DNA from: Clostridia bacterium
GTDB lineage: Bacteria > Bacillota > Clostridia > Christensenellales > Aristaeellaceae
Assembly: GCA_017501255.1 (NCBI GenBank)
Contig: JAFVXE010000013.1
Coordinates: 1-47,313, forward strand
DNA: 47,313 bases
Direction of reading: 5' to 3'
Below the pieces are notes generated by a model. That model was given only the letters and a program-made list of their open reading frames with translations, had not been told where the DNA came from and made no database searches. Of the stretch, positions 1 through 47,313 are shown piece by piece. Numbering within the stretch: position 1 is the stretch's first letter; every line of letters begins with the position of its first letter. The position numbers were made by a program, and so were the translations under genes.

Positions 1-2
1 AA

Positions 3-2648
<2,646 letters not shown>

Positions 2649-2664
2649 TTCATCGGTCAGCCTG

Positions 2665-2688
2665 CCGGGACTCCTTCGGGAGTCCCGG
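2665..2688 (+). terminator. Perfect 10-bp hairpin with TTCG loop after nifJ
   Basis: Arms 2665-2674 and 2679-2688 are exact complements around a TTCG tetraloop. There is no T-tract, so it probably acts as a 3'-end stabiliser or processing hairpin just ahead of the true terminator. Confidence 0.6.
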
Positions 2689-2697
2689 GGACATAAC

Positions 2698-2737
2698 AAA
2701 CCCCCGGAAAGAGATTCGTCTCTTTCCGGGGGTTTTT
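2698..2737 (+). terminator. Rho-independent terminator of nifJ
   Basis: Perfect 14-bp stem (2701-2714 with 2719-2732), TTCG loop, A-run before and T5 after. It is a second TTCG hairpin in tandem with the one at 2665-2688 and could work in both directions. Confidence 0.95.
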
Positions 2738-2739
2738 AT

Positions 2740-2935
2740 GTCGTCGGAAAACTCGCCTGTGGCGACTTTTTCGACGAGGGTTGCACCGTTTGCCTTTTCG
2801 CCTTCGGCTCTCCGGGCGGCAAACGGCGATAGGAATCCCTTGCTGCGCAAGGGTTCCGAAACCACCGTACACGCCGCTGGTTTCGGTTTGGCCATTGGAG
2901 GGGTGCGCCCCTCCAATACCATCCGGAGGCGTATG
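2740..2935. repeat. Dispersed intergenic repeat, family A, copy 1
   Basis: No gene is seen between nifJ and the next coding region. Bases 2783-2863 match the reverse complement of 31010-31090 almost base for base. A second block at about 2872-2925 matches the reverse complement of about 30853-30905. The flank at 2740-2783 also resembles 31090-31135 inverted. The unit is a chain of hairpins (for example around GGAGGGGTGCGCCCCTCC at 2896-2913). Short shadow ORFs cross it on both strands but share no frame between copies. Confidence 0.85.
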
Positions 2936-2951
2936 CTTTTGTATGGTTTTC

Positions 2952-3034
2952 CTGCATCCTCCACAGGAGGATGCAGTCCGGAGGTGCAGGAGGCACGGCC
3001 TCCTGCCGGATTTCCAAAGGGCAGAGCCCTTTGG
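2952..3034. repeat. Triple-hairpin intergenic repeat (family B-like)
   Basis: Three tandem perfect hairpins, each with a 3-nt loop: 2952-2962/2966-2976, 2986-2994/2998-3006 and 3014-3022/3026-3034. The design is the same as at 15928-16016 and 26185-26270, including the GTGCAGG lead-in to a GC-rich hairpin. It lies directly after the 3' end of the convergent gene on the minus strand. Confidence 0.7.
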
Positions 3035-3044
3035 GCCGTTCACT

Positions 3045-4589
3045 TTATCGTTCTCCCAGCGCTGTCAGCTGGTACAAATACACATCCGTGAACCACAGCC
3101 CCTCGGGGGCGGGGCAGGTATCCACCAGCGTGTACAGTCCGCTCAGATCTTCCCGCAGCGGGCGGCGGGTGACCACGAAATCGCTGAGGCCCTCCCGCAC
3201 ATAGCGATCCTGTTCGCTGCGCAGCTCATCCAGCGGCATATTGGGCAGGTGATAATACTTCAGATGAGGCGTGACCCCTGCGGCGGTGTAGAAGCCCCAA
3301 TCCAGAAACTCATAGTTGAGCAGGGTGGCGTTTTCTTTTTGGTTGATGATCTTGGCAAAGCGGTATTGCATCATCTCGTCCTGCCTGGGCTGGTCAAAGG
3401 GCTTGTTGGGGCTCAGGAAGGGGGCGCTCAGAATGGGCAGCAGGATGAGAAGCGCTGCCAGCACTGGGGTTACCATTCTGGCAGACAGCGATTTCTTTTC
3501 TGCTGCATTCGCAGAATCATTGGCAGATTTGGCAAGCCGCCTGCCCACCATGGCGAAAAACAGGGGAACCATGGCGCCAAAGGCAAAACCATAGTAGAGA
3601 TAATACCGCCCGCCGAAGAATACGGTGATCAGCCCGAATACGCCGCAGAGCAACCATGCGGTTTTCTCTGTGAGACTGTCACGCTTGCTCAGAAGCATCC
3701 ACACAGCGCCGATCAACAGGGGCAGCGTATAGCCGGGATTGTCCCGGATCCAGGACAGCACCGATTTGCAGATGGCTTTCAGCTGCCCCAGAAGGGTCAG
3801 GGGTTCGGCAGCCCCGGCATACAGGAACAGGTTATCATACAGATAGGTTTTCAGCATGGCCAAAAGACCGCCCTGCAAGGCATATTGCACCAGCCATGGC
3901 AGGGTGGCGGCGGCAAAGCCCAGCAGCATCCAGCCGATATGGGTCAGCGCACCACGCACGCCATGCTGTTTCAGCCCCAGCCATGCCAGCATCAGGCAAA
4001 CAGCGGCGGGAATGCCCACCAGCGTAAACTTGAGCCAGAACACGCAGCCCAGCAAAAAGCCGGTGATGCCCAGTTGCCACCGGGTGATCCGTCCATCGTC
4101 CCGGCGCAGGGAAACCATCAGCCGGTACAAGGGCCAGAGCATCATGGGCAAAGCCAGTTCCTCGGCGCTGTCGCCCATCTGGAAACTGATGGAGGTGAGC
4201 AGCATCGCACCAAGAAGGGTCAGGGAGAAAAAGGCGATGCGTTCATTGGCATACAGCGCAATAAGCTTGTAGGCAGTCAGCAGAAACAGAGCAAACAGGA
4301 TGATCTCCAGAAACCACACGCCTAAAAAGCTGTCTGTGGACACCAGAGCGCACAGGGCGTGCAGGGCAAAAAGCAGAGGGCCCTTGTGGTCATAAAGATC
4401 ACGGAACATCACTTTGCCCTCCAGCATCCCCTTGCCGGCGGACAGGAATACATTGGCATCGGGCCAGTCGTTCAGCGGGTAAAGAGGGGAGCATTTGGAG
4501 GTGAAAAACAGCAGAATGGCGCTGATGAGAAAGGAATACAGAATGATACCGGTATTCAAACAGAAAGGACGCTTGGTCCGGGTGTTCAT
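3045..4589 (-). CDS. Integral membrane glycosyltransferase-like protein (GT39/ArnT-type fold)
   Basis: 514 aa, about ten or more hydrophobic segments, ending in a soluble tail. After the first membrane segment comes an extracellular loop with acidic residues (NDWPDANVFLSAGK, then FRDLYDHKGPLLF). This layout is typical of GT39/GT-C polyprenyl-phosphate-sugar transferases, which move sugars to envelope acceptors. Start chosen at 4589 because GAAGGTGA lies just upstream; an ATG at 4604 is possible. It diverges from the gene at 4707, so promoters for both must lie in 4590-4706. Substrate unknown. A looser relative sits at 28115-29626. Confidence 0.65.
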   Translation of the reverse strand: MNTRTKRPFCLNTGIILYSFLISAILLFFTSKCSPLYPLNDWPDANVFLSAGKGMLEGKVMFRDLYDHKGPLLFALHALCALVSTDSFLGVWFLEIILFALFLLTAYKLIALYANERIAFFSLTLLGAMLLTSISFQMGDSAEELALPMMLWPLYRLMVSLRRDDGRITRWQLGITGFLLGCVFWLKFTLVGIPAAVCLMLAWLGLKQHGVRGALTHIGWMLLGFAAATLPWLVQYALQGGLLAMLKTYLYDNLFLYAGAAEPLTLLGQLKAICKSVLSWIRDNPGYTLPLLIGAVWMLLSKRDSLTEKTAWLLCGVFGLITVFFGGRYYLYYGFAFGAMVPLFFAMVGRRLAKSANDSANAAEKKSLSARMVTPVLAALLILLPILSAPFLSPNKPFDQPRQDEMMQYRFAKIINQKENATLLNYEFLDWGFYTAAGVTPHLKYYHLPNMPLDELRSEQDRYVREGLSDFVVTRRPLREDLSGLYTLVDTCPAPEGLWFTDVYLYQLTALGER

Positions 4590-4706
4590 GGTTTCACCTT
4601 CCATCGGATGGGATAGCTGTAGCGTACCATATTTCCCTCTGCGGGGCAAGTATTTCTCGGGAGGGAAGCGCATAGGCTGCAAAGGAAAAGGGAAGGAGGG
4701 GATGGC

Positions 4707-5753
4707 ATGAACCGGCGGCTCAGCATTTTGTCCGCTTTGCTGGCAACAGCGTTGCTGCTGTACAGTATGCCGGGGCTGCTGACCCGTTACTTTTCCTCAA
4801 CGGGCCGCACCGATGAACGGCTGAAACCTGCCAGGGGCCGTACCATGGTGGTGTGGGTCACCTCGTGGATGGAGGAGGACCGCAAGCTGATTGCCAGCCT
4901 GTGCACAGCGTTTGAGAAGCAACGGCCGGGGCTGCGCATCTATCTGCGGCGGGCGGATGCGCAGGAATTATCCGCACCGGATGCGGTGCTGCCGGATGTG
5001 GTGTTGCACGTGACCGGCGACATATCCTCGCCGACGGATGGCCTCATGCCCATGGCGCTTCCCGAAGAAATGCAGAGCGGGAGGGCTGCATCGGGCTGCT
5101 GTCAGGGCAGGCAGTACGGCATTCCCCTGTGGTACAGCCCCATGGTGTTCAGCGTGCCCAAGGCGTGGTTTATCCCGGAGGGCCAGCAGGAACAGATGAA
5201 CGAACCCGGTCAGGCGTATTTTTCCCAGAAGCCGGTGCAGCCGGAGGGAACCACAGCAACCGTTTCTTTTGCTGATTTGCCGTGGAACCGGATGCTGGAG
5301 GCAGGACAGGTGGTCAGTGAAAACGGCGTTGGCCTGTGCCTGCTGACGCTGGAATGCCCCTTGCCCCTCAGGCAGGAATGGCGCAAGCTGTCACCAATCC
5401 TCCGCAAGCCGGAGGACGGCGAGGCGGCCGTGTGCAGCCTGCGTACCCATCAGGCAAGGGGGCAGGAGGTATTGGCGCTTTCCCTGCCTTATGCCGGGCA
5501 GCAGGCGCGGTATGTATCCCTGTGCCGGGAAGGGGAGGATGCGGCAGCATTCCTTCGTTTCCTGTTGGGCGGGGAAGCCCAGCAGGCAGCCAGGGAAGCG
5601 TTGCTTGCACCCATGATGGGAGATACGGAGACGGCAGAGGAAGTGTTCCTGCCCAATGCCTTTTTGATGGATCAAACCAATGTGAATCAGCATTGTTTGC
5701 AGGGGGTTGCCGCAGGAGAGGACCCGGTGGCAACGCTGCTGAAACTGCGCTGA
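4707..5753 (+). CDS. Secreted or membrane-anchored solute-binding-like protein
   Basis: 348 aa with a short basic N-terminus followed by a hydrophobic stretch (residues about 5-25), which suggests a signal anchor; no lipobox cysteine is seen. The mature part begins with a beta strand and helix pattern (TMVVWVTSWMEEDRKLIASL, then FEKQRPGLRIYLRRAD). This resembles the N-lobe of family 1 extracellular sugar-binding proteins of ABC transporters, including a YGIPLWYSPMVF segment. No permease genes lie nearby, so a transport role is unsupported; it may be an orphan or sensory binding protein. Start ATG 4707 follows GGAAGGAGGGG. Confidence 0.55.
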   Translation: MNRRLSILSALLATALLLYSMPGLLTRYFSSTGRTDERLKPARGRTMVVWVTSWMEEDRKLIASLCTAFEKQRPGLRIYLRRADAQELSAPDAVLPDVVLHVTGDISSPTDGLMPMALPEEMQSGRAASGCCQGRQYGIPLWYSPMVFSVPKAWFIPEGQQEQMNEPGQAYFSQKPVQPEGTTATVSFADLPWNRMLEAGQVVSENGVGLCLLTLECPLPLRQEWRKLSPILRKPEDGEAAVCSLRTHQARGQEVLALSLPYAGQQARYVSLCREGEDAAAFLRFLLGGEAQQAAREALLAPMMGDTETAEEVFLPNAFLMDQTNVNQHCLQGVAAGEDPVATLLKLR

Positions 5754-5815
5754 TGGTATAAACCATGGCGCAACCGCCATACTAAGCCCATCACAAATCA
5801 TCGGAGGCGATGACC

Positions 5816-6661
5816 ATGAAACAGGCGGCGACAGTCCATCCGCGGGGCGGCTGGCAGCAGGAAGAGAATGATCTGCTTTTCGGAGCAGTAAAGGAAGCGG
5901 CAACAGAAGGCAAGCCGCTTCGGGATGTTTTCACCAAAGTGGGTCAGCAGCTGGGGCGCAAACCCAACAGCATCCGGAATTACTACTATGCACGGGTGAA
6001 GGAGGAACCGGCGCTGGCACCCTCCAAAGCCACCTTCCGTGCCTTTGACCGGGAGGAACTTCATTCCCTTCTGCGGGATGTGCTCATGGCTAAAGGACGG
6101 GGTGAAAGCGTGCGTGCCTGCGTCATCCGTCGGGCAAATGGCGACCGTTCCGCCATGCTGCGGTATCAGAACAAATACCGTTCGGTACTGAAAAACAAGC
6201 CGGAGCTACTGAATGAAGTGGCGCAGGAGCTCCGTCAGGAGGGACTGCCCTGCCCCGAGAATGTGACCCTTTGCCGCCGGTATGGCCCCGGTGAGCCCGG
6301 CAGCCATTCGCTCCATCTGCCGGAGGGATGGGAAAAGGAACCGGGTGTTTCCTCCGTGCTGGAGGGTTTGGGAATGCTGCTTCGGCGCATGGAGGCCCAG
6401 ACTGCCGCTTTGATGGAGCGGGCGGAGGCGAAGGTGGAACATACAGCCCTGCAGCAAACGCTGGAAATGCAGGGAGAGCCGTTAGCGGATGATTTTGCTG
6501 TAGAGGGTTCACAAACAGCCCAGCCGCCTGTTGCCCAGATTCCCTATGAGAAATGGCTGAAAACCCGGCAGGAGGCAGACCGGCTCCGGGTGGAGGTGGA
6601 TTTGCTCAAGATTGCCTTGGAAGAAGCGGAACAGGGAAAAGTGCAGCCCTCCATGGAATAA
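5816..6661 (+). CDS. Myb/SANT-like DNA-binding protein, RsfA-like
   Basis: 281 aa. The N-terminal 60 residues form a SANT/Myb-like helix-turn-helix (WQQEENDLLFGAVKEAA ... VGQQLGRKPNSIRNYYYARV), as in RsfA-type prespore transcription factors of spore formers. The C-terminus (about residues 240-275) is a heptad-rich segment likely to form a coiled coil. Start 5816 is preferred to 5810 because CGGAGG at 5802-5807 is then 8 nt away. It follows the solute-binding-like gene by 62 nt and precedes a Nudix gene that has its own promoter. The link to sporulation rests on family resemblance only. Confidence 0.6.
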   Translation: MKQAATVHPRGGWQQEENDLLFGAVKEAATEGKPLRDVFTKVGQQLGRKPNSIRNYYYARVKEEPALAPSKATFRAFDREELHSLLRDVLMAKGRGESVRACVIRRANGDRSAMLRYQNKYRSVLKNKPELLNEVAQELRQEGLPCPENVTLCRRYGPGEPGSHSLHLPEGWEKEPGVSSVLEGLGMLLRRMEAQTAALMERAEAKVEHTALQQTLEMQGEPLADDFAVEGSQTAQPPVAQIPYEKWLKTRQEADRLRVEVDLLKIALEEAEQGKVQPSME

Positions 6662-6676
6662 GGAAAACAGCGCCGG

Positions 6677-6706
6677 TTGCTCTGCGCATCCCCTCTGTGC
6701 TATACT
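6677..6706 (+). promoter_or_regulatory. SigA-type promoter for the Nudix gene
   Basis: TTGCTC (6677-6682), 18-nt spacer, TATACT (6701-6706). Transcription would begin near 6713, which supports the start at 6737 rather than upstream in-frame ATGs. Confidence 0.65.
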
Positions 6707-6736
6707 GCTTGCAAACAGGGCATGGAGGGCAGCCAA

Positions 6737-7261
6737 ATGCAGACGATTCTTGTGCTGGATGCGCATAACTACGATGAAACCCTGCCGGAGATCCGGCGTA
6801 CAGCCATCCGGGGCGTGATTTTCCGGGATGGACAGCTGTTGCTGGTGCGTTCCAGCTTTGGGGAAGTAAAGTTTCCCGGCGGCGGGCAGGAGGCGGGGGA
6901 GGACGATACCACCACGCTTATGCGGGAGGTGCTGGAAGAGACCGGCTATCATATCAAGCCGGAGAGCATCCGTCCTTTCGGACAGGTGGAGGAAAAGCGG
7001 CTGTCCACCCACGAACCCATGATCTGGCACCAGATCAACCGGTACTACTTTTGTGATATCCAAGGGGAACAGGGAGCCTGCGCCTACAGCGACAACGAGA
7101 AAAAGTACGGGATGCGGCAGGTGTGGCTGCCATTGCCTGAAGCGGTGGCAGTGAACCGGCAGATGCTGGCTCGTGAAGGCTGCAATCCTTGGAATCAGCG
7201 GGAATACCGGGTGCTGGAACTGCTGATGAAGACGCTTGAGGCGAAGGAACAGGAAGGATAA
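6737..7261 (+). CDS. Nudix hydrolase
   Basis: 174 aa. A complete Nudix box is visible: GGGQEAGED, then REVLEETGY, fitting G-x5-E-x7-R-E-U-x-E-E-x-G-U. Members cleave nucleoside diphosphates linked to another group X, using Mg2+ held by the RExxEE glutamates; the substrate here cannot be read. The fold starts with RTAIRGVIFRDGQLLLVRS, so residues 1-20 form a short N-terminal extension. A GGAGG site precedes ATG 6737 and the SigA-type promoter just upstream sets this start. A terminator at 7265-7306 closes the transcript. Confidence 0.88.
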   Translation: MQTILVLDAHNYDETLPEIRRTAIRGVIFRDGQLLLVRSSFGEVKFPGGGQEAGEDDTTTLMREVLEETGYHIKPESIRPFGQVEEKRLSTHEPMIWHQINRYYFCDIQGEQGACAYSDNEKKYGMRQVWLPLPEAVAVNRQMLAREGCNPWNQREYRVLELLMKTLEAKEQEG

Positions 7262-7264
7262 TCA

Positions 7265-7306
7265 AACAGGGATGCTGCCGGATTATTGGCAACATCCCTG
7301 TTTTTG
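7265..7306 (+). terminator. Terminator after the Nudix gene
   Basis: AACAGGGATG pairs with CATCCCTGTT; the inner TGCC/GGCA pair extends the stem past one mismatch, and a T-run follows. Confidence 0.9.
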
Positions 7307-7327
7307 TTTGGGCAATAGGACACTGTC

Positions 7328-7744
7328 TTATTCCCAGATAGCTTTCTGCCCGGTTGCTTTCTCGCCCCAATGGCTGGCCCATGCCTCCACAAAACAGGCG
7401 GTATAGGGCAGGTGACGGGTTCGCCGCATCCGGGCGAAATAGGGCAGATCGCCCCATGCGATGGAAATGATACCGATAAAGAACATCAGCGGTCCCAACA
7501 GCAGCGACTGGATGGAATGTCCGTATTCATGCACACGGATCAAATCTGCGTTGGGTTGACTGTCCGGGGGCGTGAAGATGAACAGGCCCAGGCTCAGTCC
7601 GCCGTGGTAATTCCATTGGGTATCGATGCAACCCCGGTACATCCGGTGGCTGCATTTCCGGTTGGCAAGGAAGAACCCAAGGCCGATCAGCGTTTGCAAC
7701 AGGCCCCAGGTGCATTGTACGATGATGAACAGTACTCGCTTCAT
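7328..7744 (-). CDS. Small membrane protein with HEXXH motif
   Basis: 138 aa. A hydrophobic N-terminal segment (about residues 4-27) and a second one (about 80-98) suggest two membrane spans. Between them lies VHEYGHSIQS, an HEXXH zinc-protease signature, preceded by GGLSLGLFIF. I do not recognise the exact family; a membrane metallopeptidase is possible but no third ligand is identified. Start ATG at 7744 has GAGGAGG at a good distance. It begins 13 nt after the MATE remnant and probably shares its promoter. Confidence 0.6.
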   Translation of the reverse strand: MKRVLFIIVQCTWGLLQTLIGLGFFLANRKCSHRMYRGCIDTQWNYHGGLSLGLFIFTPPDSQPNADLIRVHEYGHSIQSLLLGPLMFFIGIISIAWGDLPYFARMRRTRHLPYTACFVEAWASHWGEKATGQKAIWE

Positions 7745-7757
7745 TGGCAGAACCTCC

Positions 7758-7958
7758 TCAGGTGATTGGTTGAGAGAACTTTCTTAGTCGCCGGTTGCAG
7801 CTGATGGCCAGCAGTACCGCCGCACCGAACCAGGAAATGATGCCCGCCGTATAGATGCCCCACTCGCCTATGAAAAGGGGAAGCACCAAAGCGCAGCTGC
7901 TGCGCAGGATCAGTGCGGTGGGGTTGCCCTGAGTCATGTTTGTGGTGCGGGATGACAT
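7758..7958 (-). pseudogene. MATE efflux transporter remnant, in-frame internal deletion
   Basis: 66 codons. The start reads MTQGNPTALILR, the typical first segment of MATE transporters. It runs straight into LPLFIGEWGIYTAG and a final hydrophobic stretch ending in basic residues, which looks like the last part of a MATE protein. Family members are near 450 aa, so about 380 residues would be missing while the frame is kept. Ribosome site AAGGAG and a strong promoter remain. It could now be a short two-span membrane peptide. Family call from motif memory; a homology search would settle it. Confidence 0.6.
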
Positions 7959-8013
7959 GGCACGATGCTCCTTGTATGGTTGATTGTTTACAAGTGACCA
8001 TTTGGACACTTGT

Positions 8014-8042
8014 ATTATAGTGACCGTATGGTCACTTGTCAA
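8014..8042 (-). promoter_or_regulatory. Consensus SigA promoter with palindromic operator in the spacer
   Basis: On the minus strand: TTGACA (8042-8037), exactly 17 nt, TATAAT (8019-8014). The spacer carries GTGACC/GGTCAC arms (8021-8036). A second dyad ACAAGTG/CACTTGT overlaps the start side (7990-8013). The arrangement suits a TetR- or MarR-type repressor controlling the drug-efflux remnant; no such regulator gene is next to it. Confidence 0.8.
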
Positions 8043-8072
8043 GCCGGACGATGAAACCATAGAAAGCAAAAA

Positions 8073-8105
8073 GAGAAGGTACCCGGCATAACCGGATACC
8101 TTCTC
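8073..8105. terminator. Hairpin terminator after the 5'-nucleotidase
   Basis: GAGAAGGTA and TACCTTCTC arms with inner CCGG pairing. It lies between the 3' end of the minus-strand 5'-nucleotidase gene and the next promoter, so it ends that transcript. Confidence 0.7.
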
Positions 8106-8149
8106 CATTTATTCAGCTGTTTTTGCTGCTATGAGCAGCGAAAAAACGC

Positions 8150-9829
8150 TTACTGGGCAGGAGCCTCGGGCACAGCCACGATGCGGCCCTGGCCGTAGGG
8201 CTCGGCGTACTCTTCGCCAACCACGCCGCCCAGTTCCTGGGTGATGTAGTTGATGAGGACCTGATTGTCGATCATCACTTCATCCTGCAGGATGGTGTTG
8301 TCGGCAAACATGGTGTAGCCGTCGCCCATGTCCTTGATCTTGTAGTTGTGGGAAGCCAGGGTGTAAACCTTCTCGGGATCAACGGGTTCGCCGCCGATGA
8401 GCAGGTTCTGCACACGACGCTCGGCGCCTTCAGTCACGCCCACGAACATCTTGGCTTCATCCATGATGATGGGGCTGTCGATGTAGGTGTGGATTTCGAA
8501 GGTCATGCCGCTGACGTGCAGGAAGCCGCCGAATTCGCCGGGCAGATCCTTCACGCTGAACTCAAGGGCATCCATGATCTCCTGACCGGTCACTTCGATC
8601 ACGCACATGGCATTGCCGAAGGGGTGCACCAGCAGGATGTCGTTGAGGGTGATGTCGCCGGCCTTGATGGTGGAGCGGATGCCGCCGCCGTTGACAACAG
8701 CCACATCAGCGCCGCCCATGACGCGGTAAGCATCGGCGCACAGGTCGCCCAGGTTGGTCTCGGCGGTGCGGATAATGCGGATGGACTTGCCGTTTTCATC
8801 CACAGCAACGGGATCGTAGATGATCAGATCCACAGCGGTCTTGGCAACCACTTCGTTCAGCTTGGCATCCAGTTCGGTGGTGGCATCCGCAACAGCGGTA
8901 GACACTTCGTTTTCGATGCCGAACAGTTCGGGAGCGGAAACGTCGTTCTGCCACATATAGATACCGGTCTGCAGGCTGCCATCGGTGCCGATGGTCAGGT
9001 AGCCGATGCCTTCCAGCTTGGTGCCGCAGCCGGAGCGCAGCACGGTTTCGCCGTCCTTGTTGAGCATTTCAACCTGGTCGGTGTCGTGGCTGTGGCCGTC
9101 CAGCAGAGCGTCCATGCCGGTGGTGTTGGCGATCACGTCAGCATAGGTCCAGGGCTGGCACTCAGCTTCGTTGCCCAGGTGAGCCATGCCGATGACGTAA
9201 GCAGCGCCTTCAGCGGTGGCATCGTCGATGGCCTTCTGCACAGCAGCGTAGAGGGCCTCGCCGGTTTCATCCTGGCAGAAGCCGTAGATGAAGTTGCCAT
9301 TTTCATCCTGGAAGTACTTGGGGGCGGAGGAGGTGATGGTCTTGGGGGTGGAGATACCCACGAAGGCAACCTTCACGCCGTCGAATTCCTTGATGATGTA
9401 GGGAGCAAAGACGGGAGCGCCGTCCTTGACGAAGTTACAGGAGATGTAGGGGAAGTTGGCCATTTCGGTCAGCTCGAAGAAACGGGCCATGCCGTAGTCG
9501 AACTCATGGTTGCCGATGGTGGCGATGTCGTAACCCACGGCGTTCATCAGCTTGATGTTGGCTTCGCCGGTGGTCATGGTGCCAACAGGCTCGCCCTGAA
9601 TGGAGTCGCCGTTGTCAACCAGCAGCACATGATTGCCCTGAGCCTTCAGGTTGTCGCGGATGGCAGCCAGACCTTCGTAGCCAAAGCCGCTTTCGATGCC
9701 GCAGTGCACGTCGCTGGTGAAGAGAATCACCAGATTCTGCTGGAGAGCGGGAGCCTCGGCAGTTTCAGCAAAGGCAACGCCGCTGAGCAGCAGGCACAGC
9801 GCCAGAACAAGACCAAGAATCTTTTTCAT
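8150..9829 (-). CDS. Secreted 5'-nucleotidase / 2',3'-cyclic phosphodiesterase family (UshA-like)
   Basis: 559 aa, close to the usual family length. An N-terminal signal peptide ends near AFA-ET (residues 1-21). The metallophosphatase domain shows its dinuclear metal motifs in order: FTSDVHCG, VDNGDSIQG, IGNHEFDYG, AHLGNE, DGHSHD. The C-terminal nucleotidase domain has VVNGGGIRS. The enzyme removes phosphate from extracellular nucleotides so that nucleosides can be taken up. The nucleoside hydrolase and sugar kinase at 43.6-45.5 kb could act on such nucleosides, but they are not linked. No wall anchor is seen. Own promoter at 9890-9917. Confidence 0.93.
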   Translation of the reverse strand: MKKILGLVLALCLLLSGVAFAETAEAPALQQNLVILFTSDVHCGIESGFGYEGLAAIRDNLKAQGNHVLLVDNGDSIQGEPVGTMTTGEANIKLMNAVGYDIATIGNHEFDYGMARFFELTEMANFPYISCNFVKDGAPVFAPYIIKEFDGVKVAFVGISTPKTITSSAPKYFQDENGNFIYGFCQDETGEALYAAVQKAIDDATAEGAAYVIGMAHLGNEAECQPWTYADVIANTTGMDALLDGHSHDTDQVEMLNKDGETVLRSGCGTKLEGIGYLTIGTDGSLQTGIYMWQNDVSAPELFGIENEVSTAVADATTELDAKLNEVVAKTAVDLIIYDPVAVDENGKSIRIIRTAETNLGDLCADAYRVMGGADVAVVNGGGIRSTIKAGDITLNDILLVHPFGNAMCVIEVTGQEIMDALEFSVKDLPGEFGGFLHVSGMTFEIHTYIDSPIIMDEAKMFVGVTEGAERRVQNLLIGGEPVDPEKVYTLASHNYKIKDMGDGYTMFADNTILQDEVMIDNQVLINYITQELGGVVGEEYAEPYGQGRIVAVPEAPAQ

Positions 9830-9889
9830 GGTGGGTACCCTCCTTGGTAGGTTGTAGAGTTGTGGAGTAACAGGGGTTAACCATACTTT

Positions 9890-9917
9890 ATTATACCATA
9901 TCCGGCATGGTTTTCAA
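9890..9917 (-). promoter_or_regulatory. SigA-type promoter for the 5'-nucleotidase
   Basis: Minus strand TTGAAA (9917-9912), 16-nt spacer, TATAAT (9895-9890), about 60 nt before the start codon. Confidence 0.7.
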
Positions 9918-10015
9918 GAGGATAAGCAGCCTCGGTTGCATAGAGAAAAATGTGACGAAATGGATTGTTTGTGCTATACTGTCACCCGGGTGAAAGCCCC
10001 AAGGAGGTACCAGCT

Positions 10016-10741
10016 ATGCAACAACCGTTTTCTCAGAATATTCTTTTGCAGACCAGCATGGTGGATGTGAACGGCCGCTGGCAGCCCGGCTCCATTTTCC
10101 GGGTGATGCAGGAAGTGTCCGGCGCTCATGCGGAGGGCTTCGGGCTGGGCCGCCAGCCTTTGATGGATGCAGGGATTGCCTGGGTATTGACCCGCGCCAG
10201 CCTGCAAATGGACGAATACCCCTGCTACGGGCAGACCGTCACGGTGAAAACCTGGCCGGGTAAGGGACGCCATGCGTTTTTTCCCCGCCATTATACCTTT
10301 GAGGTGGACGGGCGGGAGATTGGCCGCAGCACCACCCTTTATGTGCTGATGGATATTGAGCAGCGGAAGATGGCGCTGCCCAATCGTCTGCCGGGACAGC
10401 TGCCGGAGTACGACATTCCTGCGCCGCTGCCCACGCCGGGAGCAATCCCCCAGCTGGCGGCAGAACCCGTTGTGCGCACCCATCAGGTGCGCTACACCGA
10501 TCTGGACTTCAACGGCCATGTGAACAACACCCGCTATGTGGACTGGTTCGCCGATTGTTTTGACTGGCAGGAGCACTGTTCCATGGAGCTTTCGGAGGCT
10601 ACGGTACACTTTTTGCAGGAGATCCGCCCCGGTGAGGAGGTAACCCTCACCCTGCGCCGGGAAGGGAATACCGCTGTTTTGCTGGGCGAAGCGGATGGGA
10701 CGCAGCGGTTCCAGATGAAGGGCGTTTGGCGGGAGAGGTGA
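10016..10741 (+). CDS. Acyl-ACP thioesterase
   Basis: 241 aa, the expected size for bacterial acyl-ACP thioesterases made of two hot-dog domains. The N-terminal half shows the substrate-binding hot dog (VNGRWQPGSIFRVMQEVSG). The C-terminal half carries the signature RYTDLDFNGHVNNTRYVDW, with the Asp, Asn and His typical of the active site. It releases free fatty acids from acyl carrier protein in the cytoplasm. Start ATG 10016 follows AAGGAGG; a TATACT -10 element lies at 9975-9980. The MFS gene begins 5 nt after the stop, so the two are co-transcribed. Confidence 0.9.
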   Translation: MQQPFSQNILLQTSMVDVNGRWQPGSIFRVMQEVSGAHAEGFGLGRQPLMDAGIAWVLTRASLQMDEYPCYGQTVTVKTWPGKGRHAFFPRHYTFEVDGREIGRSTTLYVLMDIEQRKMALPNRLPGQLPEYDIPAPLPTPGAIPQLAAEPVVRTHQVRYTDLDFNGHVNNTRYVDWFADCFDWQEHCSMELSEATVHFLQEIRPGEEVTLTLRREGNTAVLLGEADGTQRFQMKGVWRER

Positions 10742-10746
10742 CCAGT

Positions 10747-11988
10747 ATGTTCTCATTTATCCGTGATATGAACCGCAAGGAACGCAGCCTGCTATTGACC
10801 TGTTTCTTTGCCTTTTTTGCCAACGGCAGTCTGAGCCTGACCCTTGGCTCCGTGATGCCTGATTTGAAAGCTGCCTATGGCCTGAACGATACCCTCAGCG
10901 GTCTGTTCCTGTCCGCCCATTCGGCAGGCAATCTGATCGCCGGTTTCCTCAGCGGTCTGATTCCGCTGTATCTGGGCGAGCGCAAAGCCATAATGCTCAT
11001 GAGCTCGCTGGGTTTCACCGGCTTTGTGATGATGGTCGTCTGGGGCAATCCGGTGTGGCTGCTGCTGGCGTTTGCCTGCACCGGTCTGGGCCGTGGCAGC
11101 GTGACCAATTTCGATAACCGGATGGTCAACCGGCTGTCCGGCGGCAATCCCGCTGCCAGCAATATGCTGCACAGTTCCTTTGCCATTGGTGCCATCCTTG
11201 CGCCGCTGGCGTTTCTGGGACTGCGAAACCTGCTGGGCTGGCGCATCGGGTTGGCCTTCGTCATTCTCTGCGGTGTGATCAGCCTGTGCAATTTCAGCCG
11301 GATGCGCATGGAAGCGGACCGTCCTGACCGGGGCAACAAAACCAACAGCACGCTGGTGTTTCTGAAAAACCCGTCTTTCCTTATCCTTGCCATGATGATG
11401 TTCTGCTACCTGTGCTCTGAATACGCCATCAACGGCTGGCTGGTTACCTATATTCAGAACAAGGAAAGCCTGCTGCTGGCTTTTTCCGCAGACGGTCAGG
11501 AACCTTCCGCCGCCATCCGGGCGTACAGCCAGACCATGGCCACCCTTCTGTGGGTGGTGATGCTGCTGGGGCGTTTGTTCTGCGCATGGCTGTCCGGCCG
11601 GGTGAGTCAGAAAAAGATTATGATGACATCCAGCTTTGGCGTGGCAGCCTTCTTTACCTTCATGCTGCTCAGCAGCGGTGTGGGGATGGTGACCGTCTCC
11701 GTGGCGGGACTGGGCTTCTGTATGGCAGGTATCTGCCCCATGATCTATTCCGATGCAGCCATCTTTACCAATGCCTATCCCATGGCCACCGGCGCTTTGC
11801 TGGGCATCGGTTCCATTGGTGCTATTGCCATGCCTACGGTGGTGGGCGCTATGGCAGAAACCTTTGGTTTCACTGGCGGCATGAGCGCCATTCTGGTATC
11901 GGTTTGTCTGCTGGTGGTCTTTGCCGTGCTGAATGTGGTGGTGAAGACCCGCAGGCCGGTTGTGGCAGATGAAATGGTGGCAGAATAA
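10747..11988 (+). CDS. MFS transporter
   Basis: 413 aa with twelve hydrophobic segments. The loop after TM2 reads SGLIPLYLGERKAIML, in the place of the conserved MFS GxxxDRxGRR/K motif but altered. The N-terminus (LTLGSVMPDLKAAYGLNDTLSGLF) resembles the FucP/sugar-type branch. A cytoplasmic basic loop lies near residue 195 and a long hydrophilic loop near 245-260. It is probably co-transcribed with the thioesterase, so export or uptake of an acid or sugar is conceivable; the substrate is unknown. A GAGAGGTGA site precedes ATG 10747. Confidence 0.8.
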   Translation: MFSFIRDMNRKERSLLLTCFFAFFANGSLSLTLGSVMPDLKAAYGLNDTLSGLFLSAHSAGNLIAGFLSGLIPLYLGERKAIMLMSSLGFTGFVMMVVWGNPVWLLLAFACTGLGRGSVTNFDNRMVNRLSGGNPAASNMLHSSFAIGAILAPLAFLGLRNLLGWRIGLAFVILCGVISLCNFSRMRMEADRPDRGNKTNSTLVFLKNPSFLILAMMMFCYLCSEYAINGWLVTYIQNKESLLLAFSADGQEPSAAIRAYSQTMATLLWVVMLLGRLFCAWLSGRVSQKKIMMTSSFGVAAFFTFMLLSSGVGMVTVSVAGLGFCMAGICPMIYSDAAIFTNAYPMATGALLGIGSIGAIAMPTVVGAMAETFGFTGGMSAILVSVCLLVVFAVLNVVVKTRRPVVADEMVAE

Positions 11989-12013
11989 CTGTATAGATTT
12001 CCCCTGAACGGGT

Positions 12014-12057
12014 AAACCTTCCTGATGAGGCAAAAACACCTTGTCAGGAGGTTTTTT
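12014..12057 (+). terminator. Hairpin plus T6 that contains the sleB ribosome site
   Basis: Arms AAACCTTCCTGA (12014-12025) and TCAGGAGGTTT (12044-12054) pair with one bulge and run into T6. The right arm holds the AGGAGG ribosome site of sleB, whose ATG is at 12059. The structure can end the MFS transcript or mask sleB translation. Confidence 0.7.
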
Positions 12058-12058
12058 C

Positions 12059-12751
12059 ATGTGGAAATATATGCTGGCCAAAATGAAGGACGGAATGTTC
12101 TGGCTCCAACTGGTGGCGGCGCTGATCACCTTCACGCTGTTTCTGGTGCTGGTGGAAGCGGATGCAGCCGAGTACGGCTGGGGCAGCAAGGGCACACAGG
12201 TGAGGCAGATACAGGAAAAGCTACGGCAATATGGCTACATGAAATCCGCCGCCGATGGGGTGTTCGGCAAGGACACCTATGATGCGGTGGTGTGGTTTCA
12301 GCGCAAGAACGGGCTGAAGGTGGACGGCATCGTTGGCAAGCGGACAGCGGAAGCGCTGGGGCTGAACTTTTCCGGCACGGTGGCGGCAGCAGGCTATAAC
12401 GAAAGCGAGACCTATATGCTGGCCAGGCTGGTGCACGGGGAGGCCCGGGGTGAGCCCTATGTGGGCAAGGTGGCGGTGGCAGCGGTGGTGCTGAACCGGG
12501 TGAAAAGCCCGTTGTTTCCCAATACCATTGCCGGAGTCATCTTTCAGGCCGGGGCTTTTGATGCTGTCAGCGACGGGCAGTACAACCTGACCCCGGATAA
12601 CGACAGCATCCGGGCTGCTAAGGATGCCCTCAATGGCTGGGATCCCAGCGGCGGCTGCCTGTATTATTACAACCCGGTCACCTCCACCAATCAGTGGATC
12701 TGGACTCGGACGGTGCAGCTGAGCATTGGTAAGCACAATTTTGCCATTTAA
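12059..12751 (+). CDS. sleB: Spore cortex-lytic enzyme SleB
   Basis: 230 aa. The N-terminus is a signal-type hydrophobic segment (FWLQLVAALITFTLFLVLV) ending near ADA. Residues about 40-100 form a peptidoglycan-binding domain (GSKGTQVRQIQEKLRQYGY, ending KVDGIVGKRTAEAL). The C-terminal hydrolase_2 domain has ARLVHGEARGEPYVGKVAVA, with the catalytic Glu in the HGEA motif. SleB is a lytic transglycosylase that degrades muramic-lactam-containing spore cortex at germination. The partner gene ypeB follows after 9 nt, as in most spore formers. Start set by CAGGAGG at 12045-12051, which is inside a terminator-like hairpin. Confidence 0.95.
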   Translation: MWKYMLAKMKDGMFWLQLVAALITFTLFLVLVEADAAEYGWGSKGTQVRQIQEKLRQYGYMKSAADGVFGKDTYDAVVWFQRKNGLKVDGIVGKRTAEALGLNFSGTVAAAGYNESETYMLARLVHGEARGEPYVGKVAVAAVVLNRVKSPLFPNTIAGVIFQAGAFDAVSDGQYNLTPDNDSIRAAKDALNGWDPSGGCLYYYNPVTSTNQWIWTRTVQLSIGKHNFAI

Positions 12752-12760
12752 GGAGGCATT

Positions 12761-14098
12761 ATGGGAAAGAAACGCAATGGGATTCTGGCGGCTGTTCTGG
12801 GATTGTGTCTGGTGGCGGCAGTGGCCTATGGGATCAACCGCAGTCAGCTGGCCGGGCGTATGACCCAGCGGGTGGAAAGCAGCTATACCCAGCGGCTTTT
12901 GGAGTCTCAGGAACATTTGCAGGCGATTTCTCTGAAACTGGGCAAATCTCCCCTGGCAGCGGATGCCCGCTTGCAGGTGGAGCTGCTGGTGGGGGTCAGC
13001 CGCCAGGCGGACGGCGTGGTCAGCGGGCTTTCTGCATTGCCCCTGAGCCACGCTGCCATGAGCGATACCATCAAATTCTGCAACCAGCTGTCGGACTACG
13101 CCTTGCAGCAGGCATTGCTGGTGGCCTCCGGTCAGCCGCTCAGCGAGGAAACCCTGAACCAGCTGTTCACCCTGCGGGATCAATGCGCCTTGCTTAGCGG
13201 GCAGCTGGCAGTGGCGCAGGAAAGTATGCTTCAAAACAGTCTGCGGCTTGCACAGGCAGAGAGCGTGTTCTATGCCCCTGCGCAGCTCAGCGACCGGCCG
13301 CTGGAGGCGGTAGCGGACAAGGATCACGGCATGGATTACCCCTCCATGGTGTATGATGGCGCTTTCTCCGATGCCACCCACTTTGGCACGCCCAAAGCGC
13401 TGGGCGAGGGGGAGATTACGCCGGATGTGGCGCTGACCATCGCCCGGGATTTTGTGGGGGCAGAGCGGGTCAGCAAAGCCGAGGGCGCCGGAGAAACCGC
13501 CGGGCTGCTGGCGGGCTACAGCGTTACCCTGACCCTGACTGACGGCACCGTTCTCAATGCGGAGGTGACCCGTCAGGGCGGCAAAATGCTGTGGCTCATG
13601 CCGGAACACGCTTCCTTTGAGCAGAAGCTCTCCGTGGAGGACTGCGCCGCCCGGGCAGCGGCATTCCTGCAAAGCCGGGGCTACGGGGAGATGGAGCAGA
13701 ACCACATCCGGGTGTATGACGGCCTGTGTGTGATCAATTTTGTGGCAGTGCAGGATGGGGTGCTGCTGTATCCGGACTTGGTGAAGGTACAGCTGCGCAT
13801 GGATACCGGCGAGGTGGTTGGTCTGGAAGCCAACAATTATCTCATCAATCACACCCGCCGGGACAATCTGATCCCTGTGTACAGCAAGATGCAGGCCCTG
13901 CAGCAGGTGTCGCCTCATTTGAACGCTACAGATGCCCGCCTGTGCCTGATTCCCCATCTGGGGGAGGAACGGTTGTGCTACGAGGTGCCGGGAGAATATG
14001 CAGATAACGAGTACCGGGTATACATCGACGCTCTCACCGGCGAGGAAGTGGAAATTTTGATGATGATGGAGGATGCCGAGGGGCAGTTGAGTGCATGA
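12761..14098 (+). CDS. ypeB: Germination protein YpeB
   Basis: 445 aa, the usual size. One N-terminal membrane segment (ILAAVLGLCLVAAVAYG) is followed by a helical region rich in Gln and Leu, then PepSY-like repeats in the C-terminal half (ITPDVALTIARDFVGAERV; SVEDCAARAAAFLQSRGYG). YpeB is needed for SleB to accumulate and stay inactive in the dormant spore, and it is degraded on germination. It forms an operon with sleB (9-nt gap, ribosome site AAGGAGG). It ends at a long perfect hairpin. Confidence 0.95.
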   Translation: MGKKRNGILAAVLGLCLVAAVAYGINRSQLAGRMTQRVESSYTQRLLESQEHLQAISLKLGKSPLAADARLQVELLVGVSRQADGVVSGLSALPLSHAAMSDTIKFCNQLSDYALQQALLVASGQPLSEETLNQLFTLRDQCALLSGQLAVAQESMLQNSLRLAQAESVFYAPAQLSDRPLEAVADKDHGMDYPSMVYDGAFSDATHFGTPKALGEGEITPDVALTIARDFVGAERVSKAEGAGETAGLLAGYSVTLTLTDGTVLNAEVTRQGGKMLWLMPEHASFEQKLSVEDCAARAAAFLQSRGYGEMEQNHIRVYDGLCVINFVAVQDGVLLYPDLVKVQLRMDTGEVVGLEANNYLINHTRRDNLIPVYSKMQALQQVSPHLNATDARLCLIPHLGEERLCYEVPGEYADNEYRVYIDALTGEEVEILMMMEDAEGQLSA

Positions 14099-14102
14099 AA
14101 AA

Positions 14103-14146
14103 CACAAGGAAAGCTGCGCGAATATGCTGGCGCAGCTTTCCTTGTG
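14103..14146 (+). terminator. 17-bp perfect hairpin after ypeB
   Basis: Arms 14103-14119 and 14130-14146 are exact complements. There is only a weak T content after it, so termination may be partial. The right arm overlaps the -35 region of the next gene. Confidence 0.75.
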
Positions 14147-14170
14147 TGTGCGAAACAGGAATGGTATACT
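14142..14170 (+). promoter_or_regulatory. Probable promoter of the P-loop kinase gene
   Basis: TTGTGT (14142-14147), 17-nt spacer, TATACT (14165-14170); the start codon is 43 nt further on. Confidence 0.5.
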
Positions 14171-14212
14171 GTTTTCATTCGTCTGCAAAATCCGAATGCA
14201 TTGAGGTGGCGT

Positions 14213-14716
14213 ATGAAGCAGTTGATGGTAATCGTTGGCCCGAACGGCGTGGGGAAAAGTACCACGGCAAGAGAAATCGTTGAACAATGCCGGCATACGG
14301 CTTATGTGGATTCCGATTGGTGCCGGGTGATGAATCCCTTCGTTTTTTCACCTGCCGCCAAGGAAACCATTACAGAAAATATCTTTTGCCTGCTGCGGAA
14401 TTACCTATTATGCAATGATGTGCAGCGGGTGATTTTTGCCTATGCCTGGCATGGCGAAAGAAAGGCGATTTATGAAAGCGTGATTGACAAACTGCATCGG
14501 GCGTGCAGTTTCAAAGAGACGATCGTCATTCTGAAATGCTCCGAGGAAGAAAACAGAAAGCGGGCATTGAAGGATGGAAGGGATGAAAAAAGAGTTGAGC
14601 GTGGCATGGAAACAACCTTTGCCTTTTATGATTCGTTTGACTATCCGCAGATTGATACAACGGAGATGACGCCTGCCCAGGCAGCACGGCAGGTTATGGA
14701 ATTGTTCCATATATGA
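14213..14716 (+). CDS. Small P-loop ATPase / zeta-toxin-like kinase
   Basis: 167 aa. A Walker A motif opens the protein (VIVGPNGVGKSTTAREI). An acidic strand (AYVDSDWC) stands where small-molecule kinases hold their Walker B or substrate Asp, and a lid-like basic segment EENRKRALKDGRDEKR lies near residue 125. This fits AAA_33/zeta-toxin-like or nucleoside-kinase-like proteins that phosphorylate small molecules. No antitoxin gene is adjacent, which argues against a toxin. Start at 14213 follows TTGAGGTGG and fits the promoter just upstream. Stand-alone gene. Confidence 0.65.
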   Translation: MKQLMVIVGPNGVGKSTTAREIVEQCRHTAYVDSDWCRVMNPFVFSPAAKETITENIFCLLRNYLLCNDVQRVIFAYAWHGERKAIYESVIDKLHRACSFKETIVILKCSEEENRKRALKDGRDEKRVERGMETTFAFYDSFDYPQIDTTEMTPAQAARQVMELFHI

Positions 14717-14884
14717 TGAAAGATGAAGATATGAAAGAAGGAAGCGCCGGACATCAACGGTCTGGCGTTTCTCTGTATCGGCTGATTCCTCGGACAAATG
14801 CTACGGATTGTTTTTTCATGCCGGAATGTGGTAGGATGAGGGCGGGAATACACCAACGATTGACCGAAGGAAAGGTTTTAAGTA

Positions 14885-15847
14885 ATGAAGAGAGCTATTG
14901 CCGCTGTGATGCTGTGTATAATGGGACTTTTCTCCGTTTGCTACGCAGAAGAACTGCTGCCCTATGCGCTGGAAAGACGGATTTATTTTGTGAATGACGA
15001 GTGCTTCATCGTGAAAGATGACGGCACGGTATTCTTGAACCGGGCAGCTAAGGAAGACTTTCCTGAGGTGGTGGAATGGACGGATATTCAAGCTGTTTCA
15101 GTGGATACCAACACGGTGTTGGGGCTTCGACGGGATGGCACGGTGGTGGCAACCGGGAGCGAAAATCATTTTGGAGAGATGGATGTGGATGGTTGGACGG
15201 ATGTGGTGCAGGTAGAAACCGATCTTTGGAGCAGCTATGGGCTTACCAAGGATGGCAACCTGATTCACACCGAGGAGATCTTTTATGAAGATAAAGATCA
15301 GGAAACCTTCGCCCGGTATGAATGGAGCAATTTGAAGGAAATAGCTGCCGATTCAGGCTATCTTTTTGCCCTCACCGATGATGGTCATGTGATCTCCACC
15401 TACGATGACGATTTTTCAGTGTTGGAGGATGTGGTGCACATTTATGCAGAGCATATGGATGCGTATTTCCTCCATGGGGACGGCTCCTATTCCCTTTATT
15501 CCATCTATGGCGGGGGTTTTCTCTGCCGCAACAGGGACCGTCAGCCTCTGTATCCCGACAGGGTGCGGTATCCGGCCCAGATTTCCATTTTTCGTGAACG
15601 CTGGGGCAGCCACTCAGTCTATCTGGATTCCTATGGTGGGCTTCACGCCGATGAGTATTCGTCCTACCGCCAATTGGATGCGGAAAACATCATCGCCGTT
15701 TGCGGCGGCATCTATGTGGATGCGGATGGTGGATTGCACTCCATTGTGGACATGGACGCAGAAGAACCCTTGCCGGTTTTTGATTTGAGTCGGTATCAGC
15801 GTCAGGGAGAGAAGTGGGAGAATCAAACAGGAGCATCCCAGAATTGA
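14885..15847 (+). CDS. Secreted RCC1-like beta-propeller repeat protein
   Basis: 320 aa with a signal peptide (MKRAIAAVMLCIMGLFSVCYAE). The mature part has repeating units of about 45 residues with the pattern Trp/Val-x-Asp-Val/Ile then L-x-x-DGTV-x-x-TG (WTDIQAVSVDTNTVLGLRRD; WTDVVQVETDLWSSYGLTKD; WSNLKEIAADSGYLFALTDD). This is the RCC1-type propeller blade seen in many secreted Firmicute proteins. Function unknown; probably a binding scaffold at the cell surface. The start follows AAGTA with only a modest ribosome site (CGAAGGAAAGG at 14866-14876). Confidence 0.7.
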   Translation: MKRAIAAVMLCIMGLFSVCYAEELLPYALERRIYFVNDECFIVKDDGTVFLNRAAKEDFPEVVEWTDIQAVSVDTNTVLGLRRDGTVVATGSENHFGEMDVDGWTDVVQVETDLWSSYGLTKDGNLIHTEEIFYEDKDQETFARYEWSNLKEIAADSGYLFALTDDGHVISTYDDDFSVLEDVVHIYAEHMDAYFLHGDGSYSLYSIYGGGFLCRNRDRQPLYPDRVRYPAQISIFRERWGSHSVYLDSYGGLHADEYSSYRQLDAENIIAVCGGIYVDADGGLHSIVDMDAEEPLPVFDLSRYQRQGEKWENQTGASQN

Positions 15848-15927
15848 ATACCCAATGGGCCTCCGCATGAAAAATGCTCATGCGAAGGCCCTGATCATAT
15901 ACATAGTAGTCATTTTGCCATTCCCCC

Positions 15928-16016
15928 TTGCGCCCATGAAATGGGCGCAAAGTGTGGGATTCTTAAGGGGCCCATGGCCCCTTAAGCGGGGTGCAGGGGC
16001 AGCGCCCCTGCCCACC
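15928..16016. repeat. Triple-hairpin intergenic repeat, family B, copy 1
   Basis: Hairpins 15928-15937/15941-15950, 15962-15972/15976-15986 and 15993-16000/16004-16011, each with a 3-nt loop. The middle one has CTTAAGG/CCTTAAG arms inside GGGATTCTTAAGGG, also found at 26210-26237. The repeat separates two convergent genes (RCC1-like and hsp20) and may terminate both. Confidence 0.8.
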
Positions 16017-16029
16017 ATCCAGTCCTCCA

Positions 16030-16479
16030 TTACTCCGTCAGCGCTACCTGCTCGCTGCCGCCGATGGCAATCTGCCGGGGTGCGGGCTTGTCGGCGGGCT
16101 GTTCCTTGGGCAGAGTCACCTTGAGGACGCCGTCCACATAATCGGCGGCGATGGCGGCGGTGTCGATGCCCTCCAGCTCGAAGCGGCGCTCCATGCGGTG
16201 CTCATGGCGGGGCGACTGGTTTTCGCCCTCCTGAGGCTTGGCGGTTTCCGGGCTGCGGCGCAGAGCGGTGATGGTGAGCACATTGCCATCCACAGACAGG
16301 CCGATGTTGTCGCGGCCTACGCCGGGCAGATCGCTTTCCAGCAGGTAGGCGGTATCGGTCTCATGAAGGCGCATCTGCATGGCGGGGCGGTGGGGGCGGC
16401 GCTGGGGCTCGCCAAAGAAATCCCGGAAGAAGGGTTCAGCGAACATGGGGGTCAGGGGCTTCATCATGGAATACATCAT
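16030..16479 (-). CDS. Small heat-shock protein Hsp20 (alpha-crystallin family)
   Basis: 149 aa. The central alpha-crystallin domain is visible (AYLLESDLPGVGRDNIGLSV, then VLTITALRR, and ADYVDGVLKVTLPKEQP with its closing GVLKVTLPK signature). An IxI-type motif (RQIAIGG) near the C-terminus mediates oligomer assembly. It is an ATP-independent holdase for unfolding proteins in the cytoplasm. Start 16479 is chosen because AGAGGAGG lies 9 nt upstream; an ATG at 16488 touches the ribosome site. Heat or protein stress should relieve CtsR repression at the two boxes upstream. Confidence 0.93.
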   Translation of the reverse strand: MMYSMMKPLTPMFAEPFFRDFFGEPQRRPHRPAMQMRLHETDTAYLLESDLPGVGRDNIGLSVDGNVLTITALRRSPETAKPQEGENQSPRHEHRMERRFELEGIDTAAIAADYVDGVLKVTLPKEQPADKPAPRQIAIGGSEQVALTE

Positions 16480-16573
16480 ATAGTACATCCTCCTCTTGTT
16501 ATGTCGGGTTGAAAAGTGTTGCTGTGTTGGTTGCGCCTGCGGGAGAAAAGGGGTTTTCCCTCGGTGCATGATG

Positions 16574-16602
16574 ATGATAACACGAAGGTCAAAGAAAGTC
16601 AA
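16574..16602 (-). promoter_or_regulatory. SigA promoter of hsp20
   Basis: Minus strand TTGACT (16602-16597), 17-nt spacer, TATCAT (16579-16574). The -35 and spacer lie inside the first CtsR box, so bound repressor would block polymerase. Confidence 0.75.
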
Positions 16603-16603
16603 A
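16587..16603. promoter_or_regulatory. CtsR operator 1
   Basis: GGTCAAAGAAAGTCAAA, a perfect match to the tandem heptad CtsR site (RGTCAAA-N3-RGTCAAA). Confidence 0.92.
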
Positions 16604-16623
16604 AATCAAAGAATGCTTGTTAA

Positions 16624-16640
16624 AGTCAAAGAAGGTCAAA
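16624..16640. promoter_or_regulatory. CtsR operator 2
   Basis: AGTCAAAGAAGGTCAAA, a second perfect CtsR site, 37 bp (3.5 helical turns) centre to centre from the first. Two sites suggest tight repression. The ctsR gene is not in this window. Confidence 0.92.
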
Positions 16641-16891
16641 CACAAGCCGAGAACGCTCGCATTTCTCTTGTTTTTGAATCATTCTGATTGTTTTCTTCTG
16701 TTTTTGTACCTTTATCAAGAACGAACGCAGAAAAAGCCGCCTTTGCCCTTCCGGCTGATCTGCTTGAGCAGGATCCTCCATACCAAAAAGCGAAAAAGAG
16801 AACAATGGCATGGACGATGGAAGGGGTGGTTGATATAATTGAAAATGTACAGGTTGCGCTGTGCAAATTGGAAGGGAAGAGGATAAGAAAC
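16641..16891. other. Intergenic stretch between the CtsR boxes and the GNAT gene
   Basis: No gene is recognised. An open frame runs upstream of the GNAT start but its translation is compositionally unlike the protein. A TATAAT at 16834-16839 may be the -10 element for the acetyltransferase, without a clear -35. Confidence 0.4.
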
Positions 16892-17353
16892 ATGAATATC
16901 AACCTTGCAGATATGCGGCATATTGATAGCTGTGTGGCTATTTTGCAGCATTCGGATTTGGGAAGGGCCTATTTCAGCGATGGTGAAAAGGCGAAAAATC
17001 TGCTGACGTACGCTGTGAAGCAAAAGGAAGTATATGTAGCACTGGATGACGATGAAAAATGCCTGGGTTTCGTCTATTATTTGCAAAAGGGCGTTTTTGG
17101 AAGTTATCCCTATCTTCATATCATTGCGGTGAAGGAGGAATACAGAGGCCTGGGCATCGGAAAGCAGCTGATGCAGTTTTTTGAAGAGAATGCCTCCGAA
17201 TTTCCATCGACGAAATTATTCCTGACCGTGGACGACTTTAATCCAAGGGCGAAAAAACTATATGAGAATCTGGGATATCATTGTGTAGGCGAACTGCCGG
17301 ACTTCTATAAAGAAGGCATCAATTGTTATCTGATGATGAAAAGAAAAGGATAA
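16892..17353 (+). CDS. GNAT family N-acetyltransferase
   Basis: 153 aa. The acetyl-CoA binding motif A is clear (LHIIAVKEEYRGLGIGKQLM, containing RGLGIG), followed by the strand-helix LFLTVDDFNPRAKKLYENLG typical of motif B. It transfers an acetyl group to an amine of a small molecule or protein; substrate unknown. Start 16892 is used, with GGAAGAGGATAAG just upstream; upstream in-frame ATGs lie before or at the likely -10 element. The GyrI-like gene follows after 36 nt, probably in the same transcript. Confidence 0.85.
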   Translation: MNINLADMRHIDSCVAILQHSDLGRAYFSDGEKAKNLLTYAVKQKEVYVALDDDEKCLGFVYYLQKGVFGSYPYLHIIAVKEEYRGLGIGKQLMQFFEENASEFPSTKLFLTVDDFNPRAKKLYENLGYHCVGELPDFYKEGINCYLMMKRKG

Positions 17354-17389
17354 ACAAACGGTAGGCGAAGAATGGGGGGACACCGAAGC

Positions 17390-17752
17390 ATGAAGTTCAG
17401 GGGAATCAGCAGAACATTTTCAACGGTTGGCGAAAAGCAATACGAAACCATCGGCGCATTTTGGGATGAACTGTCCGGGGTCTATGGGCGAGAGAACCTC
17501 CGTGGCCTTGGATACCATTGGACGGAGACTTCCATTGCGTATGCGATTGGATTGATCGACGGGGACATTGAAGGAAGCAATACAGAGGTGACGCTGCCGG
17601 ACGATCAATGGGAATGCGTAAGCGGAAGAACGGAACAATTGGGAGAAATCTATACTGGCATTTATCGGGACGGCCCTCTGCAATACGAGATCGAAATGTT
17701 CGATGATGAGGGAAACTGCAAGATTCTGTATTATCGGGAAAGCATGAGCTGA
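17390..17752 (+). CDS. GyrI-like / AraC effector-binding domain protein
   Basis: 120 aa, a stand-alone small-molecule binding domain. The start (KFRGISRTFSTVGEKQYETI) and the end (LGEIYTGIYRDGPLQYEIE, then a short beta strand with LYYRES) match the order seen in GyrI-like or AraC effector-binding proteins, which bind drugs or other hydrophobic ligands. There is no DNA-binding domain. It probably forms a unit with the preceding GNAT gene, a combination that would suit detoxification. Start at 17390; the ribosome site is weak (GGGGGGA). Confidence 0.65.
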   Translation: MKFRGISRTFSTVGEKQYETIGAFWDELSGVYGRENLRGLGYHWTETSIAYAIGLIDGDIEGSNTEVTLPDDQWECVSGRTEQLGEIYTGIYRDGPLQYEIEMFDDEGNCKILYYRESMS

Positions 17753-17986
17753 TCGCTTGTGTAACAACGCAAAAGCAACCTGTGGTATGCGGTCTGCCTG
17801 ACGGCCGTACAAAACAGAAATGCGTTACCGGCAGTTAGCACCGCCGCAAGCCCATCCCTGCCTCGTTGCTTGACGTTCCCAAAGCCCGCAGGTATAATGA
17901 TTTGGTATGCGTATCAATCCCGGCTGGCTTTTCCGGGTGCGAAAACCAGTACTCAATATTCCAACAAGGGAAGGATGGTTGACCTT

Positions 17987-19312
17987 ATGAAAGTCAACAA
18001 TCGTACCAAGAAAAGAACAATGGCGATCATCAGCCTGAGCGTTGCGCTGATTGTGACGCTGCTGGTGGGCTGCCTGTCGCTGAAGGGGATGCCGCTGGAC
18101 AGCCGTGGGCTGTACCGGCTGCTGCCCTGGGTGCCCAGCCCCGGCAACTGGCCGGAAAGCGTATCCCTGGGTCTGGATCTGAAGGGCGGCGTGTATGTGG
18201 AATACGAAGCCAGCCTTAGTCAGGAACAGATCGACGGCGGTGCGGACTATGCCAGTCTGATGAATGCAACCCAGAAGGTAATGGTGGAACGCCTGTCCGA
18301 CAAGGGCTTTGCAGAAGCCACTGTCACCCAGATCGGCAATACGGGCATCCGGGTGGAGATTCCTGATGTAAAGGATCCTCAGGCAGTGCTGGACCTGATC
18401 GGCACCCCTGCCAAGCTGGAGTTTGAAGACCCCGAGGGCAATATCTTCATGGATGGCAGCTATGTGCAGACGGCTTCCCAGTCCTATGATAACGACAGCA
18501 AGCCCTGCATTCAGCTGGTGCTCACCAAGGAAGGCCAGCAGCTGTTCGGCGATATGACGGCCCGCAGTATCGGCCAGGAAATCGCCATTTATCTGGACGG
18601 TCAGCTGCTGATGAGCCCGGTGGTGGAAGCCGCCATCTATGGCGATGTGCTTATCAGCGGCGATTATTCCGTAGAAACGGCTGCCAACATGGCTTTGCAG
18701 CTGCAAAGCGGCGCACTGCCCATGAATCTGCGCCAGGACAAGCTGGACACCATCTCCGCCACGCTGGGTCAGGATGCGCTGGATACCAGCGTTACCGCCG
18801 CCATGATCGGCATTGCACTGGTAATGGTCATTATGATCATCCGGTACCGTCTGTGCGGCCTTCTGTCCTCGTGGGCGCTGTGCATCTATATCATTGCGCT
18901 GTTCTTCCTGATTGCTGTCATTCCCGGCATTCAGCTCACCTTGCCCGGCATTGCCGGCGTGGTGCTGGGCATTGGTATGGCAGTGGACGCCAACGTGATC
19001 ATTTTTGAACGTATCAAGGAAGAAGTGAAGGGCGGACGCCCGCAGATTCATGCGGTGCGTATCGGCTTCAAAAACGCCATGACCGCTGTGCTGGATGCCA
19101 ACATTACCACCATCATTGCGGCTGTGGTGCTGCTGATTTTCGGCACCGGCTCGGTGCGTGGCTTTGCCACCACGCTGCTTTTGGGCGTGCTTACCAGTAT
19201 GGTGACGGCCATTGTGGTTTCCCGTTTCCTGCTGACCAACGCCAGCCGTTTGGTGAAGAATCCCAGACTGTTCCTGTGCGCCCCCGATGCGCAGGCTGAA
19301 AAGGAGGTGTGA
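17987..19312 (+). CDS. secD: Protein translocase subunit SecD
   Basis: 441 aa. The first membrane segment is followed by the signature SLGLDLKGGVYVEYE. A large extracytoplasmic P1-type region contains LIGTPAKLEFEDPEGN and DMTARSIGQEIAIYLDG. The C-terminal half has five further membrane segments with LPGIAGVVLGIGMAVDANVI and IFERIKEE, the SecD hallmark. With SecF it uses the proton or sodium gradient to help exported proteins leave SecYEG. An in-frame ATG at 17975 is an alternative start. secF begins 4 nt after the stop. Confidence 0.95.
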   Translation: MKVNNRTKKRTMAIISLSVALIVTLLVGCLSLKGMPLDSRGLYRLLPWVPSPGNWPESVSLGLDLKGGVYVEYEASLSQEQIDGGADYASLMNATQKVMVERLSDKGFAEATVTQIGNTGIRVEIPDVKDPQAVLDLIGTPAKLEFEDPEGNIFMDGSYVQTASQSYDNDSKPCIQLVLTKEGQQLFGDMTARSIGQEIAIYLDGQLLMSPVVEAAIYGDVLISGDYSVETAANMALQLQSGALPMNLRQDKLDTISATLGQDALDTSVTAAMIGIALVMVIMIIRYRLCGLLSSWALCIYIIALFFLIAVIPGIQLTLPGIAGVVLGIGMAVDANVIIFERIKEEVKGGRPQIHAVRIGFKNAMTAVLDANITTIIAAVVLLIFGTGSVRGFATTLLLGVLTSMVTAIVVSRFLLTNASRLVKNPRLFLCAPDAQAEKEV

Positions 19313-19316
19313 TGAC

Positions 19317-20210
19317 ATGAAGAAATCTGCTCTGATCTGCGTTTGCATTTCCCTTGTCATCATGCTGACGGCGCTGGTGCTGTCCCTGTGCGGCCATGGC
19401 ATCAACTTCGGCCTTGACTTTGCCGGCGGTCTCATTCTGAAATATGATATGGGCGAGGCCTTTGAGACAGCCAAGGTGGAGAAGGTATTCCAGGAACTGG
19501 CCATTGATGAGTTCACCGTCAGTGTGGCCGGCGAGGCAGGCACCACCATGCAGGCCCGCATTCCCAGCCTGGACAGTGAGGACGAAATCCAGCAGTTGCA
19601 GGCTGTGCTGGAAGAAAAACTGGCAGCACTATATCCTCAGATGGATACGGATACCGCCACCGCCAGCTATGTGGGGCCTGTGGCAGGCCGCACGCTGGTG
19701 CGCAATGCCATTTTCAGCGTGCTGCTGGCCGCTGTTCTGATGCTGATCTATATCGCCATCCGTTTTGATTTTGCCAGCGGTGTGGCTGCTGTGACCGGCC
19801 TTTTGCACGATGTGCTCATCATGATCAGCTTCATGGTGATCCTGCGGAACATCATCCAGATGAATTCCTCCTTTATCGCTGCCATGCTGACCATCGTGGG
19901 TTATTCCATCAACAACACCATCGTCATTTTCGACCGCATCCGCGAGAACAAGAAAAAGCCCGCCTGCATGGGCATGAGCCGAATCCAGATCGTGGATGTA
20001 TCCGTCCGGGAAAGCCTGGGCCGTACCATCAATACCACCCTGACCACGCTGGTGACCATCGTAAGCCTGTATGTGCTGGGCGTCAGCGCCATCCGGGAGT
20101 TCAGCCTGCCGATTATTGTGGGCATTTTAGCGGGTGTGTACAGCGCCAACCTGATCAACGGCTATGTGTGGGCTGCCTTTGAGGATTGGCGGCTGGGCAA
20201 GCGGAAGTAA
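19317..20210 (+). CDS. secF: Protein translocase subunit SecF
   Basis: 297 aa. It opens with a membrane segment and the SecF signature FGLDFAGGLILKYD. After a short periplasmic-type domain come five membrane segments with AAMLTIVGYSINNTIVIFDR and IRENKKK, and RESLGRTINTTLTTLVT. Six-helix layout as expected. It forms the SecDF complex with the product of the preceding gene. Ribosome site AAGGAGGTG lies within the end of secD, so translation is probably coupled. A terminator follows at 20286-20313. Confidence 0.95.
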   Translation: MKKSALICVCISLVIMLTALVLSLCGHGINFGLDFAGGLILKYDMGEAFETAKVEKVFQELAIDEFTVSVAGEAGTTMQARIPSLDSEDEIQQLQAVLEEKLAALYPQMDTDTATASYVGPVAGRTLVRNAIFSVLLAAVLMLIYIAIRFDFASGVAAVTGLLHDVLIMISFMVILRNIIQMNSSFIAAMLTIVGYSINNTIVIFDRIRENKKKPACMGMSRIQIVDVSVRESLGRTINTTLTTLVTIVSLYVLGVSAIREFSLPIIVGILAGVYSANLINGYVWAAFEDWRLGKRK

Positions 20211-20285
20211 ACTTGGGGCAAGGCCCCGCAGTCTGCGATGCAAGCGGCACCTTTTCCGTTTTTTCGCATAGTGTATAGGGATCAG

Positions 20286-20313
20286 ACGGGCTGTTTTGCC
20301 GACAGCCCGTTTT
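20286..20313 (+). terminator. Terminator after secDF
   Basis: ACGGGCTGT (20286-20294) pairs with ACAGCCCGT (20302-20310), followed by a short T-run. Confidence 0.85.
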
Positions 20314-20343
20314 CCCATCCCACCCAAAGGAGGAAACCCCTTC

Positions 20344-21507
20344 ATGACCAACTGGCTCATAAGCCGCTTTGTGCGCAACAGCGAGGCTGTTTCAAACCCT
20401 GATGTGCGCACCGCTTACGGCACCCTTGGCGCAACGGTGGGCATTCTGGTGAACGCCTTGCTGGCGGCTGCCAAGTTTCTGATGGGCATCCTTAGCGGTT
20501 CGTTGGCAGTAACGGCGGATGCTGTGAACAACCTCTCCGATGCCGGCGGCAGCGTGGTTGCACTGGTGACCACCCGCATGGCCCGGAAGCCGGTGGATCA
20601 GGATCACCCCTTCGGCCATGGGCGGATTGAATATCTGGGTTCGCTGGCGGTGGGCGTGATCATTGTGGTAATGGCCATCAGCCTTCTGCGGGATGGAATT
20701 GCCGCCATCGTGCAGCCCAAGCCGCTGGATGTGAGCGTGGTGGTATGCGCCGTGCTGGTGCTTTCGGTGCTGATGAAAGGCTGGCTGTTCCTGTTCTACC
20801 GCAGGCTGGGCAGAGCCACCGATAACGGCACCCTGCTGGCAGCCTCCAAGGACAGTCTCAGCGACTGCATCGCCACCGGCGCTGTGCTGGTGAGCATGGC
20901 TTTGCAGCTGATTTTCGGCTGGTGCATCGATGGCTGGATCGGTGTGATGGTGGCGCTGATTGTTTTGAAGGCAGGCTACGAAGTATGCCGGGATACGGTG
21001 GACAGTCTGCTGGGCGGCAAGCCTGACCCGGAAAAACTGCGCCGCATCAAGGAACTGATGTTGAGCTACGATGGCATTCTGGGCGTGCACGATCTGGTGC
21101 TGCATGATTACGGCCCGGGGCGCTGTATCGCCTCCGCCCATGCGGAAGTGAGCGTGGACGGCAATATTCTGGACATCCATGAGATGATCGATGCCGCAGA
21201 GCGCCATATCGCCCGGGAGATGAATATGCCCATCTGCATTCATATGGATCCCATCGTGACCGATGATGAAGGCACCAATCGGCTCAAGCAGCAGATGCAG
21301 ACCTTCCTCACCCAGACCGATCCCTGCCTGAGCCTGCACGATTTCCGGGTGGTACCGGGTGCGGAGAATACCAATGTGATTTTCGACTGTGTGTTGCCTG
21401 CGGGCTATGAGGGCAAAGAGCAGTTGCACCAGTCCCTGTGCGCCTATGCGGCTACCCTTGACCCCCGCTACCGGCTGGTGGTGGTATTCGATACCGATTA
21501 CGCCTGA
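20344..21507 (+). CDS. Cation diffusion facilitator (CDF) family transporter
   Basis: 387 aa. Six membrane segments are followed by a cytoplasmic domain and an extra C-terminal part. TM2 carries GSLAVTADAVNNLSDAGGSV, with the two Asp residues of the metal site (DxxxD), and the motif DHPFGHGRIEYLGSLAVG follows. TM5 supplies a further pair (SLSDCIATG). The soluble domain begins near residue 210 (YEVCRDTVDSLLGGKPDPE). CDF proteins export Zn2+, Mn2+, Fe2+ or Co2+ in exchange for protons; metal not assignable here. ATG 20344 follows AAAGGAGG. Expressed alone, between the secDF terminator and the LCP gene. Confidence 0.9.
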   Translation: MTNWLISRFVRNSEAVSNPDVRTAYGTLGATVGILVNALLAAAKFLMGILSGSLAVTADAVNNLSDAGGSVVALVTTRMARKPVDQDHPFGHGRIEYLGSLAVGVIIVVMAISLLRDGIAAIVQPKPLDVSVVVCAVLVLSVLMKGWLFLFYRRLGRATDNGTLLAASKDSLSDCIATGAVLVSMALQLIFGWCIDGWIGVMVALIVLKAGYEVCRDTVDSLLGGKPDPEKLRRIKELMLSYDGILGVHDLVLHDYGPGRCIASAHAEVSVDGNILDIHEMIDAAERHIAREMNMPICIHMDPIVTDDEGTNRLKQQMQTFLTQTDPCLSLHDFRVVPGAENTNVIFDCVLPAGYEGKEQLHQSLCAYAATLDPRYRLVVVFDTDYA

Positions 21508-21579
21508 TATTCCCGGCAATGAAACCAATGTATGATCCGTTATCATCAGTGGTACACTATCCGCATGGAGGGATGCTGA

Positions 21580-22494
21580 ATGAAACGGATGCAACAACCA
21601 TACAGCCATACGAACCGGAAACCCTGCCCGGGCCGCAGAATTGTTTCGGCGATCCTGTGCATGATTCTTCTGCTGACCCTTGCCCTGCCCGCCATGGCAG
21701 CGGAGGAAGCGAATACGTTCAATCTGCTGCTCATCGGTGAGGATGCCTCCGCCAAAGCGGAGAACGGGCGCAGCGATGCCATGCTGCTGGCGCAGATCAC
21801 TCCGGCTACCGGGGATGTGAAGCTGGTATCATTCCTGAGGGATTTGTACGTGCCCGTTCCGGGGCATGGCAAAACCCGCCTCAATGCCGCCTATTTCTAT
21901 GGTGGGGAGGAACTGCTGAAAGAAACCCTGACGGAATGCTTCGGCGTGCGCATCGACCGCACCATGGCGGTGGATTTTGCCACCATGGCAGGGCTGATCG
22001 ACCAGATCGGCGGGGTGGAGCTGGAAGTGACTGCGCAGGAGAAAACCGAGCTGAACAGCATTCTGGCAACCTATTGCCGGGATGAAGGCATCCCGGTGGA
22101 CGGCAGGCTGCTGGAAAACAGCGGGCTTGTGAAGCTGGACGGCCTGCAGGCCCTCAGTTTCAGCCGTATCCGGAGCCTGGACAGCGATTTCGGGCGGGTG
22201 GGCCGTCAGCAGATGGTGCTGGTGGGGCTGCTGAAACGGCTGACCACGCTGGATGGTCTCACCCTGATGGGACTTGCCATAGGCAATCTGCAAAATGTGA
22301 AAACCGATCTGAGCCTCGGCGACCTGATCGGTCTGCTGCCGCTGCTTTCCCGGGATGGTGGTCTTCGCCTGCGCAGCGCCCGTGTGCCCTTCGATGATAC
22401 CTGCCGGGATGTGCAGGTGAACGGAATGTGGGTGCTGGATTGCGATCTGGCTGCCAACACCGGCAGGCTGCAAGCGTTTCTGACGGAACCGTAA
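21580..22494 (+). CDS. LCP family protein (LytR-CpsA-Psr)
   Basis: 304 aa. A basic cytoplasmic start and a hydrophobic segment (IVSAILCMILLLTLALPAMA) anchor or export the protein. The LCP domain follows: FNLLLIGEDA, RSDAMLLAQI with the conserved Arg-Ser-Asp, VSFLRDLYVPVPG with its phosphate-binding Arg, then RLNAAYFYGG and FSRIRSLDSDFGRVGRQQ. Such enzymes transfer polyprenyl-linked glycopolymers to peptidoglycan. There is no C-terminal extra domain. It is followed closely (31 nt) by dus. Confidence 0.88.
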   Translation: MKRMQQPYSHTNRKPCPGRRIVSAILCMILLLTLALPAMAAEEANTFNLLLIGEDASAKAENGRSDAMLLAQITPATGDVKLVSFLRDLYVPVPGHGKTRLNAAYFYGGEELLKETLTECFGVRIDRTMAVDFATMAGLIDQIGGVELEVTAQEKTELNSILATYCRDEGIPVDGRLLENSGLVKLDGLQALSFSRIRSLDSDFGRVGRQQMVLVGLLKRLTTLDGLTLMGLAIGNLQNVKTDLSLGDLIGLLPLLSRDGGLRLRSARVPFDDTCRDVQVNGMWVLDCDLAANTGRLQAFLTEP

Positions 22495-22525
22495 ACAAAC
22501 ACAACCATACAAAAGGAGCTGCCTC

Positions 22526-23461
22526 ATGCAATACACCTTTGCGCCCATGGAGGGCATCACCAACCACCTGTACCGCAATGCTCACAAGGATTGCTTTACC
22601 CCGGCGGACCGGTATTTCATCCCCTTTTTATCCGCCAAGGGCAAGGGCTTTACCGGCCGGGAAAAGCGGGATATTGCCCCGGAAAACAATCAGGGCATGA
22701 ATGCGGTGCCCCAGGTGATGAGCAATGATGCGGATTCCTTTATGTGGGTGGCCAATGAGCTGATCGCCCGGGGCTATGAGGAAATCAACCTGAATCTGGG
22801 CTGCCCGTCCTCCACGGTGATCTCCAAGGGCAAAGGCGCTGGCTTCCTTGGCAGACCTGAGGAGCTGGAACGCTTTCTTGGCGAGATCTACAGCCGCTGC
22901 CCGGTGCGCATCTCCATCAAAACCCGGCTGGGCATGAAGGAGCCGGAGGAGTTTGAGCGGATTCTGGATATCTACAACAAATATCCGGTCAGTGAACTGA
23001 TCGTTCATCCCCGTATCCGGGAGGATCTTTACCGGCTGCCGGTGCGCCCGGAATGGTTCGATTTTGCCAGGCAGCACACCCATTTCACCCTGTGCTACAA
23101 CGGCGATTTGTACACTGCCGAGGATGTACGGGCTTTTGAAGCCGCCCATCCCGATGTGAACCGGGTGATGATGGGCCGGGGCTTTCTCATGCGCCCCGGC
23201 ATGGTGGGGCAGCTGCGGGGGCAGGAGCCCACAGTGGAGCAGCTGTGCCGCTTCCATGAACGGATGTATCAGGCATACCGGGAGCTTTTGGGCACCGAGG
23301 CCTTTGTAATGATGAAAATGAAGGAACTCTGGGCCTATCTGGGCGTTGGTTACGACATCGGCCCCAAGTTGCTCAAGAAAATCCGCAAATGCGACCGCTA
23401 CCGGGATTATGATGCGGTGATGGCAACGGTGTTTGCGGCGCTGGAGACACAGGGAGAATAA
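22526..23461 (+). CDS. tRNA-dihydrouridine synthase
   Basis: 311 aa TIM-barrel flavoprotein. It starts directly with the FMN-binding APMEGITN motif, then shows EINLNLGCPSSTVISKGKGA, where the Cys is the catalytic acid of the family. RISIKTRLGM and VHPRIREDLYRLPVRP follow, with the phosphate-binding VMMGRGFLMRPG near the end. It reduces specific uridines in tRNA with NADPH. Ribosome site AAAGGAG is 9 nt before ATG 22526. Which Dus subfamily it belongs to cannot be told by eye. Confidence 0.93.
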   Translation: MQYTFAPMEGITNHLYRNAHKDCFTPADRYFIPFLSAKGKGFTGREKRDIAPENNQGMNAVPQVMSNDADSFMWVANELIARGYEEINLNLGCPSSTVISKGKGAGFLGRPEELERFLGEIYSRCPVRISIKTRLGMKEPEEFERILDIYNKYPVSELIVHPRIREDLYRLPVRPEWFDFARQHTHFTLCYNGDLYTAEDVRAFEAAHPDVNRVMMGRGFLMRPGMVGQLRGQEPTVEQLCRFHERMYQAYRELLGTEAFVMMKMKELWAYLGVGYDIGPKLLKKIRKCDRYRDYDAVMATVFAALETQGE

Positions 23462-23462
23462 G

Positions 23463-23512
23463 AAAAAACCAGCTGTTGGCAGTGGAGAACGCTGCTGCAG
23501 CTGGTTTTCTTT
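23463..23512. terminator. Bidirectional terminator between dus and the cytidine deaminase gene
   Basis: AAAACCAGCTG and CAGCTGGTTTT arms (about 23465-23475 and 23498-23508), flanked by A-run and T-run, between convergent genes. Confidence 0.88.
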
Positions 23513-23573
23513 GACTGTTGAAGATGTGTTTCCATCCCTGTTTTCTAAGGGGATGTTCCGCCGGGATTGCCTG

Positions 23574-24008
23574 TTATTCCTGCCAGTGTTCCAGTTCTTC
23601 GGCGGGATAGGCTTTTGTCCAATGATAGGGCTGCAATTCTTTCAATTCCACAAATCGGAGTTTTTCTTCCTGGGTTGTTACAGCAACCTGTACCTCTTCC
23701 CCCCAGAAGCGCAGCCGTTCCTGACAAATGCCACAGGGCGACAGTACTTTGTAGTCCGATGTTTCATCATTTCGGATCAGGCACAGACAGTGGGTTACTT
23801 TTTCATTGAATTTGTGAGCTTCGAGCATTGCACCAAGTTCGATGCATACGATGGCTGATGCATTGGCGGTTTCAATGGAAACGCTTGTATAGTAGTTGCT
23901 GTTTGCAGTATGAACGACACCTGCGCCACCCCAACCAACGGGATATCTTTTTTCGATCAGTTCCACGGCTCTGCGGTACATTTCATTTTCGATTTCGGTA
24001 TTTCTCAT
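23574..24008 (-). CDS. Cytidine deaminase family protein
   Basis: 144 aa. The zinc site is present in the usual order: C-I-E in ANASAIVCIELGAM (Cys ligand and catalytic Glu) and LSPCGICQERL (two Cys ligands). It hydrolyses the amino group of cytidine, deoxycytidine or a related nucleoside. Residues around the motifs diverge from standard Cdd (an Ile between Cys and Glu rather than Ala), so a blasticidin-deaminase-like substrate is also possible. Its ATG overlaps the stop of the kinase gene (ATGA), making a translationally coupled operon. Ribosome site GAGGAAA. Confidence 0.8.
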   Translation of the reverse strand: MRNTEIENEMYRRAVELIEKRYPVGWGGAGVVHTANSNYYTSVSIETANASAIVCIELGAMLEAHKFNEKVTHCLCLIRNDETSDYKVLSPCGICQERLRFWGEEVQVAVTTQEEKLRFVELKELQPYHWTKAYPAEELEHWQE

Positions 24009-24646
24009 CAAGATTTCCTCATTACGTTTTGAGCATTCTGTGCCAGTCCAAAATGATTTTCCACCATCCCCATCAAGCGATCCACCGCCATGCTCCCATC
24101 ATTGATGAGCGAAACATACCCAAGTTCCCCGCACTGCTGCTGTACCGCTTTGGCAAACAGGGCATCCCGTTCCATCCAGTTGGCAAAGGCCCGTGCCTTG
24201 TCGCTGCAATCCGCCAGCACATAGGGCACCCATTCCCGTTTTTCGTAATGGGATACCTGAAAAGCCTTGGTGGGGGTAAGCGCCAGATAATGGTCGGCGG
24301 GGAAGCCCTGCGCCTGCATCAATGCCGGCAGATAGGCAGCCCCTTCGGTGATGATCCCCTTTTCGCTTTGGATGGCGTTCCAATCTGCCAGCACATACGG
24401 GAAGATTTCTTCGTAAATCCGTAATTCTTCCTGGCACTGCACAAGGGGATCCCGCATCCAGATTTCCTCCGGGGACATGGCTGCACTGTGTGCGCAGGCT
24501 TCTTTCCCGTCGGCTGCGCCCTGTTTCATATACCTGTCCAGATGATCGTCCACCTTGAAATATTGCAGACCATGCTTTATGGCAAGGGCTTGCGCTACGG
24601 TGCTTTTGCCGCTGCAGGGCGAGCCGCCGATACAATAGATGTGCAT
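24008..24646 (-). CDS. P-loop kinase of shikimate/adenylate-kinase type
   Basis: 212 aa. The N-terminus is a Walker A loop (YCIGGSPCSGKSTVAQALA) followed by a strand and Asp pair (YFKVDDHLDRYM) that usually binds the substrate. A basic lid-like region is not obvious. It is likely to phosphorylate a small molecule or nucleoside; the target is unknown. It lies between trmH and the cytidine deaminase in one minus-strand operon: 16 nt after trmH, with a 1-nt stop/start overlap to the deaminase. ATG 24646 follows CGGAGGGA. Confidence 0.65.
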   Translation of the reverse strand: MHIYCIGGSPCSGKSTVAQALAIKHGLQYFKVDDHLDRYMKQGAADGKEACAHSAAMSPEEIWMRDPLVQCQEELRIYEEIFPYVLADWNAIQSEKGIITEGAAYLPALMQAQGFPADHYLALTPTKAFQVSHYEKREWVPYVLADCSDKARAFANWMERDALFAKAVQQQCGELGYVSLINDGSMAVDRLMGMVENHFGLAQNAQNVMRKS

Positions 24647-24662
24647 ATCGTCCCTCCGTTTT

Positions 24663-25457
24663 TTACATACTGCGCTTTCCAAACAGCTCCCAGAACGCCA
24701 CCGCCCCGGCGGCTGCCACATTCAGGGAGTTCACCTGATGGTACATGGGAATGATCACGGCGTCATCACAGCCGTCGATGGTCTCCTGCCGCAGTCCGTC
24801 GCCCTCTGCCCCAAGAAACAGAGCCAGCTTGTCAGCAGCTTTCAGGCATGGGGCGTCAATGGATATGGCATTCTCCCGCAGTGCCAGCGCAGCTGTCTGA
24901 AAACCTGCTGCTTTCAGCGCATCCAGCGGGCTTTCGCATACTGCCCACGGAATGCGCAGAACGGCCCCCATACTCACCCGGGCGGCACGCCGCTGCAAGG
25001 GGTCGCAGCAGTCGGGGGTCAGCAGGATGCCATCCGCCCCCAAAGCGGCAGCGGAACGGAACAGCGCCCCCACGTTGGTGCCATCCACCACGTTTTCCAG
25101 CACCACAATGCGGCGGGCATGCGCCAGCACAGCCTGCGACGTTTTGGCGGCAGGGCGCTCCATGGCGCAAAGAATGCCCCGGCTCAGCCGGAACCCGGTG
25201 AGGGTTTCCAGCAGACTGTCCGCCCCGGTGTAGACCGGCACGCCGCATTTCTCCACCAGCGCTTTGCCCTTGCCGGTGATGTGCCGCCGTTCCATCAAAA
25301 GGGACAGGGGACGGCATCCGGCTTCCAGCCCAGCCAGAATGACGTTTTCGCTTTCAGCAATGAAGAGCCTTTCCCCTTGCAGCTGCCTGCCGGTCAGCTG
25401 GCGGTAGGGGGCTATGGCTGGGTCGTCCAGCGTAAGAATTTCAACGATTTCTGTCAT
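24663..25457 (-). CDS. TrmH/SpoU family RNA 2'-O-methyltransferase
   Basis: 264 aa. An N-terminal L30e-like substrate-binding part (residues about 15-95, with LQGERLFIAESENVILAGLE) precedes the SPOUT domain. Three family motifs are visible: VVLENVVDGTNVGALFRSAA (motif 1), LALFLGAEGDGL (motif 2) and IIPMYHQVNSLNVAAAGAVA (motif 3). The knotted C-terminus binds S-adenosylmethionine and methylates a ribose in rRNA or tRNA. Start 25457 has GGAG 7 nt upstream; ATG 25469 is an alternative. First gene of the operon trmH-kinase-cytidine deaminase. Confidence 0.9.
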   Translation of the reverse strand: MTEIVEILTLDDPAIAPYRQLTGRQLQGERLFIAESENVILAGLEAGCRPLSLLMERRHITGKGKALVEKCGVPVYTGADSLLETLTGFRLSRGILCAMERPAAKTSQAVLAHARRIVVLENVVDGTNVGALFRSAAALGADGILLTPDCCDPLQRRAARVSMGAVLRIPWAVCESPLDALKAAGFQTAALALRENAISIDAPCLKAADKLALFLGAEGDGLRQETIDGCDDAVIIPMYHQVNSLNVAAAGAVAFWELFGKRSM

Positions 25458-25552
25458 GGTATGCTCCATGTGTTCGTATTTCTGCTTTAGTGTATCACAT
25501 CGCAGCGCTCTGGAAAAGTCTGAATGTTTTTCATATCCTGTCAGCCGCTTTC

Positions 25553-25581
25553 TTGACACTGCCCCCATCCCGTGCTATCAT
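25553..25581 (+). promoter_or_regulatory. SigA promoter of the 2H phosphoesterase gene
   Basis: TTGACA (25553-25558), 17-nt spacer, TATCAT (25576-25581); start codon about 30 nt further on. Confidence 0.8.
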
Positions 25582-25611
25582 CCTGAAAACCAGCGAAACG
25601 AGGCGATTTTC

Positions 25612-26121
25612 ATGGCAGAATCCTTCCTGACCATCATGGCGGAGTATTGCGAGGCAGACCAGCAGCGCATCTCTGTGTGGTACGATGCCTTGCAGCAGGC
25701 GGGCTTTACCGGCAGGCAGACCCCCGGGCTCCGGCATCACATCAGTCTGGCATCCTATCCGTTGGAGAAGGAAACGGAAGCCGTGGAGATCATCAAACGG
25801 GTCGGCCAGCGTTTCGCCCCGGTGGAAGTGGCCATCCGGCACATCGGCGTGCTGCCCGGCGGAAAAACGCTGGTGGCTGCCCCGGATATGAGTCTCCAGC
25901 TGTCGGCCCTGCAAGCTGCCTGCGGCGACAAAATGGTGCATGGCTACCCTTGGCTGCCCCATACCACCATGCTCATCGACGAAACCGAAACCCTCGCCGC
26001 CGCCCTGCCCACGCTGATGAGGGCTTTTGTTCCCCTACAGACAAAAATCGACCGGCTGCGCCTGTGCGCCTTCTGGCCCACAAGGGAGATTGCCTGCGTG
26101 GAACTGACGGGGGAGGAATAA
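25612..26121 (+). CDS. 2H phosphoesterase / 2'-5' RNA ligase-like protein
   Basis: 169 aa. Two HxT/S-type motifs define the 2H superfamily: RHHISLASY near residue 43 and LPHTTMLID near residue 119, spaced as in 2'-5' RNA ligase/ThpR-like proteins. Members open cyclic phosphodiesters or join RNA ends. Its partner substrate is unknown. It stands alone behind its own SigA promoter, divergent from trmH. A family B repeat follows it. Start ATG 25612 with CGAGGCG upstream. Confidence 0.8.
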   Translation: MAESFLTIMAEYCEADQQRISVWYDALQQAGFTGRQTPGLRHHISLASYPLEKETEAVEIIKRVGQRFAPVEVAIRHIGVLPGGKTLVAAPDMSLQLSALQAACGDKMVHGYPWLPHTTMLIDETETLAAALPTLMRAFVPLQTKIDRLRLCAFWPTREIACVELTGEE

Positions 26122-26184
26122 GGAAGCGTATCGATGGTAGTACGAAACAAACGACTATCCGAACGAATGAAGTACCCCCACTTA

Positions 26185-26270
26185 CTGCCGCAAAGCGGCA
26201 GCAAAACCGGGATTCTTAAGGGATGAAATCCCTTAAGCGGTGGGTGCAGGGAGGCGGCGCCTCCCTGCGT
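26185..26270. repeat. Triple-hairpin intergenic repeat, family B, copy 2
   Basis: Hairpins 26185-26191/26195-26201, 26215-26224/26228-26237 and 26246-26255/26259-26268, each with a 3-nt loop. The middle and last ones share GGGATTCTTAAGGG, CCCTTAAGCGG and GTGCAGGG with the copy at 15928-16016, while loops and outer pairs vary with compensating changes. It may serve as the terminator of the upstream gene. Confidence 0.8.
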
Positions 26271-26291
26271 AACGTTCACCCCACATTTTTC

Positions 26292-26320
26292 TTGCCAAAA
26301 GCCGTTATCCGCTATATAAT
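26292..26320 (+). promoter_or_regulatory. SigA promoter of glnS inside a hairpin
   Basis: TTGCCA (26292-26297), 17-nt spacer, TATAAT (26315-26320). CCGTTATC and GATAACGG (26302-26309, 26324-26331) flank the -10 and are followed by T7, so incoming transcripts would end there while new ones start. Confidence 0.7.
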
Positions 26321-26371
26321 TACTGATAACGGTTTTTTTCTGCCGTAAACTGTAAGAAAGAGGGCACTGCA

Positions 26372-28090
26372 ATGGAAACACCCGCAACGAAAAGCAATTT
26401 CATCTGGGAAGCCGTAGAAGAAGATTTACGGAGCGGGCGCTGCCAAAGCGTGCACACCCGTTTTCCCCCGGAACCCAACGGCTATCTGCACATCGGTCAC
26501 TGCAAGGCACTGGTGGCGGACTTTCTGACCGCTGAGCGCTATGGCGGCGTGACCAACCTGCGCTTTGACGATACCAACCCCGCCAAGGAAGAAACCGAGT
26601 ATGTGGACGGCATCATGGATGACATCCGCTGGCTGGGCTTCGACTGGAAGGGCGGCCTGTTCTTTGCCAGCGAGTACTATCAGAAGTGCTACGATATCGC
26701 CGTGGACTGGATCAAGCGGGATCTGGCCTATGTGGACGAGCTGACGCAGGAGCAGATGCGTGAATACCGTGGCACGCTCACCGAGCCGGGCAAGAACAGC
26801 CCCTACCGGGACCGTCCCATGGAGGAGAACCTGCGCCTGTTCGAGGAAATGAAGGAAGGCAAGCATCCCGAGGGCAGCATGATCCTTCGCATGAAGATCG
26901 ATATGGCCTCCCCCAACATCAATATGCGCGACCCCGCCATGTATCGCATCCTGTACAAGGAGCATCACCGCACGGGCAAGGAATGGTGCATCTATCCCAT
27001 GTACGACTTCGCCCATCCCATCGGCGATGCGCTGGAAGGCATCACCCACAGCCTGTGCTCCCTGGAGTATGAGGATCACCGCCCCCTGTATGACTGGGTG
27101 GTGGAAAAGTCCGCTGCCATGCTGCCTGGCCGTCCCCGCCAGATTGAGTTCAGCCGCCTGAACCTGACCCGCACCGTGATGAGCAAGCGCTACCTGCGTG
27201 CGTTGGTGGAGGGTGGCTTCGTCACCGGCTGGGATGATCCCCGTATGCCCACCCTGTGCGCCATGCGCCGCCGTGGCTTCACCCCCGAAGCCATCCGGGA
27301 TTTCATTGACCGCATCGGCCTGGCCAAGGCGGACAGCACCGTGGATATGGCTCTGTTGGAAAGCTGCGTCCGTGACGATCTGGGCGACAAGGTGCCCCGT
27401 GCTATGGCGGTGGTGCGCCCCCTGAAGGTGATCCTGACCAATTGGCCCGAGGACAAGCGGGATGAGCTGGAAATTGAGAACCACCCCAAGCACCCGGAAA
27501 TGGGCAGCCACAAGGTGGTTATGACCCGGGAAATCTACGTGGAGCAGGAAGACTTTATGGAGGTTCCCCCCAAGAAGTATTTCCGCCTGTTCCCGGGCAA
27601 CGAAGTGCGTCTCATGGGTGCGTACATCATCAAGTGCGAAGGCTGTGAGAAGGACGAGAATGGCAACGTGACCGCCGTGCTGTGCACCGTGGATATGGAC
27701 AGCCGCAACGGCAGCGAGGGCGCCAACCGTAAGGTGAAGGGCACCCTGCACTGGGTCAGCGCCACGGAGAATGTGCCGGTGGAAGCCCGGATGTTTGAGC
27801 CCATCCTGTTGGAGGATGACGAAACCAACGGCATCGAGGGCGAAGCCCTGGAAGAACTGCGCCAGAAGCTGCCCCTGAAGGATGATTTCCTCACCCGCCT
27901 CAACTTTAACAGCCTGGAAACCTGCATGGGTTATGGCGAAAAGGCGCTGGCGGATGCCGAACCCGGCGCGACCTTCCAGTTCCCCCGCGTGGGCTATTTC
28001 TGCAAGGATACCGACTCCACCGCCGAGAAGTTCGTCTTCAACCGGGTGGTGGGCCTGAAGGATACCTTCGCCAAGCAGATCAAAAAGTAA
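26372..28090 (+). CDS. glnS: Glutaminyl-tRNA synthetase
   Basis: 572 aa, the usual length for GlnRS. Class I motifs are visible: HTRFPPEPNGYLHIGHCKA (HIGH) near residue 36 and TVMSKRYL (KMSKS equivalent) near 268. The recognition region LRFDDTNPAKEETEYVDGI is typical of GlnRS rather than GluRS, and the C-terminal beta-barrel anticodon-binding domains end with FNRVVGLKDTFAKQIKK. It charges tRNA-Gln directly. Some Clostridia rely on the transamidation route instead, so the gene says this organism has direct charging. A promoter and AAGAAAGAGG precede it. Confidence 0.97.
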   Translation: METPATKSNFIWEAVEEDLRSGRCQSVHTRFPPEPNGYLHIGHCKALVADFLTAERYGGVTNLRFDDTNPAKEETEYVDGIMDDIRWLGFDWKGGLFFASEYYQKCYDIAVDWIKRDLAYVDELTQEQMREYRGTLTEPGKNSPYRDRPMEENLRLFEEMKEGKHPEGSMILRMKIDMASPNINMRDPAMYRILYKEHHRTGKEWCIYPMYDFAHPIGDALEGITHSLCSLEYEDHRPLYDWVVEKSAAMLPGRPRQIEFSRLNLTRTVMSKRYLRALVEGGFVTGWDDPRMPTLCAMRRRGFTPEAIRDFIDRIGLAKADSTVDMALLESCVRDDLGDKVPRAMAVVRPLKVILTNWPEDKRDELEIENHPKHPEMGSHKVVMTREIYVEQEDFMEVPPKKYFRLFPGNEVRLMGAYIIKCEGCEKDENGNVTAVLCTVDMDSRNGSEGANRKVKGTLHWVSATENVPVEARMFEPILLEDDETNGIEGEALEELRQKLPLKDDFLTRLNFNSLETCMGYGEKALADAEPGATFQFPRVGYFCKDTDSTAEKFVFNRVVGLKDTFAKQIKK

Positions 28091-28114
28091 TTGCATAAGG
28101 AGGCGAACAGGACG

Positions 28115-29626
28115 ATGAAACCGTTTGTGACTTTTTCCAGAAGGTTCATCATTGGCCTGTTCGCCTTTTTGATGCTTGCATTGCTGCTTACCAGCTTTCT
28201 CAGTACCGCCCGGATTACCCAGCAGGAAACCATGGATTACGGCTGGGATGCGTGGTGGCTGCACATTTTGGTGCTGGCGGCGGCAGGTGTGCTGATTGGG
28301 CTGCTGGTACCCGGCTTGGAAACGCTGAACCACCGGACGGAAACCATTCTGGTGGTGCTGGCCGCCCTGTTGATGCTGGGCATGAACGTGGGGTTGGTGC
28401 TGTTTTCCAAGTCCCTGCCCATTTTCGATCAGTGGCAGTGCTGGGAAATGGCACGGCAGATCGCCATCGGGCATGACCCGGTCTGGACGTACTACTACAC
28501 CAACTACTTTCCCCATCAGATGCCCTATGTGCTACTGCTTTCCCTGCTCATGCGGCTGAATACCTCGCCCATGTGGATTCAGCTGTTGCAGGCAGCAGGC
28601 AATGTGGTGGGCGCCTGGGCGCTGGCGGAATGCGCTGCCCTGTTGAGCCATCGCCGGTCTGCCCGGCTGGTAAGCTGGTTGGCCACTCTGTGCTTTTTGC
28701 CCTATGCGTTCTACACGCCCTATGTGTATGGCAACCTGCCGGGGCTTCACACCATGCTGCTGGGTGGGCTGGCGCTGCTGCGGTATCATCAGGACGGCAG
28801 GAAGGGTCATCTGCTTTGGCTGACGCTCTGGCTGCTGCTTTCCTGCCTGCTGAAACAGAATATGCTGATTGCCGCCATTGCCGCCGCCATCGTGCTGGTG
28901 CTGATGGCGATGGAAAACAAGTGCTGGCTGCCTGCGGTGGCTGCTATTGTGATGGTCACGCTGTGCGCTACCGCAGGGAACACCATCAACCGGGTGGTGG
29001 AAAGCCGTACCGATGCCAACCTGTCCGAGGGTTTTCCCACCTCCTCATGGATCATGATGGGTCTGTCGGAAAGCGAAAAGGAGCCGGGCTGGTACAACGA
29101 AAACTGCTACACCTACTACACCGAATACGGCTACAGCAAAGCAGTTCACGATGAACTGTCCAAGGCGGATATCCGGCAGCGGCTCAGCGACTTTGCCGCC
29201 GACCCGGTGTACACCCTGCGCTTCTTTGGGCGCAAGACCTTGTCCCAGTGGAATGATCCCACCTTCCAGTCCGTCTGGGTGAACGAGATGGCCCGGAACC
29301 CGGAGCGCAGCCCGCTGGCTTTGAGCCTGTACGAGCGTGGCAAGGCGTACCAGCTGGTCAGCTGGGCGATGGATGAGCTGCATCTGTTGGCATTGGCAGG
29401 TATTGTGCTGTGGCTATGGTTCTGCCGCAAGGAACGCAATTTGAGCCATCTGTTCTTCCCGCTGTTTCTGATCGGCGGCTTCCTGTTCCACTTGGCTTGG
29501 GAAGCCAAGGGCCAGTATACCTTCCTGTATTTCTTCCCGCTGGTCTGCTATGGCGGGCTGGGTTGGCTGGAGTTGGGAATCCGGCTGCGGGAAATAGCAA
29601 ATGACAAACGGGATATGCAAGGATAA
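28115..29626 (+). CDS. Polytopic membrane glycosyltransferase-like protein
   Basis: 503 aa with about ten membrane segments. An extracytoplasmic loop near residues 105-135 (FSKSLPIFDQWQCWEMARQI, then YYTNYFPHQMPYVLLL) has the Asp-containing layout of GT39/mannosyltransferase-like GT-C enzymes, which use polyprenyl-phosphate sugars. It resembles the protein at 3045-4589 in plan, not closely in sequence. ATG 28115 is taken with AAGGAGG upstream; a TTG at 28091 is less likely. It follows glnS by 24 nt, so it is probably co-transcribed. A terminator lies just after it. Confidence 0.65.
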   Translation: MKPFVTFSRRFIIGLFAFLMLALLLTSFLSTARITQQETMDYGWDAWWLHILVLAAAGVLIGLLVPGLETLNHRTETILVVLAALLMLGMNVGLVLFSKSLPIFDQWQCWEMARQIAIGHDPVWTYYYTNYFPHQMPYVLLLSLLMRLNTSPMWIQLLQAAGNVVGAWALAECAALLSHRRSARLVSWLATLCFLPYAFYTPYVYGNLPGLHTMLLGGLALLRYHQDGRKGHLLWLTLWLLLSCLLKQNMLIAAIAAAIVLVLMAMENKCWLPAVAAIVMVTLCATAGNTINRVVESRTDANLSEGFPTSSWIMMGLSESEKEPGWYNENCYTYYTEYGYSKAVHDELSKADIRQRLSDFAADPVYTLRFFGRKTLSQWNDPTFQSVWVNEMARNPERSPLALSLYERGKAYQLVSWAMDELHLLALAGIVLWLWFCRKERNLSHLFFPLFLIGGFLFHLAWEAKGQYTFLYFFPLVCYGGLGWLELGIRLREIANDKRDMQG

Positions 29627-29642
29627 ACAAGATTGGATTCTG

Positions 29643-29672
29643 CCGCCTCTGAGCTTTCAGAGGCGGTTTTGT
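29643..29672 (+). terminator. Terminator after the membrane glycosyltransferase-like gene
   Basis: CCGCCTCTGA (29643-29652) and TCAGAGGCGG (29657-29666) with a 4-nt loop, then TTTTGT. Confidence 0.93.
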
Positions 29673-29784
29673 ACTGGTTTCATGTTTTCTGTGCTGTGGT
29701 TCAGTTGCTTGCTTTTCAGGGTGGTTTGTGCTATGCTTTCCATGCGGGCGGGATACGAAACGATTGGAAAATCAAATAAAGGAG

Positions 29785-30792
29785 ATGAGAAAGTTGCTGC
29801 AAGTTTTGCAGGCAGCTCTGTTTCTCTATGGCCTGAATACTGCCCAGTTCAGTCAGGTGGCAGACCATGAAGGAGGACGGAATCTGGTATATGTTTGCCG
29901 GTTGGAGGAAGAAGACCGGTATGTGCTTCGTATTTCTGCCCTTGACGACCGAACGGAGGAAGACTATCTGGCAGAGACGGAATTTGTTCACTATCTGGCG
30001 CAAAACGGCGCACCTGTTGCAGATGTGGTGCCCTCTGTCCATGGCAGACTGGTGGAGATGGTATCCCATGATGGAATGACTTATACAGTCTGTCTGTTTG
30101 CGTATGCCAAAGGCATCCTGATTTCCGATAACGGCTACCGCTACCGGGAAGGGGTGCCGCTGGAGGAATACTTCTACAATACCGGCAAGGCGCTTGGCAC
30201 CATCCACCGTTTGTCCAGACAATTTGTGCCATCGCACCGCCGGATGGGCTATTTTGACAAGTACAACATGGACTACCTCCACCGGCTGATTCCTGATCGC
30301 TATCAGGAACTGAAGGATGCCATCCGGCAAAGGCTGGAACAGTTCGCTGCGCTGCCGATGGATGAAAGCAGCTACGGATTGGTGCATTTCGATTTCAGCG
30401 ACGGTAACTATCATATTGATATGGAAACAGGCGCTTTGACCGCTTTCGATTTTGACAACTGCATGAACTGTTGGTACCTGTTTGATCTGGCGAATCTGTG
30501 GACCCACGGCGTAGGCTGGTGCCAGTGGGAGAGGGATGCAGGCAAGCGCATGGCCTTCATGAACCATTACTTCGATACCATTTTGCAGGGCTACCGCAGC
30601 GAGACGGATGTATCCGACGAACTACTGGAACAGTTGCCGTTGTTTATCGATATGGTGCTGATCGAGAACGTGGTGGACGCATTTGAATGCTGCCAAAGAG
30701 AAGAGGAGGAAGTGGATGAGGAGGATATCGGGCAGGCTGCCTACTGTCTGATTCAGCGCATTCCCTACGCTGGCGTAGGAGTGGAAATGTAA
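29785..30792 (+). CDS. Aminoglycoside phosphotransferase / HSK2-like kinase family protein
   Basis: 335 aa. The protein-kinase-like fold is recognisable: an N-lobe with NLVYVCRLEEEDRYVLRIS, a catalytic loop LVHFDFSDGNYHID (HxDxxxxN) and a metal-binding AFDFDNCMNCWYLFDLAN (DFD). It probably phosphorylates a small hydroxyl compound; no resistance function can be claimed. ATG 29785 directly abuts the ribosome site (AAAGGAG), so TTG at 29794, at normal spacing, may be the real start. Expressed alone between two terminators. Confidence 0.82.
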   Translation: MRKLLQVLQAALFLYGLNTAQFSQVADHEGGRNLVYVCRLEEEDRYVLRISALDDRTEEDYLAETEFVHYLAQNGAPVADVVPSVHGRLVEMVSHDGMTYTVCLFAYAKGILISDNGYRYREGVPLEEYFYNTGKALGTIHRLSRQFVPSHRRMGYFDKYNMDYLHRLIPDRYQELKDAIRQRLEQFAALPMDESSYGLVHFDFSDGNYHIDMETGALTAFDFDNCMNCWYLFDLANLWTHGVGWCQWERDAGKRMAFMNHYFDTILQGYRSETDVSDELLEQLPLFIDMVLIENVVDAFECCQREEEEVDEEDIGQAAYCLIQRIPYAGVGVEM

Positions 30793-30800
30793 ACAGATAC

Positions 30801-30834
30801 GACCCTCTGTTCTGCTGAGGCGGAACAGAGGGTC
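30801..30834 (+). terminator. Terminator hairpin, first of two identical copies
   Basis: A 15-bp stem with a TGAG loop directly after the kinase gene. Bases 30803-30833 recur unchanged at 31137-31167. Confidence 0.8.
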
Positions 30835-30844
30835 AGACTGTTGA

Positions 30845-31136
30845 CAAACCCCAGGAGGTATCGGAGGGGCGCACCCCTCCGATGGTCTTCCGAAACCGGC
30901 GGCGTGCATTGCGGCCCAAACCCAACCTACGGTCGGTTTTGGGCTTCGGCGTTGCGGAAGCGCTTTGCGCTGTCCTCACGCCTCGGTTCGCTTTGCTCAC
31001 CCTTCCGGCGGTTTCGGAACCCTTGCGCAGCAAGGGCTTCCTATCGCCGTTTGCCGCCCGGCGAGCCGAAGGCTCGTAGGCAAACGGTGCAAACTCGTTG
31101 AAAAAGCCGCCGTAGGCGTGTTTTTCAACGATCTGG
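30845..31136. repeat. Dispersed intergenic repeat, family A, copy 2 (inverted relative to copy 1)
   Basis: Bases 31010-31090 are nearly the reverse complement of 2783-2863, and about 30853-30905 the reverse complement of about 2872-2925. Between the two blocks this copy has roughly 100 extra bases (about 30906-31009) not present in copy 1. It fills the region between the kinase terminator and the cotJ promoter; no gene is seen. It is bracketed by the direct repeat at 30803 and 31137. Confidence 0.85.
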
Positions 31137-31169
31137 CCCTCTGTTCTGCTGAGGCGGAACAGAGGGTTC
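31135..31169 (+). terminator. Second copy of the 31-bp terminator hairpin
   Basis: 31137-31167 equals 30803-30833. It stands just before the cotJ promoter region and would insulate the operon from upstream transcription. Confidence 0.75.
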
Positions 31170-31192
31170 TTTGCACCCATCGTCCAGCCGGG

Positions 31193-31200
31193 CATAGGAT
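31193..31200 (+). promoter_or_regulatory. Possible SigE/SigK-type -10 element for the cotJ operon
   Basis: CATAGGAT fits the mother-cell -10 pattern (SigE CATACAMT, 6 of 8). The -35 region is not clear (GCACC at 31173-31177). The start codon is 54 nt downstream. In Bacillus the cotJ operon is SigE-dependent; here this is suggestive only. Confidence 0.35.
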
Positions 31201-31253
31201 GAAGTGCAGGCGGTCAAACCGCCCTGCAATTTCCTGTGAAGGGAAGGAACGAT

Positions 31254-32111
31254 ATGCGAAATTGTGATACCATCACCTGCGCCGTTACGCCTGGTGCAGG
31301 TTGTGTCGTGCCGTCCACGGCCTCTGTTTTTCAGGCTGTGGGCAAAACGGGCTTCGGCGAGAACTGCTGCCAGCAGGAGGAGGCACAGCGTTGCCTCGGC
31401 GGCTGCCTGAGAAGCAACACCTGCCAGAAAACGGGATGGTGCTGCCCGGGCAATGCTGCGCAAGCCAGCTGTGGCAACGGTTGCGCTGCAGAGACCTGCG
31501 GCAGTGCTTCCCCCAGCAACTGCGGCTGCGAAACCAATGCCAACTGCCAGAACAGCTGGGCCAACAGCTGCCAGAAATGCAAGGGTTGCAATCAGAATAA
31601 TGGCAACTGCGGCAATGCCAACCCCGCCGCTTCCTGCGCCAGCGCTTGTTGCAAGCTCGCTTGTGCTGCGGGTTGCCAGAGCAGCGTTCCCGCAGTGAAC
31701 TGCGCTGCTTCCACCACCTGCGGCTGTGCTGCCGGTCAGTGCAGCAGCAACGGCAATCCCCCCGCCATGGTATATGAGGCGGAGCATCAACTCTGCAAGA
31801 TGCACCAGATCGAGGAAGCCATCCGCAAGGGTACCCTGTTCAGTCAGCTGTATATGCCCATGAACGGCGAATGCGCCGATGCCTGCGGCGCTACCCTCTG
31901 CGATGGTCAGGCGGAGGCCTTTGCCGCCTGGGAACTGCGCCTGTATCTCAACACCCATCCCTGCGATCAGCAGGCTTTGCAGCTGTTCCAGCAAATGGCC
32001 TGTAAGGCTGGCGAACCCAACTATGCCAGCAGCTTCGTGGAGGGTTGCCAGTCCCGCTGGAACTGGACGGACGCTCCCTGGCCCTGGGAATTCAATTGCG
32101 CCTGTGAGTAA
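31254..32111 (+). CDS. Fusion of a Cys-rich domain with CotJA-like and CotJB domains (spore coat)
   Basis: 285 aa with 38 cysteines. Residues 1-175 are a low-complexity Cys/Asn/Gly/Ala region with 29 Cys, including CC pairs and many CxxC and CGC groups. Next comes a CotJA-like segment (HQIEEAIRKGTLFSQLYMP, near 185-205). Then a CotJB domain: AWELRLYLNTHPCDQQALQL and the closing WNWTDAPWPWEF. CotJA and CotJB are normally separate proteins of about 80-90 aa. Cysteines occur in all parts, suggesting a disulfide- or metal-crosslinked coat layer. cotJC follows after 14 nt. Start at 31254 with GAAGGGAAGGA upstream. The fusion itself is read directly; the function is inferred. Confidence 0.85.
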   Translation: MRNCDTITCAVTPGAGCVVPSTASVFQAVGKTGFGENCCQQEEAQRCLGGCLRSNTCQKTGWCCPGNAAQASCGNGCAAETCGSASPSNCGCETNANCQNSWANSCQKCKGCNQNNGNCGNANPAASCASACCKLACAAGCQSSVPAVNCAASTTCGCAAGQCSSNGNPPAMVYEAEHQLCKMHQIEEAIRKGTLFSQLYMPMNGECADACGATLCDGQAEAFAAWELRLYLNTHPCDQQALQLFQQMACKAGEPNYASSFVEGCQSRWNWTDAPWPWEFNCACE

Positions 32112-32125
32112 GGAGGGGTTCAGCC

Positions 32126-32548
32126 ATGTTTGTTTATGAGAAAAAGTTGCAATATCCGGTGCGCATTACCCGCCCGGATCCCCGGATGGCAACGGCCATC
32201 ATCAGCCAGTACGGCGGCCCCGACGGCGAGATGGCGGCCTCCCTTCGGTATCTGAGCCAGCGGTTCTCCATGAATGATCCCAAGGTGAAGGGCCTGCTCA
32301 CGGATATTGGCGTAGAAGAACTTGGTCATCTGGAGATTGTGGGGGCTATGGTGTATCAGCTCACCCGCGGAATGTGCGAGAGCGACCTGAAAAAGGGCGG
32401 CTTCGATGCCTATTTCACCGATCACACTTTGGGGGTCTATCCCCAGTCCGCCGCCGGTCATCCCTTTACGACGGCCTATATCGGCGTGAAGGGCGACCCC
32501 ATCACCGATCTGCATGAAGATCTTGCAGCAGAGGGTGCGAGGCTGTAA
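32126..32548 (+). CDS. cotJC: CotJC (manganese-catalase-like spore coat protein), 5' portion, interrupted
   Basis: 140 codons as it stands; family members are near 190-200. Start and fold are typical (YEKKLQYPVRITRPDPRMA, GGPDGEMAASLRYLSQRF, VEELGHLEIVGAMVYQL). Predicted di-manganese ligands present are E35, E65, H68 and E136, the last in the codon where the sequence breaks. After DLAAE the frame runs into foreign DNA and stops (GARL-stop). The rest of cotJC is at 43394-43594. Joining the two at the shared 12-bp core gives 198 codons with no frame change. CotJC is an inner-coat protein made in the mother cell. Ribosome site AAGGAGGGG; co-transcribed with the CotJA/CotJB fusion. Confidence 0.93.
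   Translation: MFVYEKKLQYPVRITRPDPRMATAIISQYGGPDGEMAASLRYLSQRFSMNDPKVKGLLTDIGVEELGHLEIVGAMVYQLTRGMCESDLKKGGFDAYFTDHTLGVYPQSAAGHPFTTAYIGVKGDPITDLHEDLAAEGARL
32522..32533 (+). other. attL core of the cotJC intervening element
   Basis: CTTGCAGCAGAG, identical to 43394-43405, with GA(T/C) preceding both. It encodes LAAE (residues 133-136) of CotJC. The dyad analysis of the joined element ends places the crossover dinucleotide at GA, 32531-32532. Confidence 0.88.
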
Positions 32549-32734
32549 AGGCAACAACCGGTCTGCTGATTTTATACAACAGAAGTTCTTGAAACTGGCA
32601 GCTTTTTGTGTTTAACTATATAGTGGCAGCAGCGTTGTTTTCATTATACAGGTATCATCATTCGGCGCTTCCCGGGGAGGCGTGGCAAGCAGGCTGCTAC
32701 CATCTGAAATACGGTTACAGGGAGTTGAAAATCG

Positions 32735-34177
32735 ATGAACCATGCCTCCAGTTGGGATTTCACCATGGCGAACTATGACGCTGTCTGGGCTTTTCTGGTA
32801 CAGCTGGGCTTGCTGCTTTTGTTTCTGATGATGGGCAACATCCTCCGGCGCACCATTCCGGTGTTCCGCAAGTGTCTGGTACCTTCTGCACTGCTGGGTG
32901 GCGCACTTTTGCTGGTGGTCAACATTATTCTGAAGCAGTTTGGTTTCGCACTGGTGGATAACCGGCTGATGCAGGTAATCACTTACCATTGCCTGGCCAT
33001 CGGCTTTGCATCCATGTCGCTGAAAACAGAAAAGAGCAACCACAAAACCAATAAGGCGCAGGTGCTGGAATTCGGCGCATTGCAGGGCGGTACCTATATG
33101 CTGCAGGCCTGCGTTGGTCTGGGTATCACGCTGGTGATGTTCCTGCTTACCCGCTATGGCGACAGGATCGTTTCCTACATCTGCGGTTTGATTCTGCCGC
33201 TGGCTTTTGGTCAGGGCCCCGGAAACGCTCTCAGCTGGGATATCAACTTTACCAACACCCCCGCCGCCCAGTTTGCCGGTAATGGCAGCTTTGGTCTGTC
33301 TCTTGCGTCCATTGGTTTTGTGGTGGCTTCCGTGTTTGGTGTGCTGTATATCAACATTCACAAGAAGCGTGGCGATTTAGTGGTGCGCACCGGCACACCG
33401 GTGGAACTGGCTGTTGAACAGATTGATCCCAACAGCGAGATCCCGGATAACGAGTCTGTGGACAAGTTCTCCCTGCAAGCGGGCTTTGTGGCGCTGGCCT
33501 ATGCCATTTCCTTTGGCTTTATGTACCTGTTGGGCATCCTGTCCGACTTTACCAACAGCATCGCCTGGGGTTTCAACTTCCTGTGGGCTTCTCTGGCAGC
33601 CATGCTGATCCGTTTCGTGGTCAGGCAACTGCGCAGGCATAAACTCATGCACCGGGAATACATCAACAATTATCAGATGGACCGTATTTCCGGCTTCTCC
33701 TTTGACCTGATGATTGTTGCCGGTGTGGCGGCCATTGAAATCAACGATATCAAGGACTATATCCTGCCCATCGTGCTTCTCAGCCTGGTGGGTACGGTGA
33801 TCACCTATGTGTATATCCGTCTGGTGGCCAAGGAATGCTTCAAGGGCTTTGAGCATGAGTTTTTCCTGATGGCGTTCGGTACCTTGACCGGCACGGCTTC
33901 CAATGGCATGATTCTGACCAAGGAAATCGACCCCGGCCTGCGTACCCCCACCTCCAGCCTGTACATTCTCTCCAACTTCCCCGCTATGGTGATGATTGCA
34001 CCGTTGCTGCTTTTGCTGGGCTTTGCCGGCAAATCCCTGACGAATGCCATCATTGCCTGCGCTATCTTCTTTGTGCTGTGGCTCAGCTATACCCTCTTCC
34101 TCTTTCGCAGAAAGATTTTCGTAAAGCGGTATCAGGATGAATCCGTCGCTGCCTGGACGGAGGATGCCGAAGCCTGA
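32735..34177 (+). CDS. Sodium/glutamate symporter family protein (GltS-like)
   Basis: 480 aa with about twelve membrane segments in two similar halves. The first half has LVPSALLGGALLLVV and CGLILPLAFGQGPGNALSW. The second has FLMAFGTLTGTASNGMILTK, a re-entrant Gly/Ser/Thr loop in the same place as in GltS. GltS proteins take up glutamate with Na+; the substrate of this divergent member may differ. First gene inside the left end of the element, about 200 nt from attL, with its own terminator at 34189-34239. ATG 32735 follows CAGGGAG. Confidence 0.82.
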   Translation: MNHASSWDFTMANYDAVWAFLVQLGLLLLFLMMGNILRRTIPVFRKCLVPSALLGGALLLVVNIILKQFGFALVDNRLMQVITYHCLAIGFASMSLKTEKSNHKTNKAQVLEFGALQGGTYMLQACVGLGITLVMFLLTRYGDRIVSYICGLILPLAFGQGPGNALSWDINFTNTPAAQFAGNGSFGLSLASIGFVVASVFGVLYINIHKKRGDLVVRTGTPVELAVEQIDPNSEIPDNESVDKFSLQAGFVALAYAISFGFMYLLGILSDFTNSIAWGFNFLWASLAAMLIRFVVRQLRRHKLMHREYINNYQMDRISGFSFDLMIVAGVAAIEINDIKDYILPIVLLSLVGTVITYVYIRLVAKECFKGFEHEFFLMAFGTLTGTASNGMILTKEIDPGLRTPTSSLYILSNFPAMVMIAPLLLLLGFAGKSLTNAIIACAIFFVLWLSYTLFLFRRKIFVKRYQDESVAAWTEDAEA

Positions 34178-34188
34178 CAACGGATGCA

Positions 34189-34239
34189 AAAACCCCGCAG
34201 TCGCTGCCTCTGATAAAGTGGTCGGACTGCGGGGTTTTG
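34189..34239. terminator. Terminator between the GltS-like and AraC genes
   Basis: AAAACCCCGCAGTC (34189-34202) and GACTGCGGGGTTTT (34225-34238) between convergent genes; A- and T-runs on both sides allow two-way termination. Confidence 0.92.
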
Positions 34240-34257
34240 TGATACAGCGGCGGAGGC

Positions 34258-35208
34258 TCATTCCTGCAATTTGCGGTATTGCCGGGGCGAAATGCCGTAT
34301 TCCTGCTTGAAGGATCTGAAAAAGCTGGAGTAATCGGAAAAGCCGGTCTGATTAGCCACGGCTTCCAGCCGCTGGCCTTTTTCGATGAGGGTTTTGGCAG
34401 CAATGAGCCGCCGCTGGGTCACATAGCGGTAAAAGCTGACCCCCAGCTTCTGTTTGAACACATGGCTGATGGTACTGCTGCTGACGAAGAACTGTTTGGC
34501 TAAATCCGCAATCACAATGGGCTGGGCATAGTGGCCTTCCACATAGGTGGTGATTCGGTCCAGCAGTTCGGGCTGTTCTGCTTTCAGGGCATGAGCAGCC
34601 CGGCCTTTGGCTGCGCGCCGGAGCTGAGTCAGCAACTGGATGGTGTTGCCGATAACGGCGGCCTGCCAGCCATCCGTTTTGGCTTCGGCCTCCTTCACTC
34701 CGCTGAGAAACATCTCTCCAAGATATTCGAAGGGCGTGCCGCTGGTGCGCAGCAGGAATGCAGCGGGCACCTTGTTCGGTGTGTCTGCTTCCGGCGTGAG
34801 ATCGGTATACCACTTCATGAAATCCATGCTGATCCATAGCACATAACGGATATAGGGGCTTGCCATATTCTCGGGCAGCAGGGGACGGTGACTGACGCCG
34901 GGAGGCATAAACACGATATCCCCCTGCTGAAGCCGGTAGCGCTCGGAACCCACCAGGTATTCCACCCCGCAGTTGCTGGCGCAGTAGAGAAGCTCGAAGA
35001 AGGTGTGGCTGTGCAGCTGCAACTGCGCATTGGCATGGCTGGTATCCCGGTGGGTATCCACATAGCGGGAGGTCATCTCCAGCTCCTGATAGAGATTGTT
35101 GGGGTTCAGCCCCATGCTGATCAGCTGCTCATGGAGCCATTCCTGCAACTGGGGCCCCTGCTGATGGGGAACCATCTGCGCCAGTTTCTGCAATTCATCC
35201 AGTTTCAT
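34258..35208 (-). CDS. AraC family transcriptional regulator
   Basis: 316 aa. The N-terminal half has a cupin sensor domain (HSHTFFELLYCASNCGVEYL, then GDIVFMPPGVSHRP), as in sugar-sensing AraC proteins. The C-terminal 100 residues contain the two helix-turn-helix units (IADLAKQFFVSSSTISHVFK and AVANQTGFSDYSSFFRSFKQ) ending YGISPRQYRKL. It probably controls one of the transport operons inside the element; the sugar symporter-esterase pair is the best candidate because cupin AraC regulators usually sense carbohydrates. Divergence from those genes is not direct. Start 35208 with GGAGG 9 nt upstream. Confidence 0.9.
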   Translation of the reverse strand: MKLDELQKLAQMVPHQQGPQLQEWLHEQLISMGLNPNNLYQELEMTSRYVDTHRDTSHANAQLQLHSHTFFELLYCASNCGVEYLVGSERYRLQQGDIVFMPPGVSHRPLLPENMASPYIRYVLWISMDFMKWYTDLTPEADTPNKVPAAFLLRTSGTPFEYLGEMFLSGVKEAEAKTDGWQAAVIGNTIQLLTQLRRAAKGRAAHALKAEQPELLDRITTYVEGHYAQPIVIADLAKQFFVSSSTISHVFKQKLGVSFYRYVTQRRLIAAKTLIEKGQRLEAVANQTGFSDYSSFFRSFKQEYGISPRQYRKLQE

Positions 35209-35254
35209 GGCTGTATCCTCCGGCGGTGTTTTGCGCCGTATTTATCATACCACA

Positions 35255-36010
35255 TCAACGCCATTGTTGCAGCATTTCCTGCATCCAGGCATATACATCC
35301 ATATGATAGACCTTATGCAGGTTCTCTTTGGTCAGCACGGCAGCGATCTCGCCCTGGGCAGCACATCTGCCCTGATGCATCAGTACGGCATGGGTGCCGT
35401 ATCGGCGAGCCAGGCTCAGGTCGTGCACCACGGAGAGCACCGCCCGCCCCGGCGTTTTCAGCCACTGGGCAATCAGGGAGAAAATATGCTGCTGATACAC
35501 TAAATCCAGATGGTTGGCAGGCTCGTCCAGAATCAGCAGCTGGGGATTCTGGGCAAATACCTGCGCCAGAAAAGTGCGCTGCAATTCGCCGCCGGAAAGG
35601 GTCAGCACGCTGGCATGGCGCAGTTCCGTCAGACCAGTGGCTTCCAACGCCCGCTGCACCTGTTCGCCCCCTTCCGCATCAGCGGAGGAAAGAAAGCCGG
35701 TAGTGTAGGCATAGCGCCCCAGCCCCACCACTTCGTCCACGGTGTAGCCATACCCCACACTGTTGTTCTGCGACAGCACACCGATCTTCCGTGCCATCTG
35801 GTTGGGCTTATAGCGGCGGAGATCCTTTCCGTCCAGCTGGAAGGCGCCGCTATAGGGCACGCCTTGGGAAATGGCCTCGATCAAAGTGGATTTGCCAGCC
35901 CCGTTGGGGCCCACCAGCATCAGCCATTGCCCTTCTTCAATGGTAAAGCTCAAATCGTCCACCACAGTGTGCTCCCCGTAGCGGACGGTGATGTTGTTTC
36001 CTTTTAGCAT
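35255..36010 (-). CDS. btuD: Corrinoid/iron-type ABC transporter ATP-binding protein
   Basis: 251 aa. Complete ABC ATPase motifs: Walker A LVGPNGAGKSTLIEAI, signature LTLSGGELQRTFLAQ, Walker B LLILDEPANHLDL and the H-loop VVHDLSLARRYG. It belongs to the FecE/BtuD branch that powers uptake of cobalamin, siderophores or haem. The cobalamin riboswitch ahead of the operon makes corrinoid the likely substrate. Last gene of the btuF-btuC-btuD order. ATG 36010 is preferred; a GTG at 36019 that overlaps the permease stop is an alternative. Confidence 0.9.
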   Translation of the reverse strand: MLKGNNITVRYGEHTVVDDLSFTIEEGQWLMLVGPNGAGKSTLIEAISQGVPYSGAFQLDGKDLRRYKPNQMARKIGVLSQNNSVGYGYTVDEVVGLGRYAYTTGFLSSADAEGGEQVQRALEATGLTELRHASVLTLSGGELQRTFLAQVFAQNPQLLILDEPANHLDLVYQQHIFSLIAQWLKTPGRAVLSVVHDLSLARRYGTHAVLMHQGRCAAQGEIAAVLTKENLHKVYHMDVYAWMQEMLQQWR

Positions 36011-36015
36011 ACCGG

Positions 36016-37047
36016 TCACCCTGCCTTTCTGGTGCGCCAGAAGATTGCCACAAACGCCGCTGCGCCCACCAGGGAAGTGACCACGCCGATGGACAGCTCC
36101 ACAGGCCGGAGAAGGGTACGGGCCACCAGATCGGCCAGCAGCAGGAAGATGGCACCGGCAAACAGGGAGGCGGGCAGCAGCCGCTTGTGGTTGGGCCCGG
36201 TGAGCATCCGGGTCATGTGAGGCACCACCAGCCCCACAAAGCCAATGGTACCGGAAATGGATACGCAGATACCGATCAGCGCCGATACGGCAACCAGGAT
36301 GATCAGCTTGACCCGGCGTACATTTACGCCGATATGGCGGGCGTTCTCCTCACCGATGGCAAAGGCGTTCAGCTCCCGGCTGTAGCCGAGGATCACGCCC
36401 CCCAGCACCAGCACAGCCACCCCCAAAATGAGCGAATGGCCGAAATGGGTGCCGGAAAGAGAACCCATCGTCCAGAAGGTGATGGACTTGATGCGCTCAC
36501 CGGCAAAGGAAATGATCAGGTTGATCAGGCTGGACGCGAACATGGAAAAGATGACGCCAATCAGGATGATGCTGTTGGTGGAAAGGGAACGGTCCAGCCC
36601 ATAGGCAAGCCCAAGGATGGCCACCAGCGCCAGAAAAGCAAAGAGCATGGCCATGAGCATCACGCCGCCATGGGTGGTGCCGGGAAGGGTGATCCCCAGC
36701 GCCAGCGCCAGCACGGCACCCAGTGATGCGCCGCTGGAGACGCCCAGCGTGGAACCGTCTGCCAGCGGGTTGCGCAAAAGCCCCTGCATGGCTGCGCCGC
36801 ACAGGGACAGCGCTGCTCCCACCAGCGCCACATTGAGCACCCGGGGCAGGCGTACATTCAAAATGATGCTTTTGGCGATCCCAGCGGGAATCTCCAGCCC
36901 CCAGAGGCTGTTGTGCAGCGCAGTGACGGTATCGGACAGGGCAATGGATACACTGCCCAGACAGATGCACAGCAGCATGGAAGATGTCAGTGCTGCTACA
37001 AACAGCAGGTAGATACCAAGGGAAAAGGTTTCGGTGCGTTTCTTCAT
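36016..37047 (-). CDS. btuC: FecCD-family ABC permease, probable corrinoid uptake
   Basis: 343 aa with about ten membrane segments. Family signatures are clear: VRLPRVLNVALVGAALSLCG with AAMQGLLRNPLADGSTLGVS, and later GTIGFVGLVVPHMTRMLTGP, the coupling-helix region that contacts the ATPase. As a homodimer it forms the membrane channel of BtuCD-type importers. ATG 37047 (the reading frame extends to a TTG at 37056). It lies 59 nt behind btuF, with a strong hairpin in the gap that may tune relative expression. Confidence 0.92.
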   Translation of the reverse strand: MKKRTETFSLGIYLLFVAALTSSMLLCICLGSVSIALSDTVTALHNSLWGLEIPAGIAKSIILNVRLPRVLNVALVGAALSLCGAAMQGLLRNPLADGSTLGVSSGASLGAVLALALGITLPGTTHGGVMLMAMLFAFLALVAILGLAYGLDRSLSTNSIILIGVIFSMFASSLINLIISFAGERIKSITFWTMGSLSGTHFGHSLILGVAVLVLGGVILGYSRELNAFAIGEENARHIGVNVRRVKLIILVAVSALIGICVSISGTIGFVGLVVPHMTRMLTGPNHKRLLPASLFAGAIFLLLADLVARTLLRPVELSIGVVTSLVGAAAFVAIFWRTRKAG

Positions 37048-37060
37048 GGTTCTCAAAGGT

Positions 37061-37092
37061 GGGGGAGAGCCGGTATGGAACCGGCCTCCCCC
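37061..37092 (-). other. Intercistronic hairpin between btuF and btuC
   Basis: Arms 37061-37074 and 37080-37092 pair with a 5-nt loop and one unpaired base. No T-tract follows, so an mRNA-stability or processing element is more likely than a terminator. It would favour the binding protein over the permease. Confidence 0.6.
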
Positions 37093-37106
37093 AAGGGTCG
37101 AAAGGA

Positions 37107-38018
37107 TTATGCGGCAGGTACTTCCTCATCCACAATGTCATTGAGGAAATGGTACAGATCCATGGCTGCCTCCATCAGACGGGGAGCAGGACGGGTCATG
37201 GAGTAAGAATTGGCATTATAGACGGCGCCATTCTGAATGGCGGTAATATCGCCCCAGCCGGTGCGGTTCAGCACTTCGTCCACAGCGGTTTCGCCCATGC
37301 CGGTAACCAGCACGATGTAGTCCGGGTTGCGCTCAATCACCTGCTCCTGACTGATGGGCTGCCAGCCGTCCAGATCTGCAAAGGCGTTCTGCATACCGCA
37401 GATTTCAGCCAGCTCGTGCATGAAGGTGTTGGTGCCGGCGCTCCACAGCCCCCACTCCAGCGGCATAACTTCAAAATAGATGGTTTTATCGGTTTTTTCG
37501 CTCTTGGCGGCAATCTCCGCAAAGGTGGTCTGCATTTCAGCCACCAGCGCTTCGGCCTCAGTGTCCTTGCCCATCACCTTGCCCAGCAGGCGGATGTTTT
37601 CGTACACTTCCTCCAGACTGTTGGCATTGGTGGCGATCACCGGAATGCCGTTCTGCTCGAGCAGCTTTACCTGCTCGGTGCTATGGGCCATATCATTCAT
37701 GACCACCACCTGAGGATTCAGCGCCAGAATCTCTTCCAGATTGGTGTCGGCACCGGACTGCACAGCAGGCAGAGCGGTAATGCTTTCGGGGTAGTCGCAG
37801 TACAGTCCGCGACCCACCAGCGCATCGCCGCAGCCAAGGGCATACAGGATCTCGCAATCGCCGGGCTCGGTGGCGACGATGCGGGTGACGGGGCCGGATA
37901 TGGTGATCTCACGATCGAACATATCGGTCACGGTGAAGGTGGTGCCTTCTGCCGCCGCGGTGGCCACGCTGAAGAGCATCAGCAGGCAAAGGAACAGGGA
38001 AACGGTTTTCTTGGACAT
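37107..38018 (-). CDS. btuF: ABC transporter substrate-binding protein, probable corrinoid
   Basis: 303 aa. Signal peptide at the start (KKTVSLFLCLLMLFSVATAA); no clear lipobox, although a Cys lies in the hydrophobic stretch. Two lobes joined by a long helix as in class III binding proteins: VTDMFDREITISGPVTRIVA, LNPQVVVMNDMAHSTEQV, then EQVIERNPDYIVLVTGMGE. The family delivers cobalamin, haem or siderophores to FecCD permeases. It is the first gene behind the cobalamin riboswitch. Start 38018 has GAGGAGG at 8 nt; longer in-frame starts lie inside the leader. Confidence 0.9.
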   Translation of the reverse strand: MSKKTVSLFLCLLMLFSVATAAAEGTTFTVTDMFDREITISGPVTRIVATEPGDCEILYALGCGDALVGRGLYCDYPESITALPAVQSGADTNLEEILALNPQVVVMNDMAHSTEQVKLLEQNGIPVIATNANSLEEVYENIRLLGKVMGKDTEAEALVAEMQTTFAEIAAKSEKTDKTIYFEVMPLEWGLWSAGTNTFMHELAEICGMQNAFADLDGWQPISQEQVIERNPDYIVLVTGMGETAVDEVLNRTGWGDITAIQNGAVYNANSYSMTRPAPRLMEAAMDLYHFLNDIVDEEVPAA

Positions 38019-38189
38019 AGGTAGTCCCTCCTCATATGTGATCAAATGAATCAGCGAGAGGGTCTTTTTCAAAAGAAAAAGCGTCCCTCCCTGAGGAACA
38101 CTAACCAGGCCGATCCTTTTTGCACACGGAAAAAAGGCTTGCAGCCCAAATAGCATATCCCAACCCCAGGGGAATGATGGATGTCACGG

Positions 38190-38345
38190 TGTAAACAAGT
38201 CTCCCGGCTTGGCTTCATCTTACTGGCACACCTTCCCGCTTTCGCAGTGGCTTCCATGGTGCGTTCATCAGCTTCACGGTTACTGGGATAGCCCGGAACT
38301 TTCATCCGATTCCTATGGCGCAGCGCCGGAGCGCTGGCCGCACAT
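38190..38345 (-). ncRNA. Cobalamin riboswitch
   Basis: On the minus strand the conserved blocks appear in order: GGAATCGGATGAAAGTTCC then CGGGCTATCCC, AACCGTGAAGC, GCCACTGCGAAAGCGGGAAG and GAAGCCAAGCCGGGAGAC. These correspond to the GGGAA..GGUG, B12-box GCCACUG and AGYCAGGAGAC elements of the class. It lies about 170 nt before btuF. The leader between (about 38040-38160) holds A/T-rich hairpins suited to an expression platform. High corrinoid should lower expression of btuFCD. Confidence 0.9.
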
Positions 38346-38409
38346 CGCTGTGCAGATACACCGGCTATTCATTTGTCGTTCTCTATTATAGCGGAGAGGG
38401 CCGATGTGC

Positions 38410-38473
38410 GTCAATTTGTTTCGAAAATTGACAGGATTTGCAGGAATTCCAATATTTGTTGCAATTCCTGCAA
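38410..38473. promoter_or_regulatory. Two inverted-repeat operators before the GPH symporter gene
   Basis: GTCAATTT/AAATTGAC (38410-38417, 38425-38432) and a perfect 11-bp pair TTGCAGGAATT/AATTCCTGCAA (38438-38448, 38463-38473). They stand between the divergent btuF leader and the symporter. A TACAAT -10-like element follows near 38498. Probably sites for a sugar-responsive regulator, perhaps the AraC protein of the element. Confidence 0.65.
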
Positions 38474-38565
38474 TTTATTTTGCAGAACAATCGTGATACA
38501 ATATCATTGCATTTATGGTACTCATATCGCCATAATACACAAACATTAACAGGAGGAACCACACC

Positions 38566-40065
38566 ATGGCCAAGAAAGTTAAGACTCCCGGCAGCCTGAC
38601 CACCAAGCACTGGCTGGGCTATATGTTCGGCGACTGGGGCGGCTGCATGACCTTCACCCTGATGGCCAGCATCTTCTCCATGTACTGCACCAATGTGCTG
38701 GGCATCGACCCCACCCTGATGGGTACTCTGGTGCTGATCTGGACCATCTGGGATGCTGTGAACGACCCCATGATGGGTGCTTTGATGGACAAGGCGTTCG
38801 CCAAGAAGCAGAACAAGAACGGCAAGTTCCGTCCCTGGCTGCTGCGCGCCACCCCCCTGCTGGCGGTGACCGCTATCGCCCTGTGGACCGTGCCCACCTT
38901 CTTTGATGGCATTGCCACCATCGTTGTGCTGTTCTCCTGCAAAATTCTGTACGAAGCAGCCTACACCATGTTCAACATCCCCATGGGTTCCCTGCTGTCC
39001 GCCATGTCCACCAACGACTCCGAGCGTGCTTCCCTGTCCTCTGCCCGCGGCGTTGGCTCCATGATCGGCAACATGATCCCCGGTATGGTAGGCCCTGTGA
39101 TCATCGGTATGTTCGGCGACAGAACCTCCACCGGCTACACCATCACCGGTGTGATCTGTGCTGTGATCGGCTTCGTGATCTGCCTGATGCACTACTTCTG
39201 GACCGAGGAACGCACCACGGTTGGTGCCGACACCAAGGCGGACGATATCAAGTTCTCCGATATCCTCACCGTGGTCAAGAAGAACCGCCCCTTCCTGGCG
39301 CTGTGCATCCATGGTATCTGCATCTGCACCATGCAGTATCTGGTTTCCAACATCAGCCTGTATATGTACTCCGAAGTGTACCATGATGTGACCTACCAGT
39401 CCATCAGCTCTGCTCTTTCCGCTCCCTTCATGATCGGCTCCATGATCGCTGTGCCCTTCATCTGCAAAAAGCTGGGTCTGGAAAAGCTGATCCGCTACTC
39501 CCTGCTGATCGGCGGCGCCATCTGCGCAGCCCTGTTCGGTATGCACTTGGTGATGGATGTGCATCCCCTGGTTCATGGCGTGATTCTGGGCATCGGTTCC
39601 GGTCTGGCCATGGTTTCCATTCAGATGCAGTGGGGCCTTGTGGGCGAAGCCATTGACTACAACGAGCTGATTACCGGCAAGCGCACCGAAGGCTCCATCT
39701 ACGGCACCTTCAATCTGGCCCGCCGCATCGGTCAGGCCATCGGCAGCTCCTTCGGCTTCTATGTGCTGGCCTGGATCGGCTTCGACGCTGCCAAGGAAAT
39801 GCAGAGCGCAGGCACCATCTTCGGCCTCAAGGCACTGTGCGTGCTGATTCCCGCTGTGTTCATTCTGGGTTCCTGGGCTGCTTTCAAGTTCGTGTGGAAC
39901 ATCACCCCTGAAAAGCGTGCCGAAATGGCTGCCCTCAAGGCTGCCAAGGTGGATGCTCCCGAAGGAACCGTGGAAGAAGTTGCACAAGCCGTGGAAGAGA
40001 CCGTAGAAACCGTGGAAGAAACGGCGGAAGCGGTGGAAGAAGAGACGAAGTCCACTGAAATGTAA
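38566..40065 (+). CDS. GPH family sugar:cation symporter (MelB-like)
   Basis: 499 aa, twelve membrane segments. The N-terminus (LGYMFGDWGGCMTFTLMASI, with the Asp in TM1) and IWDAVNDPMMGALMDKAF are hallmark GPH/MelB motifs for cation-coupled uptake of glycosides, pentosides or hexuronides. The last 35 residues are an acidic, repetitive tail (EEVAQAVEETVETVEETAEA), which MelB lacks. The esterase gene follows after 85 nt, so the pair probably imports and de-esterifies a substituted sugar. Ribosome site CAGGAGG; operators upstream. Confidence 0.9.
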   Translation: MAKKVKTPGSLTTKHWLGYMFGDWGGCMTFTLMASIFSMYCTNVLGIDPTLMGTLVLIWTIWDAVNDPMMGALMDKAFAKKQNKNGKFRPWLLRATPLLAVTAIALWTVPTFFDGIATIVVLFSCKILYEAAYTMFNIPMGSLLSAMSTNDSERASLSSARGVGSMIGNMIPGMVGPVIIGMFGDRTSTGYTITGVICAVIGFVICLMHYFWTEERTTVGADTKADDIKFSDILTVVKKNRPFLALCIHGICICTMQYLVSNISLYMYSEVYHDVTYQSISSALSAPFMIGSMIAVPFICKKLGLEKLIRYSLLIGGAICAALFGMHLVMDVHPLVHGVILGIGSGLAMVSIQMQWGLVGEAIDYNELITGKRTEGSIYGTFNLARRIGQAIGSSFGFYVLAWIGFDAAKEMQSAGTIFGLKALCVLIPAVFILGSWAAFKFVWNITPEKRAEMAALKAAKVDAPEGTVEEVAQAVEETVETVEETAEAVEEETKSTEM

Positions 40066-40150
40066 GAGATTATCCTGAGGGATGGTATGGAATGGGCGCA
40101 GGAGAACCCTCCGCCCCTCCGCATCCATCCGACAGAAAGGATTCATGCCC

Positions 40151-41509
40151 ATGGACTATATCATCCATACCCCCTGCGGCGCTGTTCAGGGCGCTCAAGG
40201 CCGGGTGGCGGGCACCGCCGCCTATAAGGGCATCCGCTATGCGACGGCTGGACGCTGGGAGTATCCCAAGCAGGTCACCGGTTGGGAAGGCACCTATGAT
40301 GCCACCCAGTACGGCGCCTGTTCCTACCAGCCCCGCTCGTTCTACAACGAAGAAGAAAATCTGAAAAAGATTTTCTACTACAACGAGTTCCGCAAGGGCG
40401 AAAGCTATCGCTACAGCGAGGATTGCCTGTTCCTGAACATTTTCACCCCCGATACCGCCAAAGAAGGGGACAAGCTGCCGGTGCTGATTTACATCCACGG
40501 CGGCGGGTTCACCGGCGGCTGCGGTCACGAAAAGCATTTTGACGGCCCGGTGTGGCCTCAGAAGGGCATCATCGGCGTCACGCTGAACTACCGCCTTGGC
40601 CCCATGGGCTTTGTGTGTCTGCCTCAGCTCAAGGAAGAAGCCGGAGTGACCGGCAACTATGGCCTGTATGACCAGCTGTGCGCCATTCAGTGGGTGCATG
40701 ACAATATCGCTGCTTTTGGCGGCGACCCGGACAACATGACCATCATGGGGCAGAGCGCAGGCGCTATGAGCGTGCAGCAGCACAGCCTGAGCCCCCTGAG
40801 CGCAGGGTTGTTCCAGCGGGCCATCATGTCCAGCGGCGGCGGTGTCAGCAAGGTGCTCTCTGCCAAACCGGCGGAAAACCACTACGCATTCTGGCAGAAA
40901 GCCATGGAGAATGCAGGCTGCGATACTTTGGAACAGTTCCGTGCCATCACCCCGGAAAAGCTGTTTGAAAGCTGGAATCAGACCAAGAAGGAACTGCACT
41001 CCCCCGGTACGGTTCCCTGCCTGGATGGCCGCCTGATTGTGGGCACCGGCGATGAACTGCTGGCAGCCGGCAAGCAGCATCCCATTCCCTATATGGCAGG
41101 TTCCACCAGCGAGGATATGATGCCGCCCATCCTGTACGGCATGGCTCAGAAATGGTGCGCTGCACAGCTGACCCCCAGCTATACCTGGTTCTTCGACCGG
41201 CAGCTGCCCGGAGACGACAACGGCGCATGGCATTCCTCGGATTTGTGGTACTGGTTCGGCACGCTGGAAAACAGTTGGCGTCCCTTTGAAGAAAAGGACT
41301 ATGCCCTCAGCGGGCAGATGGTCAGCTACCTGTGCAACTTTGTACGCACAGGCGACCCCAACGGCGATGGTCAGCTGCCCCAGTGGAAGGCCTCCGGCGC
41401 TCGGCAGAATGCGGCGCTGATGCTGGGCGAGGGGGAAACCCATATGGACAAACCCAGCAGGCTGAAAATGATCAAAACCATGCTCACCAACAAAGCGGTG
41501 GGTGAATAA
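40151..41509 (+). CDS. Carboxylesterase, type B family
   Basis: 452 aa. Alpha/beta hydrolase with the oxyanion motif PVLIYIHGGGFTGG, the EDCLFLNIFTP motif and the nucleophile elbow IMGQSAGAMSVQ (catalytic Ser). The acidic member is likely the Glu in AGSTSEDMM and the His in WHSSDLWYW. It hydrolyses carboxyl esters, perhaps acyl or methyl groups on the sugar brought in by the symporter just upstream. There is no signal peptide, so it acts inside the cell. Start 40151 has AAAGGA 9 nt away; ATG 40145 is an alternative. The terminator is at 41528-41580. Confidence 0.9.
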   Translation: MDYIIHTPCGAVQGAQGRVAGTAAYKGIRYATAGRWEYPKQVTGWEGTYDATQYGACSYQPRSFYNEEENLKKIFYYNEFRKGESYRYSEDCLFLNIFTPDTAKEGDKLPVLIYIHGGGFTGGCGHEKHFDGPVWPQKGIIGVTLNYRLGPMGFVCLPQLKEEAGVTGNYGLYDQLCAIQWVHDNIAAFGGDPDNMTIMGQSAGAMSVQQHSLSPLSAGLFQRAIMSSGGGVSKVLSAKPAENHYAFWQKAMENAGCDTLEQFRAITPEKLFESWNQTKKELHSPGTVPCLDGRLIVGTGDELLAAGKQHPIPYMAGSTSEDMMPPILYGMAQKWCAAQLTPSYTWFFDRQLPGDDNGAWHSSDLWYWFGTLENSWRPFEEKDYALSGQMVSYLCNFVRTGDPNGDGQLPQWKASGARQNAALMLGEGETHMDKPSRLKMIKTMLTNKAVGE

Positions 41510-41527
41510 TTCCGTTGTACTGCGAAA

Positions 41528-41580
41528 CGGCAGGAGCAATGATTTCCGTGAGGATTCACTGCTTCTGCCGCTTTTCTTTT
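41528..41580 (+). terminator. Terminator after the carboxylesterase gene
   Basis: 15-bp stem with one mismatch (41528-41542 with 41556-41570), followed by CTTTTCTTTT. It isolates the recombinase unit from the sugar operon, so the recombinase must have its own promoter. Confidence 0.9.
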
Positions 41581-41599
41581 GCAAAAAGGCTGCCGATAA

Positions 41600-41631
41600 G
41601 GCATAGGGGCCCTTTATCCCTTCATATCCAT
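41600..41631 (+). promoter_or_regulatory. Possible SigE-like promoter of the recombinase unit
   Basis: GCATAGG (41601-41607) against SigE -35 KMATATT (5 of 7), 15-nt spacer, CATATCCA (41623-41630) against -10 CATACAMT (5 of 8). It lies just after the terminator and about 30 nt before the ATG of the 54-aa ORF. No SigA-type pair is evident here. Suggestive, not proven. Confidence 0.4.
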
Positions 41632-41659
41632 TGACGAAAGAGAAGGAAGGAGGCAGCCT

Positions 41660-41824
41660 ATGCCAATCGTCAGTTCCCGGCACCCCTGTTGCACAAATGT
41701 GTTGCAAAGCCCGTCAGAGGTGGAAATCAGCGCCGCCATCACCCGGCGGTGGATTCGGCTCATCACCCGGCTTCAGGAACAGAAAGAGTACCCACCCGCA
41801 CCCCGGCAGGAAGCAGAAGGATGA
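41660..41824 (+). CDS. 54-aa ORF coupled to the serine recombinase
   Basis: 54 codons, preceded by a very strong ribosome site (AAGGAAGGAGG, 41643-41653, 6 nt from the ATG). Its stop overlaps the ATG of the recombinase (ATGA at 41821-41824). It starts MPIVSSRHPCCTNVLQ and continues into a basic, helix-prone middle (EISAAITRRWIRLITRLQEQ). I do not recognise the family. Position and size suit a recombination directionality factor or other excision helper, as small proteins serve for serine recombinases of SPbeta and some skin elements; a simple leader peptide that couples recombinase translation is the alternative. Confidence 0.7.
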   Translation: MPIVSSRHPCCTNVLQSPSEVEISAAITRRWIRLITRLQEQKEYPPAPRQEAEG

Positions 41825-43374
41825 AAGCCGCCATCTATTGCCGCCTTTCCGAAGAAGATCGGAACAAACATTCCGCCACCGATGACAGCAACAGCATTCA
41901 GAACCAGAAAGCCATGCTGGTTCAGTATGCCGCTGAAAACCACTGGGAAGTGACCCGCATCTACAGCGATGACGACTATACCGGCGCTGATCGGAACCGT
42001 CCGGCCTTCAAAGCGCTGCTGCATGATGCGGAACAAAGGCAGTTTGATATTATCCTTTGCAAAACCCAGTCCCGCTTTACCCGTGAGCTGGAGCTGGTGG
42101 AAAAGTACATCCATGGGTTGTTCCCTGCCTGGGGCATCCGGTTCGTCAGCATTGTGGATCATGCGGATACGGCCAGCAAGGGCAACAAAAAATCCCGGCA
42201 GATCAATGGACTGGTCAATGAGTGGTATCTGGAGGACCTGTCGGAGAACATCCGGAGCGTGCTGGACAGCCGCCGCAAAAATGGCTTGCACATCGGGGCG
42301 TTTGCGTTGTATGGCTACCAAAAGGATCCGGACAGGAAGGGGCATCTGCTGATCGACCCGGAAGCGGCCTCAGTGGTGCGGGAGGTGTTTCGCCTGTATG
42401 CTTCTGGCATGGGCAAGACCGCTATCGCCCGCCAGCTCAATGACCGGGGCATTCCCAACCCCACGGAGTACAAGCGGATGAAAGGCTTGCGCTATCAGCA
42501 GCCCAACCGCCCAAACAGCACCCTGTGGCGGTATGCTGCCATTGCGGATATGCTGACCAATGAGATCTATATCGGCAACATGGTGCAAGGCAGATACGGA
42601 AGCGTATCCTACAAAACCAAGCAGAACAGGCCCCGCCCCCAAAGCCGGTGGTATGTGGTGAAAAATACCCATGAGCCCATCATCCGGCGGGAATTGTGGG
42701 AGGAAGTGCAGGCATTGATTGCCCAGCGGGCCAAACCCTTCGGTAATGGACAGATTGGGTTATTTGCCGGAAAAGCCATATGCGCCGGCTGCGGCTATGC
42801 CATGCGCTCCAGCATCAGCAGGGGTGTGCGCTATCTGAAATGCGGCAGCCGCCCCGTTGCCAAGGATGCGTGCGAAGGTTCCTTCATCCGTGTGGAGCGT
42901 TTGGAGCGCATGGTGCTGGAAGAATGGCAGCATCTTTCCGAAACCTATGTGGATTGGGCAGCGCTGAAGCAGCAGGTTGCCTTTGGCAAGGCCCGGGAGC
43001 AGGAACTGCGCAGATGGAAACGGGAAGAAAACCAGCATCGGCGGCGCATGGAGGAATACACCAGCGCTATCCGCAGTTTATACATGGATCAGGCAAAGGG
43101 GCTTCTTTGCCAGGAGGACTATACGCCGCTGCTTCAGGATTTTCAGCGGGAACGGAGCCGGTGCGAAAAACAGCTCCGGGAGATTGCAGAAAAAATCAGC
43201 CGGTTGGAGGAACGGCTGAAAGCGGAGGAGAACCAACAGGCTGAGTTGGAACAATATCTGCATCCTGAACACCTGACCCGGGAGATAGTGGAAGAGATGA
43301 TTGACCGCATAGAGGTGGGCAAGCGGATTCCCGGCACACGGGATGTGCCGGTGACCATTCATTGGCGGTTTTGA
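41821..43374 (+). CDS. Large serine recombinase (site-specific)
   Basis: 517 aa. Resolvase-type catalytic domain with nucleophile Ser10 in AAIYCRLSEEDRNK and later motifs IYSDDDYTGADRNRPAF and CKTQSRFTREL. Next come the recombinase domain (GKTAIARQLNDRGIPNP, NEIYIGNMVQG) and the zinc ribbon (ICAGCGYAMRSS ... YLKCGSRP ... KDAC). A heptad-rich coiled coil (about residues 400-480) precedes a C-terminal beta segment. It is the integrase/excisionase class of skin-type elements. Its stop is 19 bp from the right core. Start 41821 overlaps the stop of the 54-aa ORF; a longer in-frame start at 41689 would read through that ORF. Confidence 0.96.
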   Translation: MKAAIYCRLSEEDRNKHSATDDSNSIQNQKAMLVQYAAENHWEVTRIYSDDDYTGADRNRPAFKALLHDAEQRQFDIILCKTQSRFTRELELVEKYIHGLFPAWGIRFVSIVDHADTASKGNKKSRQINGLVNEWYLEDLSENIRSVLDSRRKNGLHIGAFALYGYQKDPDRKGHLLIDPEAASVVREVFRLYASGMGKTAIARQLNDRGIPNPTEYKRMKGLRYQQPNRPNSTLWRYAAIADMLTNEIYIGNMVQGRYGSVSYKTKQNRPRPQSRWYVVKNTHEPIIRRELWEEVQALIAQRAKPFGNGQIGLFAGKAICAGCGYAMRSSISRGVRYLKCGSRPVAKDACEGSFIRVERLERMVLEEWQHLSETYVDWAALKQQVAFGKAREQELRRWKREENQHRRRMEEYTSAIRSLYMDQAKGLLCQEDYTPLLQDFQRERSRCEKQLREIAEKISRLEERLKAEENQQAELEQYLHPEHLTREIVEEMIDRIEVGKRIPGTRDVPVTIHWRF

Positions 43375-43393
43375 TGTTGGTTGCATTCATGAC

Positions 43394-43405
43394 CTTGCAG
43401 CAGAG
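43394..43405 (+). other. attR core of the cotJC intervening element
   Basis: CTTGCAGCAGAG, same as 32522-32533, in the cotJC reading frame (LAAE). The predicted crossover dinucleotide GA is at 43403-43404. The outer arm GTTGCATTCA (43380-43389) mirrors TAAAGGCAAC (32546-32555) at the other end of the element. Confidence 0.88.
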
Positions 43406-43594
43406 CAGAAGGCCCGCACCACCTACGAGAACCTGCTGCATCTGGCAGACGACCCGGATGTGAAGGATGTACTGCGCTATCTGCGTCAGCGGGAGATTGT
43501 GCACTATCAGCGCTTTGCCGAAGCGCTGGGCATGGTGCGTGACCAGCTGGATGAAAAGAATTTCTATGCCTTCAATCCGGCATTGATAAACTAA
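43394..43594 (+). CDS. cotJC: CotJC, 3' portion (distal exon), no start of its own
   Basis: 66 codons that continue CotJC after the shared core: LAAEQKARTTYENLLHLADD, RYLRQREIVHYQRFAEALG and the typical Tyr/Phe-rich end KNFYAFNP. REIVHYQRF carries the last predicted metal ligand, H169 of the rebuilt protein. No in-frame start codon or ribosome site precedes it, so it cannot be made alone; it depends on excision of the element. The frame, codon style and the terminator right after it (43603-43631) show it is the original 3' end of the cotJ operon. Confidence 0.93.
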   Translation, partial: LAAEQKARTTYENLLHLADDPDVKDVLRYLRQREIVHYQRFAEALGMVRDQLDEKNFYAFNPALIN

Positions 43595-43602
43595 AGAAAA
43601 AT

Positions 43603-43631
43603 GGGCCGTTGCAATCAAGCTGCAACGGCCC
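43603..43631. terminator. Terminator of the cotJ operon, shared with the convergent sugar operon
   Basis: Perfect 11-bp stem 43603-43613 with 43621-43631 and a 7-nt loop, between the cotJC end and the convergent sugar-kinase gene. Confidence 0.85.
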
Positions 43632-43645
43632 GTCCTGTTATGGGA

Positions 43646-44530
43646 CTATAGGATTTTCTGCGCTACTTCCGTGGCGGTGGGGATGGAAGCCCCTGCCCCC
43701 GGGCGGGTGACAGCCACGGCGGCTGCATGAGCCGCAATGCGCAGGGCGAAGGCAGGGTCTTTTCCTGCCAGCACGGATGCAAGGAAATAGCCGGTGAAGG
43801 TATCCCCTGCGGCAGTGGTATCCACGGCTTTGACCGGTATGGCAGGCTGATGTAGCTGCTGATGTCCATCCCGGTAGAAGGCGCCGTTTTCACCAAGGGT
43901 CAGCACGATGGCGGTGTGGGGAAAGCGGCGGTTCAGCTCGTCCAGCATCGCTTGCGGTTGGCTTGCGCCAGTCAAATCCTCACCTTCCACCTCGTTGAGG
44001 ATGAGCCAGTCAGCCAGTTCCAAGGGCCAGGCGTGCAAATCCGGCGAAGCAGGGGAAGGGTTCAGGGCAACACGAAGCCCTTTTTCTTTGGCCGATTGCA
44101 AAATCTCTTTGCCGCAGCTGATCTCGTTCTGCAACAGCACGCAGTCCCCGGCAGCAAAGGTTGACAACACCGATTGTGCCATTTCCCGGGTGATCATCCG
44201 ATTGGTGCCCCCAAAGAGCAGAATGGCATTGCCGCCGGTAGCCTCCACCTGAATGATGGCGTGACCGGTGGCGGCAGCCAGCACCTGCACATGGCGGGTA
44301 TCCACACCGGCTTCCATCAGGGTATCCCGCAGGAACAAACCATCCGGCCCAATAGCGCCGGCAAAGGCGGTATCCTGCCCAGCCCGGGCCAGCGCAATTG
44401 CCTGATTGAGGCCTTTGCCACCGGCATTGCGGCTGTAGGCGGTGGAATCCATGGTTTCGCCGGGCCGGAGAAAATGGGGCACCTGATATACATGGTCGAT
44501 GTTCAGAGAGCCGAAAACCAGCACTTTCAT
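43646..44530 (-). CDS. rbsK: Ribokinase-family sugar kinase
   Basis: 294 aa PfkB fold. N-terminal VFGSLNIDHVYQVPHFLRPG and the RNAGGKGLNQAIALARAG glycine motif bind the sugar. The C-terminal signature VDTTAAGDTFTGYFLASVLA contains the catalytic Asp (GD) and anion hole. Most like ribokinase: ATP + ribose gives ribose 5-phosphate. The upstream nucleoside hydrolase would release ribose, which fits. Its ATG overlaps the hydrolase stop (ATGA). Start 44530. Last gene of a three-gene operon. Confidence 0.88.
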   Translation of the reverse strand: MKVLVFGSLNIDHVYQVPHFLRPGETMDSTAYSRNAGGKGLNQAIALARAGQDTAFAGAIGPDGLFLRDTLMEAGVDTRHVQVLAAATGHAIIQVEATGGNAILLFGGTNRMITREMAQSVLSTFAAGDCVLLQNEISCGKEILQSAKEKGLRVALNPSPASPDLHAWPLELADWLILNEVEGEDLTGASQPQAMLDELNRRFPHTAIVLTLGENGAFYRDGHQQLHQPAIPVKAVDTTAAGDTFTGYFLASVLAGKDPAFALRIAAHAAAVAVTRPGAGASIPTATEVAQKIL

Positions 44531-45453
44531 GCTTCTGCGCCTCCTCTGGTCAGCTTGGTAAACAGATCGCCCAGCAGCGCATCCCGGTTGACATGGTACA
44601 CATACCGGCACAGGGGATTCAGAGGCGCACGGCCCCAGTGGTGATCGTATTCCGGCACCGGGGTGGGGATCAGCCGGGAATGAAGGAAACGGTGGTCATC
44701 GTTGAGCAGCCAGCCCACGGCGGTCACATCCCACAAAACCCGGCTCCACACCTTGCCCTCAGCGTAGGTTTTGACCTCGTCAACAGTGTTCTTCACAAGG
44801 AAATCACACAGGGGATTCTTGCCACGGAGCCAATAGTCCAGCTCCGGCCCGGTGGTAGTGAAGGTGCTGACCACACCAAGGCAGGGCAGCATAATCAGCG
44901 GCGCACCGCTGCCGTAGACCACACGGCCAGCCGCCACATCCTGACTCAGGTTGAACTCCCGGTTCTGGGGCCAGTCCAGCGCATGGCCGCCCAGAAATGC
45001 CACCACGATGCGGTCAGCGATTTCCGGGTTCAGCAAAAGGGCGGAGGCCACGTTGGTAATAGCGCCCAAGGCCACCACATACAGCGGGTTTTCGGGGGTG
45101 TAGGCCATGGCCCGCTGGCTCAGATCCTTGGCGGCAGCGGAGACGACGGGCGTTTCTTCGCTGGGCAGATAGCCGGTCGCGCCCCGGAAATAGGGGGTAT
45201 CTTTGCCAAGCAAGGCCAGCAGCCGCTGGATTTCCTGATAGCTGCGCTCCATGCCGTCCGCAGGGGAGGTGGAGCGGTGGTTGAGGAAGGGCGCGGCATA
45301 GATGGCCTGCACCCGGCAGCGTTCCGGGGACAGCAGGGCATAGGAAATGGCGAACTGGTCATCGATCTCGTTGTAGGTGTCGCTGTCGATCACCACATCA
45401 ATCACACCGGTGGGGATTTCCAGCATCTTCAGGCGTTGTTGCAAGGTCAGCAT
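44527..45453 (-). CDS. Nucleoside hydrolase family protein (IUNH)
   Basis: 308 aa. The Ca2+-binding start motif is DVVIDSDTYNEIDDQFAISY, equivalent to the DxDxGxDDxxA of inosine-uridine hydrolases, with Tyr-Asn-Glu in place of the usual Pro-Gly-x. Later ALGAITNVASALLLNPE and a C-terminal WDVTAVGWLLN supply the remaining Ca2+ site Asp. It splits N-glycosidic bonds to base and ribose. The changed active-site loop allows a different glycoside. Between the GH26-like gene (21-nt gap) and the sugar kinase (overlap). ATG 45453 with AAGGAGA. Confidence 0.85.
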   Translation of the reverse strand: MLTLQQRLKMLEIPTGVIDVVIDSDTYNEIDDQFAISYALLSPERCRVQAIYAAPFLNHRSTSPADGMERSYQEIQRLLALLGKDTPYFRGATGYLPSEETPVVSAAAKDLSQRAMAYTPENPLYVVALGAITNVASALLLNPEIADRIVVAFLGGHALDWPQNREFNLSQDVAAGRVVYGSGAPLIMLPCLGVVSTFTTTGPELDYWLRGKNPLCDFLVKNTVDEVKTYAEGKVWSRVLWDVTAVGWLLNDDHRFLHSRLIPTPVPEYDHHWGRAPLNPLCRYVYHVNRDALLGDLFTKLTRGGAEA

Positions 45454-45474
45454 GGTTTTGTCTCCTTTGCAGGG

Positions 45475-46401
45475 TCAGGCTTGGGTTGCTTCAATCAGGT
45501 CGGGCACGGCGTTCAGGTTGATAAAGTAGGGATCATGGAAGACTTCGTGGAGCTTCTCCGGCGGGTTGTGTTCATTGTTCACAATCCAGCCGGTGTGCCA
45601 GGTCATGAACCAGACCCAGGGGGCTTTCTCATCTTCCATCTGGGCACGGGTGGGAATTTCGCCGTTTTCGTGGTAGCAGATGGGCATCCCCTCGGGGGCG
45701 ATAGAGGCGCACCGGGCAAACAATTCTCCCTGCGCCCCGCCTTTGTAGCTGTCGCCGCCAAGGATGTCCACCACATCGTCGCCGGGATACCAGGGAGCCA
45801 GATCGGCGGTGGCATCGGAGAAACCCAGCACCCAGATCAGGTTGTGGAGGCCCCAGTGATTCACGTAGCGGTCATACATCATGCGCCAGAGTTTGACGAA
45901 GTTTTCAGCTCTGCCCTTGCCCCACCAGAACCATTGGCCGTCCATTTCATGGAAGGGCCGCCACAGTACAGGAATATCACGTTCTTGCAGCTGTTCCAAA
46001 TACGGCGCTGCCCTGTCCATACCGGCGATGAGCGCCTCATAGGCAGGCGTGCCGGGAGTAAGGGCCGTATCCCAGCAGAGAGTATCTTCCTGTGATTGCT
46101 TGTAGGAAGAAGCAAAATCCGGGCCGGTGTGCCAGCAGATGGTCACAATGCCGCCCCGGGTGTGCCAGTCCGTCGCCCGGCGCACCACGCCCTCAAAATC
46201 GTTGGCGATGAAATCCAGCCCCCGGATGGCGGGCAGGCGACCGGTTTTCTCCAGCAGATAATTCATTTCGTACTCGGGCGTGCCCTTCCAGATGGACTCC
46301 ATCTGTCCGGTGAGGCATCCCTTGCCTTGCAGGTCGCAAAGACAGGCGTACAGCCGCTGGGCGGCAGGGGTTGCCTGTGGGTTGGAAAGGGCGCGGGTCA
46401 T
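45475..46401 (-). CDS. Glycoside hydrolase family 26-like (beta-mannanase type), intracellular
   Basis: 308 aa. The family acid/base motif is present (VLWRPFHEMDGQWFWWGKG), and a likely nucleophile Glu lies in PICYHENGEIP. An aromatic end (WVWFMTWHTGWIVNNEHN) fits the substrate cleft. GH26 enzymes cut beta-1,4-mannan or related glucans, and are usually secreted; here there is no signal peptide and no binding module, so it would act on an imported oligosaccharide. It shares an operon with a nucleoside hydrolase and a sugar kinase. ATG 46401 follows AAGGAGG, promoter at 46437-46465. Confidence 0.82.
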   Translation of the reverse strand: MTRALSNPQATPAAQRLYACLCDLQGKGCLTGQMESIWKGTPEYEMNYLLEKTGRLPAIRGLDFIANDFEGVVRRATDWHTRGGIVTICWHTGPDFASSYKQSQEDTLCWDTALTPGTPAYEALIAGMDRAAPYLEQLQERDIPVLWRPFHEMDGQWFWWGKGRAENFVKLWRMMYDRYVNHWGLHNLIWVLGFSDATADLAPWYPGDDVVDILGGDSYKGGAQGELFARCASIAPEGMPICYHENGEIPTRAQMEDEKAPWVWFMTWHTGWIVNNEHNPPEKLHEVFHDPYFINLNAVPDLIEATQA

Positions 46402-46436
46402 GCAGTTGTCCTCCTTGATGGGGAAATGTTGCTTGC

Positions 46437-46465
46437 AGTATAGCAGACAAACTGGTTTTGTGCAA
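46437..46465 (-). promoter_or_regulatory. SigA promoter of the GH26-hydrolase-kinase operon
   Basis: Minus strand TTGCAC (46465-46460), 17-nt spacer, TATACT (46442-46437), 36 nt before the start codon. Confidence 0.75.
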
Positions 46466-46644
46466 TGGATGAAAGGGTGGGAATGGTGGATTGTGGTTTG
46501 ATGTGCTGGTATGATAGAATGAAAATGTTAAACTTGAATTTGTCTGTGAAAAGCCCGTAAATAAGCGTATGTTAATTTGCGTTGCTTGTGGCAACGGCTC
46601 TTTTGAATATAGAATTGAGCCATCAAAACAAGGAGGCACAGATT

Positions 46645-47154
46645 ATGCTTAATGAAAATATCAAAAGAATTAGAAAGACAAAAGGGCTATCGCAAGAAGA
46701 ACTTGCAATGAAACTGAATGTAGTAAGACAGACTGTATCAAAATGGGAGAATGGTATGTCAGTTCCTGACTCCAGTATGCTGATTGTGTTGGCGGATGAA
46801 TTGGATACTACTGTAAGTGAATTGCTTGGAGAACCCATAGCAGAACCAACTACCGATGATTTAAAGACCCTTTCTGAAAAGTTGGAAGTTATTAATTTGC
46901 AACTCGCAAAAAGAAGTATAACAAATGTCAAAACGATTCGATGGATTCTTATTTCATTGTGTGCGGTTATAGTGATAATATTTGTCGCACTTGCATCTAT
47001 GAATAGTTCTTATCTGGATTGGAATTACAATGATCCTGAGTTAGCGGTGGCGGGAACAATAATGCATGGGTTCGAGTTCTTATTTGTAAGAATTGCGCCG
47101 ATTACTTTTTTGGCCTTTGTAGTTGGAATTGTAGCGACATATAAGAAAAGATAA
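46645..47154 (+). CDS. XRE-type regulator with membrane anchor
   Basis: 169 aa. The N-terminal 65 residues are a classic helix-turn-helix (IRKTKGLSQEELAMKLNVVR, QTVSKWENGMSVPDSSMLIV). After a short linker helix come two hydrophobic segments (about residues 98-117 and 140-163), so the regulator is membrane-bound. The base composition is clearly AT-richer than all neighbours, with many AAA, ATA and AGA codons, which suggests recent transfer. Target and ligand unknown. ATG 46645 with AAGGAGG 8 nt upstream. Terminator at 47195-47226. Confidence 0.82.
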   Translation: MLNENIKRIRKTKGLSQEELAMKLNVVRQTVSKWENGMSVPDSSMLIVLADELDTTVSELLGEPIAEPTTDDLKTLSEKLEVINLQLAKRSITNVKTIRWILISLCAVIVIIFVALASMNSSYLDWNYNDPELAVAGTIMHGFEFLFVRIAPITFLAFVVGIVATYKKR

Positions 47155-47194
47155 ATTTCAGTTTGACTGTTCGACAAATTCCAATTGGTAATAT

Positions 47195-47226
47195 AAAAGC
47201 GAAGGTTTAACAGCCTTCGCTTTTCC
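47195..47226 (+). terminator. Terminator after the XRE regulator
   Basis: AAAAGCGAAGG (47195-47205) with CCTTCGCTTTT (47214-47224). Confidence 0.88.
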
Positions 47227-47230
47227 TTTA

Positions 47231-47309
47231 TGATGAAGGAGGTCGGCCTGACGGAATTTCCAATTGGGACACCACGCCCGACGACAAATGTGTCAGCCAT
47301 CCTTCATCA
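47231..47309. repeat. Palindromic element at the window end
   Basis: TGATGAAGGA (47231-47240) and TCCTTCATCA (47300-47309) are exact complements; GGCCTGAC and GTCAGCC inside them extend the match imperfectly. TTCCAATTGG within it (47258-47267) also occurs at 47179-47188. Possibly a small non-autonomous element or long terminator; the window ends here. Confidence 0.45.
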
Positions 47310-47313
47310 TTCT

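Follow-up and report, generated by a model that had tools for sequence, protein, structure and literature searches.

A 10.9-kb element that splits cotJC at codon 136 in a Clostridia bacterium: probable excision during sporulation and a widespread family of relatives

Can a spore coat gene that is broken in two still yield a whole protein? The question is raised by the cotJC gene of a Clostridia bacterium, which lies in the 47,313-nt stretch of DNA analyzed here (the window), directly after a CotJA/CotJB-like gene of the cotJ operon (31236–32111, forward strand; Pfam CotJB 1.6e-11, weak CotJA match at 6e-4, under the cut-off). A first-pass annotation had proposed that cotJC is split by a skin-like element, whose excision in the mother cell would restore the gene.

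The split itself is confirmed. A 10,872-bp element breaks cotJC after codon 136: the 5′ part (32126–32533, forward strand) holds codons 1–136 and runs on through four foreign codons to a stop at 32546–32548, while the 3′ part (43406–43594, forward strand) holds codons 137–198 and a stop codon at 43592–43594, and is open from the right core onward without a start of its own. Both breakpoints carry the 12-bp core CTTGCAGCAGAG, at 32522–32533 (attL) and 43394–43405 (attR) of the forward strand, in one and the same reading frame (LAAE), and joining at this core rebuilds cotJC exactly (597 bp, 198 aa). The recombinase gene of the element stops at 43374, i.e., 19 bases before the right core, and the distal half is followed by a putative terminator, a GC-rich hairpin at about 43603–43631 that was read by eye. 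All of this agrees with the first-pass annotation, as does the comparison with relatives that it had suggested: seven genomes of the same genus have empty sites, and their uninterrupted cotJC genes show the predicted join, aligning to the window until 32533–32540 and resuming at 43388–43391. In the window alone, the 12-bp core leaves the position of the crossover ambiguous within those 12 bp; three other genomes (G521, G522, G213) have shorter shared cores, which confine it to the final bases, CAGA or less. Seven intact genes in the genus, a break that recurs in many genomes and a palindromic attP (both described below) make the split more than a chance arrangement.

The arms of the element, at 32534–32560 (attL) and at 43375–43393 between recombinase stop and core (attR; both forward strand), pair as an imperfect inverted repeat, and the reconstructed attP of the window is palindromic at 15/24 positions, compared to a control mean of 6.1. 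A near-palindromic attP centered on GA is common to the codon-136 family, with a mean of 16.1/24 in 22 elements (6.1 in controls, 3.5 in attB) and 20/24 in G578. Between the arms lie genes for a sodium/glutamate symporter-like membrane protein (32735–34177, forward; PF03616 1.5e-5, just under the cut-off), an AraC-family regulator with a cupin-like sensor domain (34258–35208, reverse), an ABC transporter ATPase (35255–36019, reverse) adjoining a FecCD-type permease (36016–37056, reverse; Pfam 2.6e-85), a metal/cobalamin-type substrate-binding protein (37107–38156, reverse; Peripla_BP_2 6e-36, TroA_like over the cut-off), a GPH-family sugar:cation symporter (38566–40065, forward; TIGR00792 over the cut-off, PF13347) and a carboxylesterase (40082–41509, forward; PF00135 7e-93). 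Neither phage structural or replication genes nor relaxase or type IV secretion genes were found among nine scanned products (the cotJ gene, the seven cargo genes and the recombinase). The GC content of the element (0.563) is near that of its flanks.

The right end of the element encodes the putative excision machinery. The 517-aa product of 41821–43374 (forward strand) has Resolvase, Recombinase, zinc ribbon and DUF4368 domains, with PF00239, PF07508 and PF13408 over the cut-off, and is thus a large serine recombinase. Recombinases of codon-136 elements form a single clade (support 99/99), in which L088, L136, L140 and L096 were labeled codon-136 by kinship, the cotJC half of L096 being located later. 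The start of the recombinase gene overlaps the stop of a small gene (ATGA) encoding a 54-aa protein (41660–41824, forward strand; family profile E 9e-6). A conserved protein of 45–60 aa is encoded just 5′ of the recombinase in 76 of 77 loci, the window included, and this small coupled protein is predicted to be a recombination directionality factor, which would switch the recombinase from integration to excision. The version in the window is without the conserved CxSxFK stretch and, used as a query, matched its own cluster alone (one protein, 18 contigs); a search for the small gene in G143 gave no match.

The cotJC gene itself is listed in the sigma-E regulon in the part of the source available (PMC3416734). 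A sigma-E-like promoter candidate, GGCATAGG-N15-CATATCCATT, lies at 41600–41632 (forward strand), 60 bp 5′ of the small gene. It is the best site by a matrix derived from relatives (p 0.0125 of 400 shuffles), but fails the strict sigma-E-like pattern; such sites are enriched across the family and weak in the window. Sigma-E-like sites precede the small gene in 25 of 72 loci (shuffle mean 1.1; 12/573 in other genes used as control), a signal that comes from related sequences, i.e., 6/17 recombinase clusters at 80% identity and 1/5 at 75%. Sigma-K-like sites (4/72; mean 0.5, maximum 3) are slightly over all 60 shuffles, so that control of the small gene by sigma-K is a possible alternative. Sites of the sigma-A type are absent (0/72, mean 3.8) and those of the sigma-G/F type are not enriched (2/72, mean 2.6). 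A sigma-E-like promoter directly 5′ of the recombinase was considered and rejected, as 3/77 is not enriched over shuffles (mean 1.1, maximum 4). The host genome encodes a Spo0A domain over the cut-off and two unbroken sporulation-sigma-like genes, which score under the cut-off of the SigK model.

The element of the window has many relatives. Two hand-sorted scans, covering 396 genomes of the order and 308 of the family and leaving out G641, G571, 18 genomes with weak matches and full-length Mn-catalase paralogues, revealed a split copy in 34 of 117 CotJC-bearing genomes, at about codons 30, 63 or 136. Eight of these show one side of the break only (G580, G351, G056, G015, G121, G305, G168, G262), and in G264 the 5′ piece stops at a contig end; G116 was rejected as a case, with both pieces stopping at contig ends. 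G056 and G124 have an intact copy besides the split one. No recombinase was detected on the examined stretches of G124, G264, G121, G056, G015, G262 and G351. Different recombinase lineages occupy the different split positions, and the family of the window is found mostly at codon 136: among the 80 closest recombinase relatives listed from public species genomes, a cotJC piece is present on the examined stretch in 75, and in 72 a cotJC broken at codons 133–136 follows downstream of the recombinase at a distance of at most 6 kb (at most 0.45 kb in 66). The cotJC half of L096 lies on the same contig beyond the examined stretch, L140 sits in another gene, and L088, L094 and L136 have no cotJC piece nearby. 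Likewise, six of seven IMG/VR relatives of at least 64% identity are at codon 136, the seventh being cut by a contig end, while none of the four at 38–45% identity is. Joins are in frame in 22/22 codon-136 elements with both ends. At codons 63 and 30, an automatic search gave clean in-frame joins with a shared core of 5–12 bp in 6 of 11 cases (G046, G051, G062, G065, G124, G150); in the other five the automatic joins were spurious, and inspection by eye finds only a few shared bp at the position expected. Some genomes have cotJC split twice, and in Blautia sp. An249 the gene consists of three collinear pieces across 41 kb. The large family, the three positions in cotJC and the three-piece gene had been missed in the earlier reading.

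Distal halves were open in 69/69 cases found, with a pooled dN/dS of 0.115 (the estimate was repeated without four duplicate rows), a set gathered by similarity, which would miss badly decayed halves; the low ratio partly reflects the time before insertion. In the trio L109/L121/L137, the recombinase (dS 0.35–0.42) and the distal half (dS 0.32–0.42) are about equally diverged, and 44 codons of the distal half differ by 8–10 silent and 0–1 amino-acid changes per pair; this trio appears to have inherited the element. The first 44 codons of the distal half in the window differ from those of G009 by 15 silent and no amino-acid changes.

The sequence data searched contained neither an excised circle nor a rejoined gene. 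In IMG/VR, a degenerate attP pattern meant to find free circles gave no match. With a short attP pattern, 4 of 186 loci, from three genomes, gave a match, always where a cotJC 5′ half ends. The intact attP-like junction of L096 was rejected as a free circle: tandem elements explain it better, given that the genome does contain cotJC pieces, with the distal one on the same contig. An uninterrupted CotJC of the same strain was sought among 120 matches listed, none of which exceeded 95% identity; the best match of the joined CotJC among these (95%) is not evidently from the same strain.

Taken together, we consider it likely that this 10.9-kb, probably mobile element at cotJC codon 136 is excised in the mother cell by the serine recombinase that it encodes, rebuilding CotJC, with excision and its timing inferred from sequence. 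The skin-like reading is supported where sequence could test it, namely by the intact relatives with the predicted join and by a recombinase family found mostly at one codon, and further by the conserved startless distal halves, the predicted directionality factor, the sigma-E-like promoter that precedes it in the family (weak in the window) and the sporulation genes of the host. The element would sit inside cotJC until sporulation, when a sigma-E-like promoter before the small gene would restrict the small protein and the recombinase to the mother cell. There, the 54-aa protein would turn the recombinase from integration to excision, and the excised circle, carrying the transporter and esterase genes, would disappear along with the mother cell, the element being retained in the forespore. 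Such a docking site, in DNA encoding a conserved active-site motif, would be free of cost to the growing cell.

Alternatively, cotJC could be no more than the attachment site of an ordinary mobile island or conjugative element, which inactivates the gene in a host that tolerates the loss and is excised rarely and independently of sporulation. Several properties of the family fit this: the codon-136 insert of Blautia sp. An249 is about 29 kb long and by eye contains conjugation-type genes, tandem elements are present in L111 and L096, and recombinase history disagrees with gene history in L139/L150 and L127/L145. Against it stand the open and conserved distal halves, even in the trio that apparently inherited its element, the sigma-E-like promoter that precedes the small gene in many family members, the targeting of one sporulation gene by several recombinase lineages, and codon-136 joins that are in frame without exception. 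We regard an ordinary island as unlikely.

A much smaller probability falls to the idea that excision occurs elsewhere in the family but was lost in the window strain, leaving a stuck remnant and a CotJC that is never whole. The weak promoter and the diverged small protein of the window would fit, and the same-site element of G016, from the same genus, looks decayed: its recombinase is missing about 120 residues of the C-terminal region, its attP is weak (8/24) and its small gene was undetected, so that some family members may be stuck. The window recombinase, however, is of full length and has the domains expected of it, the attP repeat scores 15/24, and the distal half differs from that of G009 by silent changes only over its first 44 codons. 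That the element was misplaced into cotJC by assembly is scarcely credible: the genome is in 61 contigs, of which the window is one, and the cotJC halves are on separate contigs in many relatives, but the same junction is found in independent assemblies and inside single contigs (An249, G587, G522, G143).

Beyond excision of the window element, relatives vary from a 3-kb island up to an apparently conjugative element; transfer between species is therefore probable in this family, in addition to vertical inheritance. Slightly more likely than not, in our view, is a broader reading in which cotJC serves gut Clostridia at large as a docking gene. Recombinase lineages unrelated to each other would have converged independently on three of the most conserved codon blocks of the gene, beside metal-ligand motifs, some genes would lie in three exon-like pieces needing two separate sporulation-timed excisions to yield one enzyme, conjugative elements would use a harmless home, and this would be the most widespread programmed excision known in bacterial development. 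Should excision be confirmed, removal of DNA by program would be a routine step of sporulation in many gut Clostridia, and bacteria would commonly edit their genomes in this way; mobile elements, probably including conjugative ones, would prove to have adapted to the developmental clock of the host, and cotJC genes annotated as broken or absent would need correction.

Insertions in sporulation genes that are named in the parts of the literature covered amount to a handful (sigK, spsM, gerE, spoVFB, spoVR, yabG), and no report of cotJC as a target was found in the literature searched. The cotJC element shares with skin-like systems the insertion within a gene, the frame-restoring repeat and its own recombinase. 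According to the sections available of PMC5025042, skin in sigK (Bacillus subtilis, Clostridioides difficile) likewise lies inside a mother-cell sporulation gene and has its own large serine recombinase, but its target is a sigma factor and not a coat enzyme. The cotJC element further differs from skin in having no phage genes among the scanned cargo proteins, a small gene directly before the recombinase, and a recombinase to which, among solved proteins, TnpX and the SPbeta recombinase YokA are closest in sequence. The gin element in gerE (Bacillus cereus ATCC10987), as described in an excerpt of PMC5595907, is a non-phage intervening element with a serine recombinase, the partner GirX and a 9-bp core; it is 28.6 kb long, has three recombinases and occurs in some B. 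cereus and B. toyonensis strains, whereas the cotJC family recombinase is at a fixed codon in many Clostridia. The yin element of Clostridium botulinum V73 is, in the portion of PMC10747680 at hand, a clostridial insertion in a sporulation gene with a putative small directionality factor and an observed excised circle, but is a prophage of a single strain and lies in yabG. SPbeta in spsM (Bacillus subtilis), from partial text of PMC4191935, also docks in a spore-envelope gene that is rebuilt by excision during sporulation, through sprA and its partner sprB; it is a phage, whereas the cargo of the cotJC family is metabolic, plasmid-like or conjugation-type. A phage collection gave no match at 60% identity or more, and the sole match of at least 60% in a plasmid collection is a Subdoligranulum record labeled as a plasmid, which contains a cotJC distal half.

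In the window, cotJC starts at 32126 and runs through 136 genuine codons before passing into foreign sequence and a stop at 32546–32548; its distal part, which lacks a start, stays open from 43394 up to its own stop, the last base of which is 43594. Both breakpoints carry the core CTTGCAGCAGAG in the same frame (32522–32533 and 43394–43405), and joining the halves at CTTGCAGCAGAG gives a full-length cotJC of 198 codons, as the first-pass annotation had claimed; the core-to-core unit is 10,872 bp. Uninterrupted cotJC genes exist in the same genus and align on either side of the join predicted there: nine of them encode proteins with 63–90% identity to the joined product, and seven of the nine follow the window up to 32533–32540 and resume from 43388–43391. 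Between the breakpoints, five of these seven have no match, and two (L005 and L007) have two short matches each. Also borne out is the position of a 517-aa large serine recombinase gene, whose stop lies 19 bp before the right core. The element further encodes a glutamate-symporter-like protein, an AraC regulator, a FecCD-type ABC uptake system, a GPH sugar symporter and a carboxylesterase; no phage, relaxase or secretion genes were found among the nine gene products scanned, and its GC content (0.563) is near that of the flanks.

Among the best 80 recombinase relatives in public species genomes (64–69% identity; at least 568 of the 588 stretches encode relatives), 75 have a cotJC piece on the fetched stretch. 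In 72, cotJC is broken at codons 133–136 no more than 6 kb downstream of the recombinase, and in 66 this break lies within 0.45 kb of it. With the window added to the 72, the 73 cases divide into 59 with the distal half at the recombinase end of the element and 14 with the proximal half there; at locus L096 the same contig carries the distal half outside the stretch that was fetched. No cotJC piece was found near the recombinase at L088, L094 and L136. L140 (6114–7000) shows a family recombinase beside a gene other than cotJC, into which it is inserted and which by eye is an M14-type peptidase gene (gamma-D-glutamyl-diamino acid endopeptidase-type); this gene may be a second target of the family. 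Relatives in IMG/VR with at least 64% identity sit at the same codon in six of seven cases, the seventh being cut by a contig end, and none of four at 38–45% identity sits at codon 136. The recombinases of the window and the best 80 relatives each have an open frame of more than 450 codons (81 of 81).

The distal halves stay open and conserved. Each of the 69 distinct ones has an open frame of 47 codons or more past the break, although badly decayed ones would be missed by the similarity search that found them; intact CotJC of the order end as early as codon 183. Pooled over 232 pairs, their dN/dS is 0.115; when the window is compared with an intact gene (G001), the proximal half gives a ratio of 0.077 and the distal half one of 0.058. 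At L109, L121 and L137, the recombinases (dS 0.35–0.42) and the distal halves (dS 0.32–0.42) have diverged about equally and L109 and L121 have cargo in common, so that the element was probably already present in their ancestor. Over 44 codons, these three distal halves differ by 8–10 silent and 0–1 amino-acid changes per pair, a pattern that would be hard to explain unless cotJC is regularly rebuilt; the window and G009, a genome of the same genus, differ there by 15 silent and no amino-acid changes. Recombinase and gene histories are discordant in L139/L150 and L127/L145, which indicates horizontal movement.

CotJC was also searched for in 396 genomes of the order and 308 of the family, using a profile from 16 intact proteins and sorting matches by hand. 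A split gene occurs in 34 of the 117 CotJC-bearing genomes, and in eight of these 34 one side of the break only is visible. The break falls at codon 136 in 17 genomes, near codon 63 (DIG|TEE) in 16 and near codon 30 (QYGG|P) in the remaining one. Against the family profile, codon-136 recombinases score 499–1081 bits, apart from a fragment of 149 residues with 87, and recombinases at the other two positions reach only 42–99 bits. In a tree of 45 recombinases the codon-136 members form one clade (support 99/99), and the ten codon-63 recombinases need three changes, some joins resting on long branches. The breaks adjoin the invariant profile residues E35, E64/E65/H68 and E136, which align with the solved Mn-catalase-like protein Alr3090 and which we take to be metal ligands. 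All 22 codon-136 elements with both ends join in frame; at codons 63 and 30, 6 of 11 pairs do so cleanly by script and the remainder by eye only.

Cargo varies between elements. That of G009 at codon 136 (L032/L033) carries ParA-, ParB- and replication-initiator-like genes (by eye), which suggests a plasmid-like integrating element. In the same-site element of G016 (L031) the cargo is, by eye, a series of secreted proteins resembling camelysin/TasA, and the recombinase is about 120 residues short in its C-terminal region. In G015, a protein that by eye is of JAB/MPN type (L038, 3773–4222, minus strand) adjoins the codon-63 break, a hint of defence-type cargo in some cotJC elements. At L111 (9995–14430), two family recombinase genes, the second broken, lie in tandem at one cotJC site and represent stacked elements.

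The reconstructed circle junctions (attP) of the 22 elements with both ends have halves matching as inverted repeats at a mean of 16.1 of 24 positions, compared to 6.1 for stretches drawn at random from the same DNA (of 3,450, 0.14% reach 14 or more) and 3.5 for the arms of the uninterrupted site (attB). The window scores 15, the weakest element (G016) 8, and G578 20 in its corrected register. GA was taken as the centre of the repeat for scoring; since these two bases also open the codon for residue 136, the fact that they are shared says little in itself. G521, G522 and G213 have GTACCAGAG or GTACCGGAG at the right end; the shared core therefore shrinks, and AAEQK is restored only by a crossover at the last bases.

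The window's recombinase gene is immediately preceded by a 54-aa gene, the two overlapping at the stop of the small gene and the start of the recombinase. Profile matches to the small gene (consensus CxSVFKSG...YTxxWIELINRLEKxK) occur at 76 of the 77 loci where upstream DNA sufficed, the window included, and in 8 of 10 genomes of a partly overlapping sample, G016 and G143 being the exceptions. Its size and position fit the directionality factors reported for skin (PMC5025042), gin (PMC5595907) and yin (PMC10747680), and by analogy the small protein presumably acts as one. A sigma-E-like pattern, ATA-N15..17-CATA[ACT]A, starts 27–65 bp before the small gene in 25 of 72 loci (60 shuffles: mean 1.1, maximum 4) and precedes 12 of 573 other genes of these loci; spacing is 17 in the 24 sites used for a matrix. 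When it leaves out close kin, this matrix detects a site in 42 of 72 loci (p 0.05 or better). The sequences are related: with recombinases clustered at 80% identity, 6 of 17 clusters contain the strict site, and at 75% 1 of 5 does. In the window no site fits the strict pattern, but there is a same-spacing candidate at −60 (p 0.0125). A sigma-K-like pattern is slightly above shuffles (4/72 vs. mean 0.5, maximum 3). The sigma-E-like spacer is itself conserved (AGTGGACTTGCC..., partly palindromic, about 60–30 bp before the small gene in L093, L089, L162 and others), and AGTGGACTTGCC is a possible operator.

Excision of the cotJC element, and its timing, are what we infer from these sequences; the element would work like skin and SPbeta, known systems of the same principle. 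Spo0A_C is matched three times above the cut-off in the window's genome, once with a strong score; two genes, both uninterrupted, score 274 and 247 bits with the SigK model, short of its cut-off of 299. PMC3416734 lists cotJC in the sigma-E regulon, and known insertions in sporulation genes comprise skin (PMC5025042), SPbeta/spsM (PMC4191935), gin/gerE (PMC5595907) and yin/yabG (PMC10747680), with spoVFB and spoVR also mentioned as interrupted genes in literature on skin-type elements. Word searches of accessible text found no cotJC in PMC5595907, PMC4191935 and PMC5025042 and no word beginning with cot in PMC10747680; the portions seen of PMC4028888 and PMC3416734 mention cotJC and recombinase and describe no cotJC-splitting element. 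In the accessible part of the literature outside subscription journals and preprints, no report was found of cotJC as the target of an intervening element, or of conjugative elements in sporulation genes. New in the cotJC elements are the target gene, the non-phage cargo, the use of a single gene by several recombinase lineages, and genes in multiple pieces.

Such a multi-piece gene occurs in Blautia sp. An249, a named record not marked as MAG, which we take to be an isolate. Its cotJC codons 1–63, 60–136 and 133–197 lie on the same contig and strand at 200998, 213172 and 242319, and joining them at the two breaks keeps the frame and yields a normal CotJC. Two serine recombinases, of lineages other than that of codon 136, are encoded in the first insert (about 12 kb); the second (about 29 kb) has a codon-136 recombinase and genes resembling a conjugation module (by eye). 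The gene is also in three pieces in G670 and G213; in the latter (L063, L064) there are at least three, codons 39–59 were not found, and there may be a fourth small piece. Both breaks are present at L128, and the pieces at L119, L125 and L178–L180 are compatible with a double break.
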